From contig NZ_CP096205.1 in NCBI RefSeq assembly GCF_023195775.1, positions 1,178,001 through 1,242,000 on the forward strand: a DNA stretch of 64,000 nt, in the 5' to 3' direction. The DNA is from Flavobacterium azooxidireducens (GTDB lineage Bacteria; Bacteroidota; Bacteroidia; Flavobacteriales; Flavobacteriaceae). The position numbers were made by a program, and so were the translations under genes. Under the pieces are notes generated by a model. That model searched no databases, was not told the DNA's origin, and saw nothing but the letters and a program-made list of their open reading frames with translations. Shown one piece after another: positions 1 to 64,000 of this stretch (positions are counted from its first letter, which is position 1; each line of letters opens with the position of its first letter).

Positions 1-206
1 CCTACTAACAAACAAATTGTGGCATAACCAACAATTGAAATAGACAATAAAATTATTCCTTCCTGATTATATCCAAGAATAAATTTGTGAACGCCCAGCG
101 AACCTAATAAAATAGCTAGAATACCGGCCAATATCTTTTTATTCTCTTGTCTTGGTAAATCATGATTTGGTTTATTCCAGTCTTCTGTAGGTCGAGTTGT
201 CTCCAT
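1..206 (-). CDS. TM2 domain membrane protein (3' end cut by window edge)
   Basis: The reading frame starts at an ATG (complement of 204-206) and is still open at base 1, so only about 68 residues are visible. After a polar N-terminus with a Pro/Asn/Asp-rich stretch come two hydrophobic segments. The first contains the turn G-S-L-G-V-H-K-F-I-L-G-Y, the hallmark of the TM2 domain, where a glycine-rich turn and a helix-breaking loop separate two membrane helices. Family function is poorly known; members are small inner-membrane proteins. The missing part is the end of the second helix. Confidence 0.75.
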   Translation of the reverse strand, partial: METTRPTEDWNKPNHDLPRQENKKILAGILAILLGSLGVHKFILGYNQEGIILLSISIVGYATICLLV

Positions 207-252
207 AAAATTTGATTGATTAAGTTGAAAAATGATTATAAAAATATAAAAA

Positions 253-1605
253 TTATTGAAATGCTTTATCAATTGGTTCCCAAAGTTCAATTTTATTTCC
301 TTCGGGGTCCAAAATCCATCCAAACTTTCCATAATCATAAGTCTCCATATCTCCCACAATTGTTACACCTTCCTGCTTTAATTTTTCTAAAAGCAGTTCT
401 AAATTTTCTACACGGAAATTTTGCATAAATTGTTTTTCGGATGGAGAAAAATAGGTGATATCTTCCGCAAACGGCGACCATTGCGTGGAACAATCATTAC
501 CATCTTTGTCTTTCCACCAAAAAGTGGAGCCGTATTGATCGGTTTTTAGACCTAAATATTTACCATACCATTCCACTAATTTTTTAGAATCATTTGATTT
601 AAAAAAGAATCCCCCAATTCCGGTTACTCTTTTTATTTCAGCGATTTCTTCTGTTGGAAAATAAATGGTTTTGATTTTATCGACGATAACTTGAGCTAAT
701 TTTTGATGACTTTCAAACGTCCAACCGGCAATGTGTGGTGAAAGCAAAACGTTTTCTGCTTCTAAAAGATAGGTAAAAGCTTCCGGTTTTTCGCCTTCGA
801 ATAATTTTTCGAAAGAGAGTTTTTCGTATTCCAACACATCTAATCCGGCACCAAGAATTTTTCCGGATTCGAGTGCTTTCACTACATCGGCTGTCACAAC
901 TGCTCTTCCTCGGGCGGTATTGATGAACCAAAATGGTTTGGCAAATGCGTTTATGAATTGTTCATTAACCATTTTATCGGTTTCAGGTGTCCATGGAATA
1001 TGAAGCGACAGCACATCTGCTTTTTGTTGTAATTCTTCTAATGAAACTTGTTTGGCATTTTGATTGCCAACAAAAGGTAAAATGTCATAACATAAAACTT
1101 CAACATCAAAACCACGCAGTTTTTTGGCAAATGCTTTTCCCATATTTCCATACCCGATGATGCCGACTGTTTTTCCATCCAATTCATAACCACGATGACC
1201 TTCACGGAGCCAATTTCCATTTTTTACGGAGTGATTGGCTTGGTTTAATTTGTTCATCAGCGAAAGTAACATTCCCAATGCGTGTTCGCCCACCGCATTT
1301 CGGTTGCCTTCGGGAGCGGCGATGAGGTGAATGTTTCTTGAAATGGCATAGTCACAGTCAATGCTTTCTAAACCGGCACCAACTCGAGCGATAAATTGTA
1401 AATTGATGGCTTTATCTAAAAAAGTTTTGTCAATTTTAAATCGGCTACGAATCACGATTCCTTGATAATCCTGAATTTTAGCTTCAATTTCTTCTTTGGA
1501 TGAAGTAAAATCCTGATGATTTTCAAAACCCATTGCTTCCAATTGCTCCCACAAAAGAGGATGATTGGAATCGAGGTGTAGGATTTTTATTTTTTTTTTG
1601 TTCAA
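253..1605 (-). CDS. D-2-hydroxyacid dehydrogenase fused to a VOC (glyoxalase-like) domain
   Basis: Residues 1-315 are a complete NAD-dependent D-isomer 2-hydroxyacid dehydrogenase of the SerA-like group. They show the nucleotide-binding GYGNMG (about 151-156) and the catalytic Arg232 (in NTARG), Glu259 (in LDVLEYE) and His291 (in SPHIAGW). In Flavobacterium such proteins usually stop near residue 315. Here the frame continues through a short linker (FPTEEIAEI) into a second complete domain, about 326-444, with the glyoxalase/bleomycin-resistance (VOC) pattern: RVTGIGGFFFKS at its start and DPEGNKIELWEP at its end. Free-standing VOC proteins of this type commonly begin MKRVTGIGG; here the Met position reads Ile (ATA). 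A cytosolic oxidoreductase is likely; its substrate, possibly 3-phosphoglycerate, cannot be fixed from sequence. No frameshift is needed to read the fusion. Confidence 0.85.
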   Translation of the reverse strand: MNKKKIKILHLDSNHPLLWEQLEAMGFENHQDFTSSKEEIEAKIQDYQGIVIRSRFKIDKTFLDKAINLQFIARVGAGLESIDCDYAISRNIHLIAAPEGNRNAVGEHALGMLLSLMNKLNQANHSVKNGNWLREGHRGYELDGKTVGIIGYGNMGKAFAKKLRGFDVEVLCYDILPFVGNQNAKQVSLEELQQKADVLSLHIPWTPETDKMVNEQFINAFAKPFWFINTARGRAVVTADVVKALESGKILGAGLDVLEYEKLSFEKLFEGEKPEAFTYLLEAENVLLSPHIAGWTFESHQKLAQVIVDKIKTIYFPTEEIAEIKRVTGIGGFFFKSNDSKKLVEWYGKYLGLKTDQYGSTFWWKDKDGNDCSTQWSPFAEDITYFSPSEKQFMQNFRVENLELLLEKLKQEGVTIVGDMETYDYGKFGWILDPEGNKIELWEPIDKAFQ

Positions 1606-1674
1606 TTTAATAATTTATTTAAGATAAATTTCATCTCTAACGTATGAATTATTTAGCCAAAAGCAATATTTTGT

Positions 1675-1851
1675 CTATTCCTTCATGTTTGCAAACTTAT
1701 CTTCTTTTGGTAAAGAATATGTATCTACAGTATTTTTTGCTAAGCGAAATATTTTTATAGTTATCTCAGCTTTTTCAAACCAACCAACTATTTTATCCGA
1801 AAAAACCCAATTATAGCCTATGTCAAATTTACATAAAAAATAAAACTTCAC
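1675..1851 (-). CDS. possible small 58-residue protein or gene remnant
   Basis: The 351-base gap between the dehydrogenase start and the XRE gene holds one open frame on the minus strand that looks protein-like. It starts at GTG, runs 58 codons with mixed hydrophobic and charged residues (for example IVGWFEKAEITIKIFR), and stops at TAG. An in-frame stop lies two codons upstream of the GTG. There is no ATG and no family I recognise. It may be a small gene of the neighbouring accessory island or the tail of a lost gene. Nothing else is evident in this gap apart from the promoter at its right end. Confidence 0.25.
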   Translation of the reverse strand: MKFYFLCKFDIGYNWVFSDKIVGWFEKAEITIKIFRLAKNTVDTYSLPKEDKFANMKE

Positions 1852-1913
1852 TACTTAATTCCATATATAAATTTTTCTGTTTTTTTTATTGAACACTTTT
1901 AATATGGATACAC

Positions 1914-1945
1914 ATTGTCTGTTGATCAAGACATACAATATGTAT
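1914..1945. promoter_or_regulatory. candidate operator of the XRE/nuclease island
   Basis: Inverted repeats overlap the promoter spacer. ATTGT-c-TGT at 1914-1922 mirrors ACA-t-ACAAT at 1931-1939. A second symmetric element, ATACA-ATA-TGTAT, lies at 1933-1945, just before the start codon. Controller proteins of restriction systems bind paired symmetric sites of this kind over their own promoter. Binding by the downstream XRE protein is inferred. Confidence 0.45.
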
Positions 1946-1952
1946 AGTTTTG
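1922..1952 (+). promoter_or_regulatory. Bacteroidota-type promoter giving a near-leaderless mRNA
   Basis: TTG at 1922-1924, 20 bases of spacer, then TAGTTTTG at 1945-1952 match the Bacteroidota sigma pattern TTTG-N19-21-TAnnTTTG. Transcription should begin some 5-7 bases after the box, at or next to the ATG at 1957. The mRNA would then have essentially no leader, as is known for several restriction-system controller genes. Confidence 0.55.
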
Positions 1953-1956
1953 TTTT

Positions 1957-2226
1957 ATGATAAATGTATTTCTGCAAAAAGAATTTGGAGACAGAATTAA
2001 GCAACTAAGACTTCAAAAAAAAATCAGCCAAGAAAAATTATCTTTTTTAACTGGTTTTCACAGAACTTATATCGGAATGATTGAGAGAGGCGAAAGAAAT
2101 ATTTCACTTTCAAATATGGCTGTATTTGCAAAAGTTTTTGAAGTTAATCTTTCTGAACTTTTAGATTTAAAAATTATAAATCCAAATCATAATTATAAAA
2201 ATTATGAAATAAAATCAGAAAAGTAA
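1957..2226 (+). CDS. XRE-family transcriptional regulator, controller-protein-like
   Basis: A single helix-turn-helix domain of the Cro/C1 type fills residues 8-70: FGDRIKQLRLQKKISQEKLS, then the recognition helix region HRTYIGMIERGERNISL, ending with LSELLDL. At 89 residues it has the usual size of the small controller (C) proteins of restriction-modification systems. Its stop codon overlaps the next gene's start (TAATG), so the two are translationally coupled and the partner's product is likely limited or timed by this regulator. The start codon agrees with the promoter at 1922-1952 and with the start of the domain. Base composition is more AT-rich than the neighbouring housekeeping genes, which fits acquired DNA. 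The gene could equally be an antitoxin-type regulator. Confidence 0.75.
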   Translation: MINVFLQKEFGDRIKQLRLQKKISQEKLSFLTGFHRTYIGMIERGERNISLSNMAVFAKVFEVNLSELLDLKIINPNHNYKNYEIKSEK

Positions 2227-2696
2227 TGTCAAGGAAACACTCATTTGTACTGACATTATCAAATAATGTTACTGAAAAAGAAGGGGTAAACTTTCTAATT
2301 GAAAATTACACTGGATTTTTTAAAATTGATTTAGCTACAAAAAAAGAATTATTAGATTTATTGAAAATAGAATATAGGTTCCTACAAGCTTTCGACTTAA
2401 TTTATGTACCAGAAATGGTTGGAAAGATAGCTGATGCTAATTTTATTCATACTTATTTAGAAGATATTATTTTAGTAGAATTAAAAACAACTAAAAAATA
2501 TCTGCCTGAAAACCCAAAAGGCTTCTTTTTTGGAGCAACTGAAAATGAATTTAATTTTGGTAAAATTCTTGGTTCTAGATTTAGATTTTGTTTTGTCAGT
2601 TTAAATGAAAAAGGTTCATCATTTGCTTTTTTAACTATACAAGAATTAGAAGAAAGAATAAAAACCAGAAGAATTCAATATCAGATTAATTTATAA
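2226..2696 (+). CDS. PD-(D/E)xK-like nuclease candidate, coupled to the XRE gene
   Basis: This 156-residue cytosolic protein has no family I can name with confidence. A PD-(D/E)xK nuclease core is suggested by LEDIILVELKTTKK: an acidic residue at 80, a beta-strand, then E85-x-K87. It is followed by a KGFFFGATENEF segment and another strand (FRFCFVSL), the order seen in small type II restriction enzymes; PvuII, for comparison, is about the same length. The context of a controller-like XRE gene overlapping its start also resembles C-R gene pairs. No DNA methyltransferase gene is present in the window, which argues for an alternative: a stand-alone defence nuclease, or a toxin with the XRE protein as its repressor. 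Confidence 0.5.
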   Translation: MSRKHSFVLTLSNNVTEKEGVNFLIENYTGFFKIDLATKKELLDLLKIEYRFLQAFDLIYVPEMVGKIADANFIHTYLEDIILVELKTTKKYLPENPKGFFFGATENEFNFGKILGSRFRFCFVSLNEKGSSFAFLTIQELEERIKTRRIQYQINL

Positions 2697-2957
2697 TTTA
2701 ATAATCTTTTCATTGTGATTTATTTGTTCAATATGGAAAAGTATATCTTCATAATCTTTTTCACTACATTCATTTTTTTCTAATTTATTTACCAATTCAC
2801 ATACGGAATTATAAGAATCCAACATCTCCAACTCATCTTCTTCTTCTATAGCATTTGTGTTGTAAAGAATACTTTCTGGATTAAAGGTTTCTGCCCAATC
2901 ATATAATTCAGAAATAATTTCATCTCTTTTTTTGTCTATTTTTTCTCTTAAATTCAT
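2691..2957 (-). CDS. small acidic protein, convergent with the nuclease candidate
   Basis: The 88-residue product is unrecognised. It is rich in Glu, Asp, Lys and Asn and predicted mostly helical, with no signal peptide or membrane segment. A strongly acidic patch (IEEEDELEM) lies in the middle. Its last six bases overlap the end of the nuclease candidate, tail to tail. Small acidic proteins beside nuclease genes are sometimes inhibitors or DNA mimics; here that is only a suggestion from position and charge. The base composition matches the island, not proC. Confidence 0.55.
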   Translation of the reverse strand: MNLREKIDKKRDEIISELYDWAETFNPESILYNTNAIEEEDELEMLDSYNSVCELVNKLEKNECSEKDYEDILFHIEQINHNEKIIKL

Positions 2958-2996
2958 ATTTTTATTTAAAATATTATTGTCTGTTAATTAAACTTT

Positions 2997-3773
2997 TTAC
3001 TCCTTAATCTTTTGCAACGAAGTTTTTATTCCACGAATTAAAGCAGAACTAAATCCGCGATGTTCCATTTCGTTTAATCCAACAATTGTGCAACCTTGCG
3101 GTGTGGTTACTCTGTCAATTAATTGTTCAGGATGAATTTTTTCTTCCAAAGCCATTTTAGCTGCACCTTTTGCGGTTTGTGATGCGATAGCTAAAGCAGT
3201 TTGAGCATCAAAACCGATTTCAATTCCGGCTTGCATTGAAGCACGGATGTATCGCAACGCATACGCAGTTCCGCACGCACCGAGAACGGTGGCGGCATCC
3301 ATCAGTTTTTCTTCAATCACGATGGCAGTTCCGAGGTGGTTGAATAAGGAGACAACTTGTTCACCAGCTTCTTTATTTTGTTCTGAAAAAGAAATACACG
3401 TGGCACTTTCGGCAAATTGAGCGGCGATGTTGGGCATAATTCGAACAATGGGATGTGCTCCTTTTGTTTTTTGTTGTAAGGTTTCCAACGAAACGCCACT
3501 CACCGCCGAAGCGATAATTTTATTGGAAATATGCGGCAGGATTTCGTTTAAAACCGTGTCGATTTGATAGGGTTTGATGGTAAGAATAATTAAATCAGCT
3601 TTATCAATGTTTTCGATATTGTTGGAAGAAATAGTGATTCCGTTTTGTGAAAGATGTTGAATTTGAGCTGTATTTCTGCGGGTAATTGTGATGTGATTTC
3701 CTTTGGAAAAATTGGCTAACCCTACTGCTATGGCAACGCCTAAGTTACCTCCTCCGATGATGTGAATGTTCAT
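2997..3773 (-). CDS. proC: pyrroline-5-carboxylate reductase
   Basis: ProC performs the last step of proline synthesis, reducing 1-pyrroline-5-carboxylate with NAD(P)H in the cytosol. The 258-residue length is normal. The Rossmann fold opens with IIGGGNLGVAIAVGL (residues 5-19). The dimerisation domain carries the family signature near the end, with DRVTTPQGCTIVGLNEME (about 220-237). The ATG start sits a few residues before the first beta-strand, as expected. The gene follows the accessory island and has no obvious operon partner. Confidence 0.93.
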   Translation of the reverse strand: MNIHIIGGGNLGVAIAVGLANFSKGNHITITRRNTAQIQHLSQNGITISSNNIENIDKADLIILTIKPYQIDTVLNEILPHISNKIIASAVSGVSLETLQQKTKGAHPIVRIMPNIAAQFAESATCISFSEQNKEAGEQVVSLFNHLGTAIVIEEKLMDAATVLGACGTAYALRYIRASMQAGIEIGFDAQTALAIASQTAKGAAKMALEEKIHPEQLIDRVTTPQGCTIVGLNEMEHRGFSSALIRGIKTSLQKIKE

Positions 3774-3793
3774 GGCTTATTGATTGATTTACG

Positions 3794-3943
3794 GTTTGTG
3801 CCCCTGATAGTAGCGGAAATACTTTTGAAAGGCGGGCTTAGTTTTTGTTGCTCAAAAAAAGCGACTAAAAGAAGCTCTTTTTTGGGCTTACAAAAACAAG
3901 CCTGACTGAAAAAGATTGCAGCGGATAGCAGGTTTTGGCACCC
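3794..3943. repeat. dispersed ~150-bp repeat, copy 1
   Basis: This member of a five-copy family has the central core AAGCGACTAAAAGAAGCTCTT and flanks that pair imperfectly with each other. Related copies lie at 8481-8591, 19949-20094, 35987-36157 and 59891-60041. This copy has the same orientation as the one at 59891. Apart from this repeat, nothing else is seen in the gap 3774-4060. Confidence 0.6.
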
Positions 3944-4060
3944 TAAAAATACAAATTTTAACGTAAGTTTGGTTTAATACTTTTTATTACCAATGATTTG
4001 TTGGAAAAGTGAGGTCTTTTTGTAATTTTTTCTAAAGCTTGAAAAGGAAATTAAACGTTT

Positions 4061-5026
4061 TTACTTTAGCATTTTTTCTTTTATTAATTCCATTAACTCT
4101 AACACTCTAACTTTTAACTGTTCGGGTTCAATAATTTTAGCAAAATCACCAAACATTAGAAAAAATCTAGGGAAACCATCTTGAATATCTTTGCATAAAA
4201 AAGTCATTTCTACGTTATTACCAACTACTTTTTCGGAGACAAATCCGTGGTATTTTCGTTCGCCGGAAAGGTATTTTGCCATTTTCTTTTCAATAGAAAT
4301 AACGACTTTTGTGGTGGGATATTCTTCTTTGTCTTTATTCAAATAAAATTCCAATGCTTCGTGTTCTTTCGTGAAAGCGTTTTCCGTTTTTTTAATGTTG
4401 TGAATGCGGTCGGTTCTAAATTGGCGGTAATCGTTCCGCAAATGGCAATAGCCCAACACATACCAATTGTTGTGGTCGTGAAAAACACCCACTGGTTCGA
4501 TGGTTCTGGCGGTATTTTCATCGGCTTCAAAAGCTTGATAATCCAAAATTAATTGCGTTTTGTCCGCAATACTTCGAAAAATAAAAGCCAATGCATGTGG
4601 AGCTTGTTTAGGAAATGTTTTTTCTAATGGCTGCATGACCACATTGGATTCGATGGTAGAAACCCAATCTTTATCGGCACTTTTCAATACCGCTTTCAAC
4701 TTAAACATCGCCGAAGCATATTGATCTCCGATTAATTTATCTGAAAATTTTTCCATAAGTTTTTCGGCAGCAATAAAACTTTCGGCTTCTTCGCGGGTGA
4801 ACATGACTGGCGGTAACCGATAACCTTCTAACAAAGAATAACCCAAACCGGCTTCGCTGTAAATGGGCACTCCCGAAGCTTCTAACGTTCTAATATCGCG
4901 GTAAATGGTTCGCAAACTTACGTCAAAACGTTTGGCCAATTCGTGTGCTTTTACAATCTTTTTGGATTGTAATTGGATGAGAATGGCGACAATGCGGTCA
5001 AAGCGTTTTGGGGTTTCGTCGTGCAT
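4061..5026 (-). CDS. YafY-type transcriptional regulator with HTH and WYL domains
   Basis: Residues 1-65 form a DeoR-type winged helix (VKAHELAKRFDVSLRTIYRDI) followed by the hinge SGVPIYSEAGLGY. Residues about 135-230 are a WYL domain, a ligand-sensing SH3-like fold common in regulators of stress and defence genes. A C-terminal extension follows (about 240-320). The length, 321 residues, is typical. It is transcribed alone. The first 20 or so bases of the gene and its upstream flank are duplicated about 170 bases further upstream (see the repeat at 5163-5219), which marks recent rearrangement beside the toxin-antitoxin module. Its target and ligand are unknown. Confidence 0.85.
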   Translation of the reverse strand: MHDETPKRFDRIVAILIQLQSKKIVKAHELAKRFDVSLRTIYRDIRTLEASGVPIYSEAGLGYSLLEGYRLPPVMFTREEAESFIAAEKLMEKFSDKLIGDQYASAMFKLKAVLKSADKDWVSTIESNVVMQPLEKTFPKQAPHALAFIFRSIADKTQLILDYQAFEADENTARTIEPVGVFHDHNNWYVLGYCHLRNDYRQFRTDRIHNIKKTENAFTKEHEALEFYLNKDKEEYPTTKVVISIEKKMAKYLSGERKYHGFVSEKVVGNNVEMTFLCKDIQDGFPRFFLMFGDFAKIIEPEQLKVRVLELMELIKEKMLK

Positions 5027-5047
5027 AAAAGGCGTTTGTCAAATATA
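4991..5047. repeat. direct duplication covering the WYL gene start, copy 1
   Basis: This 57-base stretch covers the first codons and upstream flank of the WYL regulator. It recurs at 5163-5219 with about three or four differences. The two copies bracket the double-hairpin element at 5070-5142. Confidence 0.85.
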
Positions 5048-5069
5048 GTGTTTTTTGTTTTGAATTTAA

Positions 5070-5142
5070 CCCACGGTTTTAACCGTGGGGTTTTGTAAAC
5101 CGTGAGGGAAATCAATTTTCATCCCACGGTTAAAACCGTGGG
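5070..5142. repeat. double-hairpin REP-like element, copy 1
   Basis: Two palindromes of the form CCCACGGTT..AACCGTGGG lie at 5070-5089 and 5123-5142, separated by about 33 bases. The same pair with the same spacing and flanks occurs at 6495-6566, and a single palindrome at 34867-34886. The pairs flank the toxin-antitoxin module. Confidence 0.85.
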
Positions 5143-5162
5143 CTAATGGAAAACCGAACAAC

Positions 5163-5219
5163 AATGAGGTCAAAGCGTTTTGGGGTTTCGTCTTACATAA
5201 AAGGCGTTTGTCAAATATA
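5163..5219. repeat. direct duplication covering the WYL gene start, copy 2
   Basis: This is the second copy of the 57-base stretch at 4991-5047. In this copy the former start codon is followed directly by a stop (ATG TAA on the minus strand), so it is not a functional gene start. Confidence 0.85.
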
Positions 5220-5275
5220 AAGGTTTATTTTTCTAATTTTATTCATAATTTCAGATGTGTAAGACGATAATTATA

Positions 5276-5297
5276 TAAACAAATTTGTTTACATTTG
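5276..5297 (+). promoter_or_regulatory. promoter and operator of the toxin-antitoxin pair
   Basis: A perfect 16-bp palindrome, TAAACAAATTTGTTTA (5276-5291), touches the -7 box TACATTTG at 5290-5297. Transcription would start near 5303, ten bases before the ATG at 5313. An XRE antitoxin bound to the palindrome would block this promoter, the usual autoregulation of such modules. The -33 element is weak. Confidence 0.65.
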
Positions 5298-5312
5298 TGT
5301 AAAAGTAGAAAT

Positions 5313-5777
5313 ATGTATGCTATCCTTAAATATATAAAAGGGATTCATCCCGGAAAAATAATTGACAGAGAACTGAAAAAACAAAACAGCAATCAACGTC
5401 AATTGGCATTGGCTGTAGGTGAACATCCACAAACACTTAATGCGATAATTAACGGTAAGCGAAACATAAATACTTCTTTGGCTATAAAAATTGAAGATAA
5501 ATTAGGTTTAGAAGAAGGTTTTTTGATGACACTTCAGGCTCATTATGATATTAAAATTATCAAGAAAGATGAATCGTATAAACCCAATTTGTCTAAATTA
5601 AGAAAAAATACATTTTGGGATACTACTCTCGATAAAATAGATTGGAAGTTAATGAGACGTGCTGTTATTACACGAGTATTTGCCTATGGTACAAAAGAAG
5701 AACAAGAAGAAATCATTCGATTTTATGGAAAGGATGAAGTAGAAAGAATTAATAAATTATTTCCTGCTAAAAGATAA
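5313..5777 (+). CDS. XRE-type antitoxin with C-terminal DUF6922-like region
   Basis: I use the ATG at 5313 (154 residues) and not the TTG 18 bases earlier, because the -7 box TACATTTG overlaps that TTG. The N-terminal half is a HigA-like helix-turn-helix that begins with the family phrase HPGKIIDRELKKQN and continues NQRQLALAVGEHPQTLNAIINGKRNI. The C-terminal part, with FWDTTLDKIDWKLMRRAVI and EEQEEIIRFYGKDEV, resembles the short DUF6922 proteins that precede nucleotidyltransferase toxins in Bacteroidota. The toxin gene follows after two bases. The role inferred is neutralising the toxin and repressing the operon through the palindrome at 5276-5291. Confidence 0.8.
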   Translation: MYAILKYIKGIHPGKIIDRELKKQNSNQRQLALAVGEHPQTLNAIINGKRNINTSLAIKIEDKLGLEEGFLMTLQAHYDIKIIKKDESYKPNLSKLRKNTFWDTTLDKIDWKLMRRAVITRVFAYGTKEEQEEIIRFYGKDEVERINKLFPAKR

Positions 5778-5779
5778 TT

Positions 5780-6409
5780 ATGTTTTGGAATACTGTTTCA
5801 CCGTTACTAAAATCCATTTTATCAGATTTGATGAATGAAGAAATATTTTCACACTTTCGTTTGGTTGGAGGAACTGCATTAAGTTTACAATTTGGGCATC
5901 GTTTATCAGTTGATATTGATTTATTTACTGATGATGAGTATGGTTCTATCGATTTTAAAAAAATTAGAGATTTTTTAGAAAATAAATATCCCTATTGCAA
6001 TTACAGAGATGTTGATTTAATTTCATTTGGCACCTATTTTGAAGTTGGCTTATCAAAAGATGATTTTGTAAAAATTGATGTTTATTACACCGATAATTTT
6101 GTTTTTAATGAATTGATTATTGACAACGTAAGAATGGCAACTTCAGAAGAAATAATTGCTATGAAATTGGATGTCATTAATAACAAAGGAAGAAAAAAAG
6201 ACTTTTGGGATATTCATTATTTCTTAGAGAATTATGAGCTTTCTCAATTTATTGAGTTATTTGAAAAGCGATATCCATACGGTAATAGTAAAACATTAAA
6301 AAATCAGTTATTAGATTTTGAATTAGCAGATACCGACTTTAATCCTATATGTTTACTAAACAAAGAATGGGAATTGATAAAATATGATTTTGTGGAGAAA
6401 TTTACTTAA
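5780..6409 (+). CDS. AbiEii/AbiGii-type nucleotidyltransferase toxin
   Basis: This 209-residue protein belongs to the nucleotidyltransferase family of type IV toxin-antitoxin and abortive-infection systems. The catalytic pattern is clear: GGTALSLQFGHRLSVDIDL at 30-48, i.e. GG-T, then D45-x-D47, and a third acidic strand at FVKIDVYY (about 96-103). A helical region with MATSEEIIAMKLDVINNKGRKKDFWDIHYF follows, the usual second half of the fold. Characterised relatives transfer nucleotides to tRNA or proteins and stop growth, for example on phage infection. The gene starts two bases after the antitoxin stop, so both come from one mRNA. Confidence 0.85.
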   Translation: MFWNTVSPLLKSILSDLMNEEIFSHFRLVGGTALSLQFGHRLSVDIDLFTDDEYGSIDFKKIRDFLENKYPYCNYRDVDLISFGTYFEVGLSKDDFVKIDVYYTDNFVFNELIIDNVRMATSEEIIAMKLDVINNKGRKKDFWDIHYFLENYELSQFIELFEKRYPYGNSKTLKNQLLDFELADTDFNPICLLNKEWELIKYDFVEKFT

Positions 6410-6494
6410 TTTAAACATATTTAGCCGAGTTGAAATGGTTATCATACGGTCTAAGCGTTTGTCAATTACAGCTTTTTTTTGGCTTTGAATTTAA

Positions 6495-6566
6495 CCCACA
6501 GTTTCAACCGTGGGGTTTTGTGAACCGTGGAGAAAACAATTTTCATCCCACGGTTGAAACCGTGGG
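6495..6566. repeat. double-hairpin REP-like element, copy 2
   Basis: Palindromes at 6495-6514 and 6547-6566 have the same spacing and the same flanking words (upstream GAATTTAACCCAC, downstream GGGCTAATG) as the pair at 5070-5142. The first palindrome differs by one base pair (CACAG for CACGG). Confidence 0.85.
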
Positions 6567-6574
6567 CTAATGAA

Positions 6575-6602
6575 AAACCCAACAACTCTCGTTGTTGGGT
6601 TT
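6575..6602 (-). terminator. terminator of lepA
   Basis: The 12-bp stem AAACCCAACAAC / GTTGTTGGGTTT has a TCTC loop and is followed on the minus strand by a short T run. It lies just downstream of lepA. Confidence 0.6.
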
Positions 6603-6634
6603 ATATTATTCAAATATTGCATCGCATTTCGTAC

Positions 6635-6655
6635 AGACGTTGCATTGCAACGTCT
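6635..6655. repeat. small palindromic repeat
   Basis: AGACGTTGCA-t-TGCAACGTCT is a 10-bp stem of a widely scattered bacterial palindromic repeat. It lies between the lepA stop and its terminator. Confidence 0.6.
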
Positions 6656-6661
6656 CTACAA

Positions 6662-8458
6662 TTAATCATTCAACTTCAACACCGCCATAAACGCCTCTTG
6701 CGGAATCTCTACATTACCAACCTGACGCATTCTCTTTTTTCCTTTTTTCTGTTTTTCCAACAGTTTTCGTTTACGGGAAATATCTCCACCATAACATTTG
6801 GCGGTCACGTCTTTTCGCAACGCTTTAATCGTTTCACGAGCAATAATCTTCGCACCAATTGCCGCTTGAATCGGAATGTCAAACTGTTGTCTCGGAATCA
6901 ATTCACGCAGTTTTTCACACATTTTCTTACCAATATTATAGGCATTGTCTTCGTGAATCAAAGCCGACAAAGCATCCACCGATTGAGCATTCAACAACAC
7001 ATCTAATTTTACTAATTTTGACGTTCTCATCCCAATAGGTGAGTAGTCAAACGAAGCATATCCTTTAGAAACCGTTTTCAAACGGTCATAAAAATCAAAT
7101 ACAATTTCGGCCAACGGCATATCAAAATTCAACTCAACTCTTTCTGTCGTTAAATAGGTTTGATTCGTAATCACACCGCGTTTTTCAATACACAAACTCA
7201 TCACATTCCCCACAAAATCCGATTTGGTAATGATGGTTGCTTTGATATACGGTTCTTCCACACGGTCCAATTTAGATGGCTCCGGCAAATCGGAAGGATT
7301 GTTTACAATCAAAATTGTATCCGGTTCTTTCTTCGTGTATGCGTGATACGAAACGTTGGGAACCGTTGTAATCACAGTCATATCAAACTCACGCTCCAAA
7401 CGTTCCTGAATAATCTCCATATGCAACATTCCTAAAAATCCACAACGGAAACCAAAACCAAGAGCAGCAGAACTTTCCGGTAAAAACACCAACGACGCAT
7501 CGTTCAATTGTAATTTTTCCATCGAAGCTCGTAAATCTTCATAGTCTTCGGTGTCAACAGGATAAATTCCGGCAAAAACCATTGGTTTCACATCCTCAAA
7601 ACCTGTAATCATATTAGTAGTAGGGTTTTTAGCATCGGTCAATGTATCACCTACTTTTACTTCTTTTGCCTCTTTAATTCCCGAAATTAAATAGCCTACA
7701 TCACCGGTTGAAATCACATTTTTCGGAACTTGATTCAACTTCAACGTCCCAACTTCATCCGCAAAATATTCGTTTCCGGTGGCCATAAATTTAATCTTCT
7801 GACCTTTTTTAATTTCACCGTTTTTCACACGGAAAATTACTTCAATACCACGAAACGGATTGTAATGCGAGTCAAAAATCAACGCCTGCAACGGTTCATC
7901 AACATTTCCTTTTGGAGCGGGAATTTTTTCAATAATCGCAGCCAAAATATTTTCTACACCAAAACCGGTCTTACCCGACGCGTGAATAATATCCTCTAAT
8001 TTACAACCTAATAAATCAATAATATCGTCGCTCACTTCCTCCGGATTGGCACTTGGCAAATCCACTTTATTCAACACCGGAATAATTTCCAAGTCGTTTT
8101 CTAAAGCCAAATATAAATTGGAAATCGTTTGAGCCTGAATACTTTGTGCCGCATCCACAATCAACAAAGCCCCTTCACAAGCGGCAATGGATCGCGAAAC
8201 TTCATACGAAAAATCAACGTGTCCGGGCGTATCAATCAAATTCAAAATATATTTCTCGCCTTTGTATGTATATTCCATTTGAATCGCATGACTCTTAATC
8301 GTAATCCCACGTTCACGCTCCAAATCCATGTTGTCCAGTAACTGAGCCTTTTCCTCACGAGCCGTCACCGTTTGAGTAGCCCCCAATAAACGATCGGCCA
8401 ACGTACTTTTCCCGTGGTCAATGTGAGCAATAATGCAAAAATTTCGTATGTTCTTCAT
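6662..8458 (-). CDS. lepA: elongation factor 4 (LepA), ribosome-associated GTPase
   Basis: LepA acts on the ribosome, where it is linked to back-translocation and to efficient initiation or subunit biogenesis. The 598-residue length is standard. The G domain shows [15 protein letters not shown] (P-loop, about 11-25), the switch motif [17 protein letters not shown] and NKVDLP. The C-terminal LepA-specific domain follows, with [19 protein letters not shown] near the end. The gene is transcribed alone and ends in the hairpin at 6575-6602. Confidence 0.97.
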
Positions 8459-8480
8459 CTTCGTTTAATTCAAATTTTTT

Positions 8481-8591
8481 GGGCGTTCCCCAAGGGTCGG
8501 GCTTTCCGTTCCAAGTCCTCGTCACGGTTTCGCTATCGCTACACCGTTCCTGTGGGCTTTCCACTGCAATCCCTAACGCAAACCCTGCTCC
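8481..8591. repeat. dispersed repeat, short variant, copy 2
   Basis: It shares the outer parts of the five-copy family (GGGCGTTCCCC, GGGTCGGGCTTTCCG, CAAGTCCTCG, GGGCTTTCCACT, CCCTAACGCAA) but lacks the central GAAGCTC core, which is replaced by about 40 unrelated bases. Confidence 0.6.
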
Positions 8592-8642
8592 TTAGAGAAT
8601 TGTGTGCAAATATAAAGCAAAGTTTTGGATTTTAAAGATGTT

Positions 8643-8675
8643 AAACCTGACAGGTTTTGAAAACCTGTCAGGTTT
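8643..8675. repeat. palindromic REP-like hairpin
   Basis: AAACCTGACAGGTTTT-G-AAAACCTGTCAGGTTT forms a 16-bp stem. A near-identical element lies at 59805-59837. Confidence 0.75.
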
Positions 8676-8688
8676 AGACATAGCTCAT

Positions 8689-8719
8689 TTTGCAAACCCC
8701 ACCTGTTTCCCTATCTTTG
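8689..8719 (+). promoter_or_regulatory. consensus promoter of dus
   Basis: TTTG (8689-8692), 19 bases, then TATCTTTG (8712-8719) is a full match to the Bacteroidota promoter pattern, 13 bases before the dus ATG. Confidence 0.75.
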
Positions 8720-8732
8720 CAAAAAAAATTCA

Positions 8733-9725
8733 ATGCCAAAAATCGGAAACATCATCTTACCCGACTTTCCCTTACTTCTTGCTCCAATGGAAGATGTGAG
8801 TGATCCGCCGTTTCGTCGCTTATGCAAATTGCACGGAGCCGATTTGATGTATTCTGAATTTATTTCATCCGAAGGCTTGATTCGTGATGCGATGAAAAGC
8901 AAAATGAAACTTGATATTTTTGATTACGAACGTCCGGTTGGAATCCAAATTTTTGGTGGTGACGAAGAAGCAATGGAAATGTCTGCCAAAATTGTGGATA
9001 CCGTTCAACCCGATTTAGTAGATATTAATTTTGGTTGCCCGGTTAAAAAAGTCGTTTGCAAAGGAGCCGGTGCGGGAGTTTTAAAAGATGTTGATTTAAT
9101 GGTTCGATTGACCAAAGCCGTCATCAAAGGAACGAATCTTCCGGTAACAGTAAAAACCCGTTTAGGTTGGGATGAAAATTCCATCAACATTGATGAAGTC
9201 GCTGAACGTTTACAAGACATTGGTGTGCAAGCGTTAACCGTTCACGCAAGAACGCGTGCTCAAATGTATAAAGGTCATTCTGATTGGTCGCACATTGCTC
9301 GTGTAAAAAACAATCCGAGAATTACGATGCCCATTTTTGGAAACGGTGACATCGATTCACCCGAAAAAGCTTTGGAATACAAAAATAAATATGGTTTGGA
9401 TGGAATGATGATTGGCCGTGCCGCCATTGGTTATCCTTGGATTTTTAACGAAATCAAACATTATTTCAGAACAGGCGAACATTTACCTGAACCCACGATG
9501 AAAGACCGCATTGAAGCCGCCCGAAATCACTTAATTTGGTCAATGGATTGGAAAGGCGAACGCGTTGGAATTTTTGAAATGCGTCGTCATTATACCAATT
9601 ATTTCAAAGGTATTCACGGATTCAAAGAATACAAACAAAAATTAGTTACAACCGATGGAGCAATGCCGTTAATGGCACTTTTTGAAGAAATTGCTGAAGT
9701 ATATGCTAATTATCAGACGGTTTAA
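8733..9725 (+). CDS. dusB: tRNA-dihydrouridine synthase
   Basis: This FMN enzyme reduces specific uridines in tRNA to dihydrouridine. The TIM-barrel of 330 residues opens with LLAPMEDVSDPPFRRLC. The catalytic cysteine sits in DINFGCPVKKV (about 97-107), followed by GAGAGVLKD. The RNA- and FMN-binding residues lie in VKTRLGWD, TVHARTR and GNGDIDSPE. The family is certain; the DusB subgroup is the usual one in Bacteroidota. A consensus promoter lies directly upstream. Confidence 0.93.
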   Translation: MPKIGNIILPDFPLLLAPMEDVSDPPFRRLCKLHGADLMYSEFISSEGLIRDAMKSKMKLDIFDYERPVGIQIFGGDEEAMEMSAKIVDTVQPDLVDINFGCPVKKVVCKGAGAGVLKDVDLMVRLTKAVIKGTNLPVTVKTRLGWDENSINIDEVAERLQDIGVQALTVHARTRAQMYKGHSDWSHIARVKNNPRITMPIFGNGDIDSPEKALEYKNKYGLDGMMIGRAAIGYPWIFNEIKHYFRTGEHLPEPTMKDRIEAARNHLIWSMDWKGERVGIFEMRRHYTNYFKGIHGFKEYKQKLVTTDGAMPLMALFEEIAEVYANYQTV

Positions 9726-9742
9726 ATGGATAATAATTTATT

Positions 9743-10474
9743 ATGAAAAACAAATTACTTTTATTATTTATTTTATTTATCGCATGTAATAAAAAAGAAG
9801 CAGTCGAATACAATAATATTAGCTTTTCAGAATTCATTACTTTCCAAGAAAATGCTATTTTAAATCATTCTGTATCAGCAACAACACAAAAACTTTTTTT
9901 AAATTTTAATTCTAATATTTCAAGAGAAGAATTTGAAAGGCTAGCAAAATTAAATATTGATAAAGAAACATTATTACAAAGAAATGATACTTTAATTTTT
10001 CCTTTTCTAATACATGATAGACCCTCCGATTTTGGAAATAGCTTCGAACTGTACCCAACCTTTTCTTCCAATAAATTAAAAGCCATATCATTAAGATCTA
10101 ATGGCTTCTTGTATGATAATTATGGAGACTATAATCCAGAAAGGAATTATTTCAATTATTTACAATTATTGGAAAAAAAATATGGCAAACCCCTCTTAGA
10201 AATGAATTCAGAACATTCAAACCGAGCTTTTTGGATTAATAATAACCTTGTTATACATATTTGGGAAAATTTCAACTTAAATCCTTTACAAAAAGACCAT
10301 AGTAATGATTTTATAAAATTTGGTTTATATTATTCAGATTTAATGTACGAAAAACAAAAAGTTAAAGAATTACGTGAAAAAGAAATTCAAATGGAAAGAA
10401 ATAATTTGGATTTAAATAATAGAATTCAAGATAGCTTAAGAATTAGGGACAGTATATCAACTCTTGCATTTTAG
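9743..10474 (+). CDS. predicted lipoprotein of unknown function
   Basis: The 243-residue product opens with a lipoprotein signal peptide, LLLLFILFIAC, with the lipidated Cys at position 15. The mature protein has no domain I recognise. A charged helix (about 210-240), KELREKEIQMERNNLDL, suggests a coiled coil at the C-terminus. It starts 17 bases after the dus stop and may share its transcript. It probably sits in the envelope facing the periplasm. Base composition is more AT-rich than dus. Confidence 0.65.
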   Translation: MKNKLLLLFILFIACNKKEAVEYNNISFSEFITFQENAILNHSVSATTQKLFLNFNSNISREEFERLAKLNIDKETLLQRNDTLIFPFLIHDRPSDFGNSFELYPTFSSNKLKAISLRSNGFLYDNYGDYNPERNYFNYLQLLEKKYGKPLLEMNSEHSNRAFWINNNLVIHIWENFNLNPLQKDHSNDFIKFGLYYSDLMYEKQKVKELREKEIQMERNNLDLNNRIQDSLRIRDSISTLAF

Positions 10475-10597
10475 TTAAAAACTGTTCAACAAAATCATGG
10501 TAAGCTTATTTATATAGGTTTTTTTGTTCTCGCTCCGCTCAATTTATCTAAACCCTAGAATTAGTCTATCTGACTTATATGGTTAAAAATAAAAAGG

Positions 10598-12025
10598 TTA
10601 CACCACCATTTTTTTCCACTTCCCTTTTTTATACAAAATATAACCGGCAATGGTAATGCACGTTTCTGCTATCGGAACCGCCATAAAAACTCCGGTTGGA
10701 CCCATTTTTAAAAACTTCGCTAAAAAATAAGCCAACGGAATTTGAAACAACCAAAACCCAAAGAAGTTAATTTTTGTAGGTGTCCACGTATCTCCCGCAC
10801 CGTTAAATGCATTGATTAGCACCATTCCGATTCCATAAAAAACATAGCCTAAACTCATAATTTGAATGGCTTCTACAGCAATATCCAAAACTGCTTTATC
10901 ATTTGTAAATAAAGTAATAATCGGGCGGGCGGCGGTTAACGTGACAATCATAATAATTCCCATAAAAATCACATTGTATTTTGCGGTAACCATCACTGAT
11001 TTTTCGGCACGTTCAATTTGTTTTGCTCCTAAATTCTGACCCACCAAAGTGGCGGCAGCACTGCTCAATCCCCATGCGGGAAGAATGAAAAACATCATAA
11101 TCCGAAGAGCGGTTTGATAACCCGCTGAACCAACGTCTCCTCCGGTTGTGGCGACAAGGTTTGCCATAAAAATCCAACTGCACGAAGCAATCACAAATTG
11201 CAAAACGCCGGGTGCAGCAATTTTAACTAACGCTTTTATCTGATCAAAATCAGGAGTTATGTAAGCAACCATCATTTTGATAACACCTTTACCGTTGAAG
11301 AGATGATACATTTGATAGATAACGCCAATACTTCTTCCAATTGTAGTCGCAATAGCAGCTCCGGTTAAACCATAAGCCGGAATAGAACCCCAACCGTTAA
11401 TCAAAATTGGATCTAAAATAATATTACAACCATTCGCCAACATCAAACTTTTCATCGCAATAGCAGCATTTCCGGCACCACGAAAAATTCCGTTGATTAG
11501 GAAAAGTAACATAATGGAAACGCTTCCTCCCATCATAATTTGAACAAACGAAGTTCCGTAAATGGCTGATTCTTGCGAAGAACCCATCCAAATTAAAATA
11601 TCGGTGGCATAAATGATTCCGAAAATGCTGAGAATGGTATTTACAGCAACAGCAATTAGTATCGCCTGCATACCAGCTTTTGCCGCAGCAACCGGATCTT
11701 TTTCGCCAATTCTTCGGGCAACAACCGCTGTGGCTGCCATACTGATTCCGATAGCTAATGAATAAATTATAGTAAGAACAGATTCGGTTAATCCAACGGT
11801 TTGAACAGCAAAGCTGCTGTTTTCCAAGTGACCGACAAAGTACAAATCGACTAAAGCAAAAACCGATTCCATCATCATTTCCAACACCATCGGAATAGCA
11901 AGCAGAATAACGGCGGTTTTTATTTTTCCGGAAGTATAATCAAAATCGGCTTCGCCTTTTAAAGCCATTTTTATAGTAGAAAAGATACGTGAAAACATAC
12001 CCTTTGATAGTTTATTTTCTGTCAT
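10598..12025 (-). CDS. MATE-family multidrug/sodium antiporter
   Basis: A 475-residue inner-membrane protein with about 12 transmembrane helices arranged as two homologous halves. The first begins after a cytosolic N-terminus, with AVILLAIPMVLEMMMESVFALVDLYFVGHL, and the second near APGVLQFVIASCSWIFMANLVATTGGD. These are the characteristic starts of MATE repeats. Members export drugs or metabolites in exchange for Na+ or H+. It is transcribed alone; the substrate cannot be told from sequence. Confidence 0.9.
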   Translation of the reverse strand: MTENKLSKGMFSRIFSTIKMALKGEADFDYTSGKIKTAVILLAIPMVLEMMMESVFALVDLYFVGHLENSSFAVQTVGLTESVLTIIYSLAIGISMAATAVVARRIGEKDPVAAAKAGMQAILIAVAVNTILSIFGIIYATDILIWMGSSQESAIYGTSFVQIMMGGSVSIMLLFLINGIFRGAGNAAIAMKSLMLANGCNIILDPILINGWGSIPAYGLTGAAIATTIGRSIGVIYQMYHLFNGKGVIKMMVAYITPDFDQIKALVKIAAPGVLQFVIASCSWIFMANLVATTGGDVGSAGYQTALRIMMFFILPAWGLSSAAATLVGQNLGAKQIERAEKSVMVTAKYNVIFMGIIMIVTLTAARPIITLFTNDKAVLDIAVEAIQIMSLGYVFYGIGMVLINAFNGAGDTWTPTKINFFGFWLFQIPLAYFLAKFLKMGPTGVFMAVPIAETCITIAGYILYKKGKWKKMVV

Positions 12026-12178
12026 TTTTAATAAAGATTAAGTGAATAAAAATTTATCTGAAAGAACTTTCAGATTAAATTAAAGCGAGAAGAACGTCTT
12101 TATACGAAATAAGGACAAAAAAATACTATCATATTCTTGAAGTGAAGTACAAATATAAATTATTTTATAAAACGGAGA

Positions 12179-13378
12179 CTATTCCAACAATTTTTTATTG
12201 ACGCGGCTGCTGGCAATCCATGAGGCAAGAAATCCTAAAACGGCAATGGTAGCAATCACAATCAATACATTTGCAAACGAAAACCGAACCGGATAGGCCA
12301 TGCTTTGGTTAATCATAATAAAACCAAATTGTTGTTGAAGAAGCGTAACAATAATTCCTAAAACTAAACCAATCAAACATCCTAGGAAGCAAATTAGAAA
12401 CCCTTGATAAAGGAAAACTTTTCTCAAATCTTCTATATCAGAACCTAAATTGAATAAGGTTTTTAAATTTGATTTTTTTTCAATAATTATCATAATCAAA
12501 GCCCCGACTAATGTGAAAAGCGTGACTGTAATTACCAACGAAAAAATAAGATACAAAACCAAATTTTCGGTATTCAACATTTTATAGAGCGATTCATTCA
12601 GTTGAGCTCTGTTTTTGATGACGACATTGTTTTGCAGAATTTTTTCCAATGAAGCAATAACGTCAGATTCGTCTGCATTCGGTTTGAGTTTTAACTCAAT
12701 TCCGGAAATTTGATTGGACTTATAAGCCAATAATTCCTGCACAATACTTAAATCGGCAAAAACATATTTCTGATTGAGTTCTTCATTGATGTAATAAAAT
12801 CCCACCGGAACTAAAACGGAACGGTTAAAAGCTCCATCCGGCGAATCAATCGTGCCTTTTCCCGGTTTGGGAACAAAGGTTTCAAAAACATTCACCAAAT
12901 CAAATAATCCCATGGAAAGCTTCTGACTAATGCCGTGACCAACTACAACTTCTTCGGAATCTTCTTCAATCCATTGACCTTGAAAAATAGTTTTTTCGAC
13001 TTGGTTTACTTGATTAAAATTTTTATCAACTCCTTTAATGTTAGCTAATAAATCTTTTCCGTTAAAGGTAAAAAGTGCTCTTTCTTCAATGATTTTGCTA
13101 AAATGTGCAACACCTTCGAGTTTACTAATTTCGGTTTCTTGTTGGGGACTGATTAAGATGGTTTTTCCGGTTTTTGCAACCGCTTTTAAATCCGGATCAA
13201 AATCATTTGAAAAAGACAAGCTGAAATCTTTTAATCCACTAAAAACCGACATTACCACAAACAAAGCCATGGTTCCTACAATTATCCCCACCGATGCGAT
13301 GAGTGTAATAATGTTTATGGCAGTGTTTTTACTACCACTAAATAAGTAACGTTTGGCTATGTAAAGCGGAAATTTCAC
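12179..13378 (-). CDS. LolC/LolE-type lipoprotein-releasing ABC permease
   Basis: A 399-residue permease of the MacB/FtsX superfamily. The N-terminal helix (IAKRYLFSGSKNTAINIITLIASVGIIVGTMAL) carries the family's short motif. A large periplasmic domain follows (about 45-265), then three helices at the C-terminus (from about 272), including LVGALIMIIIEKKSNLKTLFNLGSD. Its likely role is extracting outer-membrane lipoproteins from the inner membrane with a LolD-type ATPase that is not encoded here. It begins one base after the rbfA stop, so the two are co-transcribed. Confidence 0.85.
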   Translation of the reverse strand: MKFPLYIAKRYLFSGSKNTAINIITLIASVGIIVGTMALFVVMSVFSGLKDFSLSFSNDFDPDLKAVAKTGKTILISPQQETEISKLEGVAHFSKIIEERALFTFNGKDLLANIKGVDKNFNQVNQVEKTIFQGQWIEEDSEEVVVGHGISQKLSMGLFDLVNVFETFVPKPGKGTIDSPDGAFNRSVLVPVGFYYINEELNQKYVFADLSIVQELLAYKSNQISGIELKLKPNADESDVIASLEKILQNNVVIKNRAQLNESLYKMLNTENLVLYLIFSLVITVTLFTLVGALIMIIIEKKSNLKTLFNLGSDIEDLRKVFLYQGFLICFLGCLIGLVLGIIVTLLQQQFGFIMINQSMAYPVRFSFANVLIVIATIAVLGFLASWIASSRVNKKLLE

Positions 13379-13379
13379 T

Positions 13380-13772
13380 TTAAGATTTCTTTCTTTTTTC
13401 TAAAAGATCAGGATTTTCAATCGGATTTACATCGCCAGTTAATGCTTTATCTATTTTTTCGATATAATCCAATGAGTCATCAATGTAGAAAGTTAAGTTG
13501 GGCACTTTGCGTAATTGAAGTTTTACACGTTGCGATAAATCATGTTTAATTAAAGGTGTATTCGATTTGATTGCAGCTAAAATTTCCGGACCTTTTTCGG
13601 TTGGAAAAACGCTTAAATATACTTTTGCCACCGATAAATCAGTTGTAACAGAAACTTTTGAAACAGAAATAATCAAATTTGAAATTCCGTTTTTACGCAC
13701 TTCGCCTTGCAAAATATCAACTAAATCATTCTGTAAAACGCTCCCTATTTTTTTTTGTCTATTTGTTTCCAT
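13380..13772 (-). CDS. rbfA: ribosome-binding factor A
   Basis: A 130-residue KH-fold protein needed for late maturation of the 30S subunit and processing of the 16S rRNA 5' end. The family pattern is visible in RQKKIGSVLQNDLVDILQ at the N-terminus, VSVTTDLSVAKVYLSVFP (about 40-57) and LRKVPNLTFYIDDSLDYIEKIDKAL near the C-terminus. It is the first gene of a two-gene unit with the Lol-type permease downstream. Confidence 0.92.
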   Translation of the reverse strand: METNRQKKIGSVLQNDLVDILQGEVRKNGISNLIISVSKVSVTTDLSVAKVYLSVFPTEKGPEILAAIKSNTPLIKHDLSQRVKLQLRKVPNLTFYIDDSLDYIEKIDKALTGDVNPIENPDLLEKRKKS

Positions 13773-13882
13773 GATGCAAAAGTACAGATTTTTGTGAGTA
13801 TTTGAATTGTAATTAGTTCCACTTCTAATTAATTTATCGAATCTTTAGGAATAAGTTAGAAAATTTATAAATTTCAACTTCT

Positions 13883-13890
13883 TATCTTTG
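13883..13890 (+). promoter_or_regulatory. -7 box of the cystathionine synthase/lyase gene
   Basis: TATCTTTG, a consensus -7 element, lies 16 bases before the ATG at 13907. No good -33 element is visible. Confidence 0.55.
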
Positions 13891-13906
13891 CACAAATAAA
13901 TAAATT

Positions 13907-15052
13907 ATGAAGTTCAACACAAAAGTTATACATGGTGGTCAACACCATGATCCAAGCACAGGAGCAGTAATGCCTCCGGTTTATAACACGTCTACTTTTG
14001 CACAAAAAAGTCCGGGTGTTCCCATTAATCATTATGAATACAGTAGAGCGGCCAATCCAACTCGTCAAGCATTGGAAGATGCGTTGGCAAGTATTGAAAA
14101 TGGTGTTCGCGGTTTAGCCTTTGCTTCCGGTTTGGCAGCAACAGATTCCGTTTTAAAATTATTAAAACCCGGCGACGAAGTAATTGCAATGGATGATTTA
14201 TACGGCGGAACGTACCGTATGTTCTCTCGTATTTATCAAGATTTTGGTATCAAATTCCATTTTGTTGATATGAATAATTTGGAGAAATTTCAATCCTTAA
14301 TAAATTCAAACACAAAATTAGTTTGGGTTGAAACACCTACTAATCCGTTGATGAAATTAGCTGATATTGCTGCTATCGCTAAAATTACAAATGAAAAGAA
14401 AATCCTTTTTGCAGTAGATAACACCTTTGCTACACCCTATCTTCAAAAACCATTGGATTTAGGTGCGGATATTGTGATGCATTCGGCAACCAAATATTTA
14501 GGAGGTCATTCTGATGTGATTGCCGGAGCTTTGATTGTAAAAGATGCAGAATTAGGTGAGAAATTACACTTTGCACAATTTGCAACCGGAGGAACATTAG
14601 GTCCACAAGACAGTTATATGGTGCTACGAGGAATTAAAACCTTGCACCTAAGAGTACAAAGACATTGTGAAAACGGAATGAAAGTAGCCGAATTTTTAAG
14701 CAATCATCCTGAAGTAGAAAAGGTATTTTATCCCGGTTTACCAGACCATCCATTTCATGCAATTGCTAAAAAACAAATGATTGGCGGTTTTGGTGGAATG
14801 GTTTCTTTTACATTCAAATCAGGTAAAAAAGCAGACTCTATTTCGTTCTTAGAAAAACTAAAAGTATTCACTTTAGCAGAATCATTAGGTGGAGTTGAAT
14901 CGTTGGCCAATCATCCGGCTTTGATGACACATGCATCTATACCTGAAGAAAAAAGAAAAGAGATTGGAATTTCAGACGATTTAGTTCGTCTAAGTGTTGG
15001 AGTAGAAGACATTGATGATTTATTAGCCGATATTGAACAGGCATTCAGATAA
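13907..15052 (+). CDS. cystathionine gamma-synthase / gamma-lyase family PLP enzyme
   Basis: A 381-residue Cys/Met-metabolism PLP enzyme of the cystathionine gamma family. The PLP lysine is K196 in SATKYLGGHSD. The phosphate-binding YSRAANPTRQALE (45-57) and FASGLAATDSVL (72-83) and the VETPTNPLMKLADI segment (141-154) are all intact. Such enzymes make cystathionine from an activated homoserine or cleave it. The sequence alone does not separate synthase (MetB) from lyase, so no symbol is given. The gene is transcribed alone, from a consensus -7 box to a strong terminator. Confidence 0.9.
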   Translation: MKFNTKVIHGGQHHDPSTGAVMPPVYNTSTFAQKSPGVPINHYEYSRAANPTRQALEDALASIENGVRGLAFASGLAATDSVLKLLKPGDEVIAMDDLYGGTYRMFSRIYQDFGIKFHFVDMNNLEKFQSLINSNTKLVWVETPTNPLMKLADIAAIAKITNEKKILFAVDNTFATPYLQKPLDLGADIVMHSATKYLGGHSDVIAGALIVKDAELGEKLHFAQFATGGTLGPQDSYMVLRGIKTLHLRVQRHCENGMKVAEFLSNHPEVEKVFYPGLPDHPFHAIAKKQMIGGFGGMVSFTFKSGKKADSISFLEKLKVFTLAESLGGVESLANHPALMTHASIPEEKRKEIGISDDLVRLSVGVEDIDDLLADIEQAFR

Positions 15053-15057
15053 AAACA

Positions 15058-15092
15058 AAAATCCCGTCAGCAAAAAGTTGACGGGATTTTTT
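15058..15092. terminator. bidirectional Rho-independent terminator
   Basis: AAAATCCCGTCA / TGACGGGATTTT forms a 12-bp stem with T runs on both strands, between two convergent genes. Confidence 0.9.
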
Positions 15093-15107
15093 ATACTATA
15101 AAATCGA

Positions 15108-15902
15108 TTAATCTAAGTAATAAATGTAACCTACATTTAGCCACACTAACCAATCGTTTGCTTTATTTTCTGTGTAAACTTGTGGATTCGGATTTAAACC
15201 ATCAACCCAGTTAGAAAAATAATATTGCCAACGTAAATCAATCATTAAATCAGAAAGTACCGTTAATTTATATCGTGTTCCAACACTCGCTACAACAGAC
15301 CAAACTGTTCCGCTTTCGTTGGTTACACCATCGATATATTTTACCGGAGTAACTTCCAACAATTGTCCAAGACCTAGACCTAACTCAGAATAAGCTTCTG
15401 GTTTGAAATAACTAAATTGTCCACCTAAACTCACAAATGGTGCAAGTTTTCCGGGCGTTGAAGAAAATTCTCTGATACTTAATGGAAAATATTCTAACTG
15501 CATTCCAATATTGGTTACAGCTGTGCTTCCTTTCATTGCTCTAAGTTGTTGAGCCTTTATAGATGTTTTGTTGTCATCAACCCATTTTCCATAATGCTCA
15601 AGGTTAGTCTTGTTATAAGAAAGCTCGCTTCTTACTTTGAAATGGTCATTAAAATAAGTTGGTGTTGCATAACAGTTACAATCTGCTCGGTAAGAGAAAT
15701 TCATGTAGTGAATAATTCCAATACCAAAACCTGTATTTCCAAAATTTGTTTCGCCGTCGCCTCGCACACCATAATCGGATTGAAAAGCAACAGGTCCAAC
15801 AATCGCACCAACTTCATGCGAAAAACCAAATTGTGCTTTAACTGCATTGTTAAAACCAAGTACTAGCAATAAGGTAATTATAAGATATTTGGGCATTTGC
15901 AT
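15108..15902 (-). CDS. THC0290_0291-like outer-membrane/envelope protein
   Basis: The 264-residue product has a Sec signal peptide (cleavage near KAQ-FG, about residue 24). The mature part is rich in alternating aromatic beta-strands ending in YIYYLD, typical of a small outer-membrane beta-barrel. The conserved opening HEVGAIVGPVAFQSDYGVRG and the phrase NFSYRADCNCY match, from memory, the Flavobacteriaceae family called THC0290_0291, whose function is unknown. It is transcribed alone, convergent with the cystathionine gene. Confidence 0.75.
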   Translation of the reverse strand: MQMPKYLIITLLLVLGFNNAVKAQFGFSHEVGAIVGPVAFQSDYGVRGDGETNFGNTGFGIGIIHYMNFSYRADCNCYATPTYFNDHFKVRSELSYNKTNLEHYGKWVDDNKTSIKAQQLRAMKGSTAVTNIGMQLEYFPLSIREFSSTPGKLAPFVSLGGQFSYFKPEAYSELGLGLGQLLEVTPVKYIDGVTNESGTVWSVVASVGTRYKLTVLSDLMIDLRWQYYFSNWVDGLNPNPQVYTENKANDWLVWLNVGYIYYLD

Positions 15903-16106
15903 ATATTTTAAATGACAATTCTCGACAAATATATAAAAACATACTTCACTTGTAAAATAAAATGAAAAAATACTTGTATATATACGAAAAAAACTAAAAT
16001 TTGTTTTAAATGTTATGATTTATTGTTGAATTTATCTTGATTTCTTAACAAAAAAATAAATCTACTGAGAATATAAAAAAAATTATACCGATATTTTAAT
16101 AAAATG

Positions 16107-16114
16107 TATATTTG
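16107..16114 (+). promoter_or_regulatory. -7 box of gdhA
   Basis: TATATTTG matches TAnnTTTG exactly, 49 bases before the gdhA ATG. Confidence 0.6.
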
Positions 16115-16125
16115 TCGCAACAAAC

Positions 16126-16137
16126 GAAAACGTTTTC
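16126..16137. promoter_or_regulatory. palindrome in the gdhA leader, LacI-operator-like
   Basis: GAAAACGTTTTC is a perfect 12-bp palindrome, close to the TGnAAnCGnTTnCA operators of LacI/GalR-family regulators. It sits just after the expected transcription start. A second symmetry, AACGTTTT-CAT-AAAACGTT, overlaps it at 16129-16147. Regulation by such a protein is inferred. Confidence 0.4.
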
Positions 16138-16162
16138 ATAAAACGTTATTAAACTAATAATC

Positions 16163-17506
16163 ATGACAGAAAGTATTCACTCTTTTGTTGAAGCTGTAGC
16201 TAAAAAAAATCCAAATGAACCTGAATTTTTACAGGCTGTAAAGGAAGTTGCCGAAACGGTTATTCCTTTTATTGAGCAAAATAAAAAATACCAAAACCAA
16301 ATGCTTTTAGAGCGTATGGTTGAACCGGAACGTGTAATTATTTTTCGCGTAACATGGATTGACGATGCCGGAAAAACGCAAGTTAACCGAGGTTACAGAA
16401 TTCAAATGAACTCTGCTATTGGTCCTTATAAAGGAGGAATTCGTTTTCATCCATCTGTAAATTTAAGCATTTTGAAGTTTTTAGCTTTTGAGCAAACATT
16501 CAAAAACAGCTTAACTACGTTACCAATGGGTGGTGGAAAAGGTGGTTCAGATTTTGATCCAAAAGGAAAATCAGACATCGAAATCATGCGTTTTTGCCAA
16601 AGTTTCATGACTGAATTGTCTAAACACATTGGTGCAGATACCGACGTTCCTGCAGGAGATATTGGTGTGGGAGGAAGAGAAGTAGGTTATATGTTTGGTC
16701 AATACAAACGATTAAGAAACGAATTTACCGGAGTTTTAACCGGAAAAGGAATTTCATTCGGTGGCTCATTAATTCGTCCGGAAGCAACAGGTTACGGAAA
16801 CGTTTACTTTGCTCAAAGTATGTTAAAAACTAAAGGAGATAGCTTCACAGGTAAAATTGTAACAGTTTCAGGATCCGGAAACGTAGCACAATATGCAGCC
16901 GAAAAAGCAACCGAATTAGGCGGAAAAGTAGTAACACTTTCTGATTCTTCAGGATATATTTATGACGCAGACGGAATTGATGCTGAGAAATTAGCTCACG
17001 TAATGCACATTAAAAATGAATTGAGAGAAAGAATCAGCGAGTACGTGAAAAAATATCCTAATGCAAAATTTGTAGAAGGAAAACGTCCTTGGGAAGTAAA
17101 ATGTGATATTGCATTGCCTTGTGCCACTCAAAATGAGTTAAACGAAGACGAAGCAAAAGCATTAATTGCAAACGGATGTATTTGTGTTTCTGAAGGTGCA
17201 AACATGCCTTCTACATCAGAAGCTGTTGAAGCATTCTTAAAAGCAAAAATATTATTTGCACCAGGAAAAGCATCTAACGCTGGTGGTGTAGCAACTTCTG
17301 GTTTAGAAATGTCTCAAAACTCTTTGCGTTTAAGTTGGACATCAGAAGAAGTTGACCAACGACTAAAAGCAATTATGGCTAACATCCACGAATCATGTGT
17401 AAAATATGGTTCAGACGGACAAGGCTATGTAGATTATGTAAAAGGAGCAAACGTTGCCGGTTTCGTAAAAGTAGCCGACGCAATGTTGGGTCAAGGAGTG
17501 GTATAA
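16163..17506 (+). CDS. gdhA: NADP-specific glutamate dehydrogenase
   Basis: The enzyme makes glutamate from 2-oxoglutarate and ammonia with NADPH. At 447 residues it matches the small hexameric GDH class. The substrate site shows GPYKGGIRFHPSV (about 90-102) and the catalytic lysine lies in PMGGGKGGSDFDP (about 122-134). DVPAGDIGVGGREVGYMFGQ and the dinucleotide-binding VSGSGNVAQYAAEKA (about 235-249) follow. It is a single-gene unit with a consensus -7 box and its own terminator; the leader carries a palindrome that may be an operator. Confidence 0.96.
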   Translation: MTESIHSFVEAVAKKNPNEPEFLQAVKEVAETVIPFIEQNKKYQNQMLLERMVEPERVIIFRVTWIDDAGKTQVNRGYRIQMNSAIGPYKGGIRFHPSVNLSILKFLAFEQTFKNSLTTLPMGGGKGGSDFDPKGKSDIEIMRFCQSFMTELSKHIGADTDVPAGDIGVGGREVGYMFGQYKRLRNEFTGVLTGKGISFGGSLIRPEATGYGNVYFAQSMLKTKGDSFTGKIVTVSGSGNVAQYAAEKATELGGKVVTLSDSSGYIYDADGIDAEKLAHVMHIKNELRERISEYVKKYPNAKFVEGKRPWEVKCDIALPCATQNELNEDEAKALIANGCICVSEGANMPSTSEAVEAFLKAKILFAPGKASNAGGVATSGLEMSQNSLRLSWTSEEVDQRLKAIMANIHESCVKYGSDGQGYVDYVKGANVAGFVKVADAMLGQGVV

Positions 17507-17533
17507 TTTTTTCGCTTCAACTTAATAAAATTC

Positions 17534-17563
17534 AAAAGCTGTCTGAAAATGACAGCTTTTTTT
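17534..17563 (+). terminator. terminator of gdhA
   Basis: AAAAGCTGTC / GACAGCTTTT stem with a TGAAAAT loop and a run of seven T. Confidence 0.9.
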
Positions 17564-17602
17564 ATTCCCAAAATATTAAAAGTAGGATTCTTTCGTTTTA
17601 CC

Positions 17603-17610
17603 TATATTTG
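17603..17610 (+). promoter_or_regulatory. -7 box of porZ
   Basis: TATATTTG lies 20 bases before the ATG at 17631. It overlaps a possible upstream GTG start, so it argues for the ATG. Confidence 0.6.
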
Positions 17611-17630
17611 TGTGTCAATTTGAATTGCTA

Positions 17631-19925
17631 ATGAAGAATTTTTTCCGGATTATAGTTTTACTAATGTTTCCTTTTGTGAGTATTTCACAAAATCTGCTAT
17701 GGGAAGGCTACTTCTCCTATAATGAAGTACGCGATTTATCGGAATCTGAAAACCGATTATTTGCCGCTTGCGAAACCGCTTTGTTTTCAAAAAATCGTTC
17801 TACAAATGAAATAAAAACATTTAATACTGTTGATGGTCTTTCGGGAGAAACTATTTCAACCATTTATCACAGTCAGCAGATCAACCGAACATTTGTTGGT
17901 CACGACAATGGTTTGTTGATAATGATTAATGAAGCCACTGAAGAAATCACTTTGTTAGTTGGAATTCGCGATCAAACCGGAGGAATTCCGCCCAACAAAA
18001 AGAAAATCAATCACATTTATGAATACAATTCAAAATTATATATTTCCACTGATTTTGCAGTAGTTGAATTCAAATTAACCGATTTCACTTTCGGAGATAC
18101 GTTTTATATCAGTCCAACCGGAGCTCAGGCAGAAGTATTGGAAACAACAGTTTTAAACGAAGAAATTTATGCCGTAACGTTAAATCACGGAATTCGTAAT
18201 GCACCGCTCTCAAATCCAAACTTGGTTAATTTTGAAGCTTGGCAAACATTAGATGCCGGATTTTGGAGAGGAATTGTCACATTTAATGAACAACTCGTTG
18301 CAATCAATTCAAATAATATTATTTACAGATTCATCGGAACGAGTCCATCGGCCGTTTTAAATGTTGGTCAAGCCTTTCTCGATTTACGAAGTAGAGGAGA
18401 TAAGTTAATTGCTACCACTCCCACCAGAGTTGTAGTGATGAACGAATCGTTTAGTCAGATTGCGGTTATTCAAAGTACATCGGTACCAGATTTAACTTCA
18501 AATTTCACATCGGCAACTATCATTGGAGACTCCATTTATATTGGTACATTTGAAAATGGTGTGATTGAATCATCAATAACCAATCCCTCTTCCTTTGAAG
18601 TTTTACTTCCGCAAGGGCCAAATAAAAACAATATTTTTTCAATAACCGTAACGCCTTCGGGAACATTGTGGGCAACGTATGGCGATTATTCTCAATTTAA
18701 CAATCCTTATCCGTTAGACGAGTATGGGATCAGTAAATTAGCACAGCAACAATGGCTAAATATTCCCTATGAAGAATTATTAGGAGCCAAATCGATTGTT
18801 CGAATCACCGTTAGCCCAACCAATGAAAACATTGTGTATGCAAGCTCCTATTTTTCAGGTTTATTAAAATTGGAAGATGATGTTGCTACAACCCTTTATA
18901 ACGCTTCCAATAGCGGATTACAATCGTTAGTTATCCCGGGAAACCCAACCTATGGTCCTGATATTAGAATAGAACAAACCGCATTTGATAAAAATGGTAA
19001 TCTTTGGGTATCAAACGGTTTAATTGCAAATATGCTCAAAGTGATGAGAGCCAATGGACAATGGCAATCCTATGATGTAAGTGATGTTTTAGGCGGATTT
19101 ACCGGTAATAACCGAATGTCTATCGATAAGAACAACACCAAATGGCTTTGTACATTAGACGAAGGTTTAATCGCTTTCAATGAAAACTTCAATAACCGTT
19201 TACTAAAAATTAACGATGGTCAAAATGATGGTAATTTACCCTCATCAGCCGTGCAATGTGCTGTTGTAGATAACAGAAACCAGTTATGGATTGGCACCCG
19301 AAGAGGATTAAGGGTTTTGCCTTCGGTAGATCGATTTCTAAGCGAAGATCAACTCACAACCAATTCCATCATTATTTTAGATGACGGCTTAGCTCAAGAA
19401 CTTTTGTTCGGACAATTTATTACCGATATCGCTGTAGATGGTGCCAACAACAAATGGATCGGAACAGCCGATGCAGGTGTGTTTCAATTTTCGCCAAACG
19501 GTCAGCAAACGTTACAGCGTTTTACTTCTGCCAATTCACCTTTGCCAAGCAACGTAATCAACGACATCGAAATCAACGGAACCACGGGCGAGGTTTTTAT
19601 TGCCACCGCCAAAGGAATGGTCTCTTTCAAAGGAACATCCACTAAACCGAACGACGACCTGCAAAACGTCTATGTTTATCCCAACCCGGTGCGACCAGGT
19701 TTTGAAGGAACCGTAAAAATCTCCGGATTAACCAGCAAAGCCAACGTAAAAATTACCGACATCGAAGGAAACCTCGTCTACGAAGAAATCTCCGAAGGCG
19801 GCACCATCGAGTGGGACACTAGAGCATTCGGAAAATATAAAGTAGCTTCCGGGGTTTATATGATTTTTATTTCTACCAATGATGCGTTGGATACTACGGT
19901 GAAGAAGGTGATGGTGGTGAGGTAG
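17631..19925 (+). CDS. porZ: type IX secretion protein PorZ homologue
   Basis: In Porphyromonas, PorZ is part of the surface attachment complex that links type IX secreted proteins to A-LPS. The ATG at 17631 starts a clean Sec signal peptide (FFRIIVLLMFPFVSISQ); the GTG 21 bases earlier overlaps the promoter box. The 764-residue protein has two seven-bladed two-component-regulator-like propellers, seen in repeats such as NNKWIGTADAGVFQF and NQLWIGTRRGLRVLP. A C-terminal type A sorting domain (about 680-764) carries VYPNPVRPGFEGTVKISGL. The start of the mature part (NLLWEGYFSYNEVRDLSESE) matches PorZ from Flavobacteria as I remember it. Confidence 0.85.
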   Translation: MKNFFRIIVLLMFPFVSISQNLLWEGYFSYNEVRDLSESENRLFAACETALFSKNRSTNEIKTFNTVDGLSGETISTIYHSQQINRTFVGHDNGLLIMINEATEEITLLVGIRDQTGGIPPNKKKINHIYEYNSKLYISTDFAVVEFKLTDFTFGDTFYISPTGAQAEVLETTVLNEEIYAVTLNHGIRNAPLSNPNLVNFEAWQTLDAGFWRGIVTFNEQLVAINSNNIIYRFIGTSPSAVLNVGQAFLDLRSRGDKLIATTPTRVVVMNESFSQIAVIQSTSVPDLTSNFTSATIIGDSIYIGTFENGVIESSITNPSSFEVLLPQGPNKNNIFSITVTPSGTLWATYGDYSQFNNPYPLDEYGISKLAQQQWLNIPYEELLGAKSIVRITVSPTNENIVYASSYFSGLLKLEDDVATTLYNASNSGLQSLVIPGNPTYGPDIRIEQTAFDKNGNLWVSNGLIANMLKVMRANGQWQSYDVSDVLGGFTGNNRMSIDKNNTKWLCTLDEGLIAFNENFNNRLLKINDGQNDGNLPSSAVQCAVVDNRNQLWIGTRRGLRVLPSVDRFLSEDQLTTNSIIILDDGLAQELLFGQFITDIAVDGANNKWIGTADAGVFQFSPNGQQTLQRFTSANSPLPSNVINDIEINGTTGEVFIATAKGMVSFKGTSTKPNDDLQNVYVYPNPVRPGFEGTVKISGLTSKANVKITDIEGNLVYEEISEGGTIEWDTRAFGKYKVASGVYMIFISTNDALDTTVKKVMVVR

Positions 19926-19948
19926 GTAATTTCTTTTTTGCAATAATT

Positions 19949-20094
19949 TGGGCGTGTTTCGGGCTATCCGTTGCAAGTCCTCGCAAAAAACACCATTTTC
20001 TTCAACCCAAAAAGAGCTTCCTTTGGTCGCTTTTTTAGCTTTAGAAAATTGGCGTTTTTTTGCTCCGGGCTTTTCACTACTATCCCGCACGCAA
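19949..20094. repeat. dispersed ~150-bp repeat, copy 3
   Basis: Opposite in orientation to copies 1 and 5, it carries the core AAAGAGCTTCCTTTGGTCGC and the ends GGGCGTGTTTCGGGCTATCCG and GGGCTTTTCACTACTATCCC. It lies directly after porZ. The rest of the gap to 20289 holds only the promoter of the next gene. Confidence 0.7.
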
Positions 20095-20237
20095 TAAGTG
20101 CAATCACAGTATTTCAAATTTAAATTCCCTTTGCTCTTCGAAGTCGAGAGACATCAAAGTAAATTAGTATTTCTATTTCAACAAATAACCTACAAATCAA
20201 TCAAAATAAACTACTTTCAAATTAAAGAAAAAAAGAA

Positions 20238-20245
20238 TATATTTG
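20238..20245 (+). promoter_or_regulatory. -7 box of the esterase-like gene
   Basis: TATATTTG, a consensus match, lies 43 bases before the ATG at 20289. Confidence 0.5.
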
Positions 20246-20288
20246 GTTTAATTCAACTGACGAGCCCCATTTTAAGAAAAAAATTTTG

Positions 20289-21587
20289 ATGAAAAAAATA
20301 CTTTTAATTTTCACTTTTATTATTCCACTTCTTCTTACTTCTCAAAATGAAGAAACCATTGATTGGATAACCACTCATTCGATTGCAATTGAAGATGCGA
20401 ATCCTGATTCTGAAATGATCCTTTTTAAGCAAAACACACCTACTAAATTTGACAATGCTACTCTTTATGGGTTTGGAGAAGCATCTCATAACACAAAAGA
20501 ATTTTTTGACATCAAAGCAAAGTTTTTTAAACATTTAGTAAAAAATCAAGGTGTCAAAATTTTTATAATGGAAGAATCGTATCAAGCCGAAGCAGGAATT
20601 AACGAGTGGATTAGTGGAGGAAAAGGCGATATAAAAACGATAGCCGAAAATTTTAATGTGGGATTTTGGTATACTAAAGAAATCGTCAATCTTCTGGAAT
20701 GGATGCAGGATTATAATGTAGATAAACCACGTGAAGAGCAAATTCGATTTTACGGAATGGATGTTCAAATAGGAGAAAAAATAAATCTGGAAATAAGAGA
20801 ATTCATTACTAAGAATAAAATCTCTGTTGATGAAAACCTATTAACTGTAATAGATAGCTGTGCAAATAAAAAAATAGATTTTAGCAAAGCAGAAAGCTGG
20901 TGGCAAATTCAGACTCCAAAATTAAATGAACTAAAAGAGCAATTACTAAATTCAAAAACAAATAATAATGAAACCAAATCTATCGTAAGAAGTTTAGATT
21001 ACTTGATAAGTTATACTGAATATGGATCATCAATTCAACAGAAATATCCCAAGAGTACAGAATTTAGGGATTTGAAAATGTTTGAAAATGTAAAATATAT
21101 AGTAGAATATGAATCTAAGAATGGAAAAGCATTTATTTGGGCACATAATGAACACATTAATAAAAAAGAAATGTACTATACCGGAAGTAATATAATTAAT
21201 TTAGGTCGTCATTTGAAGGATTATTATAGCGACAAGTATTATAGTGTTGGATTCGATTTTGGAACCGGAAAAATAAACGGTTATGTTACTGATAAAAAGA
21301 AAGGAAATCATTGGAAAACATATCATATAGAAAAGCCATTTCGAAAGACATATGCCAACACATTGATGTCCGTTGACAAGGATATTTATTTTGTGGATTT
21401 GGAAAACGCACTTAATAATGAACCAACCAATTTTTTTAGTGAAAAATCAAATCATTTAGTCATTGGCGGTGGTGGATATCAACCTAAACCTTTGCATAAG
21501 ATTTTGGTCAGTAAAATATATACCGAAACGTATGATGGTTTAATTTTTGTTAAAAGCATATCGATACCCGATTATAAATTAAACTAA
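20289..21587 (+). CDS. erythromycin-esterase-family hydrolase, secreted
   Basis: The ATG at 20289 is preferred over a TTG just before it. It gives a signal peptide (KKILLIFTFIIPLLLTSQ). The erythromycin esterase fold follows, with the active-site pattern GFGEASHNTKEFF (about 61-73: Glu and the first His), FIMEESY (Glu) and IWAHNEHINK (second His, about 283). Family members hydrolyse macrolide lactones or other esters; a signal peptide and a position outside any resistance cassette suggest a housekeeping or cell-surface substrate, not antibiotic resistance. Length 432 is normal. Confidence 0.8.
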   Translation: MKKILLIFTFIIPLLLTSQNEETIDWITTHSIAIEDANPDSEMILFKQNTPTKFDNATLYGFGEASHNTKEFFDIKAKFFKHLVKNQGVKIFIMEESYQAEAGINEWISGGKGDIKTIAENFNVGFWYTKEIVNLLEWMQDYNVDKPREEQIRFYGMDVQIGEKINLEIREFITKNKISVDENLLTVIDSCANKKIDFSKAESWWQIQTPKLNELKEQLLNSKTNNNETKSIVRSLDYLISYTEYGSSIQQKYPKSTEFRDLKMFENVKYIVEYESKNGKAFIWAHNEHINKKEMYYTGSNIINLGRHLKDYYSDKYYSVGFDFGTGKINGYVTDKKKGNHWKTYHIEKPFRKTYANTLMSVDKDIYFVDLENALNNEPTNFFSEKSNHLVIGGGGYQPKPLHKILVSKIYTETYDGLIFVKSISIPDYKLN

Positions 21588-21631
21588 TAAATGGTGTGCG
21601 AACTCCGCTACCATTTTCAATATTCAATACA

Positions 21632-22540
21632 ATGACAGACCCTAAAAATTTTGATGTAATCATCATCGGTGGAAGTTATGCAGGACTTTCAGCAGGAATG
21701 GCATTAGGCCGAGCTTTACGAACAGTTTTAATCATTGATAGTGGTTTGCCTTGCAACCGGCAAACACCCCATTCGCATAATTTTATTACACAAGATGGCG
21801 AGAAACCAAAAGTTATTGCAGAGAAAGCCAAAGCACAGGTTTTAAAATACAATACGGTAAAATTCTTAAATGACCTTGCGGTTGATGGAAAGAAAACTGA
21901 AAAAGGTTTTACAATCACTACTAAAGCAGGCGAACTATTTGGAGCAAAAAAACTCATTTTTGCAACAGGAGTAAAAGACATTATGCCTAACATAGAAGGT
22001 TTTTCAGCATGTTGGGGAATTTCAGTCATCCATTGCCCCTACTGCCACGGTTACGAAGTAAAAAGCGAAAAAACAGGAATCTTGGCCAACGGAGATGCAG
22101 CACTACACTATGCTCAACTACTACGAAATTGGACAAAAGACCTGACCATTTTTACCAACGGAAAATCTACACTAACACCAGAACAAACCGAAAAAATCGA
22201 CAAGCACGCCATTCCGATAATCGAAAAAGAAATTGCTCAACTGAAACACGAAAACGGTACTATCAGTCAAATCGTATTCAGAGACCATTCAACCTTTAAC
22301 CTCAAAGCAATCTATTCGCGTCCTGACTTTGAGCAACATTGCAACATCCCCGAAATATTGGGTTGCGAACTCACTGAACAAGGTTTAGTAAAAGTAGATC
22401 TATTTCAAAAAACATCCGTTGCAAGTGTTTTTGCTTGTGGTGATAATGCGAGTCCATTGCGTTCCGTTTCCAATGCAGTTGCCGCAGGTGGCCTTGCAGG
22501 TGCTATGGTAAATAATATTATGACTGAGGAAGAGTTTTAG
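21632..22540 (+). CDS. thioredoxin-reductase-like FAD/NAD(P) oxidoreductase
   Basis: The ATG at 21632 is chosen because FAD binding begins right after it: DVIIIGGSYAGLSAG (9-23 of 302 residues). The redox-active pair is CPYCHGYE (about 133-140), the position and spacing of thioredoxin reductase-like enzymes. The second FAD signature is VFACGDNASP near the C-terminus. The NADP domain is short and atypical: ILANGDAALHYA in place of a clear GxGxxA. Homologues of this type often lack thioredoxin activity and may oxidise small dithiols. The gene follows the esterase by 44 bases and may be co-transcribed. Confidence 0.82.
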   Translation: MTDPKNFDVIIIGGSYAGLSAGMALGRALRTVLIIDSGLPCNRQTPHSHNFITQDGEKPKVIAEKAKAQVLKYNTVKFLNDLAVDGKKTEKGFTITTKAGELFGAKKLIFATGVKDIMPNIEGFSACWGISVIHCPYCHGYEVKSEKTGILANGDAALHYAQLLRNWTKDLTIFTNGKSTLTPEQTEKIDKHAIPIIEKEIAQLKHENGTISQIVFRDHSTFNLKAIYSRPDFEQHCNIPEILGCELTEQGLVKVDLFQKTSVASVFACGDNASPLRSVSNAVAAGGLAGAMVNNIMTEEEF

Positions 22541-22579
22541 CACTTAAAAGTACAACCATCATACAACTTCTCCACCGTG

Positions 22580-22651
22580 GCGAACTAGAACAAATCCCGA
22601 TAGCTATTTGTACCGATATTACCTAGGTTAACAATCAGATGTCGCGTACTT
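22580..22651. repeat. degenerate tRNA-Asn-like fragment with half palindrome
   Basis: Read on the minus strand, ACATCTGATTGTTAACC resembles the anticodon arm of the intact tRNA-Asn at 24503-24576. It is followed by ATAGCTATCGGGATT, most of the palindrome found in the other fragments, and a trace of the T-loop region (TTCTAGTTCG). It overlaps the last codons of the GIY-YIG gene. Confidence 0.45.
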
Positions 22652-22924
22652 ATTTAGTAATTTAGAAGTAATCTCAGGATATATAGCAAGATTCTCAATA
22701 TACACTTTGCTCTTCATCGCTTTGATATGTTTTTCAATGGCCAAAGCTTGATTTTTAGAAGTACATGCTAACGAAAAGAACAAAGTCCAATCGTCTGCTT
22801 TGTAAGTAAATTTTCGTGCTTGTGTGTCATGGAGATGGAAGTCTAGTCTCAAGTCTAGATTAGTGGTATAACCGATATAAAACCGGTTTAGCTTTTGGGA
22901 GTGTAGAATGTAAACTATGTGCAT
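22628..22924 (-). CDS. small GIY-YIG endonuclease-domain protein
   Basis: At 98 residues it is a stand-alone GIY-YIG domain of the UPF0213-like type: VYILHSQKLNRFYIGYTTNLDLRLDFHLH (4-32) with the two Tyr strands and the catalytic Arg, then AIEKHIKAMKS with the conserved Glu. Such genes occur in several copies beside tRNA genes in Bacteroidota, and their 3' ends often read into tRNA sequence. Here the last codons overlap tRNA-Asn-like sequence in the same way. The domain may nick DNA; a role in spreading with tRNA fragments is inferred. Confidence 0.85.
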   Translation of the reverse strand: MHIVYILHSQKLNRFYIGYTTNLDLRLDFHLHDTQARKFTYKADDWTLFFSLACTSKNQALAIEKHIKAMKSKVYIENLAIYPEITSKLLNKYATSDC

Positions 22925-22975
22925 GGCGGATAAATTTAAAATAAAAAATTGACACTTTCGTATCAGGCTTTCTGC

Positions 22976-23009
22976 TCTTTCTTTTGGGCTCGAACCAATC
23001 CCGATAGCT
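22976..23009 (-). pseudogene. tRNA-Asn-like fragment, left part, cut by the IS
   Basis: It reads into the IS as T-loop sequence (CTCGAACCA on the plus strand) followed by TCCCGATAGCT, half of a palindrome that ends at the IS boundary. Joined to 24383-24416 it gives the same order as the fragment at 24631-24706. Confidence 0.7.
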
Positions 23010-23011
23010 CC

Positions 23012-23019
23012 TATGTTTG
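23012..23019 (+). promoter_or_regulatory. -7 box at the left end of the IS
   Basis: TATGTTTG matches TAnnTTTG. In the inserted form no matching -33 element lies upstream. In the circular form, TTTG at 24361-24364 in the right end would be placed exactly 20 bases before it. Confidence 0.6.
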
Positions 23020-23024
23020 CAAAA

Positions 23025-23212
23025 TAAAGTTGATATTATAAATTTGAAGAAATAAAGTGAAAAGAAAGAGAGTATACCGATGGCTAAATAACTCTTGAAG
23101 TATATTGTTCGATAGATATTACCTCTTTCTTTTTTATCTTTTAGAGTTTGAACAGAATGTAAAGAATTGAGTATTGCTTAATATCTTGAATATCCAACTA
23201 GGAGAAAAGACG
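23025..23212 (+). ncRNA. putative bridge RNA of the IS110 element
   Basis: The target-binding loop is closed by an 11-bp perfect stem (23060-23070 with 23123-23133) and has an inner hairpin at 23087-23106. On its 5' side CCGATGGCT (23077-23085) equals the left target CCGATAGCT except for one G that can pair with T. On its 3' side TTCGATAG (23108-23115) pairs with the right target CTATCGGG, six Watson-Crick and two G-U. The donor-binding loop is closed by TCTTTT/AAAAGA (23137-23142 with 23205-23210). It carries ACAGAAT (23152-23158), identical to the seven bases before the right-end CT, and TAGGAG (23199-23204), the complement of the left-end CTCCTA. Order and strand sense follow the IS621 bridge RNA. 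The RNA ends are approximate. Confidence 0.8.
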
Positions 23213-23253
23213 AAGGAAGATACATCACTTTATCAATTACTAATATTAAAAAA

Positions 23254-24294
23254 ATGATTAAAAAATTATTAAAACAAGTCGCAGGAATTGATGTTGCTCA
23301 AAAGGAATTAGTCATTACTTTAGGCCGTATATATGAAGATTTCAACATTGAGTTATTTAGTTACAAAGTTTTTAAAAACAGTGATTCTGGAATTAAATCA
23401 TTGGTTGAATGGGTAAATAAGCAAATAGATAAAGAGCTTCCCATACGTTACGTTATGGAAGCAACCGGAGTTTATCATCAAAAGTTTGCATATCATTTAG
23501 TCGATAACGGTTGTGAGGTAAGTATTGTATTACCCAATAAGATTAGTAATTACATACGAACCTTAGAACAAAAAACAGTAACCGATAAGAGTTGTTCGCA
23601 AGCAATTGCACAATTTGGATTAGAGCGAAAATTAGATCGATGGACAAAGCCTAAAAGCATTTACAGGGAGCTACAACAGCTTACCCGTGAAAGAGAGCAA
23701 ATTGTTCAAGAGAGGAGTAATATTAAAAACCAAATACATGCTGAAAGTGTAGAAGCTATGCCAAATGAACGAAGTCTTGATAGGATGAAAAAGAGAATAG
23801 TATTATTGAATTTACAAGAAAAAGAAATAAAAAAAGAAATCAACGAAATTACAAAAGCTGATCTTCAAGTGTCCAATATCATCAAAAGAGTTACATCAAT
23901 ACCTGGTGTTGGTGAATTAACCGCAGTGACAGTTTTAGCGGAAACAAACGGTTTTGAATTAATAAGAAACAAATCTCAGCTAACTAGTTATGCAGGACTG
24001 GATGTAAAAGAAAAGCAATCAGGAACCTCAGTAAAGGGGAAGCCAAGAATATCCAAGAAAGGAAATAGGTTTTTAAGAAAATCATTGCATTTACCAGCAT
24101 TAAGTGCTGTAAAATGGGATGAAAATTTTAAAAGTGTTTACGCAAGATTAGTGTCTAAACACGGTATTAAAATGAAAGCTTTGGTAGCAGTTCAAAGAAA
24201 GTTACTCGAACTAATCTATATTTTATTCAAAAATGAAACAGTTTACGATAAAGAATATATAACAAAAAATAGCGTGCAAACACAAATGGTTTAA
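23254..24294 (+). CDS. IS110-family DEDD recombinase (transposase)
   Basis: The 346-residue protein has a RuvC-like DEDD domain at the N-terminus: AGIDVAQKELVITLG with the first Asp (about 14), then YVMEATGVYH with the Glu (about 69) and a TDKSCSQAIA segment with a further Asp. A coiled-coil region follows (about 135-205). The C-terminal Tnp domain has SIPGVGELTAVTVLAE and SYAGLDVKEKQSGTSVKGKP, containing the serine expected to attack DNA. Both domains are full length, so the enzyme looks active. IS110 enzymes use a bridge RNA to pair donor and target DNA and recombine at a dinucleotide core. Confidence 0.93.
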   Translation: MIKKLLKQVAGIDVAQKELVITLGRIYEDFNIELFSYKVFKNSDSGIKSLVEWVNKQIDKELPIRYVMEATGVYHQKFAYHLVDNGCEVSIVLPNKISNYIRTLEQKTVTDKSCSQAIAQFGLERKLDRWTKPKSIYRELQQLTREREQIVQERSNIKNQIHAESVEAMPNERSLDRMKKRIVLLNLQEKEIKKEINEITKADLQVSNIIKRVTSIPGVGELTAVTVLAETNGFELIRNKSQLTSYAGLDVKEKQSGTSVKGKPRISKKGNRFLRKSLHLPALSAVKWDENFKSVYARLVSKHGIKMKALVAVQRKLLELIYILFKNETVYDKEYITKNSVQTQMV

Positions 24295-24382
24295 ACACGC
24301 TATAGAGACTAGTTCAGAGACTGTCTTGAAAAACAAAACTAATAAAAATTTAGATTTTATTTTGGAAATCAACACAGAATCT

Positions 24383-24416
24383 ATCGGGACTATGATTAAC
24401 AGTCAGATGCATCTTT
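24383..24416 (-). pseudogene. tRNA-Asn-like fragment, right part, cut by the IS
   Basis: ATCGGGACTATGATTAACAG resumes the palindrome and the anticodon arm of the interrupted fragment (one change, TATGATT for TCTGATT), then drifts into unrelated sequence. The D-arm and acceptor are lost. Confidence 0.65.
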
Positions 24417-24468
24417 ATATAGTATATGAAAAATAAACTTTACTTAAACATTAAGGAAAGTATATAAA

Positions 24469-24501
24469 CAAAAAAAGCCTGACATTTCTGTCAAGCTTTT
24501 T
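24469..24501 (-). terminator. terminator of tRNA-Asn
   Basis: On the minus strand a stem of AAAAAGCTTGACA and TGTCAGGCTTTTT, with one mismatch and a short loop, is followed by T. It lies directly after the tRNA. Confidence 0.75.
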
Positions 24502-24502
24502 G

Positions 24503-24576
24503 CTCCCCCTCTTGGGCTCGAACCAAGGACCCTCTGATTAACAGTCAGATGCTCTAACCAACTGAGCTAAGGAGGA
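24503..24576 (-). tRNA. tRNA-Asn (anticodon GTT)
   Basis: All four arms pair: acceptor TCCTCCT with AGGGGGA (one G-T), D-arm AGCTCAGTTGGTTAGAGC, anticodon stem TCTGA/TCAGA around loop CTGTTAA giving GTT, and T-arm CTTGG-TTCGAGC-CCAAG. The discriminator is G and CCA is not encoded, as is usual in Bacteroidota. It is the only intact tRNA in the window. Confidence 0.95.
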
Positions 24577-24630
24577 ATAACCGTATAGGTTATAATATTT
24601 TCAACATTTCAATTTAGAACTTAAACTTCT

Positions 24631-24706
24631 TAGCTCGAACCAATCCCGATAGCTATCGGGACTCTGATTAACAGTCAGATGCTCTAACCAACTGAGCTAA
24701 GGAGGA
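24631..24706 (-). pseudogene. tRNA-Asn-like pseudogene carrying an intact IS110 target palindrome
   Basis: From the acceptor 5' strand through the anticodon arm it is identical to the intact tRNA-Asn. The variable loop and the start of the T-stem are then replaced by TCCCGATAGCTATCGGGA. The T-loop TTCGAGC remains, but its stem no longer pairs (ATTGG against TAAGA) and the 3' acceptor strand is gone. The palindrome CCCGATAGCTATCGGG (24645-24660) is the empty version of the site into which the IS inserted. Confidence 0.8.
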
Positions 24707-24795
24707 AGGTGTATAACCTTTTTTGCGAGTGCAAATATAAAGCGAAAAATGATTTATCCAAACAAAATCTGCACTTTTTTACACTTTTTATTTTA

Positions 24796-26118
24796 TTATT
24801 TTCCGGTGACCAAATGCCAGATGTCGTTCCCAAACACTAATGCCATCAATGTCAGCAAAATAACTACTCCGATTGTTTGAGCCACTTCTAAAGTTTTTTC
24901 GGTTGGTTTTTTGCGGGTAACTATTTCAATTAAAATAAATACGGCATGACCACCGTCTAATCCCGGAATCGGAAGCACATTCAAGAACGCCAACCACACT
25001 GAAAACATCGCTGTAAACGACCAGAAAAATGTCCAATCCCACGTTGGTTTAAAGATTTTAAACATTCGCAACGGACCACTTACTTGTTTGTACGCTTCCG
25101 TTTTGGTATTAAAAATGATTTTAAATTGTTTTATTTGTCCGGTTAAGGTTGTAATGGTTTTATTAAAACCAGCCGGTATAGATTGTGCAAAAGAAACTTC
25201 TTTCGTTACATAAGCTTCTTTTAACGTATTTGCTCTATGATAAAAACCAAGTTTGGCATCAGCGGTTGTTTTGGCTTTAACCACTATTGTTTCGTTATTA
25301 CGAATAACTTTAATATCAATACTATCATTCTTGTGTTGACTTATTTCTGCAATAAATTCATCATAGTAAGCAACATTTGTATTGTCAATCGCTATGATTT
25401 TATCTCCCAATTTCAATCCTGCTAAATCAGCCGGTTGTCCTATCAACAAAGAATCTACAACAACTTCTTCACGAGCAGCTAAAAAGTTCTTACCCGCTCT
25501 TTTAATTACGTCACGCTTACCTTCATCAGACAAATCAAACGTTAGCTCTTTTCCGTCTCTTAAAACAGTTATATCATCTCCAAATAAAATTTCTAATGGC
25601 AATTGTTCAAACTTCGCTTGTGATTTACCATCTACTTTCAAAATTTGATCCCCATTTTTTAATCCTAAAATGGTTCCAACAGAATCAACTGCAATTCCGT
25701 GTGTGATTTTTGAATTATCAATGAAATTATCTCCGTGATTGATGAAAAGACAGGCATAAATTATCCATGCCAAAAAGAAATTCACGATTACACCACCCAT
25801 GATGATGATTAAACGTTGCCAGGCCGGTTTGCTACGGTATTCCCAAGGTTGTGGCTCTTGTTTGAGTTGCTCCTTGTCCATGCTTTCGTCAATCATTCCG
25901 GCAATTTTTACATAACCGCCCATTGGCAACCATCCGATTCCGTATTCGGTTTCGCCGATTTTTTTCTTAACCAAAGAAAACCAAGGATTAAAGAAAAGAT
26001 AGAATTTTTCAATTTTTGTTTTAAAGTATTTTGCCGGTAAAAAATGTCCTAATTCGTGAAGTATTACCAGAAAAGAAAGGCACAAAATCAACTGTGCTAT
26101 TTGAATTAATGTTTCCAT
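24796..26118 (-). CDS. rseP: RseP-type site-2 membrane metalloprotease
   Basis: A 440-residue inner-membrane zinc protease that cuts membrane-bound anti-sigma factors and remnant signal peptides. The active site HELGH is at 21-25 in the first helix and the third ligand is in GLDGGHAVF (about 386-394). Between them are two PDZ domains (about 130-300), seen in GLKNGDQILKVDG and LAGLKLGDKIIAID. Two C-terminal helices complete the core. Length and order are standard. Transcribed alone. Confidence 0.93.
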   Translation of the reverse strand: METLIQIAQLILCLSFLVILHELGHFLPAKYFKTKIEKFYLFFNPWFSLVKKKIGETEYGIGWLPMGGYVKIAGMIDESMDKEQLKQEPQPWEYRSKPAWQRLIIIMGGVIVNFFLAWIIYACLFINHGDNFIDNSKITHGIAVDSVGTILGLKNGDQILKVDGKSQAKFEQLPLEILFGDDITVLRDGKELTFDLSDEGKRDVIKRAGKNFLAAREEVVVDSLLIGQPADLAGLKLGDKIIAIDNTNVAYYDEFIAEISQHKNDSIDIKVIRNNETIVVKAKTTADAKLGFYHRANTLKEAYVTKEVSFAQSIPAGFNKTITTLTGQIKQFKIIFNTKTEAYKQVSGPLRMFKIFKPTWDWTFFWSFTAMFSVWLAFLNVLPIPGLDGGHAVFILIEIVTRKKPTEKTLEVAQTIGVVILLTLMALVFGNDIWHLVTGK

Positions 26119-26196
26119 TGATGTGTTTTAAATTTCAAAATCGTGCACAAAAGTAAGGTTTTCACTTTACAATTGAATTGATTTTGTTAAATGGCG

Positions 26197-28149
26197 TTAG
26201 TTTTTTATAAATTTTTTATGAAAAGTTCCTTCGGAAGTAAGTAAGCTAATATAATAAATCCCGCTAGAAAGTGCTGAAACGTCAATATTTGAATTGTTAG
26301 TTTCTTTAATTTGTTGACCTAAATGATTGAAGATAATTGCTTTTTCAAAGTTAATGGTTTCAGGAATTTGAATAATCAATTCCGTTGAAGCAGGATTAGG
26401 ATACAACTGAATTACTGCAGCTAAATCAATTGAATTGATACCCAAAATTGCATTATTGTTTCTTGAAATAATATGTCTGTTTGGGTCAAAATCCACATCT
26501 GTAATCACAAAAGGAACATTTACAATAAATTGTTGTCCGTTTGCTGTATGTTCTAAAACAACATCAAAAACTTGATTTCCTGATCCGTAAAGTCTAATTT
26601 CAACAGGCATTTCAAAAAAATTAACATTCCAATGCGATTGAATTTGGTTTATTGTTACAGCCGCTTGATTGTTGCCAATATTGCTCACCGAAACAGTGTA
26701 CGTTGGATGCCCTTGACCATACACCCAATCTTCAAAAAACTCAGTCAAATCCATTCCGGAAGTAGCTTCTAAATGCATTTGTAAATCATCCGTCACCGCA
26801 TATCCAAATGCCAATAAAGGATCGGCTAAATAATTTTTTAATCCCTGAAAGAAATTTTGATCGCCAATTTTCCAACGTAGCATGTGCACAACCATGGCTC
26901 CTTTGTTGTAGCTCAATCGGCTACTAAAAATTCGATTTACATTAAGAGCTTCATTTTCTGTTAAGTAAACCGCTCCATTATTAGCAGAGGTGATGTTATT
27001 AATTACACCATTTTTCCAAGAAACAAAATTATCCGGGCCATCTAAATTTTCTACTACCAAACCTGAAAGATAAGTAGCAAATCCTTCATTTAGCCAAATG
27101 TCTCTCCAGGTTCCGCAGGTAACTTTATTTCCAAACCATTGGTGACCCAACTCGTGTGCAATTAAACTTCTCCCAAAGCTTCCCATAAACGAAACCGTGG
27201 TGTGTTCCATTCCGCCTCCCCAACTAAATTGGGCGTGACCGTATTTTTCATTGGCATACGGATAGGTTTCAAACAATTCTTCAAACAAATCCATAATCGG
27301 AAGTGTTACAGCCAAGCTGTTTTGAGCAGAATTTAGATTTTCGGGATAAATATAATTCACAATCGGAAATTCGTTTGGAGCAGTTCCTGCTTGCTGCGTA
27401 AAAACACTATAGTTAGTTACCGCAATAGCAATTAAATAGGCCGGAATAGGATAATTATGTTGAAAGTGAGTGGTTTTTGTGCCATCACCATTATCAATAC
27501 TGCTTAGCTGAACACCGTTTGCAACACTTGTATATTGCGATGGAGCTGTTATAAACACATCGATGTTGTCAATTTTGTCATTCAAATCTTGCTTGCATGG
27601 CCACCAATCTCTTGCTCCAAAAGGTTGAGAAAGTGTCCATAACACGGGAACACCATTGTGCTCATCTGTGGCAAAACCTTCTTCGGATGTATCAGGTGCT
27701 CCGGCATAGCTTACAGAAATAGTATTGGTTGTTCCAGAAGCAATTGTGGCTGGAAATGTAATAACAAGTTCTTTACTAATGGCATTATGAACATAAGGTA
27801 ACGATTGATTGTTCATCATCACAGAACCTACTGTAATTCTACTAGAAAAAAATGGATTATTTGAATTGGTAATTCTGCCTAAATCAAACGTAATCGAATT
27901 CATGTTTTCCAAGGCAATAAAATCGGTGGTTACATTTCCGCTGATAAAATATTCTGCCGGATCAACATCAAACTCCAATCGATGATAAATTACATCATAA
28001 TTGGCTGTATTAGGGTTGGCTTGAATATCAAAAAGTGAGGAAGAAGATTTTAATTCTGCCTCAGCAATTTCATTAATTTCTTTCAAATAATCTTGTGCAG
28101 TAATCGAAAAACTTGCTAAAAGAAATAAATTAAGTAGGATTTTATTCAT
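26197..28149 (-). CDS. secreted M1-family aminopeptidase with T9SS sorting domain
   Basis: I take the ATG at 28149 (650 residues), which starts a signal peptide ending SITAQ; the upstream frame extension lacks one. The gluzincin domain contains GGMEHTT (substrate N-terminus binding) and HELGHQWFGNK followed by NEGFATY (zinc ligands His, His, Glu). The last 70 residues, LYPNPASTELIIQIPE to the terminal lysine-rich end, are a type A sorting domain for the type IX secretion system. The enzyme therefore trims peptides outside the cell or on its surface. Confidence 0.92.
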   Translation of the reverse strand: MNKILLNLFLLASFSITAQDYLKEINEIAEAELKSSSSLFDIQANPNTANYDVIYHRLEFDVDPAEYFISGNVTTDFIALENMNSITFDLGRITNSNNPFFSSRITVGSVMMNNQSLPYVHNAISKELVITFPATIASGTTNTISVSYAGAPDTSEEGFATDEHNGVPVLWTLSQPFGARDWWPCKQDLNDKIDNIDVFITAPSQYTSVANGVQLSSIDNGDGTKTTHFQHNYPIPAYLIAIAVTNYSVFTQQAGTAPNEFPIVNYIYPENLNSAQNSLAVTLPIMDLFEELFETYPYANEKYGHAQFSWGGGMEHTTVSFMGSFGRSLIAHELGHQWFGNKVTCGTWRDIWLNEGFATYLSGLVVENLDGPDNFVSWKNGVINNITSANNGAVYLTENEALNVNRIFSSRLSYNKGAMVVHMLRWKIGDQNFFQGLKNYLADPLLAFGYAVTDDLQMHLEATSGMDLTEFFEDWVYGQGHPTYTVSVSNIGNNQAAVTINQIQSHWNVNFFEMPVEIRLYGSGNQVFDVVLEHTANGQQFIVNVPFVITDVDFDPNRHIISRNNNAILGINSIDLAAVIQLYPNPASTELIIQIPETINFEKAIIFNHLGQQIKETNNSNIDVSALSSGIYYISLLTSEGTFHKKFIKN

Positions 28150-28277
28150 TTTATTTAAAAATTGATTGCCAAATGTAGAAAATTGTATTGATTTATCATA
28201 TTTCTTTCTGTTTTTTAGCATTTGTTTAAACGTTTTTCATTTTCAAAAACTGTTCTTTTCGTTCCAAAACATTTATG

Positions 28278-28285
28278 TACATTTG
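28278..28285 (+). promoter_or_regulatory. -7 box of serS
   Basis: TACATTTG lies 22 bases before the ATG at 28308 and overlaps an upstream in-frame start, which it rules out. Confidence 0.6.
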
Positions 28286-28307
28286 CCTTCGCAAAAAAAC
28301 AATTATT

Positions 28308-29579
28308 ATGTTACAATTAGCTGTTATTCGTGAGAATAAAGAAAAAGTGATTAAAGCATTGGCTAAAAGAAATTTAGACGCCAACAATTTAGTTGAAACG
28401 GTTTTAGATTTAGATGAAAAAAGAAGATCAACTCAGGTAGAATTGGATAACATTTTGGCCGAGTCAAACCTTCTTTCGAAAGAAATTGGCGAAATGATGA
28501 AATCGGGCGAAAAAGCAAAAGCTGAAATCGTCAAACAAAAAACAGCTCAATTAAAAGAGAAAAGCAAAGAATTATCGGAGAAACTAGAAGCATTTACCAC
28601 TTCTCTTTCCGAAGAATTATATAAAATTCCGAACACGCCGGCGGACATCGTTCCGGAAGGAAAAACACCTGAGGATAATTTAACTGTTCACCAAGAAGGT
28701 GACATTCCGGTATTGCACGAAGGTGCTTTGCCACATTGGGATTTGGTAAAAAAATATGACATTATCGACTTTGAACTAGGTGTAAAAATCACCGGTGCAG
28801 GTTTCCCTGTTTACAAAGGAAAAGGAGCCCGACTTCAACGTGCGTTGATTGCTTATTTCTTAGATAAAAATACCGAAGCGGGTTACCAAGAAATTCAAGT
28901 TCCGCATTTGGTAAACGAAGCATCCGGTTTTGGAACAGGTCAATTGCCTGATAAAGAAGGACAAATGTACCACGTTGGTGTAGATGATTTATATTTAATT
29001 CCAACGGCTGAAGTTCCGGTTACCAATTTGTTTCGCGATGTGATTTTAAATGAAAATGAATTACCGGTTTTATGTACAGCCTACACACCATGTTTCCGAA
29101 GAGAAGCTGGTTCGTATGGTGCTCATGTTCGTGGATTAAACCGTTTGCATCAATTTGACAAAGTAGAAATTGTTCGTATTGAACATCCTGATAATTCATA
29201 CGCAGCTTTGGATGGAATGGTAGAACACGTAAAAACATTACTGCAAGAATTGAAATTACCGTATCGTATTTTGCGTTTATGCGGTGGCGATATGGGCTTT
29301 ACTTCTTCGTTAACGTATGATTTTGAAGTGTTTTCAACTGCTCAAGATCGTTGGTTGGAAATCAGTTCTGTCTCTAATTTTGAAACCTTTCAAGCCAATC
29401 GTTTGAAGTTGCGTTTTAAAGATAAAGATGGGAAAAACCAATTGGCACACACGTTAAACGGAAGTTCTTTGGCATTGCCAAGAGTTTTAGCCGGAATCAT
29501 CGAAAATTATCAAACTCCGGAAGGAATTGTGATTCCTGAAGTATTGCGTCCGTACACCGGATTCGACATTATCAACTAA
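28308..29579 (+). CDS. serS: seryl-tRNA synthetase
   Basis: Class II synthetase that charges tRNA-Ser. The start at 28308 gives the usual N-terminus (LQLAVIRENKEKVIKAL) and 423 residues. Residues about 30-100 are the tRNA-binding coiled coil. Motif 2 is CFRREAGSYGAHVRGLNRLHQF and motif 3 is LNGSSLALPRVLAGIIENYQ. The gene is a single unit divergent from the aminopeptidase. Confidence 0.97.
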   Translation: MLQLAVIRENKEKVIKALAKRNLDANNLVETVLDLDEKRRSTQVELDNILAESNLLSKEIGEMMKSGEKAKAEIVKQKTAQLKEKSKELSEKLEAFTTSLSEELYKIPNTPADIVPEGKTPEDNLTVHQEGDIPVLHEGALPHWDLVKKYDIIDFELGVKITGAGFPVYKGKGARLQRALIAYFLDKNTEAGYQEIQVPHLVNEASGFGTGQLPDKEGQMYHVGVDDLYLIPTAEVPVTNLFRDVILNENELPVLCTAYTPCFRREAGSYGAHVRGLNRLHQFDKVEIVRIEHPDNSYAALDGMVEHVKTLLQELKLPYRILRLCGGDMGFTSSLTYDFEVFSTAQDRWLEISSVSNFETFQANRLKLRFKDKDGKNQLAHTLNGSSLALPRVLAGIIENYQTPEGIVIPEVLRPYTGFDIIN

Positions 29580-29654
29580 AAAAGTTAATCTTTATACAAT
29601 CAATGTACTAATTGGCCAAAAAAAGCTATTTTAGTACATTGTTTTTTAAACGCT

Positions 29655-31433
29655 ATGCACAAATTTATTATTCTACTCTTTCTAATTTTCTCGTCAATTG
29701 TTTCATCACAAAATGAACAATTGGCTCAGAACTATTATGAACGAGGCGAATTTGAAAAAGCATTGTTGAGTTATCAAGAACTATTGAAAACCCAACCATC
29801 CAACGGAATTTACTTTCTTCGAGTGGTTGATTGTTATCAACAATTGCTTCAGTTTGATAAGGCGGAAACTGCTCTTCAGGAACGATTGACAAAATTTAAA
29901 ATGGCCAATTTGTATGTGGAATTGGGATACAATTATCAGTTGCAAAAAAATCAAGAAAAAGCCGATATACATTATAAAACGGCGATTGAAAAAATAAACG
30001 AAAATACTTCTAATGTGTATGGAATAGCTTCTTCTTTTGAAAAGAAAGTACTGTTAGACTATGCCTTGAAAGCTTATCAAACCGCCATTTCGTTAGATCC
30101 AAAATACAAATTTAATTATCAAATGGCTCAACTTTACGGGCAAATGGGTAAGCAAGATTTGATGATTGAAAAGTATTTAGAAGAAATGTATGAAAATCCG
30201 CAAAACAGCGTCATGGTTCAAAATCAATTGACCCGATTTATGAACGATCAAGCGGGAGATTCTTTTAACGAAACGCTTCGAAAAGCTTTGTTGGTAAAAG
30301 TTCAAAAAAACCAAGATCTCTTTTGGAATCAAATGTTAAGCTGGTTTTTCGTACAACAAAAAGAATATGGAAAAGCTTTTATTCAGGAAAAAGCCATTTA
30401 TAAAAGAGAACCGGATTCTTTTTCAAACATTGTCAATTTAGCCGAACTTGCCATTGAAGAAAATGAAGATGAAGTGGCCACAGAAATTTTGACTTTTATA
30501 TTACAAAATACCCAAGATTTAGATTTGCAGATTTTTGCCCAAGACTATTTGATGCGAATTAGAATTGAGAAAGCCAAAAAAGCAGATTATGCTAAAATTG
30601 AATCAGAAATAGAATTGTTATTGAAACAATACGGAGTGAGTCCGTATTCGTTGGCTTTGCAACGGTTACAAGCAGAATTTTTGGCCTTTTATCAAAACAA
30701 TCCCGAAAAAGGAAAGTTAGTTTTGGAAAAAGCAATGCAACTGCCGTTGAATAAATTTCAATTAGCGGAAGCTAAAATGGAATTGGCGGATATTTTATTA
30801 TATGAAGAAAAATTCAATCAAGCTTTATTGTATTATTCGCAAATTGAAGAAGATTTAAAAAATGACGTTTTGGGTCACGAAGCCAGTTTGAAAGCTGCCA
30901 AAACTAGTTATTTTAAAGCCGATTTTGATTGGGCTTTAACGCAGTTAAAAGTATTAAAATCGGCTTCCACACAACTCATTGCCAACGATGCGTTGGAGTT
31001 ATTCCTGTTAATCAACGACAACACCGTAGCCGATTCCACCCGAACTGCCTTGAAGAAATTCTCTAAAGGCGATTTTTACCTATATCAAAATAAAAACCAA
31101 GAAGCTTTAACGCAATTTCAACAAATTTTAAAAGACCATAAAGGGGAAGAAATTGAAGATGAAACCATTTTGCGAATTGGTGAAACCTACCAAGAATTAA
31201 CCGATTACAACAACGCTTTGTCTTTCTACCAACAAATCATAGACAATCATCCCGAAAGCATTTACCGTGATGAAGCTTTATTTTTCTCGGCAGAAATCTA
31301 CAATAAACACCTCAATCAACCTGAAAAAGCAAAACCATTATACGAAGCCGTTCTTTTTAATCATCAAGACAGCATCCATTTTGTGGAATCCCGAAAGAAT
31401 TTCAGGCAGCTTCGTGGCGATTCAAATTTATAA
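29655..31433 (+). CDS. exported tetratricopeptide-repeat protein
   Basis: The 592-residue protein has a signal peptide (IILLFLIFSSIVSSQ) and then TPR-type helix pairs along nearly its whole length. Clear units include NYYERGEFEKALLSYQELLKTQP (25-47), DYALKAYQTAISLDP and YNNALSFYQQIIDNHPES near the end. It likely acts as a periplasmic or outer-membrane-associated scaffold. Its position ahead of DUF4286 and rsmA is typical of Flavobacteria. The partner is unknown. Confidence 0.8.
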   Translation: MHKFIILLFLIFSSIVSSQNEQLAQNYYERGEFEKALLSYQELLKTQPSNGIYFLRVVDCYQQLLQFDKAETALQERLTKFKMANLYVELGYNYQLQKNQEKADIHYKTAIEKINENTSNVYGIASSFEKKVLLDYALKAYQTAISLDPKYKFNYQMAQLYGQMGKQDLMIEKYLEEMYENPQNSVMVQNQLTRFMNDQAGDSFNETLRKALLVKVQKNQDLFWNQMLSWFFVQQKEYGKAFIQEKAIYKREPDSFSNIVNLAELAIEENEDEVATEILTFILQNTQDLDLQIFAQDYLMRIRIEKAKKADYAKIESEIELLLKQYGVSPYSLALQRLQAEFLAFYQNNPEKGKLVLEKAMQLPLNKFQLAEAKMELADILLYEEKFNQALLYYSQIEEDLKNDVLGHEASLKAAKTSYFKADFDWALTQLKVLKSASTQLIANDALELFLLINDNTVADSTRTALKKFSKGDFYLYQNKNQEALTQFQQILKDHKGEEIEDETILRIGETYQELTDYNNALSFYQQIIDNHPESIYRDEALFFSAEIYNKHLNQPEKAKPLYEAVLFNHQDSIHFVESRKNFRQLRGDSNL

Positions 31434-31531
31434 AAAAAATTTCCGCAACTCGCTCCCCACTCCTTTGTAAGGCACCGATAGTTATCGGCAGGTGGTGAGG
31501 TAGAAAAACAATAATTAACAACATAATCACA

Positions 31532-31568
31532 CCTCGTCTCCCCCTCCTTCGGAGGGGTTGGGGGGAGG
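31532..31568. repeat. G/C-block hairpin repeat, copy 1
   Basis: CTCGTCTCCCCCTCCTTCGG pairs with the following GGAGGGG..GGGGGGAGG. Its 3' end lies only nine bases before the ATG at 31578. Near-identical copies lie at 31956-31995 and 56929-56965. Confidence 0.8.
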
Positions 31569-31577
31569 AAAAATAAT

Positions 31578-31907
31578 ATGATCCTATACAACGTAACCAT
31601 CAACATCGAACAAAGCGTCCACGACCAATGGCTTCATTGGATGCAATCTAAACACATTCAAGACGTTTTAGCCACCGGAAAATTCACCTCTGCCCGAATG
31701 GTAAAAGTATTAGTGGAAGAAGAAGGCAGCACGACCTACTCGATTCAATATACAGCAGAAAACAAAGAAAAATTAGAAAGCTATTACCGCGAAGATGCTC
31801 CGCGATTACGCCAAGAAGGACTCGCTCTTTTTGCCGATAAAATGCTCGCCTTCCGAACAGAATTGCAAGTCATCAGTGAGCATTTCCCAAAATCTGCTCT
31901 GCAGTAA
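31578..31907 (+). CDS. DUF4286 family protein
   Basis: A 109-residue cytosolic protein of the DUF4286 family, recognised by MILYNVTINIEQSVHDQWLHWM at the start and by SIQYTAENKEKLESYYREDAPRL in the middle. The compact ferredoxin-like fold (dimeric alpha-beta barrel type) has no known function. The gene often precedes rsmA in Flavobacteria, as here. A G-rich hairpin repeat ends nine bases before the start. Confidence 0.85.
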   Translation: MILYNVTINIEQSVHDQWLHWMQSKHIQDVLATGKFTSARMVKVLVEEEGSTTYSIQYTAENKEKLESYYREDAPRLRQEGLALFADKMLAFRTELQVISEHFPKSALQ

Positions 31908-31955
31908 AACGCAGCTTATTGTATGCAAAAAAAGAAATAAAAATTTTAAAATAAA

Positions 31956-31995
31956 ACCTCGTCTCCCCCTCCTTTGGAGGGGGTCGGGGGGAGGA
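31956..31995. repeat. G/C-block hairpin repeat, copy 2
   Basis: This is the same element as 31532-31568, again ending directly (five bases) before a start codon, that of rsmA at 32001. Confidence 0.8.
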
Positions 31996-32000
31996 TAAAA

Positions 32001-32780
32001 ATGGAAAAAGTAAAAGCAAAAAAACACCTCGGTCAACATTTTCTCAACGATGAAAACATCGCTCAAAAAATAGCCGATTCGTTAACGTTGGAAGGTTATC
32101 AAAACGTCTTGGAAATCGGTCCGGGAATGGGCGTGCTCACCAAATACCTGCTCGATAAACCCATTACAACGTTTGTGATTGAGATTGATACTGAATCAGT
32201 GACCTATTTACAAAACCATTACCCAAAATTAGACGGAAAAATCATTTCAAAAGATTTTCTAAAATATAATTTATCAGAAGTTTTAGGAACCGAACCCTTT
32301 GCTATCATTGGAAATTTTCCCTACAATATTTCTACCCAAATTGTTTTTAAAACGTTAGAACTAAGAAACCAAATTCCCGAATTTTCAGGAATGTTTCAAA
32401 AAGAAGTAGCCGAACGCATTTGTGAAAAAAAAGGAACAAAAGCCTACGGAATTCTATCCGTTTTAACCCAAGCTTTTTATGAAGCAGAATATCTTTTTAC
32501 GGTTTCCGAACATGTTTTTATTCCACCACCAAAAGTGAAATCGGGTGTTTTACGTTTAAAACGAAAAGAAAACTATCAATTGCCTTGTGATGAAAAATTA
32601 TTTTTCACAGTCGTAAAAACGGCTTTCAACCAACGTAGAAAAACACTTCGTAACAGTTTAAAAACATACCAACTGTCTGATAATTTAAAAGAAGATAGTA
32701 TCTTTGACCTCAGACCGGAGCAACTTTCGGTAGAACAATTTATTGATCTCACGCAAAAAATAGCCGCCGATGGAGTTTAA
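32001..32780 (+). CDS. rsmA: 16S rRNA dimethyladenosine transferase
   Basis: RsmA (KsgA) dimethylates two adjacent adenosines near the 3' end of 16S rRNA. I use the ATG at 32001 because the upstream in-frame start lies inside the hairpin repeat. The protein, 259 residues, opens with [11 protein letters not shown]. The SAM site is [14 protein letters not shown] (about 37-50) and the catalytic motif is [10 protein letters not shown] (about 104-113). The end overlaps the start of mgtE by 11 bases. Confidence 0.95.
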
Positions 32781-34122
32781 AATCAGCAGAGAATTTCTCA
32801 GTCAAATTGAGCAATTAATTAAGGAAAATAAGGAGCAGGAATTAAACGACTTGCTTCACGAAATCCACTATGCTGATATTGCCGAAATCATGGAGGAACT
32901 TGATGATTACGGAGCTATTTACATTTTTAACACGTTAGATTCCGAAAAAACATCCGAAATTCTTCTTGAATTAGATGAAGAAGTTCGTGTAAAAATCCTT
33001 CGGAAATTAACCCCAAAAGAAATTGCCGAAGAGTTAGACGAACTTTCCACCGATGACGCGGCCGACATTATTGCCGAACTTCCGCAAGAGCGAAAAGAAC
33101 AAGTAATCTCTGAGTTAGAAGACGTTGAACACGCCAAAGACATTGTCGATTTGTTGCGTTACGACGAAGATTCTGCCGGAGGTTTAATGGGAAAAGAGCT
33201 AGTGAAAGTGAATGAAAATTGGAACGTACTCACGTGTGTGAAAGAAATGCGAATTCAAGCTGAAAACGTTTCCCGAGTACATTCTATTTATGTTGTTGAT
33301 GACGAAAATCGTCTCAAAGGCAGATTGTCGCTCAAAGATTTATTAACCACTTCCACCAAAACACCCATTAGCGAAGTCTATATTCCAAAAGTAGATTATG
33401 TTCGGGTTGACACGAAAGACGTTGAAGTGGCTCGAATCATGCAAAAATACGACTTGGAAGCCATTCCGGTTGTAGATGAACTAGGACGATTGGTTGGGCG
33501 GATTACCATCGACGACATCATCGACGTCATCAAAGAAGAAGCCGATAAAGATTACCAGTTAGCCGCCGGTATCTCGCAGGACGTTGAAGCAGATGACAGC
33601 ATTCTCGAACTCACCAAAGCTCGCCTACCATGGTTGGTTTTGGCTCTTTTAGGCGGATTCATCGCCGTAAAAGTCTCCGGACAATTTGAGGGAGCAATGA
33701 AAGACTATGGCGTTTTATTCTTTTTCACACCACTAATTGCCGCAATGGCAGGAAATGTGGGAGTTCAATCATCTGCAATTATCGTTCAAGGTTTAGCAAA
33801 CAATACATTAGGTGGAACCATTTGGCAACGACTTTATAAAGAAATGCGGTTGAGCCTTTTTAATGGTCTAATTCTCTCCGTAATTCTTCTTCTTGGCAGT
33901 CATTTTCTTCTCGGAGTCGAATACATAATCGGTATCACTGTGGCCATCGCACTCATTTCTGTAATCGTTATTGCATCGCTCATCGGAACGTTTGTACCCA
34001 TCACACTAAACAAATACGGCATCGATCCCGCACTCGCCACAGGCCCATTTATTACCACCAGCAACGACATTTTCGGAATTTTAATCTATTTTTCCATCGC
34101 AAAAGCCATCTTGGGTTTTTAA
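32770..34122 (+). CDS. mgtE: MgtE-type magnesium transporter
   Basis: Mg2+ channel of the inner membrane. The 450 residues give the standard order: an N-domain of helical repeats (about 1-130, [22 protein letters not shown] and [15 protein letters not shown]), two CBS domains (about 135-255, ending [15 protein letters not shown]), a plug helix and five transmembrane helices. The pore helix reads [17 protein letters not shown]. Cytosolic Mg2+ binding between the N and CBS domains closes the pore in characterised members. Co-translated with rsmA. Confidence 0.95.
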
Positions 34123-34240
34123 ATTAAGTAACGATTTTCAAACCCTTTACGATAGTAAGTTGCATTAAGAATAAAAACTCAATGCAACCTACTAGCTACT
34201 TTATATACAAAATTATTGTTTTATTTAAATAATACAAAAC

Positions 34241-34717
34241 CTATCTCTCCCAAAAGAAAGGTGGCTCAATTCCTAAAGCTCTCAGGTACACATACCCTTG
34301 TCCGCGGTGGTGAACTTCGTTATCAATAAAATAAAAAACATTTTCGATAATCGGAAACTCATATTGCCCAAAAAGATTGAAGGTTTTACTGAAATCTTCA
34401 ACGGGTAACAAACCCCAATAGTGATTAATTTCTTCTGTGGCTTTGTCCCATTTTGCCAAATAGTCGGCCTTGGTTTTTCCGTTATCGGTGTTTTCGTCGT
34501 AAGGTTTTACTTCACGGTTCACGATGCCTTTCATAGCCGGAGCACCAATGGCTAACAATTCTGAAGTCAATTCGGCAAACGTTCGCATACCGCCAACAGA
34601 AAATTCAAAAAAATCTTTTTCAGGAAAGGCTTCAATCACTTTTCGGGTTAACGAACGGTGACCTTGCCAGTGTTTTAACAAATCTTCTTTACTGATTACT
34701 TGGGCTGTTGTTGTCAT
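34241..34717 (-). CDS. DinB-family protein
   Basis: A 158-residue four-helix-bundle protein of the DinB/YfiT superfamily. The metal-binding histidines are in LLKHWQGHRSLTRKVIEAFP (about 13-32) and NEVHHRGQGYVYLRALG (about 132-148), the usual positions. Some members are bacillithiol-dependent transferases and others damage-inducible proteins of unknown activity. Transcribed alone. Confidence 0.85.
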   Translation of the reverse strand: MTTTAQVISKEDLLKHWQGHRSLTRKVIEAFPEKDFFEFSVGGMRTFAELTSELLAIGAPAMKGIVNREVKPYDENTDNGKTKADYLAKWDKATEEINHYWGLLPVEDFSKTFNLFGQYEFPIIENVFYFIDNEVHHRGQGYVYLRALGIEPPFFWER

Positions 34718-34866
34718 AATTTTTTATTATTTAATGATTAATACTGCAAAGTTATTGGCAGGAAGTGACAACAGTTTGTCAGTAGGATTTGCTTTTTTTT
34801 TATTTTAACATATAAATTTTAAACCTTGTATTTCACTGTAGCTAATACAAAGCTACTTCTCAAAAT

Positions 34867-34886
34867 CCCACGGTTAAAACCGTGGG
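34867..34886. repeat. single REP-like palindrome
   Basis: CCCACGGTTAAAACCGTGGG is identical to the second hairpin of the element at 5070-5142, here alone, between the dinB-like gene and the thiL promoter. Confidence 0.8.
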
Positions 34887-34911
34887 CTGTGTAGATTTCC
34901 TAAAATCTTAC

Positions 34912-34919
34912 TACCTTTG
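34912..34919 (+). promoter_or_regulatory. -7 box of thiL
   Basis: TACCTTTG, a consensus match, lies 17 bases before the thiL ATG. Confidence 0.6.
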
Positions 34920-34936
34920 CACTTCATAAAAACACT

Positions 34937-35983
34937 ATGTTAGAAGAAAAATCACCTCAACGCACTTCCATCGCTCAATTGGGCGAATTCGGTTTAATCG
35001 ACCATTTAACCAAACATTTTGACATCAACCAACCTTCCACTATAAAAGGAATTGGCGACGATGCTGCAGTATTGGATTTCAAGGATAAAAAAACCGTCGT
35101 TACAACCGATTTGTTAGTCGAAGGCGTGCATTTTGATTTGGCCTATATGCCTTTAAAACATTTAGGTTACAAAGCCGTGGTGGCGAACGTTTCCGACATT
35201 TGTGCGATGAATGCCAAACCCACGCAAATAACCATTTCCATTGCAGTTTCTAACCGATTTCCGCTCGAAGCGTTAGAAGATTTATTTGCCGGAATTACAC
35301 ACGCTTCTAAAGAATATAATGTGGATGTTATTGGTGGCGATACCACTTCTTCTCAAAAAGGATTAATCATTTCCATCACCGCTTTGGGCGAAGCCAATGC
35401 AGAAGATATTGTGTACCGAAGTGGAGCAAAAGAAAACGATTTGCTTGTGGTAACCGGCGACATCGGTGCGGCTTATATGGGTTTACAAGTGCTTGAACGC
35501 GAAAAACAAGTGTTCCAAGTCAACCCCAACAACCAACCGGATTTAGACAATTATACGTACCTAATCGAACGTCAACTGAAACCCGAAGCCAGAAAAGACA
35601 TCAAAGACTTACTCGAAAAACTCGAAGTAAAACCCACTTCCATGATTGATATTTCCGATGGTTTATCCTCCGAAGTCATGCATCTCTGCAAGCAATCCAA
35701 CGTAGGTTGCACGATTTACGAAGAGAAATTACCGCTCGATCCGCAACTCATCTCCGTTTGCGAAGAATTCAACATCGACAGCACAACAGTAGCCATCAAC
35801 GGCGGCGAAGATTACGAACTACTTTTCACCATCGCTATCGAAGATTTCGACAAAATCAAAGCCAATCCCAACCTCACCGTCATCGGTCACATGAATAAAG
35901 AAACCGAGGGCAAACATTTGGTCACGCGAGCCAATCAAAAAATAGAACTCAAAGCCAGAGGCTGGAATGCATTAGAAGAATAA
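34937..35983 (+). CDS. thiL: thiamine-monophosphate kinase
   Basis: ThiL phosphorylates thiamine monophosphate to the diphosphate, the last step of cofactor synthesis. The 348-residue protein of the PurM/ThiL fold shows KGIGDDAAVLDF (about 40-51) with the metal-binding Asp pair, SDICAMNAKP (about 92-101) and IGGDTTSS (about 133-140). SMIDISDGLSSEVMHL lies in the C-terminal half and NGGEDYELLFT near residue 285. Transcribed alone. Confidence 0.94.
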   Translation: MLEEKSPQRTSIAQLGEFGLIDHLTKHFDINQPSTIKGIGDDAAVLDFKDKKTVVTTDLLVEGVHFDLAYMPLKHLGYKAVVANVSDICAMNAKPTQITISIAVSNRFPLEALEDLFAGITHASKEYNVDVIGGDTTSSQKGLIISITALGEANAEDIVYRSGAKENDLLVVTGDIGAAYMGLQVLEREKQVFQVNPNNQPDLDNYTYLIERQLKPEARKDIKDLLEKLEVKPTSMIDISDGLSSEVMHLCKQSNVGCTIYEEKLPLDPQLISVCEEFNIDSTTVAINGGEDYELLFTIAIEDFDKIKANPNLTVIGHMNKETEGKHLVTRANQKIELKARGWNALEE

Positions 35984-35986
35984 GTT

Positions 35987-36157
35987 GGGCGTGCCCCTCC
36001 GCAAGCTCCGGGTCGGGCTATCCGCTGCAAGTCCTCGCAAAAAACACCATTTTCTTCAACCCAAAAAGAGCTTCCGTTAGTCGCTTTTTTGGACTGAGAA
36101 AATTGGTGTTTTTTTGCTCCGGGCTTTCCGCTTCTATCCCGCACGCGGGTTTGTGCC
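35987..36157. repeat. dispersed repeat, longest copy, copy 4
   Basis: This is the best-preserved member: ends GGGCGTGCCCC and GGGTTTGTGCC, and core AAAGAGCTTCCGTTAGTCGC. Same orientation as copy 3. Confidence 0.75.
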
Positions 36158-36364
36158 AAGAAAGAAGTTTGGTTCATAAACCTCACCCCCAACCCCTCTC
36201 CAAGAGAGAAGGGAGCGAGCTGAAGTAAAATCATGAGATTTCTATTTTTTAAGTTTTATAGTATTTGTGAAATTTTTTAATCCGTGACAATTCGTGCAAC
36301 CTGCCTGGCGGCAGGCAGGTTCATGTCAAATAAACTCAGTTATTTTTAGCAACCTCATCAAAAC
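36158..36364. other. non-coding gap with scattered small hairpins
   Basis: It holds a CCCCAACCCCTCTCC-type G/C block (36182-36220) and the palindrome CCTGCCTGGCGGCAGGCAGG (about 36300-36320). No open frame looks protein-like. Confidence 0.6.
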
Positions 36365-36399
36365 AAAAAAAGCGATACAGTAGGTGTATCGCTTTTTTT
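36365..36399 (-). terminator. terminator of small-RNA cassette copy 1
   Basis: AAAAAAAGCGATACA / TGTATCGCTTTTTTT is a 15-base-pair stem with a short loop, ending in T on the minus strand. Confidence 0.85.
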
Positions 36400-36541
36400 G
36401 GTTTTAACTTTTTTAAGTAGCTGTTTTTGGTTGAATCAGATCTTTCGTTGGGGCAAAAGGGTGGTATTTCTTTTTCGATGTGGCTACTTAGAACGTTCTT
36501 GGGTCAATATTTTTAATTATGAATAACTAACTCTTTATTGA
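36366..36541 (-). ncRNA. putative small RNA, cassette copy 1
   Basis: It is inferred from a -7 box (TATCTTTA on the minus strand, 36554 to 36547) and a strong terminator about 175 bases downstream. The transcript would begin near GAGTTAGTTA and contain AAATACCACCCTTTTG (complement of 36454-36469), identical in copy 2. No ATG-started frame spans the conserved core. A frame through it encodes KKYHPFAPTKD but has a stop just upstream and no start codon, so an RNA is more likely than a peptide. Confidence 0.5.
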
Positions 36542-36578
36542 TGATGTAAAGATATGTTGATCACTTTAAATTCTAAAT

Positions 36579-36632
36579 ACGGGTTCACTCAGAATGTGTT
36601 ACGGGTTTGTGCCTTTTTTGATGTGGTTTCCC
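36579..36632 (-). promoter_or_regulatory. triple 22-bp-spaced direct repeat upstream of cassette copy 1
   Basis: Three related words begin at 36579 (ACGGGTTCA), 36601 (ACGGGTTTG) and 36623 (GTGGTTTCC), exactly 22 bases apart on the plus strand. On the transcribed strand they lie upstream of the -7 box, the nearest ending about 24 bases from it. Two-turn direct repeats are typical of LytTR-type activators. Confidence 0.6.
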
Positions 36633-36666
36633 GTAAATAACAATTAGCTACTGATTTGGGTTTAGC

Positions 36667-36697
36667 TTTGTCAAAGTTTTGAACTTTGACAAAGCTT
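36667..36697. repeat. palindromic repeat between the cassettes
   Basis: GCTTTGTCAAAGTTTTGAAC followed by TTTGACAAAGC forms a hairpin with a stem of about 10 bp, a common Bacteroidota palindrome. Another G/C block lies at 36727-36766. Confidence 0.6.
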
Positions 36698-36800
36698 TTG
36701 GATTTTTTTCAATTACTTTCAAAACCTCTCACCTCCCCTCTCCTTTGGAGAGGGGAGCAAGCTTTGAAAAATTCGTGCAATTCGTGGCTAAAGAGCAAAC

Positions 36801-36833
36801 AAAAAAGCGATAGTTTGGGGCCTATCGCTTTTA
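36801..36833 (-). terminator. terminator of small-RNA cassette copy 2
   Basis: AAAAGCGATAG / CTATCGCTTTT stem with T run on the minus strand, matching the terminator of copy 1 in the AGCGATA part. Confidence 0.8.
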
Positions 36834-36956
36834 AATTTTTTTTTGAGTGTCCGATTAGTAGGTCAAGTCTTGGGGACTTACAAAAGGGTGGTATTTTTTC
36901 GGTTTACTCTTCTTTCGTTCTTAGGTTGCTCAGAAACTTCAGTATGCTAACTAACT
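36801..36956 (-). ncRNA. putative small RNA, cassette copy 2
   Basis: Diverged tandem copy of 36366-36541: -7 box TACTTTTA (36969 to 36962 on the minus strand), GAGTTAGTTA at the expected 5' end, CCTAAGAACG, the identical 16-base core AAATACCACCCTTTTG (complement of 36881-36896) and its own terminator. The expected length is about 155 bases. Sequence outside these blocks has diverged. Confidence 0.5.
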
Positions 36957-36992
36957 CGATGTAAAAGTAAATTGATTTTCAGATAATTAGTT

Positions 36993-37044
36993 ACGGTTTA
37001 CCGCAAATCTTGTTGCGGTTTTATGCCAATTTTAGTACGGTTTT
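36993..37044 (-). promoter_or_regulatory. triple 22-bp-spaced direct repeat upstream of cassette copy 2
   Basis: ACGGTTTA (36993), GCGGTTTTA (37015) and ACGGTTTTA (37037) are spaced exactly 22 bases apart. The distance to the -7 box is about 24 bases, as in copy 1. The array overlaps the region just after the response-regulator gene. Confidence 0.65.
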
Positions 37045-37051
37045 ATACAAT

Positions 37052-37079
37052 AAAAAAGGGTTGACTAAATCAACCCTTT
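37052..37079 (-). terminator. terminator containing the stop codon of the response regulator
   Basis: On the minus strand, AAAGGGTTGA-TTTAG-TCAACCCTTT followed by T has its loop formed by the TAG stop of the response-regulator gene. Transcription end and translation end coincide. Confidence 0.8.
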
Positions 37080-37730
37080 GTTTTTTGCTTCCGTAATCAG
37101 TTCGATATCACTACTTCCCTTGACGTGAAGAATCTCTTTTAAATTGAGCTTTCGCTTCTCAATAGCACTCAACGAAAGTGGCACATAACTCGGAATATCT
37201 TTGGTTTTTATGCCTTTTGACAAATGATATAAAATTTGTTTATCAAACTCATCTACTTGTAAATTTTCATATTGCGATTGGCTCACAAACTTCACAACTG
37301 TTTGACTGTAGTAATTATCGTTGTTTAAAATTTTATTAAACGCATTAAGCAATTCATCAAAGGTTAAATCATTTTTAATAATTAGTCCGTTTGGGTTAAT
37401 TTCTTTAATAATGGTATTTATTTTGATTAATTCGGTGTGCATCGTAAGCAAAATAATCTTGCAGTCCGGCATTAGTTTACGAAGTAATTTTGCCAAATCT
37501 TCACCCGACATGATGTTTTTTTCTTCATAAGGTGGCATACTGATGTCTAAAAACGCAATATCAAATGCTTGCGTTGCTGTGGTGATGGTTTCATAAGCCA
37601 TCTTACAATTGTTTGCTTGTGTAGTAGTATATTCAAATGAATTTGCACTGTAACTCTTTAACGCATTTTTATAGGCCTCGATGATAAATGGGTGATCATC
37701 AACAATAACGATTTGGTAGTTTTTTGACAT
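37065..37730 (-). CDS. NarL/FixJ-type response regulator
   Basis: The receiver domain (1-130) has the acidic pair in IVIVDDHPFI and the phosphate-accepting Asp62 in AFLDISMPP, with conserved Thr and Lys in LLTMHTE and IIKND. A C-terminal LuxR-type helix-turn-helix follows (about 155-215), somewhat diverged: FDKQILYHLSKGIKTKDIP and LSLSAIEKRKLNLKEIL. At 221 residues it is the standard size. It lies 97 bases after the TPR histidine kinase on the same strand, its likely partner. Its targets are unknown. Confidence 0.88.
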   Translation of the reverse strand: MSKNYQIVIVDDHPFIIEAYKNALKSYSANSFEYTTTQANNCKMAYETITTATQAFDIAFLDISMPPYEEKNIMSGEDLAKLLRKLMPDCKIILLTMHTELIKINTIIKEINPNGLIIKNDLTFDELLNAFNKILNNDNYYSQTVVKFVSQSQYENLQVDEFDKQILYHLSKGIKTKDIPSYVPLSLSAIEKRKLNLKEILHVKGSSDIELITEAKNKGLI

Positions 37731-37827
37731 GATTTAGTTGTTGGTTGTATTTTTGGTTGAAATTAACATTCAAATATAAAAAAGAAAAAACACTTTTGAT
37801 AAATTCAAAAGTGTTTGTTTTAAAAAA

Positions 37828-39858
37828 TTATTTTTTAAATGGCAAATCAATCGTGATCGTCGTCCCTTTTCCTGGTTTTGATTTAATCTCAAAAGTTCCT
37901 TTGCACGTTGCCACTCTCGAAGAAATATTTTGCAAGCCAATTCCTTTGCTCTTTTTAGAAACTTCAAAACCAATTCCGTCATCAATTATTGATACATGAA
38001 GGTTATCCGCATCTTTTAGTAAGTTAACCGAAACATTCTTAGCCTTAGCATATTTATTAATGTTTTGCAATGACTCCTGAATTATTCGATAGATATTAAT
38101 TTTTAAATCATTATCCACCTTATCCCATTTTATGGCTTGGTCAATAATGTATTTGAAATCGGTGTTTTCTGATAGATTTTTTTGTTCTTCAAACAGATTG
38201 GTTAAAATAGCCACAAAATTATTGATTAACGCAAATTTTTCGCGGCTCAGTTCGTGCGAGATTTCACGAATATCTTGTTCAATAAACTTAAGTTCAGAGA
38301 TGTAGTGATCTCTTCCGGCGATGGCCAATTCATCTCCTTTTCTATTTAAACTGTCCAAATTTAGCCTTGCTCCAAACAAACGCCCTAAAACCCCATCGTG
38401 TAATTCTTGACCAATGCGTTGTTTTTCTTTGATAACGACCTCATCTAACTTTTTCTGCTGACTTAACATGAGGCTATAGATTTCCTCATTGGCTTTTTGC
38501 TGTTCTTCCCGCAATCGAAAGTATTTATTCCTACTTCGCTGATCACGAATAATATAGAGGAGCACGACTATAAAAACTGCTAATAATGCAAACAGAATGA
38601 TGTTTCGGTTTTGAATAGCTAATTGCTCTTTTTGTCTTTTGAATTCGTCCGTTTCATATTCTATACGGGCAAACTTTTCGGAAACTTTACGCTCGGCTTG
38701 TAATAAACTATCTGCTAGTTTAACATACTCCTTAGAATAAACACTATGATTTTCGGGTTCAACTTTACTTAATTGATCAACAGCATCTAATTGTAAATTT
38801 AAAATGTTAGTTTTTTTTGCAAGGTTATATGCATCACGAGCAAAATATTGTGCACTATCTAAAACACCTCTTTTTTCGTAGTATTCAGATAAATTTATTT
38901 TACTATTTACAATTTCAGGTGTTAATTGTAATTCTTCTCTAATTCGCAAAGATTCATAAAATTCGTAAGGAAGATTAGTAAAATCTCCTATTTTTAATTT
39001 TGCTTTTGCTTTATTGTCTAATACAGTTGAATACAAACTAGGATATTCTTGATAAAGATTTTTCTCTTGTAAAGCTTTGTTAAAATATGACAAAGACACT
39101 AAAATATTTTCTTTCTGTAAATTGACTAACCCAATATTATTTAGTGTAACTGCTTTAGATTGATACTGTCCTAAAGTTTTGAGTTCTTCTGAATCTGCAA
39201 TAAAATAAGCTTTTTCAAAATATTCAAGGGCTTTTTCATAATCTTTTATTTTTATGCATGTTAAACCTAAAATATTATAAGCTTCATATTCTAATAATTT
39301 ATTTTTTTCAAGACGGATATGAGCTAATGCTAAAACGGCAGATTTTTCACTACCCATAAAATCTCGTGCTTGATATTTTGCTGTCGCTATTTTAATATGC
39401 AAACGACCTATACTAAAATTATCATTTAATCCAAAATAAATTTTTTCAGCTTGTTGAAAATTAATAACAGCACTATCCATAATGAGCTTTTCAGCATAAT
39501 ATTCTCCTAAATAAGTGTAAGCTCTAGCAAGATAAAATGAATCTTTGGCTTGGATTGCATCTTCAATTAATTCACTTGAATTTTTTTTAAATTCTTCTTT
39601 TTTTTCTAAGTTATAATAAATAAACCCAACATATATTTTGTTTGTAAAATAAATAGAGTCTTTTGGAAGAGTTTTTACTAAATTTTCAGCCTTATATAGG
39701 TACTCAAGAGCTTTAGGTTTTGGCATCACGTAGTCATTCGCTCTTTCTAGGTAGAGCGTAATACTATCTTGAGTTGCACTGTTGATTTCTTTGTTTGATG
39801 AAAAATCAGTACATGCAATTAAAAGTAAAATGAAAAATAATAAGTAAAATCTTTTCAA
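37828..39858 (-). CDS. TPR sensor histidine kinase
   Basis: The 676-residue membrane kinase has an N-terminal signal with a lipobox-like LLLIAC (Cys15), so the sensor part is probably outside the membrane. Residues about 40-390 are TPR helices (for example DYEKALEYFEKAYFIADSEE). One transmembrane helix (about 419-438) and a short coiled coil come next. The HisKA_3 dimerisation domain has the phosphorylated His487 in RIGQELHDGVLGRLFGARL, and the ATPase domain ends with DDGIGF, GIGLQNI and GKGTTITIDLP. This architecture pairs with LuxR-type regulators, here the next gene. The signal may be a peptide or protein bound by the TPR domain. Confidence 0.9.
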   Translation of the reverse strand: MKRFYLLFFILLLIACTDFSSNKEINSATQDSITLYLERANDYVMPKPKALEYLYKAENLVKTLPKDSIYFTNKIYVGFIYYNLEKKEEFKKNSSELIEDAIQAKDSFYLARAYTYLGEYYAEKLIMDSAVINFQQAEKIYFGLNDNFSIGRLHIKIATAKYQARDFMGSEKSAVLALAHIRLEKNKLLEYEAYNILGLTCIKIKDYEKALEYFEKAYFIADSEELKTLGQYQSKAVTLNNIGLVNLQKENILVSLSYFNKALQEKNLYQEYPSLYSTVLDNKAKAKLKIGDFTNLPYEFYESLRIREELQLTPEIVNSKINLSEYYEKRGVLDSAQYFARDAYNLAKKTNILNLQLDAVDQLSKVEPENHSVYSKEYVKLADSLLQAERKVSEKFARIEYETDEFKRQKEQLAIQNRNIILFALLAVFIVVLLYIIRDQRSRNKYFRLREEQQKANEEIYSLMLSQQKKLDEVVIKEKQRIGQELHDGVLGRLFGARLNLDSLNRKGDELAIAGRDHYISELKFIEQDIREISHELSREKFALINNFVAILTNLFEEQKNLSENTDFKYIIDQAIKWDKVDNDLKINIYRIIQESLQNINKYAKAKNVSVNLLKDADNLHVSIIDDGIGFEVSKKSKGIGLQNISSRVATCKGTFEIKSKPGKGTTITIDLPFKK

Positions 39859-39943
39859 TACTTTTAGAATTTAAATTCAAAAGTATTGAAAAGATTTGTA
39901 TTATTGAATAAAATCTTTAAAATTTGAGTTATGGTATTCTGTT

Positions 39944-40117
39944 TTAAAGAATTACCAAAACTTTTCTACTTCCAGCAACAGTTCCTGTATTAGCTCCTCC
40001 GTCACCGCTTTCAGTTAACATTGGTTGATCATTTTTTGAAGTAGCACTAGTAGTTAAATCTGTAGAAGAAACAGAAGCGAACATAAAAAGTCCTAATAAT
40101 GCGAATAAAGTTTTCAT
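39944..40117 (-). CDS. small secreted peptide precursor, 57 residues
   Basis: This short frame starts at ATG (complement of 40115-40117) and ends TAA. The N-terminus is a good signal peptide, MKTLFALLGLFMFASVSS, leaving a mature peptide of about 39 residues rich in Ser, Thr, Asn and Gly with GDGGANTGTVAGSRK, then a hydrophobic end VLVIL. The repeated Thr/Ser and the Gly-Asn segment look like a structural or signalling peptide, not an enzyme. It lies between a TPR histidine kinase (86 bases downstream) and a LytTR regulator, all on the minus strand. I know no family for it. Bases 40118-40333 hold no other recognisable feature. Confidence 0.65.
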   Translation of the reverse strand: MKTLFALLGLFMFASVSSTDLTTSATSKNDQPMLTESGDGGANTGTVAGSRKVLVIL

Positions 40118-40333
40118 AATGTTGTGATATTAAGTTATAAGTTGAATTTCGTTTTAGTTGAGTGAACGCTTGACACTATATATGTTATCATGTAAATGTA
40201 TCACGTGGACACAATCATTCACGGTGTAAAAGTATAGTGCATATCTGCTACAGCCAACAAAATCAGGGCGTTAATGGTGGATTGCATTCGTTTGATTGTG
40301 GAATAACCTAAAATCTTGGTAGAATAACTTGTT

Positions 40334-41446
40334 TTAGATGTCTTTGAATTCTAACCCCGCTAATTGGGCTATAATTTGCTCTACATTGTCTTTGTAGCTC
40401 TTGGAAAACGGGAGTTGTGTTTTCGAATTTTTAATGTAGCAAACCGTGTTTCCGGTATGAATTCGGGAAACGTAGTTTTTATTCACAATATAACTGTTGT
40501 GTATTCTGAAGAAATAGGAAGGAAGATTTTCTTCAAAATATTTTAAGGTTTTAAATGCAGTAATGACCTCTCCATTGTTTAATGTTATATCGGTAGAATT
40601 GTTATCGGCTTTCAAAAAAGCAATTTCATCTAACTCTAAGAATCGATAATCGCCATACGATTTTATGCAAATTAAATTGCGGTGCACTTCATCATTTGCT
40701 ACAATCGTTTTTGGAGAATCAAATGTGATGTTTTTTATTTCGGAAAGTATGGGTTCTAAATCTACTGTTGTATTTTCCTTTGGAAGTGATTCTTCTATTG
40801 TTGAAAGTATTTGTGAAGTAATCGATTCTGAATCAAACGCCGGTTTCTGTTGATTTGCCATTTCCAAAATAGCCTCTTTTAAATCGGATAATTCTGATTT
40901 TAAAAGCGTAATCAATTCTTCATTCACCGCATTAACTTGAATAGGTTCCGGCTGAATCGGAATTAACTCTCTCGCTAAATTGTCGTTTTCTTGAACTTCA
41001 GGATTTGGTTCAACAATTTTGAATTCCGCAATTTTTCGTGGTTCAGGGTTTAAACGAATAACCGGAATATCATTGTTTTTTTCAAAACGCAATAATGCTT
41101 TGCGAACATCTGCTTCGTCAAATGGTTTTACCAAAAAATCCAATACATCGTATTTAACCGCTTCAAAAGCTTTGCTTGTATCGTGCGAAATAGCAATAAT
41201 TTTGGGAATCTTCTTTAAAAAACGATGCAATTCATTTATAATCAACAAAGAAAGATTAGAAGAAGAGGAAAGCGGATTGATCTCTAAAAAAACAAAATCC
41301 GGCTGGTACTCTAAAATGGCATTCAAACCGTCCTCATAATTTGTCGCAGTAGCCATAAGCTGAAAATTTGAAAACCCTTCCATTACGGATTGGATTTTCA
41401 AAATGCTTTTGCTATCATCGTCAAGAATGAGGTAAGAGTGCATCAT
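40334..41446 (-). CDS. LytTR response regulator with atypical receiver (Asp to Glu)
   Basis: A 370-residue protein with a receiver domain (1-120), a long acidic, low-complexity linker (about 135-240) with helical content, and a LytTR DNA-binding domain (about 258-355, from ICIKSYGDYRFLELDEIAFLKAD to the NSYIVNKNYV segment). In the receiver, the LILDDD acidic cluster is present, but the phosphate-accepting position is Glu55 (FVFLEINPL), where Asp is expected. This suggests a regulator that does not need phosphorylation. A second Met follows the first and could be the true start. LytTR domains bind direct repeats spaced about two helical turns. Confidence 0.85.
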   Translation of the reverse strand: MMHSYLILDDDSKSILKIQSVMEGFSNFQLMATATNYEDGLNAILEYQPDFVFLEINPLSSSSNLSLLIINELHRFLKKIPKIIAISHDTSKAFEAVKYDVLDFLVKPFDEADVRKALLRFEKNNDIPVIRLNPEPRKIAEFKIVEPNPEVQENDNLARELIPIQPEPIQVNAVNEELITLLKSELSDLKEAILEMANQQKPAFDSESITSQILSTIEESLPKENTTVDLEPILSEIKNITFDSPKTIVANDEVHRNLICIKSYGDYRFLELDEIAFLKADNNSTDITLNNGEVITAFKTLKYFEENLPSYFFRIHNSYIVNKNYVSRIHTGNTVCYIKNSKTQLPFSKSYKDNVEQIIAQLAGLEFKDI

Positions 41447-41713
41447 AAACCTACAAAATCTTTTGAATACAAAAATCAGGAAACAACTCCTGGTCTTGCT
41501 TTTTTAAAATAAATTTGATTTGTAGGTTACTTGTGCAAAAAGATTGGGGCGTTTTACACGATTATATTTCTAAATGACAGGCTTTCAGCATCTAAACCTA
41601 AACCCATAACTATCAACAAACTTAGGTTAAAAAACACGGCTAAAAAAGCATATTACAAGGCTTTCGATAACACGCAAAAATTTCCGTTAAAAAACTTGTA
41701 TTATTTGAAACCT

Positions 41714-41731
41714 TATCGTAATATTGCGATA
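41714..41731. promoter_or_regulatory. ArsR operator overlapping the start codon
   Basis: TATCG-t-AATATT-g-CGATA is symmetric except for one base pair and ends on the A of the arsR ATG. Position and symmetry fit autorepression by ArsR. Confidence 0.65.
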
Positions 41732-42060
41732 TGGGAATAACAAAAACAACTGGCTTCTCTCAAGAGACCAACGAAATGGCCGAAATCCTTAAAGCAATTG
41801 GGCATCCGGCACGCATAGCTATCATAAAATTATTGAGCAACATGCCGTCTTGTGTGTGTGGCGAAATTGTAGAAGTGCTTCCTTTAGCTCAATCTACCGT
41901 TTCAAGACACCTAGCGGAACTTAAAAAAGTAAACTTAATCAAAGGAAATATCAGCGGAAACAACATCTGTTACTGCTTAGATTTAGAAACTTGGAAAAAA
42001 GTAAAAGCTTTTATCAAAACAATTAGTAAACCCGATGGTAGTCCGTTTGACTGCTGTTAA
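41731..42060 (+). CDS. arsR: ArsR-family arsenic-responsive repressor
   Basis: A 109-residue winged-helix repressor. Residues 25-75 show HPARIAIIKLL, then the metalloid site CVCGEIVEVLP (Cys41, Cys43) and the recognition helix LAQSTVSRHLAELKK. The C-terminus ends in a Cys pair (108-109) that may add a third ligand. It leads a four-gene arsenic operon, and its operator lies over its own start codon. Release of DNA on arsenite binding is the family mechanism. Confidence 0.92.
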   Translation: MGITKTTGFSQETNEMAEILKAIGHPARIAIIKLLSNMPSCVCGEIVEVLPLAQSTVSRHLAELKKVNLIKGNISGNNICYCLDLETWKKVKAFIKTISKPDGSPFDCC

Positions 42061-42074
42061 AAAACCAAATAATT

Positions 42075-42578
42075 ATGAACTGGTCAGAATTTAAAAATCA
42101 ATTAGTGCAACACCCGGATTTGCATTTGCAATTTCAATTTGGTGAAAATCAATTTGTGCACCCTTCTTTTCATATTACAGAAATAAAACAAAACGCTATC
42201 ACTTCGGTTGATTGTGGTGGAAAAATGAATGCTTGGACAGAAATTATCCTTCAACTTTGGGAGCCTTCTCAAAAGGAAACTCCTCGTTCGATGAAAGCAT
42301 CAAAAGCATTACAAATTATTGATGTGGTTGAAAAATCACTGCCTTTAAATCCAAATGTAACCGTTAAAATTGAGTTTGGAAATGATACGTTTGACACGAG
42401 ACAAATGCATCCACAAGATTTTCAATTTTCTGAAGATGATATCATTGTCAATTTAATTGCTGACAAAACACAATGCAAAGCAATAGACCGTGGCGAAACA
42501 TGCGGAACTCCGAAACAAAAAGTAAAATTAGCCGAAGTTACAGCAGGATGTTGCACACCGGAATCAGGCTGTTGCTAA
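42075..42578 (+). CDS. DUF6428 family protein of the ars operon
   Basis: A 167-residue cytosolic protein that I place in DUF6428 from memory. The signs are [10 protein letters not shown] at the start and the phrase [26 protein letters not shown]. It ends in a Cys-rich tail ([10 protein letters not shown]) and has a further Cys pair near [13 protein letters not shown]. Members sit consistently between arsR and the arsenite pump in Bacteroidota, so a role in metalloid binding or transfer is plausible but unproven. The gap to arsR is 14 bases. Confidence 0.78.
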
Positions 42579-42588
42579 TTTATTGATT

Positions 42589-43617
42589 ATGAAGAAACTA
42601 TCTTTCTTAGATTCGTATTTAACCTTGTGGATTTTTATTGCGATGTTTATTGGCGTTGGTTTAGGCTATTATATTCCATCTGTAGCAGAAAATATCAACG
42701 GAATGAGTTCCGGAACAACTAACATTCCAATTGCTATTGGATTGATTTTGATGATGTATCCGCCATTAGCTAAGGTAGATTACAAATTATTACCGAAAGT
42801 GTTTAAAAACACCAAAATCCTATCTATTTCACTACTATTAAATTGGATAATTGGTCCGTTTTTGATGTTTTTCTTAGCTATCATTTTCCTAAAAGATCAT
42901 CCGGAATACATGATTGGATTAATTCTGATTGGATTAGCCCGTTGTATAGCCATGGTTTTGGTTTGGAATGACTTAGCCGAAGGAAGCAAAGAATACGGAG
43001 CAGGATTAGTCGCCTTAAACAGTGTTTTTCAAGTGTTTTTCTACAGTTTTTATGCTTGGATATTCATAACGATTCTTCCACCCTATTTTGGTTTTGAAGG
43101 AGCGATTGTTGATATTTCAATTGCAACCATTGCCGAAAGTGTAGCGATTTATCTCGGATTACCCTTTTTGTTGGGTTTTTTAAGCCGAATCATTTTAGTA
43201 AAACTAAAAGGCGAAGAATGGTATAACACGAAATTCATCCCAACCATATCACCCATCACGTTAATCGCTTTATTAGCCACCATTGTAGTAATGTTTAGTT
43301 TAAAAGGCGAATTAATTGTCACAATTCCGCTTGATATTGTATTGATTGCCATTCCGATGCTTATCTATTTTGCAATTATGTTCATCATTGGCTTTTTTGT
43401 AACAAAAGCAGTTGGAGCTCCTTATGATCAAAACGCAGCGGTTTCATTTACAGCTGCCGGAAACAATTTTGAATTAGCGATTGCAGTTGCCATTGCCGTT
43501 TTCGGATTGAATAGCGGACAAGCCTTTACGTGTGTAATTGGTCCTCTTGTGGAAGTACCTGCATTGATTTTGCTGGTAAGAGTATCTTTTTGGTTAAAAC
43601 ACAAATACTACAAATAA
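42589..43617 (+). CDS. arsB: ACR3-type arsenite efflux permease
   Basis: A 342-residue inner-membrane permease with ten predicted helices, exporting arsenite (and possibly antimonite) by exchange with protons. The ATG at 42589 is preferred over a TTG two codons earlier. The essential Cys of the family is Cys119 in [18 protein letters not shown], and the conserved [15 protein letters not shown] helix follows in the second half. It starts ten bases after the DUF6428 gene. ArsB is often used as the symbol; ACR3 is the true family. Confidence 0.92.
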
Positions 43618-43618
43618 A

Positions 43619-44032
43619 ATGAAAAAAATTCTCGTTCTATGCACCGGAAATTCGTGCAGAAGCCAAATGGCTCATGGTTATTTAAAGCATTTTGCTAACG
43701 ATAAAGCACAAGTTTACAGTGCCGGTGTGGAAGTACACGGTTTGAATCCGTTTGCAATTGGAATTATGGCCGAAGACGGTATTGATATTTCGAAACATAC
43801 TTCTAATCACGTGGATGAATATGCCGATATTGAATTTGATTTTGTTATTACCGTTTGTGATAATGCTAAAGAAGCTTGTCCGTTTTTCCCAACTAAAACA
43901 AAAACAATTCACCATAGTTTTGAAGATCCGTCAAAAGCATCAGGAACCGCAAAGGAATTAATTGCTGAGTTCAGAAGGGTTCGCGATCAAATCAAAGCTT
44001 TTTCTGAGGAATTTATTAAAGAAAATGTTTAA
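43619..44032 (+). CDS. arsC: arsenate reductase, low-molecular-weight phosphatase type
   Basis: A 137-residue protein that reduces arsenate to arsenite with thioredoxin as electron donor. The phosphatase loop is VLCTGNSCRSQMAHG (Cys8, Arg14), the general acid Asp lies in FEDPSKASG, and a further Cys pair (VCDNAKEACPFFP) supplies the relay cysteines. It begins one base after the arsenite pump stop. It is the last gene of the operon, which ends with a strong terminator. Confidence 0.92.
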   Translation: MKKILVLCTGNSCRSQMAHGYLKHFANDKAQVYSAGVEVHGLNPFAIGIMAEDGIDISKHTSNHVDEYADIEFDFVITVCDNAKEACPFFPTKTKTIHHSFEDPSKASGTAKELIAEFRRVRDQIKAFSEEFIKENV

Positions 44033-44036
44033 AAAG

Positions 44037-44072
44037 AAAAATCCCAAATTCGAGTGAGTTTGGGATTTTTTA
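44037..44072 (+). terminator. terminator of the ars operon
   Basis: AAAATCCCAAA / TTTGGGATTTT stem with T run; convergent with the antiporter gene. Confidence 0.88.
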
Positions 44073-44094
44073 CTTTAATAATTTTTGCAATGTT

Positions 44095-46368
44095 TTATTT
44101 CTGAATTATTAACGTTGAAGGTGTGTTGCTCAACCAAATTCCTCTAGTTTCAACCAATTTTTTCCAGCTGTTGAGACTAATCAACATCAAATCCTGTTTA
44201 AGCAAGAATTCTTTTTCTATTTTTTGTTCGTTTAGCAGCGTAATGTGATTAGGTGCTTTCTGTTCAATGGAACGAATCATTTCTTTGATTTCAGGATTGT
44301 TTTTGATTAATCCTTTAGAATCTAAAATCGTAATCTGCGATTCATTATTGTGAATGAGTTTTTGAGCATAATTTATCAAATAAGCATCACTTTTATCAAA
44401 AATAGGAACAAAAATAATGTCTGCTTTGGTGAATTTTTTATCCACTAAAATCCCAACCGGAACTTCACTTTTCATTAAAATTTGACGGGTTCTATCATCA
44501 AAAATAGATTCTTCAAAAATATTATCTTTACCGGTTATTGTATTTAAAATACGATCTGGTGTGATAATTCTGGTAGTAAATCCTAAAATTTTACCTAAAA
44601 AACTTCCTTCAAACATTGATTGTCCCAAACCGATTAAAAGCAAATCAAAATCGCCTTGATTGGCTGTTTTAGTAATGTCTGAATCAATATCGTTGGATGC
44701 TTTAAAAAAAGTGGAAAGCGGTTGATTAATTACTTTAGCTTCGTTTAAAATGGGTTCAAAACTTTCCTTTTCATAATTTTCAATGTTAATATGATTGATT
44801 TCGTTGGTAGGTGTCAAGTGCATGGCTGTAATCAATGCATTTTCACCTTGTTTTTTAGTAAAAAAATTTCCCAAACGCAACAATGCTTTACCACTTTGAC
44901 TATCGCCAAATGAAAATAGTAATTTGTATTTCCCAGCATCAATAACTTCAGCCGGAATGGTTTCATGAGTTGGTTTTTTGAAAATTAGGTCAATTAAATT
45001 CAATGCCGGACCGGTCATAAATGTAGTTACTAACGCCATAATGACCATCATTGCAAAAACTTCGGGCGTGAGAACTCCTAAATCAAAACCAATGTTTAAA
45101 ACGACCAATTCCATTAACCCTCTTGTGTTCATTAACGCACCAATGGTCAAACTGTCACGCCAATTTTGTCCCACAAATTTGGCTGCTAAAGCACTTCCGA
45201 GAAATTTTCCGACAACTGCAACTAAAATGATTAAACCCGTCACTTTCCATAAATAAGGATCATTTAAAAGTCCGATTTGGGTACGCAAACCAGTAAAAAC
45301 AAAAAATAGCGGCAAAAGTAAAACGATGGAAACATCTTCTACTTTTTCTATAAAAAGCGTTCTGAAACGCATGTTATCCGGCATAATCGCACCTGCCATA
45401 AACGCTCCAAACAAAGCGTGAATTCCAATAATTTCCGTAGCATATGAAGAAACAATCAGCGTTACAAAAAAGATAGCTACAACAGGTTTACTCAATTTTT
45501 CTTTTGTTGCATATAGATCGCCAACTCTTTTTAAGAAGGGTCGAACCAATTTTAGCATTAACAACACATAAATAGCAGCCAATGCAATGATATAAAGCGA
45601 ACTCACAAATGAACCTGCTTTAACAATGGCAATTACGGCGGCCAACAAACACCAAGCAGTAATGTCATCTGCTGCGGCACAAGTGATAACCATCGTTCCC
45701 AAGCGGGTTTTGTGCAAACCACGTTCTTGAACAATTCTTGCTAAAACCGGAAAAGCCGTAATGCTCATCGCAATTCCCAAAAACAATCCAAAAGAGGCAA
45801 ATTGAACACCTTCGGGAGCAAACGATTCATAAATGTAATAAGCCAATCCCATCCCTAAAGCAAACGGAATAATGATACTGGCATGACTCACTACAACTGC
45901 GTCATGAGCTTTGTTTTGAAGCACTTTGAGGTCTAACTCCATTCCGATTACAAACATGAATAAAATAAGCCCTATTTGGCTAAGAAATTGTAAGTTTCCT
46001 AATGATTCAGCAGGAAAAAGATTGGCTGAAAATTCAGGAAAATACATGCCGAATAACGAAGGTCCTAGAACAATTCCGGCAATAATTTCACCAATAACGG
46101 AAGGTTGACCGATTTTTTTACAAATCCAACCAAACATCCTAGCCACTAAAATGATTGTAACAATTTGAGCTAAAAGTATCGCTAACGGATGATGAATGTT
46201 GTGCGTAATTGATTCTAAAAACGAATCCCATTGTGATAAATTGGTAGAAACGACTTCAATATTTCTATTGTATTCCAGTTTTTCGCCTTGAACGGCAATC
46301 CAATACATCAAAGCAGAAAATCCACCAATAATTAGAATGTAGAAGAATGAGTTTTTAAAGTTTTTCAT
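44095..46368 (-). CDS. CPA2-type cation/proton antiporter with C-terminal UspA-like region
   Basis: The ATG at 46368 (757 residues) is chosen over a TTG eight codons upstream. After one N-terminal helix and a short outside loop come about 12 helices of a Na+/H+ or K+/H+ exchanger: ILLAQIVTIILVARMFGWI, GEIIAGIVLGPSLFG and the ion-binding CAAADDITAWCLLA (paired Asp). The last 270 residues are cytosolic and resemble one or two universal-stress-type alpha/beta domains (LLFSFGDSQSGKALL, FDLLLIGLGQS). Such proteins regulate pH and ion balance. Transcribed alone. Confidence 0.88.
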   Translation of the reverse strand: MKNFKNSFFYILIIGGFSALMYWIAVQGEKLEYNRNIEVVSTNLSQWDSFLESITHNIHHPLAILLAQIVTIILVARMFGWICKKIGQPSVIGEIIAGIVLGPSLFGMYFPEFSANLFPAESLGNLQFLSQIGLILFMFVIGMELDLKVLQNKAHDAVVVSHASIIIPFALGMGLAYYIYESFAPEGVQFASFGLFLGIAMSITAFPVLARIVQERGLHKTRLGTMVITCAAADDITAWCLLAAVIAIVKAGSFVSSLYIIALAAIYVLLMLKLVRPFLKRVGDLYATKEKLSKPVVAIFFVTLIVSSYATEIIGIHALFGAFMAGAIMPDNMRFRTLFIEKVEDVSIVLLLPLFFVFTGLRTQIGLLNDPYLWKVTGLIILVAVVGKFLGSALAAKFVGQNWRDSLTIGALMNTRGLMELVVLNIGFDLGVLTPEVFAMMVIMALVTTFMTGPALNLIDLIFKKPTHETIPAEVIDAGKYKLLFSFGDSQSGKALLRLGNFFTKKQGENALITAMHLTPTNEINHINIENYEKESFEPILNEAKVINQPLSTFFKASNDIDSDITKTANQGDFDLLLIGLGQSMFEGSFLGKILGFTTRIITPDRILNTITGKDNIFEESIFDDRTRQILMKSEVPVGILVDKKFTKADIIFVPIFDKSDAYLINYAQKLIHNNESQITILDSKGLIKNNPEIKEMIRSIEQKAPNHITLLNEQKIEKEFLLKQDLMLISLNSWKKLVETRGIWLSNTPSTLIIQK

Positions 46369-46477
46369 CGGAAATTCATTTAATTTCCTCAAAATTCTAT
46401 CATTTCAAAATAGTAAAATCCGGTACTGAAATAGGACATTTCATTTTTGTAATGAAACTGCAAAAAAATGTAACAAC

Positions 46478-47194
46478 TTATAAAGTAAGTTTTGATAAAA
46501 AATCCTTTTTAAATGAATTTCCTAACGTAAGCACAAGGTTTTTCTCTCTTAAAGTACAATTTGTAGTAATCAAATCAGCTGAAAAAAACTGAACAATACT
46601 AAGTTTGATGATTTCGTGTTTGTTAATTCGGCAAAAATCTGAAGTTGGTAATAATTCCAGTAATTTTTCGAAAGAAATATTTTTTAAAATAACGGTTGAG
46701 CCATCATCCAGCAAAACTTCTTTGTCTCTGCTATCAATCGAGGCGGTTTTGACGTAGTTGATTTTGTCGAAATATAATAGTATTTTACCTTTATCTGCTT
46801 GTAGTTGAGTAAATTTCTTGGTTGGAATTTCCTGCTGAATTCTTTTCAACGCCTTTTGAACAGCCATTTGCAATCGCTCTTTTTTGATGGGTTTTTGCAG
46901 ATAATCCACTGCATCCAATTCAAAAGCATCCAACGCAAATTCTTTGTAAGCTGTAGCAAAAATGATAAGTTTTCCTTGTAATAGATTTGCCACTTCAATG
47001 CCCGAAATCATTGGCATTTCGATGTCTAAAATGCATAAATCAAAATCTAATTCGGGGATTTCACTTAAAAACACATCGGGGTTGTTAAATGCTTTGACTA
47101 CTTCCAATTCAGGAATTTGTTCGCAAAGCATTTTCAAATAAGTTAATCCGGGCAACTCATCGTCGAGCAGCAAGCATTTCAGCTTTGTGTTCAA
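46478..47194 (-). CDS. LytTR-family response regulator
   Basis: A 238-residue protein with a receiver (1-120; acidic cluster in LLLDDE, phosphate-accepting Asp in LCILDIEMP, conserved Lys in DYLQKPIKK) and a C-terminal LytTR domain (about 140-238, with YFDKINYVKTASIDSRDKEV and DFCRINKHEIIKLS). It overlaps the upstream kinase by 38 bases and is its partner. Unlike the other LytTR gene in the window, the receiver is canonical. Confidence 0.92.
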   Translation of the reverse strand: MNTKLKCLLLDDELPGLTYLKMLCEQIPELEVVKAFNNPDVFLSEIPELDFDLCILDIEMPMISGIEVANLLQGKLIIFATAYKEFALDAFELDAVDYLQKPIKKERLQMAVQKALKRIQQEIPTKKFTQLQADKGKILLYFDKINYVKTASIDSRDKEVLLDDGSTVILKNISFEKLLELLPTSDFCRINKHEIIKLSIVQFFSADLITTNCTLREKNLVLTLGNSFKKDFLSKLTL

Positions 47195-47924
47195 GTAAAT
47201 TAATTTTTAAGTGAGCAATATAAACGTCTTTTTCTACAAATCTATCCAGTTTAAAATGATCTTTGTAGATGATTTTTAATCTTTGTTCAAGAGTTTGTGT
47301 TCCAAAACCTCCTTTTTCTTTCTCTAATTTTGATTTTCGAGAAATTTTGTTGGAAACGGTTAAACTAAAAACACTTTCTTTAAATTCAAATACGATGGAA
47401 ATAAAAGCATCCGCACTTTGTAAATCGGCGTGTTTGAATGCATTTTCAATTAAATCGATAGAAATCATCGGAGCAATTAACTTTTGATTGTAAAGTAATT
47501 CTTCTTCCTTTACCTTCATTTTTACCTTTAATTCAAAAAGCGGACTGACTTTTATTTTATTGATTTCTATTAAGTTACAAGCAAATTCAATTTCATCTTT
47601 TGGTGTGACGAATTTTTTTCGACTTTCGTATAAAATATAATCCAACACATTCGCTAGTTTATCTAATGCAAAATAGGTTTGATAAGCATGTGATTGAATA
47701 GAATTCAATATGTTTTTAAACAAATGTGGATTGAGTTTTGCCTCCAACGTTTCCAGTTGTAAATTGCTGACTTTATCTTCTAATTGCTGAAATTGCGATT
47801 CGATAGCTTCTTTTCTTTTCAGGGATTTAAACAGTTTATATCCCAAAATAAGAGCTATTCCCACCACCAAAACAAGTGCAGCAACTAAAAAATAAAAATA
47901 ATTTTGAAAATCATTCGATTCCAT
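47157..47924 (-). CDS. LytS-type sensor histidine kinase (His_kinase family)
   Basis: The ATG at 47924 gives 255 residues. A consensus -7 box just upstream excludes the longer frame. One membrane helix (about 10-35) is followed by a coiled coil and the His_kinase domain with the phosphorylated His in LEAKLNPHLFKNILNSIQSHAY. A short ATPase domain follows, with LIENAFKHADLQSADA and GGFGTQTLEQRLKIIY. There is no sizeable sensor domain, so it senses from within or near the membrane. Overlaps the LytTR gene. Confidence 0.9.
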   Translation of the reverse strand: MESNDFQNYFYFLVAALVLVVGIALILGYKLFKSLKRKEAIESQFQQLEDKVSNLQLETLEAKLNPHLFKNILNSIQSHAYQTYFALDKLANVLDYILYESRKKFVTPKDEIEFACNLIEINKIKVSPLFELKVKMKVKEEELLYNQKLIAPMISIDLIENAFKHADLQSADAFISIVFEFKESVFSLTVSNKISRKSKLEKEKGGFGTQTLEQRLKIIYKDHFKLDRFVEKDVYIAHLKINLLEHKAEMLAARR

Positions 47925-47941
47925 AATCCAAAAATGTCTTG

Positions 47942-47949
47942 CAAATTTA
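47942..47949 (-). promoter_or_regulatory. -7 box of the LytS/LytR-type pair
   Basis: On the minus strand TAAATTTG matches the consensus, 17 bases before the ATG at 47924. Confidence 0.55.
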
Positions 47950-47953
47950 AACA

Positions 47954-47983
47954 AATAAGGCTTCCCGATAGGAAAGCCTTATT
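47954..47983 (-). terminator. probable terminator of glyS
   Basis: AATAAGGCTT / AAGCCTTATT stem extended by CC/GG, right after the glyS stop; the T run is weak. Confidence 0.55.
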
Positions 47984-48002
47984 ACATATTATTGAATGGT
48001 TA

Positions 48003-49544
48003 TTACATTTTCATCAACCAATTTCGCATCGAAACATCATTCGCGATAATATCTCTTAATTCAGAAATTTTCACACGATCTTGTTGCATCGAATCTCGGT
48101 GACGAATAGTAACCGTTTCATCTTCTATGGTTTGGTGGTCAACTGTGATACAAAATGGTGTTCCCAATGCATCTTGTCTTCTGTAACGACGACCCACAGC
48201 ATCTTTTTCATCATACGCTACATTGAAATCCCATTTTAATTCTTCTACAATTTTACGGGAAATCTCTGGTAAACCGTCTTTTTTCACTAAAGGTAAAATG
48301 GCTGCTTTGGTTGGTGCTAAAACCGATGGCAAACGCAAAACTGTTCGTGTTGAACCGTCTTCTAAGGCTTCTTCTGTTAATGAATTAGCGAAAACAGCCA
48401 AGAACATTCTGTCTAAACCAACTGAAGTTTCAACTACATACGGAACATAGTTTTTGTTTTCTTCCGTATCAAAATATTGTAATTTCTTTCCTGAAAATTG
48501 CTCGTGAGCTTTCAAATCGAAGTCGGTTCTGGAGTGAATTCCTTCCAGTTCTTTGAATCCGAATGGGAAATTAAATTCGATATCTGCCGCCGCATTAGCA
48601 TAATGAGCTAATTTTTCATGGTCATGAAAACGGTAATTTTCTTTCCCTAAACCAAGCGATAAATGCCATTTTAAACGGGTTTCTTTCCAGTATTCATACC
48701 ATTTCATCTCTTCTCCCGGTTTTACGAAAAATTGCATCTCCATTTGTTCAAATTCACGCATTCTAAAAATGAACTGACGAGCTACAATCTCGTTTCTAAA
48801 CGCTTTTCCGGTTTGTGCAATTCCGAATGGAATTTTCATACGACCTGATTTTTGTACGTTTAAGAAATTCACAAAAATTCCCTGAGCGGTTTCCGGACGC
48901 AAATATAAATCCATCGCAGAATCGGCAGAAGCTCCTAATTTGGTTCCGAACATCAAGTTAAACTGACGCACTTCGGTCCAATTTCGTGAACCGGATTCCG
49001 GACAAGCAATCTCTAATTCTTCAATTAAAGCCTTTACATCGGCCAAATCTTCATTGCCCAACGAACGAGCCATTCTTTCCAAAATCTCGCGTTGTTTGGC
49101 TTTGTATTCCATCACACGAGGATTGGTGGTCACATATTGGGCTTCATCAAAAGCATCACCGAAACGTTCTCTGGCTTTGTCGATTTCTTTTTGTGCCTTT
49201 TGGTTTAATTTTTCGGCATAATCCTCAATTAACACATCAGCACGGTATCTTTTTTTAGAATCTTTGTTGTCAATTAACGGATCATTGAAGGCATCTACGT
49301 GACCGGAAGCTTTCCATGTTGTTGGATGCATAAAAATCGCAGCGTCAATACCTACGATGTTTTCATGCATTTGCACCATTGATTTCCACCAATATTCTCT
49401 AATGTTTTTCTTTAATTCTGCTCCGTTTTGAGCATAATCGTAAACGGCACTTAAACCGTCATAAATTTCACTGGACGGAAAAATGAATCCGTACTCTTTT
49501 GCGTGTGAAATTACATTCTTAAAATTATCTTCTTGTTTTGCCAT
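48003..49544 (-). CDS. glyS: glycyl-tRNA synthetase (dimeric class)
   Basis: A class II synthetase of 513 residues, the single-chain dimeric type (eukaryote-like, often named glyQS). N-terminal signature KEYGFIFPSSEIYDGLSAVYDYA. Motif 2 is in FRNEIVARQFIFRMREFEQMEMQFF and motif 3 in SVGLDRMFLAVFA. The C-terminal anticodon-binding domain starts near VLRLPSVLAPTKAAILPL. Transcribed alone. Confidence 0.96.
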   Translation of the reverse strand: MAKQEDNFKNVISHAKEYGFIFPSSEIYDGLSAVYDYAQNGAELKKNIREYWWKSMVQMHENIVGIDAAIFMHPTTWKASGHVDAFNDPLIDNKDSKKRYRADVLIEDYAEKLNQKAQKEIDKARERFGDAFDEAQYVTTNPRVMEYKAKQREILERMARSLGNEDLADVKALIEELEIACPESGSRNWTEVRQFNLMFGTKLGASADSAMDLYLRPETAQGIFVNFLNVQKSGRMKIPFGIAQTGKAFRNEIVARQFIFRMREFEQMEMQFFVKPGEEMKWYEYWKETRLKWHLSLGLGKENYRFHDHEKLAHYANAAADIEFNFPFGFKELEGIHSRTDFDLKAHEQFSGKKLQYFDTEENKNYVPYVVETSVGLDRMFLAVFANSLTEEALEDGSTRTVLRLPSVLAPTKAAILPLVKKDGLPEISRKIVEELKWDFNVAYDEKDAVGRRYRRQDALGTPFCITVDHQTIEDETVTIRHRDSMQQDRVKISELRDIIANDVSMRNWLMKM

Positions 49545-49648
49545 AATGGTGCAAAAATATAAAAAGTAGGGGTAAAAAAGTTTGATTTGAAAATAAATTT
49601 TAACACACTAAATTATTGCATATACTTTCAGAATTAAATTTAATATAA

Positions 49649-49892
49649 TCAAAACGCAATTACCTGTAAAACCTCAAGGTATTGGCTTTGAAAAGGTGCT
49701 GAATTATGCAAACCATTAAGCGATAAATAATAATACAAATCTGGCCAATTAAAATGATAAACTTCATCATTTGATAAAACCCAAGGTTCTTGATTTTCTG
49801 CTGCTGAGATGTCCGTTTGACTTATCAATTTTTCTTTCAAATCTGCTAATACATTTGTAAAAACGGGTAACATATAGGTAAACATAAAATCG
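49649..49892 (-). pseudogene. orphan copy of the metallopeptidase C-terminus
   Basis: It encodes MFTYMLPVFTNVLADLKEKL onwards, about 65 residues homologous to residues 511-577 of the lipoprotein encoded at 50361-52175, then a different tail. Its first 60 bases (complement 49833-49892) are identical to 50593-50652, while the rest is about 70 per cent similar at protein level. The zinc motif is not included. Either a displaced cassette or a leftover of a tandem duplication. An ATG start is present, but no signal for expression. Confidence 0.75.
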
Positions 49893-49905
49893 AGTTAGAA
49901 TTCAT

Positions 49906-50361
49906 TTATTCTTCGGCAACAAAGCCAAATATTACCCCTCTTGCAATGAGATGCCTGCCTTTTGCCTCCCCCAAATCAATGATGTATACCTTTCGTTCTC
50001 TAAGAAAATCAATAAAGTTGATGAAACCTTTTTCATTGATTTCTTCGTAAGTGATAATTTTATGTTTGTTTTTTCTTAAAAAGGATTTATTTAATTTATA
50101 AGTTTTTAGAATTTCATTTCCATCAGGATCGTAATTGAATTGTTTATAAAATCGAAAACTACAATTTTTACCATCACTAAAATAAAACATGTACATAATT
50201 TTATTTAGTTCATTAGAATCTTTTTCTAAAATCTTAGTGTAAATCTTTTGTTTATCACTTTCAGAAAATATTACAAAAACACTATCTACCTTATTTAGTT
50301 CATTTTCGTGTTGAGAAAAAACTAAATTAAAAAATAACAGGAAAAAGGATAAAAACTTCAT
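49906..50361 (-). CDS. small exported protein coupled to the metallopeptidase
   Basis: A 151-residue protein with a signal peptide (LSFFLLFFNLVFSQ), then a mixed alpha-beta domain with no recognised family. It contains KNCSFRFYKQFNYDPDGNEI and ends GHLIARG-like (RHLIARGVIFGFVAEE). The start codon overlaps the stop of the lipoprotein gene (TAATG), so the two are made together. An inhibitor, immunity protein or chaperone for the upstream peptidase are all possible; none is shown. Confidence 0.65.
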   Translation of the reverse strand: MKFLSFFLLFFNLVFSQHENELNKVDSVFVIFSESDKQKIYTKILEKDSNELNKIMYMFYFSDGKNCSFRFYKQFNYDPDGNEILKTYKLNKSFLRKNKHKIITYEEINEKGFINFIDFLRERKVYIIDLGEAKGRHLIARGVIFGFVAEE

Positions 50362-52175
50362 TAGAACATAGTTTTAGTTAATGATAAAACACCTAATTCT
50401 TGCATGAAATAATACTTTTCAAAATTTAATGAATTGGTAGGAAATTCATTTTGAAAAGGGGCAGATCCATGTAAACCATTCAAAGAAAGGTAAAAATATA
50501 AATCTGGCCAATTAAAATTGTATTCCTCATCATTTGATAAGTACCATATTGCCTGCTCAGCTTCAACAATATGACTTGGTAAAATCAAGTCATCTTTCAA
50601 ATCTGCTAATACATTTGTAAAAACGGGTAACATATAGGTAAACATAAAATCGTGTTGTGTTACAGTTCCGTTTGCAACAGGAACACCACCAAAACCTCCT
50701 GTAAATGTGCCTAATAATTGACCAAGGTCTAGTCCGTTAAGTTGAGCAATAGTTGTGCCTAAATTTGAATCTATTTTTTTTATGTTTAAATAAGCATGTA
50801 TGCATTCATGTAAAATAGTCTTGGCAATAGATAAATTAGAATCTTCACCGATGATAGATTTTCTTATTTTAATCGTGTTGTGCCAGTTTCCATCAGATCC
50901 TTGGATTTTACAAATTCCATTTGCCCCTGAAGGAATACCTTCGTCTGTAACTTCAAATTTAACGTTTATTCTGGGGTCACTAACTTGAAATGTTTCTGTA
51001 AACATTTGCTTAAAAACAGAAGACTCCATTAACTTACTATAAATCCAAGTAAATTGTTGTCCTTCTGGGGTGTTTTGATCAATTGCTGAAAAATCAATAT
51101 TTGCTGGTGATTTTAATGATTTTTCAAAATCTAGATTCAAACCACTTTCAAGTGCACCTTGAATAAACTCTAAAACAAACGATTTCACTTCAGAACTAAC
51201 AACACCTCCTATTGTATTTTCACTAATATAATTTGATATTTGTGCTTCGACAACTGGGTTGTTGCTAAGAAAGGTGATTTGCCGACTATTCAGCGATAAA
51301 AGATCAGCCAAATAAAGTACCGAGGGTCTAATTATAGGCTCACCAACTATTGTTGTTAATGAATTATTTGATGGTTCACCGGGTTGAGATGAACCAGGGC
51401 TATTTCCTCCAACTGGTGAACTTCCTCCAGGGTTAGAACCTCCAGAACCCGGAAACGTAATACCTGGAACACATTCATATCTGTAAGTGTATTTATATTT
51501 TGCCTTAACACTAGCATTGCAAGGTGGTGTAGTTGGCGACCATGGCCAGTGGACAAATTCTGAACACATAATGGCTTCCACAATAATGGTGGTTTGAACT
51601 GTTCCATCGCAAGCAATAGGATAAATATTTGATCCCTCAACTTCACCTCCTCCTTCCTCATCAACATGTGTGAATTTAATTGAACCTCCTGGTCCAGGTT
51701 CTACTCTAAAGGTGGTTATTCCTCCTTCAAATGGTTGGCTTTTGTCATCTAACCAATTTTCGGTAGGGCTATATTTTGTAATAAAAGCATCGGTGTTTCC
51801 TTCTTTCTCTTCTAAAGTAAGATTATAAAATTTACTGGCTATCGTGTCCGATGTCTTGATGTACATCGTATAAGATTTGTATGTTCCTGAGGTTATTTCT
51901 TTGATTACATCTGTAAAGATTTCAATTTCAGAATCATCGCCTGATCTTGCAAAATGACGTATGGAATTTGTATTATTCAAAATCATTTTTACTGCCGGCT
52001 TGTTTTCTACTGATTTTAGTTTTCTTTTAAACTCATCATAGGTAATTGTTTTTACATCAATTGATTCTAAATTGTTTTTCTGCAACTCAACATCTTCGTA
52101 AAAATCTTTATCGCAAGAAGTAAATAATAAAATTGTTGCAATAAAAACGAATAGTAATTTTAAACTGGTTTTCAT
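50361..52175 (-). CDS. lipoprotein zinc metallopeptidase-like protein
   Basis: A 604-residue lipoprotein with lipobox LLFTSC (Cys21). Residues about 30-240 are an unrecognised beta-rich region. A Gly/Ser/Pro/Asn-rich linker (about 242-270) leads to a helical domain with the zinc motif HECIH (456-460) in a helix, then a possible third ligand near QHDF (507-510). This pattern fits an outer-membrane-anchored zincin. It is coupled to the 151-residue exported gene and followed by an orphan copy of its own C-terminus. Divergent from an XRE gene across a long palindrome that probably controls both. Confidence 0.72.
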   Translation of the reverse strand: MKTSLKLLFVFIATILLFTSCDKDFYEDVELQKNNLESIDVKTITYDEFKRKLKSVENKPAVKMILNNTNSIRHFARSGDDSEIEIFTDVIKEITSGTYKSYTMYIKTSDTIASKFYNLTLEEKEGNTDAFITKYSPTENWLDDKSQPFEGGITTFRVEPGPGGSIKFTHVDEEGGGEVEGSNIYPIACDGTVQTTIIVEAIMCSEFVHWPWSPTTPPCNASVKAKYKYTYRYECVPGITFPGSGGSNPGGSSPVGGNSPGSSQPGEPSNNSLTTIVGEPIIRPSVLYLADLLSLNSRQITFLSNNPVVEAQISNYISENTIGGVVSSEVKSFVLEFIQGALESGLNLDFEKSLKSPANIDFSAIDQNTPEGQQFTWIYSKLMESSVFKQMFTETFQVSDPRINVKFEVTDEGIPSGANGICKIQGSDGNWHNTIKIRKSIIGEDSNLSIAKTILHECIHAYLNIKKIDSNLGTTIAQLNGLDLGQLLGTFTGGFGGVPVANGTVTQHDFMFTYMLPVFTNVLADLKDDLILPSHIVEAEQAIWYLSNDEEYNFNWPDLYFYLSLNGLHGSAPFQNEFPTNSLNFEKYYFMQELGVLSLTKTMF

Positions 52176-52257
52176 GATAAAAGCTAATTGATTTAAGTTT
52201 ATAATTTTAAAACATAGTAAATGTAATAAAAAAAAATTATTACGAATTATCTTGTTA

Positions 52258-52265
52258 CAAACATA
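52258..52265 (-). promoter_or_regulatory. -7 box of the lipoprotein operon
   Basis: On the minus strand TATGTTTG, a consensus match, lies 83 bases before the start codon and four bases from the 42-bp palindrome, which would cover its upstream promoter half. Confidence 0.5.
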
Positions 52266-52268
52266 ATA

Positions 52269-52310
52269 AAAAATATTTATAAACGCATATATGCGTTTAT
52301 AAATATTTTT
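52269..52310. promoter_or_regulatory. 42-bp perfect palindrome in a divergent promoter region
   Basis: Every one of 21 base pairs is symmetric. The centre is AAACGCATATATGCGTTT and the arms are A/T runs. It lies between two divergent genes, next to the -7 box of the lipoprotein and about 16 bases before that of the XRE gene. It is likely the operator of the XRE protein; a cruciform or terminator role is less likely here. Confidence 0.75.
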
Positions 52311-52331
52311 ATATATCCTGACTTTTACATT

Positions 52332-52562
52332 GTGAATAATGTAAAGAATATAGATTTTATAATTGCTTTTGGTGAAAACCTAAGAAGAATAAGAGTTTCT
52401 AAAAAAATATCTCAAGAGACTCTTGCTTACTCAGCCGATATTCCAATTTCACAAGTTGGAAGAATTGAAAGAGGAGAGATAAACACAACGATAAGCTCTG
52501 TTTATGCTATATCAAAAGCATTGGATTTAGAAATAACAGAATTGTTCAGCTTCGACAAGTAA
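52332..52562 (+). CDS. small XRE-family regulator
   Basis: A 76-residue single-domain Cro/C1 helix-turn-helix: FGENLRRIRVSKKISQETLAYSADIPISQVGRIERGEINTT spans the DNA-binding unit. The start is GTG at 52332; no ATG lies in frame before the domain. An atypical -7 box (TACATTGT, 52326-52333) overlaps the start, implying almost no leader. It is divergent from the lipoprotein metallopeptidase and probably represses both directions through the palindrome at 52269-52310. Confidence 0.75.
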   Translation: MNNVKNIDFIIAFGENLRRIRVSKKISQETLAYSADIPISQVGRIERGEINTTISSVYAISKALDLEITELFSFDK

Positions 52563-52649
52563 TTGTTTGCTACTCTAATTCTTAAAATCAAGTCTTTTTT
52601 ATATTAGTTTACTCAACTAAACGCCATTTCGAACCTAATACACGCCAAA

Positions 52650-53330
52650 ATGCTGAAAAGTATACTCCATTTATTCTACCCTGAAGTTTGTCTAGCTTGT
52701 AAAAATCCTTTGTTTACCAACGAAATTTCGGTTTGTGCACTATGTCGCCATCGATTACCTCTCACAAGACATACTGAAAATCCGGACAACGAAGTTTTAC
52801 GAAAATTTTATGGTCGTTTGCCTTTAGAACATGCTTCTGCCCTACTTTATTTTCACAAAAAAGGATTGGTGCAGGAACTCATTCATCATCTAAAATATAA
52901 AAAAAGACAACAAGTGGGTACTTTTTTAGGTGATTGGTATGGAGAAGAGCTTCAAAAAATTCACTCCGAATTAAAATTTGATGCAATTATTCCGGTTCCT
53001 TTACATAAAAAGAGAATGAAAGAACGAGGATACAATCAATTAACTACATTTGGTCAATCACTTTCAAAATCATTACAAATACCCTTTTATGAGGATATTT
53101 TACACCGAAATACTTATTCTGTTACTCAAACCAAAAAGTCGTTTTTAGAAAGAACAGAAGCCAAAAAAACCTTTTTTGAAGTTGAATTCAATGAAAGTCA
53201 TCACAACAAACATTATCTTTTGATTGATGATGTCATTACAACCGGATCAACCTTAGAGCAATGCGGAAAAGCCATCCTAAAAATACCGGGAACAAAATTG
53301 AGCATTGTTTGTATAGCTTATACACACTAA
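52650..53330 (+). CDS. comF: ComF-family phosphoribosyltransferase-like protein
   Basis: A 226-residue protein of the ComF/GntX family. The N-terminal zinc finger is CLACKNPLFTNEISVCALC. The PRTase domain has VPLHKKRMKERGYNQ and the PRPP-loop LLIDDVITTGSTLEQCG. In naturally competent bacteria ComF helps DNA uptake; in others it may act in DNA repair or recycling. Natural competence is not implied by this gene alone. Transcribed alone. Confidence 0.88.
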   Translation: MLKSILHLFYPEVCLACKNPLFTNEISVCALCRHRLPLTRHTENPDNEVLRKFYGRLPLEHASALLYFHKKGLVQELIHHLKYKKRQQVGTFLGDWYGEELQKIHSELKFDAIIPVPLHKKRMKERGYNQLTTFGQSLSKSLQIPFYEDILHRNTYSVTQTKKSFLERTEAKKTFFEVEFNESHHNKHYLLIDDVITTGSTLEQCGKAILKIPGTKLSIVCIAYTH

Positions 53331-53415
53331 GCATACGTAAAGAAAAACCTAAAACATTTCGTTTACACTAAATATAATTGTTATTTTGTGGCAACTTTAT
53401 GTATCTGATAAAATT

Positions 53416-55005
53416 ATGAGAATTTTTTTTCTGCTTCTTATTACGGTTCTGTTTACAGGTTGTGCCAAGCGAGGTTTTATTACTGGTGGCATGAAAGACA
53501 CTATTCCGCCTATTTTGAAACTGAGTGAACCTAAGAATTTTTCAACTAATTTTAAAGGAAATGTCATTAAACTTCAATTTGACGAATATGTGAAGTTGAA
53601 AGATATAAACAAGCAGTTGATTATTTCGCCACCAATGAAGACGCAACCGCTAATCTCTCCAATGGTCGCTTCAAAAGAAATTACGATTACCATTAAAGAT
53701 ACTTTACTTGAAAATACTACCTATAGTTTTAATTTTGGAAAAAGTATTCAGGATAACAATGAAGGAAACCCTTATCAACAATTTAAATACATTTTTTCTA
53801 CCGGAACGTATATCGATTCGCTTGAAATAAATGGAACCATCAAAGATGCATTTGATAGTAAAACCGATAATTTTGTTTCGGTTATGTTGTATGAAAAAAA
53901 TGAAAAATTTAACGATTCTGTCGTTTATAAAGAATTTCCACGATACATTACCAACACGCTAGACAGTAGCAAAACATTTAAACTGGAAAATTTAAAAGAA
54001 GGGAATTACCTTTTAGTTGCGATGAAAGATGTGAGCAGCAATAACAAATTTGATCCAAAGTCGGATAAAATTGCGTTTTTTAGTGAAACGATTACTGTTC
54101 CAAGTGAGTCTGCGTATGAATTAGAGTTGTTTAAAGAAGTTCTTCCGTTTAAACCGATGAAACCATCACAAGCTTCCGGAAATAGAATTATTGTTGGCCA
54201 TGAAGGGAAAGCTGATAACCTCAAAACAGAATTGAAAAACGGCAATGAAATTATTCCCACAATCGTTACACCCTTTCAAGGAAAAGATTCGGTTCAAATT
54301 TGGTTTAAACCCATTAAAACCGATTCACTTTCGTTAAAAATCAATCGGAATGATTTTGAAAAGGAATTTACGGTTAAAATGAAAAACCAAAAATCAGACA
54401 CATTAAGCATTAAACCTAAACAAAGCGGTACGCTGCATTTTAGGGAAAATTTTACGCTCGGCAGTTCCGTTCCGTTGACAAAAATTGATGATTCAAAAAT
54501 AAAATTGATAAATAAAGACTCGGTAGCGGTTGCCTTTTCAACAAAATATGATGAATTGAAACAAGAAGTTGAAATTGATTTTAAGAAAGAACCGCTTGAA
54601 AAGTATAGTTTCACCCTTGAAAAAGGTGCTTTTACTGATTTTTTAGAACGAGAAAGCGATTCTACCGGATATCGAGTTTCTACCAGAGATGTTTCTGAAT
54701 ATGGTAACTTACGCTTACGATTGGAAGGAATTAAATCGTTTCCGATTATTATTGAACTAACAAATGACAAAGGTGTTGTTCAAGCTTCTGCTTATTCGGA
54801 AGGAGAAACGGTTTTTGATTTTAATTTGATACAACCTGCCATGTTTACTATCAGAATTATTTATGATGATAACAAAAACAAAGTTTGGGATACTGGAAAT
54901 TATCTTGAAAAACGCCAATCCGAAGAAGTTCGCTACTTTCCCACACCTGTAGAAGTGCGTGCAAATTGGGATGTGGATCAAACGTTGAAGTTTAGTGGTG
55001 GTTGA
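53416..55005 (+). CDS. Ig-like (Big_5) domain lipoprotein
   Basis: The ATG at 53416 gives a lipoprotein signal, LLLITVLFTGC (Cys16), which the longer frame would bury. The mature protein starts with an Ig-like Big_5 domain (about 30-125): DTIPPILKLSEPKNFSTNFKG and FDEYVKLKDINKQLIISPP. Further beta-sandwich domains follow, with a calcium-type segment DDNKNKVWDTGNYLEKRQ near the end. Members of this Bacteroidota family are surface or periplasmic lipoproteins of unknown role. Length 529 residues is usual. Confidence 0.82.
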   Translation: MRIFFLLLITVLFTGCAKRGFITGGMKDTIPPILKLSEPKNFSTNFKGNVIKLQFDEYVKLKDINKQLIISPPMKTQPLISPMVASKEITITIKDTLLENTTYSFNFGKSIQDNNEGNPYQQFKYIFSTGTYIDSLEINGTIKDAFDSKTDNFVSVMLYEKNEKFNDSVVYKEFPRYITNTLDSSKTFKLENLKEGNYLLVAMKDVSSNNKFDPKSDKIAFFSETITVPSESAYELELFKEVLPFKPMKPSQASGNRIIVGHEGKADNLKTELKNGNEIIPTIVTPFQGKDSVQIWFKPIKTDSLSLKINRNDFEKEFTVKMKNQKSDTLSIKPKQSGTLHFRENFTLGSSVPLTKIDDSKIKLINKDSVAVAFSTKYDELKQEVEIDFKKEPLEKYSFTLEKGAFTDFLERESDSTGYRVSTRDVSEYGNLRLRLEGIKSFPIIIELTNDKGVVQASAYSEGETVFDFNLIQPAMFTIRIIYDDNKNKVWDTGNYLEKRQSEEVRYFPTPVEVRANWDVDQTLKFSGG

Positions 55006-55117
55006 TATTGACAAAAGTTTCAAGTTTCAAGTTTCAGGTTTGAAAATTATCAATAAAATTTCTGTGTTTTTCATGCCTTCTGTGAGAATGAACCTTTGGT
55101 TTAGTGTTCAGACGCAG

Positions 55118-55250
55118 TTGCAATTTTTAGCAGAAAATAGCAATAAACAAAATCCGTTTAAATCCATTTTAAGCGAAGCGAATTCAAAAATCCGCGTAAA
55201 TCTTTTAAATCTGTCTAATCCGTGTTCCATTAAAAAAAAGTCGCAGTCTC
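55118..55250. repeat. dispersed repeat with AATCCGTTTAAATCC words, copy 1
   Basis: It contains AATAAACAAAATCCGTTTAA, GCGAAGCGAATTCAAAAATC and AATCCGTGTTCC. An inverted, diverged copy lies at 56684-56882. It is preceded at about 55014-55042 by a CAAGTTT tandem run. Together these fill the gap 55006-55248. Confidence 0.65.
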
Positions 55251-56022
55251 AGTGTTCATTAAGTAATAAAAAATCATCCCTATCATTTAAAAAATTCAAT
55301 TTTTTTCGCGTTTCAATCATTTTTTCTTTATCTAAATCAACAAGAAAAACATGTTCATTTAATTGCGGTTCCAAGAGATAATTCCCTAATTCATCAATCA
55401 CTTGTGAGTGGCCAACATATTCATGCTCGTTATCATCAAACCCAATTCTATTTACACCAATTACATACGTTAAATTTTCTACTGCCCTGGCTTTCAGCAA
55501 AATATCCCATGCGTTTGTTCTCACTTTTGGCCAATTCGCTACATAAATCAACAAATCATAGTCTTCCGAATTTCTGGCAAAAACCGGAAAACGCAAATCG
55601 TAGCACACTTGTAAACAAATTTTCCAATTGTTGTAATCAATTATTTTCTTTTCTTTTCCGGGTTGATAGACTTTTTCCTCTCCGGCTAAAGTAAAAAGAT
55701 GTCTTTTGTCATAATAATCAACTTTTCCATTTGGAAAAACAAACACCATTCGGTTAAAAAATTGTTCTTCTTCTTGAATGACTAAACTGCCAGTTATAGC
55801 TGCGTTTTTTTCATTTGCGAGTTCAATTAACCACGCAATCGTTTCTCCTTTCATCGTTTCCGCTACGTGTTTTGGATTCATTGTAAATCCGGAGGTAAAC
55901 ATTTCGGGAAGCACAATTAAATCGGTTTGTTGCGAAATTGCCTTTATCTTTTGTTCAAAATAAAGTCGGTTTTCGGATGGATTTTCCCAAACTAAAGGAG
56001 CTTGAATGAGCGAAACAATCAT
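55249..56022 (-). CDS. nitrilase-superfamily omega-amidase-like hydrolase
   Basis: The ATG at 56022 (257 residues) begins the first strand of the fold, MIVSLIQAPLVWENP. The catalytic triad is clear: Glu in LPEMFTSGF (about 42-50), Lys in YYDKRHLF (about 108-115) and Cys in CLQVCYDLRFPVF (about 141-153). The closest characterised relatives are the omega-amidases (YafV/NIT2) that hydrolyse 2-oxoglutaramate and similar amides. Cytosolic. Transcribed alone. Confidence 0.9.
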   Translation of the reverse strand: MIVSLIQAPLVWENPSENRLYFEQKIKAISQQTDLIVLPEMFTSGFTMNPKHVAETMKGETIAWLIELANEKNAAITGSLVIQEEEQFFNRMVFVFPNGKVDYYDKRHLFTLAGEEKVYQPGKEKKIIDYNNWKICLQVCYDLRFPVFARNSEDYDLLIYVANWPKVRTNAWDILLKARAVENLTYVIGVNRIGFDDNEHEYVGHSQVIDELGNYLLEPQLNEHVFLVDLDKEKMIETRKKLNFLNDRDDFLLLNEH

Positions 56023-56093
56023 TTTTTCTTTTTTGATAAAGATACAAAATACGAATTTGAGATTTTTTCTTATCTTCACAAAAAAACAATTGT

Positions 56094-56657
56094 ATGAAAA
56101 AATGGACTTTTTTATTGGCTTTATTGATTTCCTTTTCAATGGATGCTCAACAGAAATCGGAAACCCAAAAATTCTGGGAAACACTGCAAAAACACTGCGG
56201 AAAATCGTTTGAAGGCGAAATAATTGAAGCTCCTGCCAACGATGAATTTCGAGGAAAAAAGTTAGTCATGCACGTAAAAAGCTGTGGGAAAAATAAAATT
56301 CGTATTCCGTTTTTTGTGGGTGACGATAAATCCAGAACTTGGGTATTGACCTATAAAAATGGTAAAATCACACTCAAACACGACCACCGTCATGAAAATG
56401 GTAAACCGGATAAAGTAACGCAATACGGCGGTACCTCAACAAATGGCGGTTCACAAAACATGCAATTTTTTCCGGCTGATGAATTTACGAGCGAATTGAT
56501 TCCGTATGCTTCTATGAATGTTTGGTGGATAACCGTGGATGAGAAATCTTTTACGTATAATTTACGTCGGATTGGAACGGATCGGGTTTTTTCGGTGTCG
56601 TTTGATTTGAGTGAAACGGTTGAAAATCCTGAGTCGCCTTGGGGTTGGAAGGATTAA
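56094..56657 (+). CDS. secreted protein of unknown function
   Basis: A 187-residue protein with a signal peptide (KKWTFLLALLISFSMDAQ). The mature part holds two conserved-looking Cys (HCGKSF, KSCGKN) and a beta-rich region with KITLKHDHRHENGKPDKVTQYGG. I do not recognise the family. Divergent from the amidase gene; no operon partner. Confidence 0.7.
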   Translation: MKKWTFLLALLISFSMDAQQKSETQKFWETLQKHCGKSFEGEIIEAPANDEFRGKKLVMHVKSCGKNKIRIPFFVGDDKSRTWVLTYKNGKITLKHDHRHENGKPDKVTQYGGTSTNGGSQNMQFFPADEFTSELIPYASMNVWWITVDEKSFTYNLRRIGTDRVFSVSFDLSETVENPESPWGWKD

Positions 56658-56683
56658 TTGCTCACAGAAAACAAGTAAACCTT

Positions 56684-56882
56684 TAAATGGAACACGGATA
56701 GTAAGGATTTAATAGATTTCCGCTGATTTTTTGATTCGCTTTGCTTAAAATGGATTGAAACGGATTTTATTGATGGCAATAAACTGCGACTGTAACAGAA
56801 ATCTTTTATTGGAACGCGGATTGAACTGATTTGCTTTGCAAAACGCAGATTTTTACAGATTTTGATAGCTTCGTTATACTAG
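56684..56882. repeat. dispersed repeat with AATCCGTTTAAATCC words, copy 2
   Basis: Inverted copy of 55118-55250, with words GGAACACGGATAG, TTTGATTCGCTTTGC, AAACGGATTTTATTG and CGCAGATTTTTACAG. The gap 56658-56965 contains only this and the G/C block that follows. Confidence 0.6.
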
Positions 56883-56928
56883 ATTAAAACGGATTATTAA
56901 TCAAAATATATCCACATTTTATAAACGT

Positions 56929-56965
56929 CTCGTCTCCCCCTCCTTTGGAGGGGGTTGGGGGGAGG
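56929..56965. repeat. G/C-block hairpin repeat, copy 3
   Basis: Same element as 31532-31568 and 31956-31995; it ends exactly at the GH92 stop codon. Confidence 0.8.
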
Positions 56966-59785
56966 TTACTCAACCGTAATCTCATCCACAAAAATAAACG
57001 CCTCCCCATCAAAAGGAAAACCTTGGTGCCATTCAGGTAGTTTGCCGAAGTTGTTCGCTTTTACTTTTACGTAGCGAGCTTTTACATATTTTTTGATGCT
57101 TTTAAATCCTTTTGTGATGGAATTGTAATCTTTTGGGTCAATTGTATTGTTTTGCGTGTCGAAAAGCGTAAAATTCACATTATCATCTGAGATATAATAC
57201 TCCACTTTGGTTGGCATCAAAATCCACGAACGGGTGTCTTGCAGAAAATTGGCGGTAATTTGACTTATTTCGCGGGTGGATTGCATATCAATGACTGCTT
57301 CAAAATCGTAGGTTTGATAGCCTTGCCAATCGCCTTTTCGCCAGTTTTCTGTACCAAAAATACCGTCAATCAAGCCTTCCGGACCGCCGGCATGGTATTG
57401 CGGATTGTATTTTGATTTGATGTCGATGGTGAAATTGTTTGGTTTTTTGAAGAAAGTGGCGGAGACAGTGTTGCTTTGATTTTCTCCTTTTTTAACATAA
57501 GTAAGAACTTCAGTTGTTTTGTCGATTTCAAATGGTTTTGTGTATTCAATAAAAGTTCTTTTAAAAGTGCTGTAATCTACTCCTTGTTCATTTGTAATAT
57601 AATAAACTTTGTCTTCCGGTTTAAATGATTGAATTTCAATCTTCATTTTATCTTTGAATGATTTACTTTCAGCTGCAATTACTGGTACGGGAATAATATC
57701 ACTATAGTTTATCGGAAATCTCAAATAACTTCCATCAAAACCAAAAATAGAATAATCTACTATTCTATTTTTTTTATTAATAACATAATCGTTCAAATTT
57801 TCAAGTTTTACATTAATTTCATCAAAAAAAGGCTCGATTACTGTCCAATTATAATTTTTATTTCCTGGTGTTACATTATAAATTCCCATCGCACTCAACA
57901 CATACCAAGCACTCATTTGTCCACAATCTTCATTACCAATTAAGCCGTCTGGGTCGTTTTTATAGAAATTATCTAAAATGAAATGTACTTTTTCTTTTGT
58001 TTTTTCAGGTTTATTCACATAATCGTACAAATACGCTACGTGATGACTTGGTTCGTTTCCGTGAGCATATTGACCGATTAAACCGGTGATATCGACTTGA
58101 TGACGACCGGACGTTTCGCTGACAGAATTAAATAGTTCGTCTAATTTGGCTTCAAATTTTGCTGCTCCACCCATCGCTTCTATCATCCCATCAATATCTT
58201 GCGGAACAAAAAACGTATATTGCCAACCATTGGCTTCGGTGTAATTGTTGTTCACTTCTTTGGGGTCAAAAGGTTTATCCCATCCGCCATTTTTCTTGGG
58301 TTGAATGAATCCTGTTTCCCAATTGAAAAGGTTTTTCCAATTTTGAGAACGAAGCATAAAATATTGGTAATCTTCCTTTTTATCAAGTAATTGAGCCATT
58401 TGAGCGATACACCAATCGTCATACGCATATTCTAACGTTTTGGAAACACTTTCATGTTCATCATCAATTGAAATAAAACCTTGTTTTTTGTAAGCATCCA
58501 ACCCTAAATGATCAAGCATAGCGGAATGTTTGGCTGCTTCATACGCTTTTTCATAATCAAAACCTTTGATGCCTTTGACCATCGCATCAGCAATCACAGA
58601 AACGGAATGATAGCCAATCATACAATCGGTTTCGTTGGAAGCTAATTCCCAAACGGGTAAGCGACCGCCTTGTTCAAATTGTTTGATAAAGGTGTTGATG
58701 TAATCGGAAGTGCGTTTTTTATCAATCAACGTATAAAGCGGATGAGCGGCTCGAAACGTATCCCAAAGGGAAAAAACGGTGTAATAATCAAATCCTTCGG
58801 CTTGATGAATTTTGTTGTCGCGACCTCGGTATTTTCCATCTAAATCTTGAGCGATGTTGGGCTGCATCATCGTGTGATACAAAGCCGTGTAGAAAATAGT
58901 GAGTTTATTTTTATCATTAGAAGTGACTTCAATTTTGGAAAGTTCTTTGTTCCATAATTCTTCTGCCGCTTTTTTTACTTTTTCAAAATTCCAATGTGGG
59001 ATTTCGGTGCTGTTGAGTTGTGCTCCTTCGTATCCTGTGGGTGAAAGAGCTACTTTTACGAGTAGTTTTTCTCCTTTTTTGACTTTTTTGGAGAAACTAA
59101 GTGCAAGTTCTGTTCCGTGATATTCTCCTTTTATATCTTTAAAAGTCGTTTTTTCTTTATTGATTTTTAAAGGAACATTGAACTCAATTCTGGTGTAAAC
59201 ATATTGATTTTGGGCCCAAGCTTCACTTCTTCGCAATACTTCGATGGTTTTATCATCAATTACTCGGATTCTACCTTCCAACAATTTATCACGGTGATTT
59301 AAGTCTAAAATTATGTTGGCTTGACCGCTTTCATTAAAAGTATATTCATGAAAACCAACTCTTGTAGATGTTGTTAATCGAACATCGATGTTATGTTTAT
59401 CTAATTTAACGGAATAAAATCCGGCGGATGCTTTTTCGTTGGTATGAGAAAAAGTAGAAGAATAGATTTTGTTGTCAAACGAAGGTTCGCCCATGGTTGG
59501 CATTAGCAAAATATCACCATAATCTGAAACACCGGTTCCATTGAGATGGGTGTGCGAGAAACCATAAATTCGATTATCGGAATAATGATAGCCGGAACAG
59601 CCTTCCCAACTGCCGTCGATACGGGTGTCTGGAGAAAGTTGCACCATTCCGTATGGCACAGTTGCTCCTGGAAATGTGTGTCCTGTTCCGCCAGTTCCTA
59701 TGAAGGGGTTGACGTATTGTTGGTAGTTTTGACTGAAGTTGATTCCGCTAATAAAAAGAAATAATGAGAGAATGAAAATTCGCAT
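56966..59785 (-). CDS. GH92-family alpha-mannosidase, exported
   Basis: An exo-acting, calcium-dependent alpha-mannosidase of family GH92, which removes mannose from N-glycans or mannans. The ATG at 59785 starts the signal peptide (RIFILSLFLFISGINFSQ). The N-terminal beta-domain opens with VNPFIGTGGTGHTFPGATVP, and the catalytic domain includes the signature GNEDCGQMSAWYVLSAMGIY (about 620-640). The last 230 residues look like an Fn3-associated part and a discoidin-type (F5/8C) carbohydrate-binding domain. It lies in the same direction as the esterase and GH3 genes and shares their pathway. Confidence 0.92.
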   Translation of the reverse strand: MRIFILSLFLFISGINFSQNYQQYVNPFIGTGGTGHTFPGATVPYGMVQLSPDTRIDGSWEGCSGYHYSDNRIYGFSHTHLNGTGVSDYGDILLMPTMGEPSFDNKIYSSTFSHTNEKASAGFYSVKLDKHNIDVRLTTSTRVGFHEYTFNESGQANIILDLNHRDKLLEGRIRVIDDKTIEVLRRSEAWAQNQYVYTRIEFNVPLKINKEKTTFKDIKGEYHGTELALSFSKKVKKGEKLLVKVALSPTGYEGAQLNSTEIPHWNFEKVKKAAEELWNKELSKIEVTSNDKNKLTIFYTALYHTMMQPNIAQDLDGKYRGRDNKIHQAEGFDYYTVFSLWDTFRAAHPLYTLIDKKRTSDYINTFIKQFEQGGRLPVWELASNETDCMIGYHSVSVIADAMVKGIKGFDYEKAYEAAKHSAMLDHLGLDAYKKQGFISIDDEHESVSKTLEYAYDDWCIAQMAQLLDKKEDYQYFMLRSQNWKNLFNWETGFIQPKKNGGWDKPFDPKEVNNNYTEANGWQYTFFVPQDIDGMIEAMGGAAKFEAKLDELFNSVSETSGRHQVDITGLIGQYAHGNEPSHHVAYLYDYVNKPEKTKEKVHFILDNFYKNDPDGLIGNEDCGQMSAWYVLSAMGIYNVTPGNKNYNWTVIEPFFDEINVKLENLNDYVINKKNRIVDYSIFGFDGSYLRFPINYSDIIPVPVIAAESKSFKDKMKIEIQSFKPEDKVYYITNEQGVDYSTFKRTFIEYTKPFEIDKTTEVLTYVKKGENQSNTVSATFFKKPNNFTIDIKSKYNPQYHAGGPEGLIDGIFGTENWRKGDWQGYQTYDFEAVIDMQSTREISQITANFLQDTRSWILMPTKVEYYISDDNVNFTLFDTQNNTIDPKDYNSITKGFKSIKKYVKARYVKVKANNFGKLPEWHQGFPFDGEAFIFVDEITVE

Positions 59786-59804
59786 TGTTTGTTGTTTTAA
59801 CATT

Positions 59805-59837
59805 ACACCTGACCGGTTTTTAAAACCTGTCAGGTGT
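59805..59837. repeat. palindromic REP-like hairpin
   Basis: ACACCTGACCGGTTTTTAAA pairs with the following AACCTGTCAGGTGT; sister of 8643-8675, with one change in the stem. Confidence 0.7.
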
Positions 59838-59890
59838 AAGATGATTGAAATCTTTGTTTGTCCTTCAAATATACTAAAATTTCTTATTGA

Positions 59891-60041
59891 GCAGGATTTG
59901 CGTTAGGGATTGCAGTGAAAAGCCCGGAGCCAAAAAATGCAAATTTTCTTAGGCACAAAAAGCGACCAAAGGAAGCTCTTTTGTGGCTTTAGAAAATTGC
60001 ATTTTTGGCGAGGACTTGTAACGGAAAGCCCGTAAACGCCC
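59891..60041. repeat. dispersed ~150-bp repeat, copy 5
   Basis: Core AAGCGACCAAAGGAAGCTCTT, ends GATTTGCGTTAGGGATTGCAG and GGAAAGCCCGTAAACGCC; same orientation as copy 1. Fills most of the gap between the GH92 and esterase genes. Confidence 0.7.
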
Positions 60042-60105
60042 ACAAAAAAAGCACTCAACAAATGCTGAATGCCTTTTAAGAAAACAAATATGAAGTTGAA
60101 AAAAA

Positions 60106-62043
60106 TTAGTGGGTTGAAATGGTATATTTGACGGTTTCTGTACTTATTTTCCAATCGTCTGAACGAAATGGAACGGCAGGAAAACCTTCTATATTGAACA
60201 AATTGCAATGTGATGCATCGCCAATCCAACCGAAACGAACGGCAACAGGGTTTGGCACTTTATCGCTACTTACGATTATTTTATTGTTTTTGATATAGGC
60301 TTTGGCGGTGTGAAAATGCTGATCTTGTCCGGCGATTTCAAACCCATTTACGAATCCGTAATCATTGGTGGTTGTCAATCCTTTTCCTGTGTTTTGAAAA
60401 GTAATGATTAATTGGTTTTCATTTTTTTGAAAAGACTGAAACGTTGGACCGTTATGTATTTTGTTTTTTTGGTGTAAATGGTGTAAGGCAATGTTTGAAA
60501 GTCGCTTACCAACTGTTTGTTTATTTTTAGGATGTATGTCGGTTGGATCACCAATGTCGGTCGTTACAACCATTCCGGTGTTTTTTAGGGCTAATGTTTG
60601 AGTTTGAGCTTCTCGTAATTCTGCCCAATCACAGCCTTGGTTGCTGTTTCCCGCAGTTGTAAAGGTTGCCAATTGAACAAAATAGAACGGGAAATCTGTT
60701 TGCCATTTTTGTCGCCAATCGTGGATTAATAACGGAAAAGCTTTTCGATATTGATAGGCTCTGGCAGCATTGCTCTCGCCTTGATACCAAAGTACTCCTT
60801 TGAATGCAAACGGAATGAGCGGATGAATCATTGCATTGTAGCAAAGCGAAGGAAAATCATTTTCGTTGATGCTGTTTTTAATTGATTCTACTTGAAATTT
60901 CCATTTTCCTGCGAGGGGAATTTCTTTGTTTTGGACGGTCAATTTCAATTCGTTTTCGTCGCCATGAATTCCGCCACCGCCGCCATTATCTTCTATGCGA
61001 ATAGCGATTGTATTTTGTCCGGTTTTGAGGATTTCTGCCGGTATTTGATAGGTTCTTTTTTTATCCCAGCCGTTTGTTTGACCAATTTTAATTCCGTTCA
61101 CGTAGGTAATATCGTTATCATCAATTGCCGGAATTTCTAAGACAATTGCGTTGGTTGTATTTTCTAAAATAAACTGCTTTCGCAACCAGACAACACCGTC
61201 AAAATTTCCTAATTGTTGTGTTTCCCAAATGCCGGGTTGTTGCATTTCGGGCCAAGTTGAATCGTTTACATCAACTAAGTTGAATGATGCTGCTTTTTTT
61301 GAATCTAGTTTGGCATTTTGTATACTTTCGATTTGTTTTTCTGCTGATTCTATTTTTAGTTTTAAAAGTGAATCTAAGTTAATTTTTGGCATGGTTTGAA
61401 TCATTTCTCGAAACTCGGCTTCCGATTCAAAACCTTGTTTGCTAATCCATGTTTCAATATTTGTTCCGCCCCAAGAAGCATTAATTAGACCAATTGGAAT
61501 GGCCACTTCTTGAGTCAATTCTTTAGCAAAAAAATAGCCAACAGCGGTAAAATTTTCAACGGTTTGTGGTGAACAAACTTCCCATGGCGTAGTTTTAAAA
61601 TCGCTATTGGGCTGACTATTAACTTCTTTAGGCATTTTAATGTGTCGAATGGTTGAAAAATTGGCTGATGCAATTTCTTCGGTTGCATTTTCAGCTTGTC
61701 CGACTGTCCATTCCATGTTTGATTGTCCGGAGCAAATCCAAACTTCGCCGACTAAAATATTTTTAATTTGGATGGTGTTTTTGCCTTTGACAGTTAAAAC
61801 AAATGGTCCGCCGGCATTTTCTTTGTCTAAATAAACAATCCATTTTCCGTTATGATCTGCCTTGGTGGATTTTGATTGGTTGTGAAATTGAACTGTAATA
61901 TGTTCATTAACCGCTGCCCAACCCCAAATTGGTATTTTAACGTCACGTTGCAACACCATATTGTCTGCAAAAATTGAAGCTAGCTTAACTTCTGCATAAA
62001 TTTCATTGCTAAAGAACAACACTACTAAAATGAAAATTTTCAT
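60106..62043 (-). CDS. sialate O-acetylesterase-like exported enzyme
   Basis: A 645-residue SGNH-type esterase that removes acetyl groups from sialic acids or other sugars. Signal peptide (FILVVLFFSNEIYA). The catalytic Ser is in VWICSGQSNMEW (about 102-113), the oxyanion segment in VLWYQGESNAAR, and the Asp-His pair in GDPTDIHPKNKQTVG (about 502-516). A beta-sandwich domain sits between the two parts of the catalytic fold (about 265-385). It ends 320 bases before the GH92 gene and starts five bases after the GH3 gene's stop. Confidence 0.9.
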   Translation of the reverse strand: MKIFILVVLFFSNEIYAEVKLASIFADNMVLQRDVKIPIWGWAAVNEHITVQFHNQSKSTKADHNGKWIVYLDKENAGGPFVLTVKGKNTIQIKNILVGEVWICSGQSNMEWTVGQAENATEEIASANFSTIRHIKMPKEVNSQPNSDFKTTPWEVCSPQTVENFTAVGYFFAKELTQEVAIPIGLINASWGGTNIETWISKQGFESEAEFREMIQTMPKINLDSLLKLKIESAEKQIESIQNAKLDSKKAASFNLVDVNDSTWPEMQQPGIWETQQLGNFDGVVWLRKQFILENTTNAIVLEIPAIDDNDITYVNGIKIGQTNGWDKKRTYQIPAEILKTGQNTIAIRIEDNGGGGGIHGDENELKLTVQNKEIPLAGKWKFQVESIKNSINENDFPSLCYNAMIHPLIPFAFKGVLWYQGESNAARAYQYRKAFPLLIHDWRQKWQTDFPFYFVQLATFTTAGNSNQGCDWAELREAQTQTLALKNTGMVVTTDIGDPTDIHPKNKQTVGKRLSNIALHHLHQKNKIHNGPTFQSFQKNENQLIITFQNTGKGLTTTNDYGFVNGFEIAGQDQHFHTAKAYIKNNKIIVSSDKVPNPVAVRFGWIGDASHCNLFNIEGFPAVPFRSDDWKISTETVKYTISTH

Positions 62044-62047
62044 CTTT

Positions 62048-64000
62048 TTAATTTATTAATTCAAACAGTTGATTTAAACGAATATCAGCAGAAGAAGTTC
62101 CGATCATGACTTCAAACTCGCCCGGTTCGGTTATCCAATCTAATTTTTGGTTGTAGAATGAGAGTTTTTCTTTGTCGATTATAAACGTAATTGTTTTTGT
62201 TTCGTTGGGTTGAAGTTTTATTTTTTGAAAGTCTTTCAACTCTTTAACAGGACGAACTACTGAAGCAAATTTGTCTTGAATATACAACTGAACGACTTCT
62301 TCTCCTGCAACTTTTCCGGAATTTTTTAGTTGAAATGAAAGTGTGATTTTTTCTGATTCTTTTATTTTTGAAGATGAAAGTTGAAGATTAGAATACTCAA
62401 ATGTGGTATAACTCAACCCATATCCGAAGGGAAATTTAGGTGAGTTTTTTAAATCGATATACGCCGAAACATAATTGGTATGATTTTCTTCTTTTGAAGG
62501 TCTTCCGGTGTTGAAATAATTATAGTAAATGGGAATTTGTCCTTCACTCCTAGGGAAAGTCATTGGTAATTTGGCAGACGGATTATAATCGCCAAACAAT
62601 ACATCGGCAATGGCATTTCCGGCTTCGCTACCTAACCACCACGTATAAAGAATGGTAGGAACGTTATCGGCTGTCCAATCAAAAACAAGTGGTCTTCCGG
62701 CATTAATGAGCACGACCATTGGTTTTCCGGTGGTGTGAATGGCTTTTACTAAATCTTCTTGCACACCAGGTAATTGAATATTGCTTCGGCTTTTTGCTTC
62801 GCCGCTCATGTCCCAACGTTCACCAATGGTTAGAATAACCACATCGGCTTGTTTGGCAATGGCAATTGCTTCGTCAAAACCGGCTTTACTGTTATCTTCA
62901 AAACCGCAACCTCTGGCATAAAGCAGTTTGGTGTTTTTGCCGACTTTATTTTCTAATCCTTTCCATTGTGAAATGATGTAGGTTGAATCGACTTCTTTCA
63001 CATCAATTGACCAAAAACCGTGGTTTCCTCGAGCAGGTTTTACGGCAGGACCAATAAAAGCAATGGTTTTGATTTGTTTGGAAAGCGGAAGTAAATTGTT
63101 TTCATTTTTGAGTAAAACAATACTTTTTGCGGCAATTTCACGAGCAAATTTGGTGTGTTCAGGATTGTTCAATGCCTTTTTTTGTCTTTCTGCATTGGAA
63201 AAGCAGTACGGATCATCAAACAAACCTAATTCGAATTTTTTGTATAAAATGCGTCGAACGGCATCGTCCACAAGAGCAATATCTACTTTTCCCTCGTTGA
63301 CTAAAGCGGCTAAATTATAGCGATAGGCATTACTTTCCATATCCATATCGCTACCGGCTGTAATGGCTGAAAATGCTGCTTCTTTACCGTTTTTTGCATA
63401 GCCATGAGCAATCATTTCGCCGATTGAACCCCAATCGGAAACCACAAAACCTTTGAAATTCCATTTGCCTTTTAAAATATCACGTTGCAAATAGGCATTT
63501 CCGGTGGCTGGAATTCCGTTTAAGTCGTTAAAAGAGTTCATAAACGTGGCAACACCGGCATCAACAGTGGCTTTGAAAGGTGGCAAATAAGTTTCCCAAA
63601 GCATTCGTTCGCTCATATCGACGGAATTATAATCTCTTCCTCCCACAGCAGCTCCGTAGGCTGCAAAATGTTTGGAACAAGCCATTACGGCATCTAAATC
63701 GCCTAATTTTTTTCCTTGAAAGCCTTTTACACGAGCAAATGCTATTTTGGAACCTAAGTAGGTATCTTCTCCGGCACCTTCCATGACTCTTCCCCAACGT
63801 GGATCACGGCCGATATCGACCATGGGAGCAAATGTCCAGTGAATTCCATTTGCAGAAGCTTCGATTGCTGCAATTCGGGCTGATTTTTCGATGGCTTCTA
63901 AATCCCAACTGGCTGCTTCGGCCAAAGGAAGTGGAAATGTAGTTTTGTATCCGTGCACCACATCTAAACCGAAAAGTAAAGGGATTTTTAATCGGGATTG
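62048..64000 (-). CDS. GH3-family beta-glucosidase-like enzyme (5' end beyond window)
   Basis: The frame is open to base 64000; about 650 residues are visible and only the N-terminus (signal peptide and first barrel strands) is missing. The visible part starts in the barrel with LLFGLDVVHGYKTTFPLP. The nucleophile Asp lies in GFVVSDWGS and the acid/base domain follows (AAKSIVLLKNENNLLPL, GGRPLVFDW-like region NAGRPLVFDW). The C-terminal fibronectin-like domain ends in TEPGEFEVMIGTSS. Substrate likely a beta-glucoside or beta-GlcNAc; unknown. It precedes the esterase by five bases. Confidence 0.93.
   Translation of the reverse strand, partial: QSRLKIPLLFGLDVVHGYKTTFPLPLAEAASWDLEAIEKSARIAAIEASANGIHWTFAPMVDIGRDPRWGRVMEGAGEDTYLGSKIAFARVKGFQGKKLGDLDAVMACSKHFAAYGAAVGGRDYNSVDMSERMLWETYLPPFKATVDAGVATFMNSFNDLNGIPATGNAYLQRDILKGKWNFKGFVVSDWGSIGEMIAHGYAKNGKEAAFSAITAGSDMDMESNAYRYNLAALVNEGKVDIALVDDAVRRILYKKFELGLFDDPYCFSNAERQKKALNNPEHTKFAREIAAKSIVLLKNENNLLPLSKQIKTIAFIGPAVKPARGNHGFWSIDVKEVDSTYIISQWKGLENKVGKNTKLLYARGCGFEDNSKAGFDEAIAIAKQADVVILTIGERWDMSGEAKSRSNIQLPGVQEDLVKAIHTTGKPMVVLINAGRPLVFDWTADNVPTILYTWWLGSEAGNAIADVLFGDYNPSAKLPMTFPRSEGQIPIYYNYFNTGRPSKEENHTNYVSAYIDLKNSPKFPFGYGLSYTTFEYSNLQLSSSKIKESEKITLSFQLKNSGKVAGEEVVQLYIQDKFASVVRPVKELKDFQKIKLQPNETKTITFIIDKEKLSFYNQKLDWITEPGEFEVMIGTSSADIRLNQLFELIN

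Follow-up and report, generated by a model that had tools for sequence, protein, structure and literature searches.

The window, that is, the whole analysed stretch of 64,000 nucleotides from Flavobacterium azooxidireducens (contig NZ_CP096205.1), contains an element of 1,373 bp on the plus strand (23008..24380), which starts with the left core CT and stops just short of the right core CT. It encodes a recombinase of 346 amino acids (23254..24294, plus strand) with two IS110 domains (PF01548 and PF02371), for which family and fold agree; 244 bp separate the core CT from the ATG, and about 86 bp separate the stop codon from the right end. We compared the six full copies of the element in the 3.82-Mb single-contig genome and found them identical over 1,373 bp at six sites. 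The flank pairs differed among all six copies, which fixes the ends independently of any RNA, so that 23008 and 24380 are certain. Every copy interrupts the palindrome CCCGATAGCTATCGGG or its one-base variant, directly after CCCGATAG (CCCGATAT in copy L006): at the left junction, a flank with this ending is followed by the element start CTCCTATG, and at the right junction, the element end ACAGAAT is followed by CTATCGGG. Based on flank comparison, the left target CCGATAG with the core CT was located at 23001..23009 and the right core CT with the right target ATCGG at 24381..24387 (both plus strand), the agreeing spans stopping at -9 and +7, respectively. A seventh genomic place matched over just 185 bp of the right end and is preceded by sequence that reads N.

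A genome search for exact copies revealed four unoccupied CCCGATAGCTATCGGG palindromes, one of them in the window at 24645..24660 (no strand assigned). This one is held by a degenerate tRNA-like copy (24643-24706, 28.6 bits), which adjoins a tRNA-Asn gene (24502-24576), and the element's own flanks, judged by eye, look like another tRNA-like remnant. Besides, a GIY-YIG domain protein adjoins the element (22628-22924, minus strand), and a long related element in genome G136 also has such a protein beside it, which is probably a coincidence.

Relatives were collected from 40 loci of named genomes and from 29 of 398 genus genomes at an E value of ≤1e-60, with further ones at ≤1e-100 from 5 of 397 family and 5 of 395 class genomes; these three counts (29, 5, and 5) include the window's own genome, and the matches were supplied as loci only in part. 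At the protein level, 7,501 of 8,000 scored proteins reached an E value of ≤1e-20. The main alignment comprised loci of at least 50% identity, and those below 50% (L069-L075) were set aside as a second clade. Thirteen loci of at least 50% identity but without a recognisable left end and five that are the window genome's copies (L048, L077, and L083-L085) were excluded. The 67 aligned left ends collapsed to 33 distinct guide pairs, 28 of them with a right flank; L008/L050, L019/L054, and L024/L051, each pair coming from one and the same contig, were merged in this step.

The recombinase lacks a complete DEDD motif: D13, E69, and D111 are present, and the fourth position is occupied by Cys114 (codon 23593..23595, plus strand), at the place of D105 in IS621. 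This is a property of the clade, in which position 114 was Asp in none of 54 distinct readable segments and was Cys, Ala, Ser, or Met instead, whereas a more distant group had Asp there in 10 of 10. The catalytic Ser of the Tnp domain is present as S256, conserved in all 53 readable segments; it aligned with IS621 S241 under a chain numbering offset of 2, deduced from the motif and the length of the chain. Since mutation of D105 abolishes IS621 activity, as described in PMC11208158, the element might move only in trans, through a DEDD-complete IS110 recombinase encoded elsewhere, its own DEDx enzyme being dead. However, D13, E69, D111, and S256 were kept wherever readable (50, 53, 55, and 53 segments, respectively) in this clade without any Asp at 114, which points to selection on the remaining catalytic residues across a whole mobile clade, and identical multi-copy sets occur within the clade (6 of 6 copies in the window's genome, 5 of 5 in G831, and 3 of 5 in BAL38). 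We regard movement solely in trans as unlikely. The recombinase itself probably acts without a fourth catalytic Asp, implying an active site that would differ in detail from that of IS621.

The sequence-only reading had described two closed stems holding guides upstream of the recombinase gene. In the sibling alignment, we found a structured core (23054-23231) of a putative bridge RNA (23024..23231, plus strand for both), whose predicted start at about 23024, or about 23051 via an internal box, was placed from a TAnnTTTG box and whose 3' end is likewise a prediction. An outer closing helix pairs AAAGTG (23054..23059, plus strand) with CACTTT (23226-23231); all six of its pairs showed double-sided changes, and 79.3% of its cells were paired, the lowest value except for one small helix, in a region where the alignment is uncertain. 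Within it, a target stem-loop (23060..23133, plus strand) consists of a stem (23060-23073/23121-23133) and an inner hairpin (23087-23093/23099-23106), with 98.6% and 100% of cells paired across the 33 siblings, and a donor stem-loop (23136..23221, plus strand) consists of a stem (23136-23149/23208-23221; two helices with 98.0 and 99.2% of cells paired) and an inner hairpin (23163-23171/23177-23186; 94.8 and 81.7%). Over the 33 sibling RNAs, 94.9% of the cells of this 45-pair structure were paired versus 47 to 52% in slid versions, a contrast that the slid control flatters, as the sequences used for counting had also served to draw the structure. For this reason, the double-sided changes are the stronger evidence: they were observed in 38 of the 45 pairs versus 18.3 in shuffles, and none of 500 shuffles matched the observed value on any of five structure measures.

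Folding of the window sequence alone gave no significant signal (z = -0.84 and -0.87; 36 and 37 of 200 shuffles folded equally well), so that the two closed stems stand by covariation over 33 RNAs and not by single-sequence folding. A covariance model placing the loops elsewhere had been named at the outset as evidence that would count against the reading; the structure with the 94.9% of fitting cells given above has the guides in the same two loops. In the genome, a covariance model built from this structure matched just the six element left ends at an E value of ≤1, and it found matches at ≤1e-4 in 17 of 299 genus genomes. An Rfam scan of 21500-26000 at an E value of ≤1 returned two tRNA matches and a weak plastid match and no bridge-RNA family. 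A weak model match of 50.5 bits (L114; G152:C8:12400-12531) had no related recombinase by tblastn (E ≤ 1e-5) within the 3.1 kb covered and is possibly a relic. The left end carries a structured non-coding RNA with two internal loops, as elements of the IS110 group do, and a bridge RNA is supported as a prediction from sequence.

Four guide segments had been proposed in these loops, and all four were found at their places: CCGATGGCT (23077-23085), TTCGATAG (23108-23115), ACAGAAT (23152-23158), and TAGGAG (23199-23204). The left target guide CCGATGGCT (plus strand) tracks its own left flank among siblings, and so does the right target guide with its right flank, in the shortened form TCGATAG (23109..23115, plus strand); the proposed TTCGATAG follows the target but is one base too long, as position +8 agreed in only 3 of 28 siblings, about the chance level. 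Agreement was counted per position, with one representative per guide pair (33 left and 28 right). On the left, it was 18 to 23 of 33 at positions -3 to -9 (8.9 to 12.8 expected) and dropped to 3 of 33 at -10; on the right, it was 25 to 28 of 28 at +3 to +7 (7.8 to 15.7 expected). Agreement at the core CT (24 and 27 of 33 on the left; 28 of 28 on the right) equaled expectation and hence is uninformative. Without the core, the right guide matched on average 5.16 of 6 bases (2.66 expected) and the left guide 4.64 of 7 (2.63 expected), values that none of 10,000 permutations reached on either side, in a test uncorrected for the relatedness of the siblings; the right-side result held with only the 21 distinct right 6-mers (0 of 10,000). 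These data show, at the level of sequence comparison, that the target guides track the insertion site with sharp edges, over 14 bp (7 nt, CT, and 5 nt). The strand sense assigned to the target guides (pairing with the bottom strand on the left and with the top strand on the right) also held in the siblings, more weakly on the left.

The right guide side is nearly perfect, and the left guide fit is weaker. Of the right guides, 21 of 28 had their own target as the joint best; of the left guides, 18 of 33 did, or 21 when offsets 0 to 2 were allowed. The most telling natural example, L052 (target CCCGAAAGCTTTCGGG, guides ACCGAAGGCT and TTCGAAAG), differs from the window element by one half-site base and has both guides changed at the corresponding position. 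In the window element and L052, the A located two bases ahead of the core faces a G, giving a G:T pair, and the same holds for L053 and L079. On a scale of 9 at zero offset, with the best of offsets 0 to 2 in brackets, left guides fitted poorly in L009, 3.5; L019/L054, 2.5 (4.0); L031, 5.0; L033, 5.0; L049, 4.0 (5.5); L078, 5.0 (5.5); L008/L050, 4.5 (5.5); L023, 2.0 (5.0); L027, 4.0 (4.5); L034, 5.5; L067, 1.5 (5.5); and L076, 4.5. They fitted better when shifted in L017, 4.5 (6.0), in L040 and L041, both 2.5 (8.0), and in loci L057-L059, L061-L065, and L068 of a cargo-bearing branch, 5.5 (7.5). In these shifted cases, the left guide is displaced by 1 to 2 nt relative to the core, and the right guide is in register where the flank is known. 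Register variation, off-target insertion, and later flank change are candidate readings of the uneven left fit. Siblings that keep their guides at unrelated targets had been named as evidence that would count against guide function; agreement was far above that under re-pairing, but L078 and L079, with the same left guide and different left targets, are such a case on the left side only, the right side of L078 fitting perfectly.

Directly after the right target guide, 31 of 33 siblings have an A, the complement of the invariant donor T, as expected of a handshake base; a donor-side counterpart, the A after the right donor guide, was rejected, as by eye it did not match the target base. Several target classes recur in different siblings, namely, the palindromes CCCGATAGCTATCGGG and CCCGAAAGCTTTCGGG and the right targets CTTTGCG and CTATGTG.

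In the donor loop, the left guide ACAGAAT (23152..23158, plus strand) equals the last seven bases of the element, and the right guide AGGAG (23200..23204, plus strand) is the complement of its first five bases, CTCCT; each was found in 33 of 33 RNAs of this clade and in 0 of 7 of the clade with other ends. The first base of the TAGGAG proposed earlier did not hold up, being T in 8, C in 21, and A in 4 of the 33 sibling representatives. Both the ends (ACAGAAT and CTCCTATG) and the donor guides hardly vary within this clade, so there is no covariation inside it. The second clade (L069-L075 and further copies), with a recombinase about 40% identical, has the ends ATAGTAC and CTCATATC and correspondingly different donor guides: its donor motifs were present in 7 of 7 (left) and 6 of 7 (right) of its own RNAs and in none of the 33 of the first clade. 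Comparison of the two clades shows that the donor guides follow the element's own ends, as judged from a single evolutionary contrast. The right target guide of the second clade seems shorter by eye (3 to 6 nt).

Could the matches reflect chance or shared ancestry, the stretch being a conserved leader or recombinase-binding region and the targets being recognised by protein? The weak single-sequence folding, the relatedness of the siblings, and the uneven left fit lean that way, as does the palindromic target, owing to which both target guides correspond to one half-site and are redundant rather than independent evidence. Nevertheless, the target loops vary with the flanks against a nearly constant background of element ends and remaining RNA, agreement ends sharply at -10 and +8, and L052 alters both guides along with its palindrome. 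Furthermore, the claim that four guides in order are unlikely by chance was borne out by 20,000 dinucleotide shuffles of 23018-23253, none of which reproduced them under the criteria used (left target, at least 8.5 of 9 nt with wobble at half weight; right target, at least 6.5 of 7; left donor, 7 of 7; right donor, 6 of 6). Singly, the motifs occurred in 49, 916, 682, and 1,040 shuffles, respectively, and at least three together in 9. We consider this explanation very improbable. Our main reading, to which we assign a probability of roughly 95%, is that a recently active, IS110-group-like insertion element of Flavobacterium produces a bridge RNA by transcription of its left end.

The usual -33 element of promoters is TTG. 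In Flavobacterium psychrophilum, the sigma-A -7 box is TAnnTTTG at -12 to -5, as given in PMC9723704. The left end of the element, which starts CTCCTATGTTTG, contains a Bacteroidota-type -7 box, TATGTTTG (23012..23019, plus strand), which would form a promoter with the TTG at 24362-24364 only across a circle junction. Among 32 distinct junctions of the joined ends, 25 have the right-end TTG exactly 20 nt upstream of TATGTTT, 2 have it at 19 nt, and 5 have it at neither spacing. Transcription from this candidate junction promoter would begin near 23024; conservation of the right end may have reasons other than a TTG promoter element. A possible second promoter inside the element is a weak one, TAAATTTG (23039..23046, plus strand) with TTG at 23017-23019 and a spacing of 19, from which transcription could, on this weak box, start near 23051. 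An internal TAnnTTTG occurs in 25 of 43 distinct left ends, with TTG at 19 to 20 nt in 7 of those 25; given this unconserved spacing, TTG-N19-TAAATTTG was rejected as the main promoter and is retained as a possible one. Taken together, we propose that the element excises as a circle, which would join the right-end TTG to the left-end TATGTTTG and so create a promoter; the bridge RNA would then be made and bound by the recombinase, its two loops would pair with the genomic palindrome and the circle junction, respectively, and recombination would take place at CT.

One branch of the clade (L055, L057-L065, and L068) showed no right end within the stretch examined, except L068, which has its right end at a distance of 2.7 kb from the left one, followed by the expected right target. 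We searched 12 genomes for the right end joined to the guide-predicted target AACACAGAATCTTTTCTT and obtained exactly one exact match in 11, the pattern containing the right target by design and the match position not. All 11 matches were on the recombinase's contig, on the same strand, and downstream; two-mismatch matches elsewhere and with a reversed control pattern were at noise level. The twelfth genome, G282, gave no exact match of this pattern, and its recombinase is truncated. Both ends were located in 10 of the 11 long elements (2,696 to 11,083 bp), with TTCTTTTGCTTCT at the left in all ten; in G179, the left end was looked for and not found. The elements of the branch span 2.7 to 11.1 kb (L152-L162, in 11 genus genomes), with cargo between the recombinase and the right end, mostly on the strand opposite the recombinase. 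The left end of L055 is duplicated in part, the outer copy (L153, in G007) being the one with the expected target. The joined target of this branch was unoccupied in 4 of the 12 genomes.

The cargo proteins were clustered and named from one representative of several clusters. An ACR3 arsenite efflux cluster, an ArsR-type regulator, and a chromate transporter were each present in 6 of the 11 elements, with another ArsR-type regulator in G371, and a sulfate permease in 4 of 11. An ArsC-like protein in 4 elements was below its family cutoff; a Na+/H+ antiporter, a cation efflux protein, and a MerT-like protein with a heavy-metal domain occurred once each. That the ends are shared and the cargo varies from genome to genome suggests that the whole cargo unit moves. 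We consider it rather probable, though by no means assured, that the window element is part of a large Bacteroidota clade whose bridge-RNA recombinases work with a three-acid (DED) site instead of DEDD and that one branch of it represents natural RNA-guided metal-resistance transposons of 2.7 to 11 kb. On account of its incomplete DEDD motif and its cargo branch, the clade counts as a variant, for which reason we call the element IS110-group-like rather than a strict member. Both features, the missing catalytic Asp and the cargo branch, go beyond the sequence-only reading.

These findings have several implications. The clade offers a natural test of how bridge RNA-guided DNA cleavage works, as every readable member examined has Cys, Ala, Ser, or Met in place of a residue that IS621 cannot do without, yet identical copies show movement. 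Many naturally re-programmed 14-bp targets are available together with their guides. Furthermore, the long siblings suggest that RNA-guided recombinases already shift multi-kilobase cargo in nature, including metal-resistance-like genes.

Mechanism and family were already known (PMC11208160, PMC11208158, PMC11187229, and PMC12045711), in line with the sequence-only reading, to which this member had also appeared new. A search of open-literature titles and abstract beginnings returned no natural IS110 cargo elements or altered DEDD motif, which is weak evidence of novelty, and the element may already have a catalogued name. The main texts of PMC11208160 and PMC11187229 contain no word starting with Flavobacter or Bacteroid, and their data sets may include such elements. 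According to passages of PMC11187229, ISEc11 is able to take along an extra gene under laboratory conditions; these passages do not describe natural cargo. A TIGR-Tas assignment was rejected, the recombinase scoring 38.6 bits against a family cutoff of 100.

According to the abstract of PMC11187229, the seekRNA of ISEc21 and IS1111 members is non-coding, matches both target strands, and co-purifies with the transposase, and IS110 types resemble the window element in having the non-coding region upstream. IS1111 members differ in that the RNA is downstream and the subterminal repeats are longer; that the element belongs to the IS1111 group, its RNA being read from the other end, is hardly credible in spite of the same protein domains, since the RNA sits in the left end and the subterminal repeat (AAC..GTT, in 26 of 28 siblings) is 3 bp rather than the 7 to 17 of the group definition (PMC11208160). 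The recombinase of ISCro4 (PDB 9t56) is 26% identical to ours in structural alignment and keeps the fourth Asp. That of IS621 is 24% identical in structural alignment and differs from the window clade, which lacks the fourth DEDD Asp. The right target guide of IS621 is 4 nt versus 7 nt here, longer ones being known in other orthologues. Unlike that of IS621, the 33 aligned RNAs, compared from the closing helix onward, have no stem-loop between this helix and the target stem. Finally, the junction promoter of IS621 is of the sigma70 type, whereas the candidate promoter here is of the Bacteroidota type.
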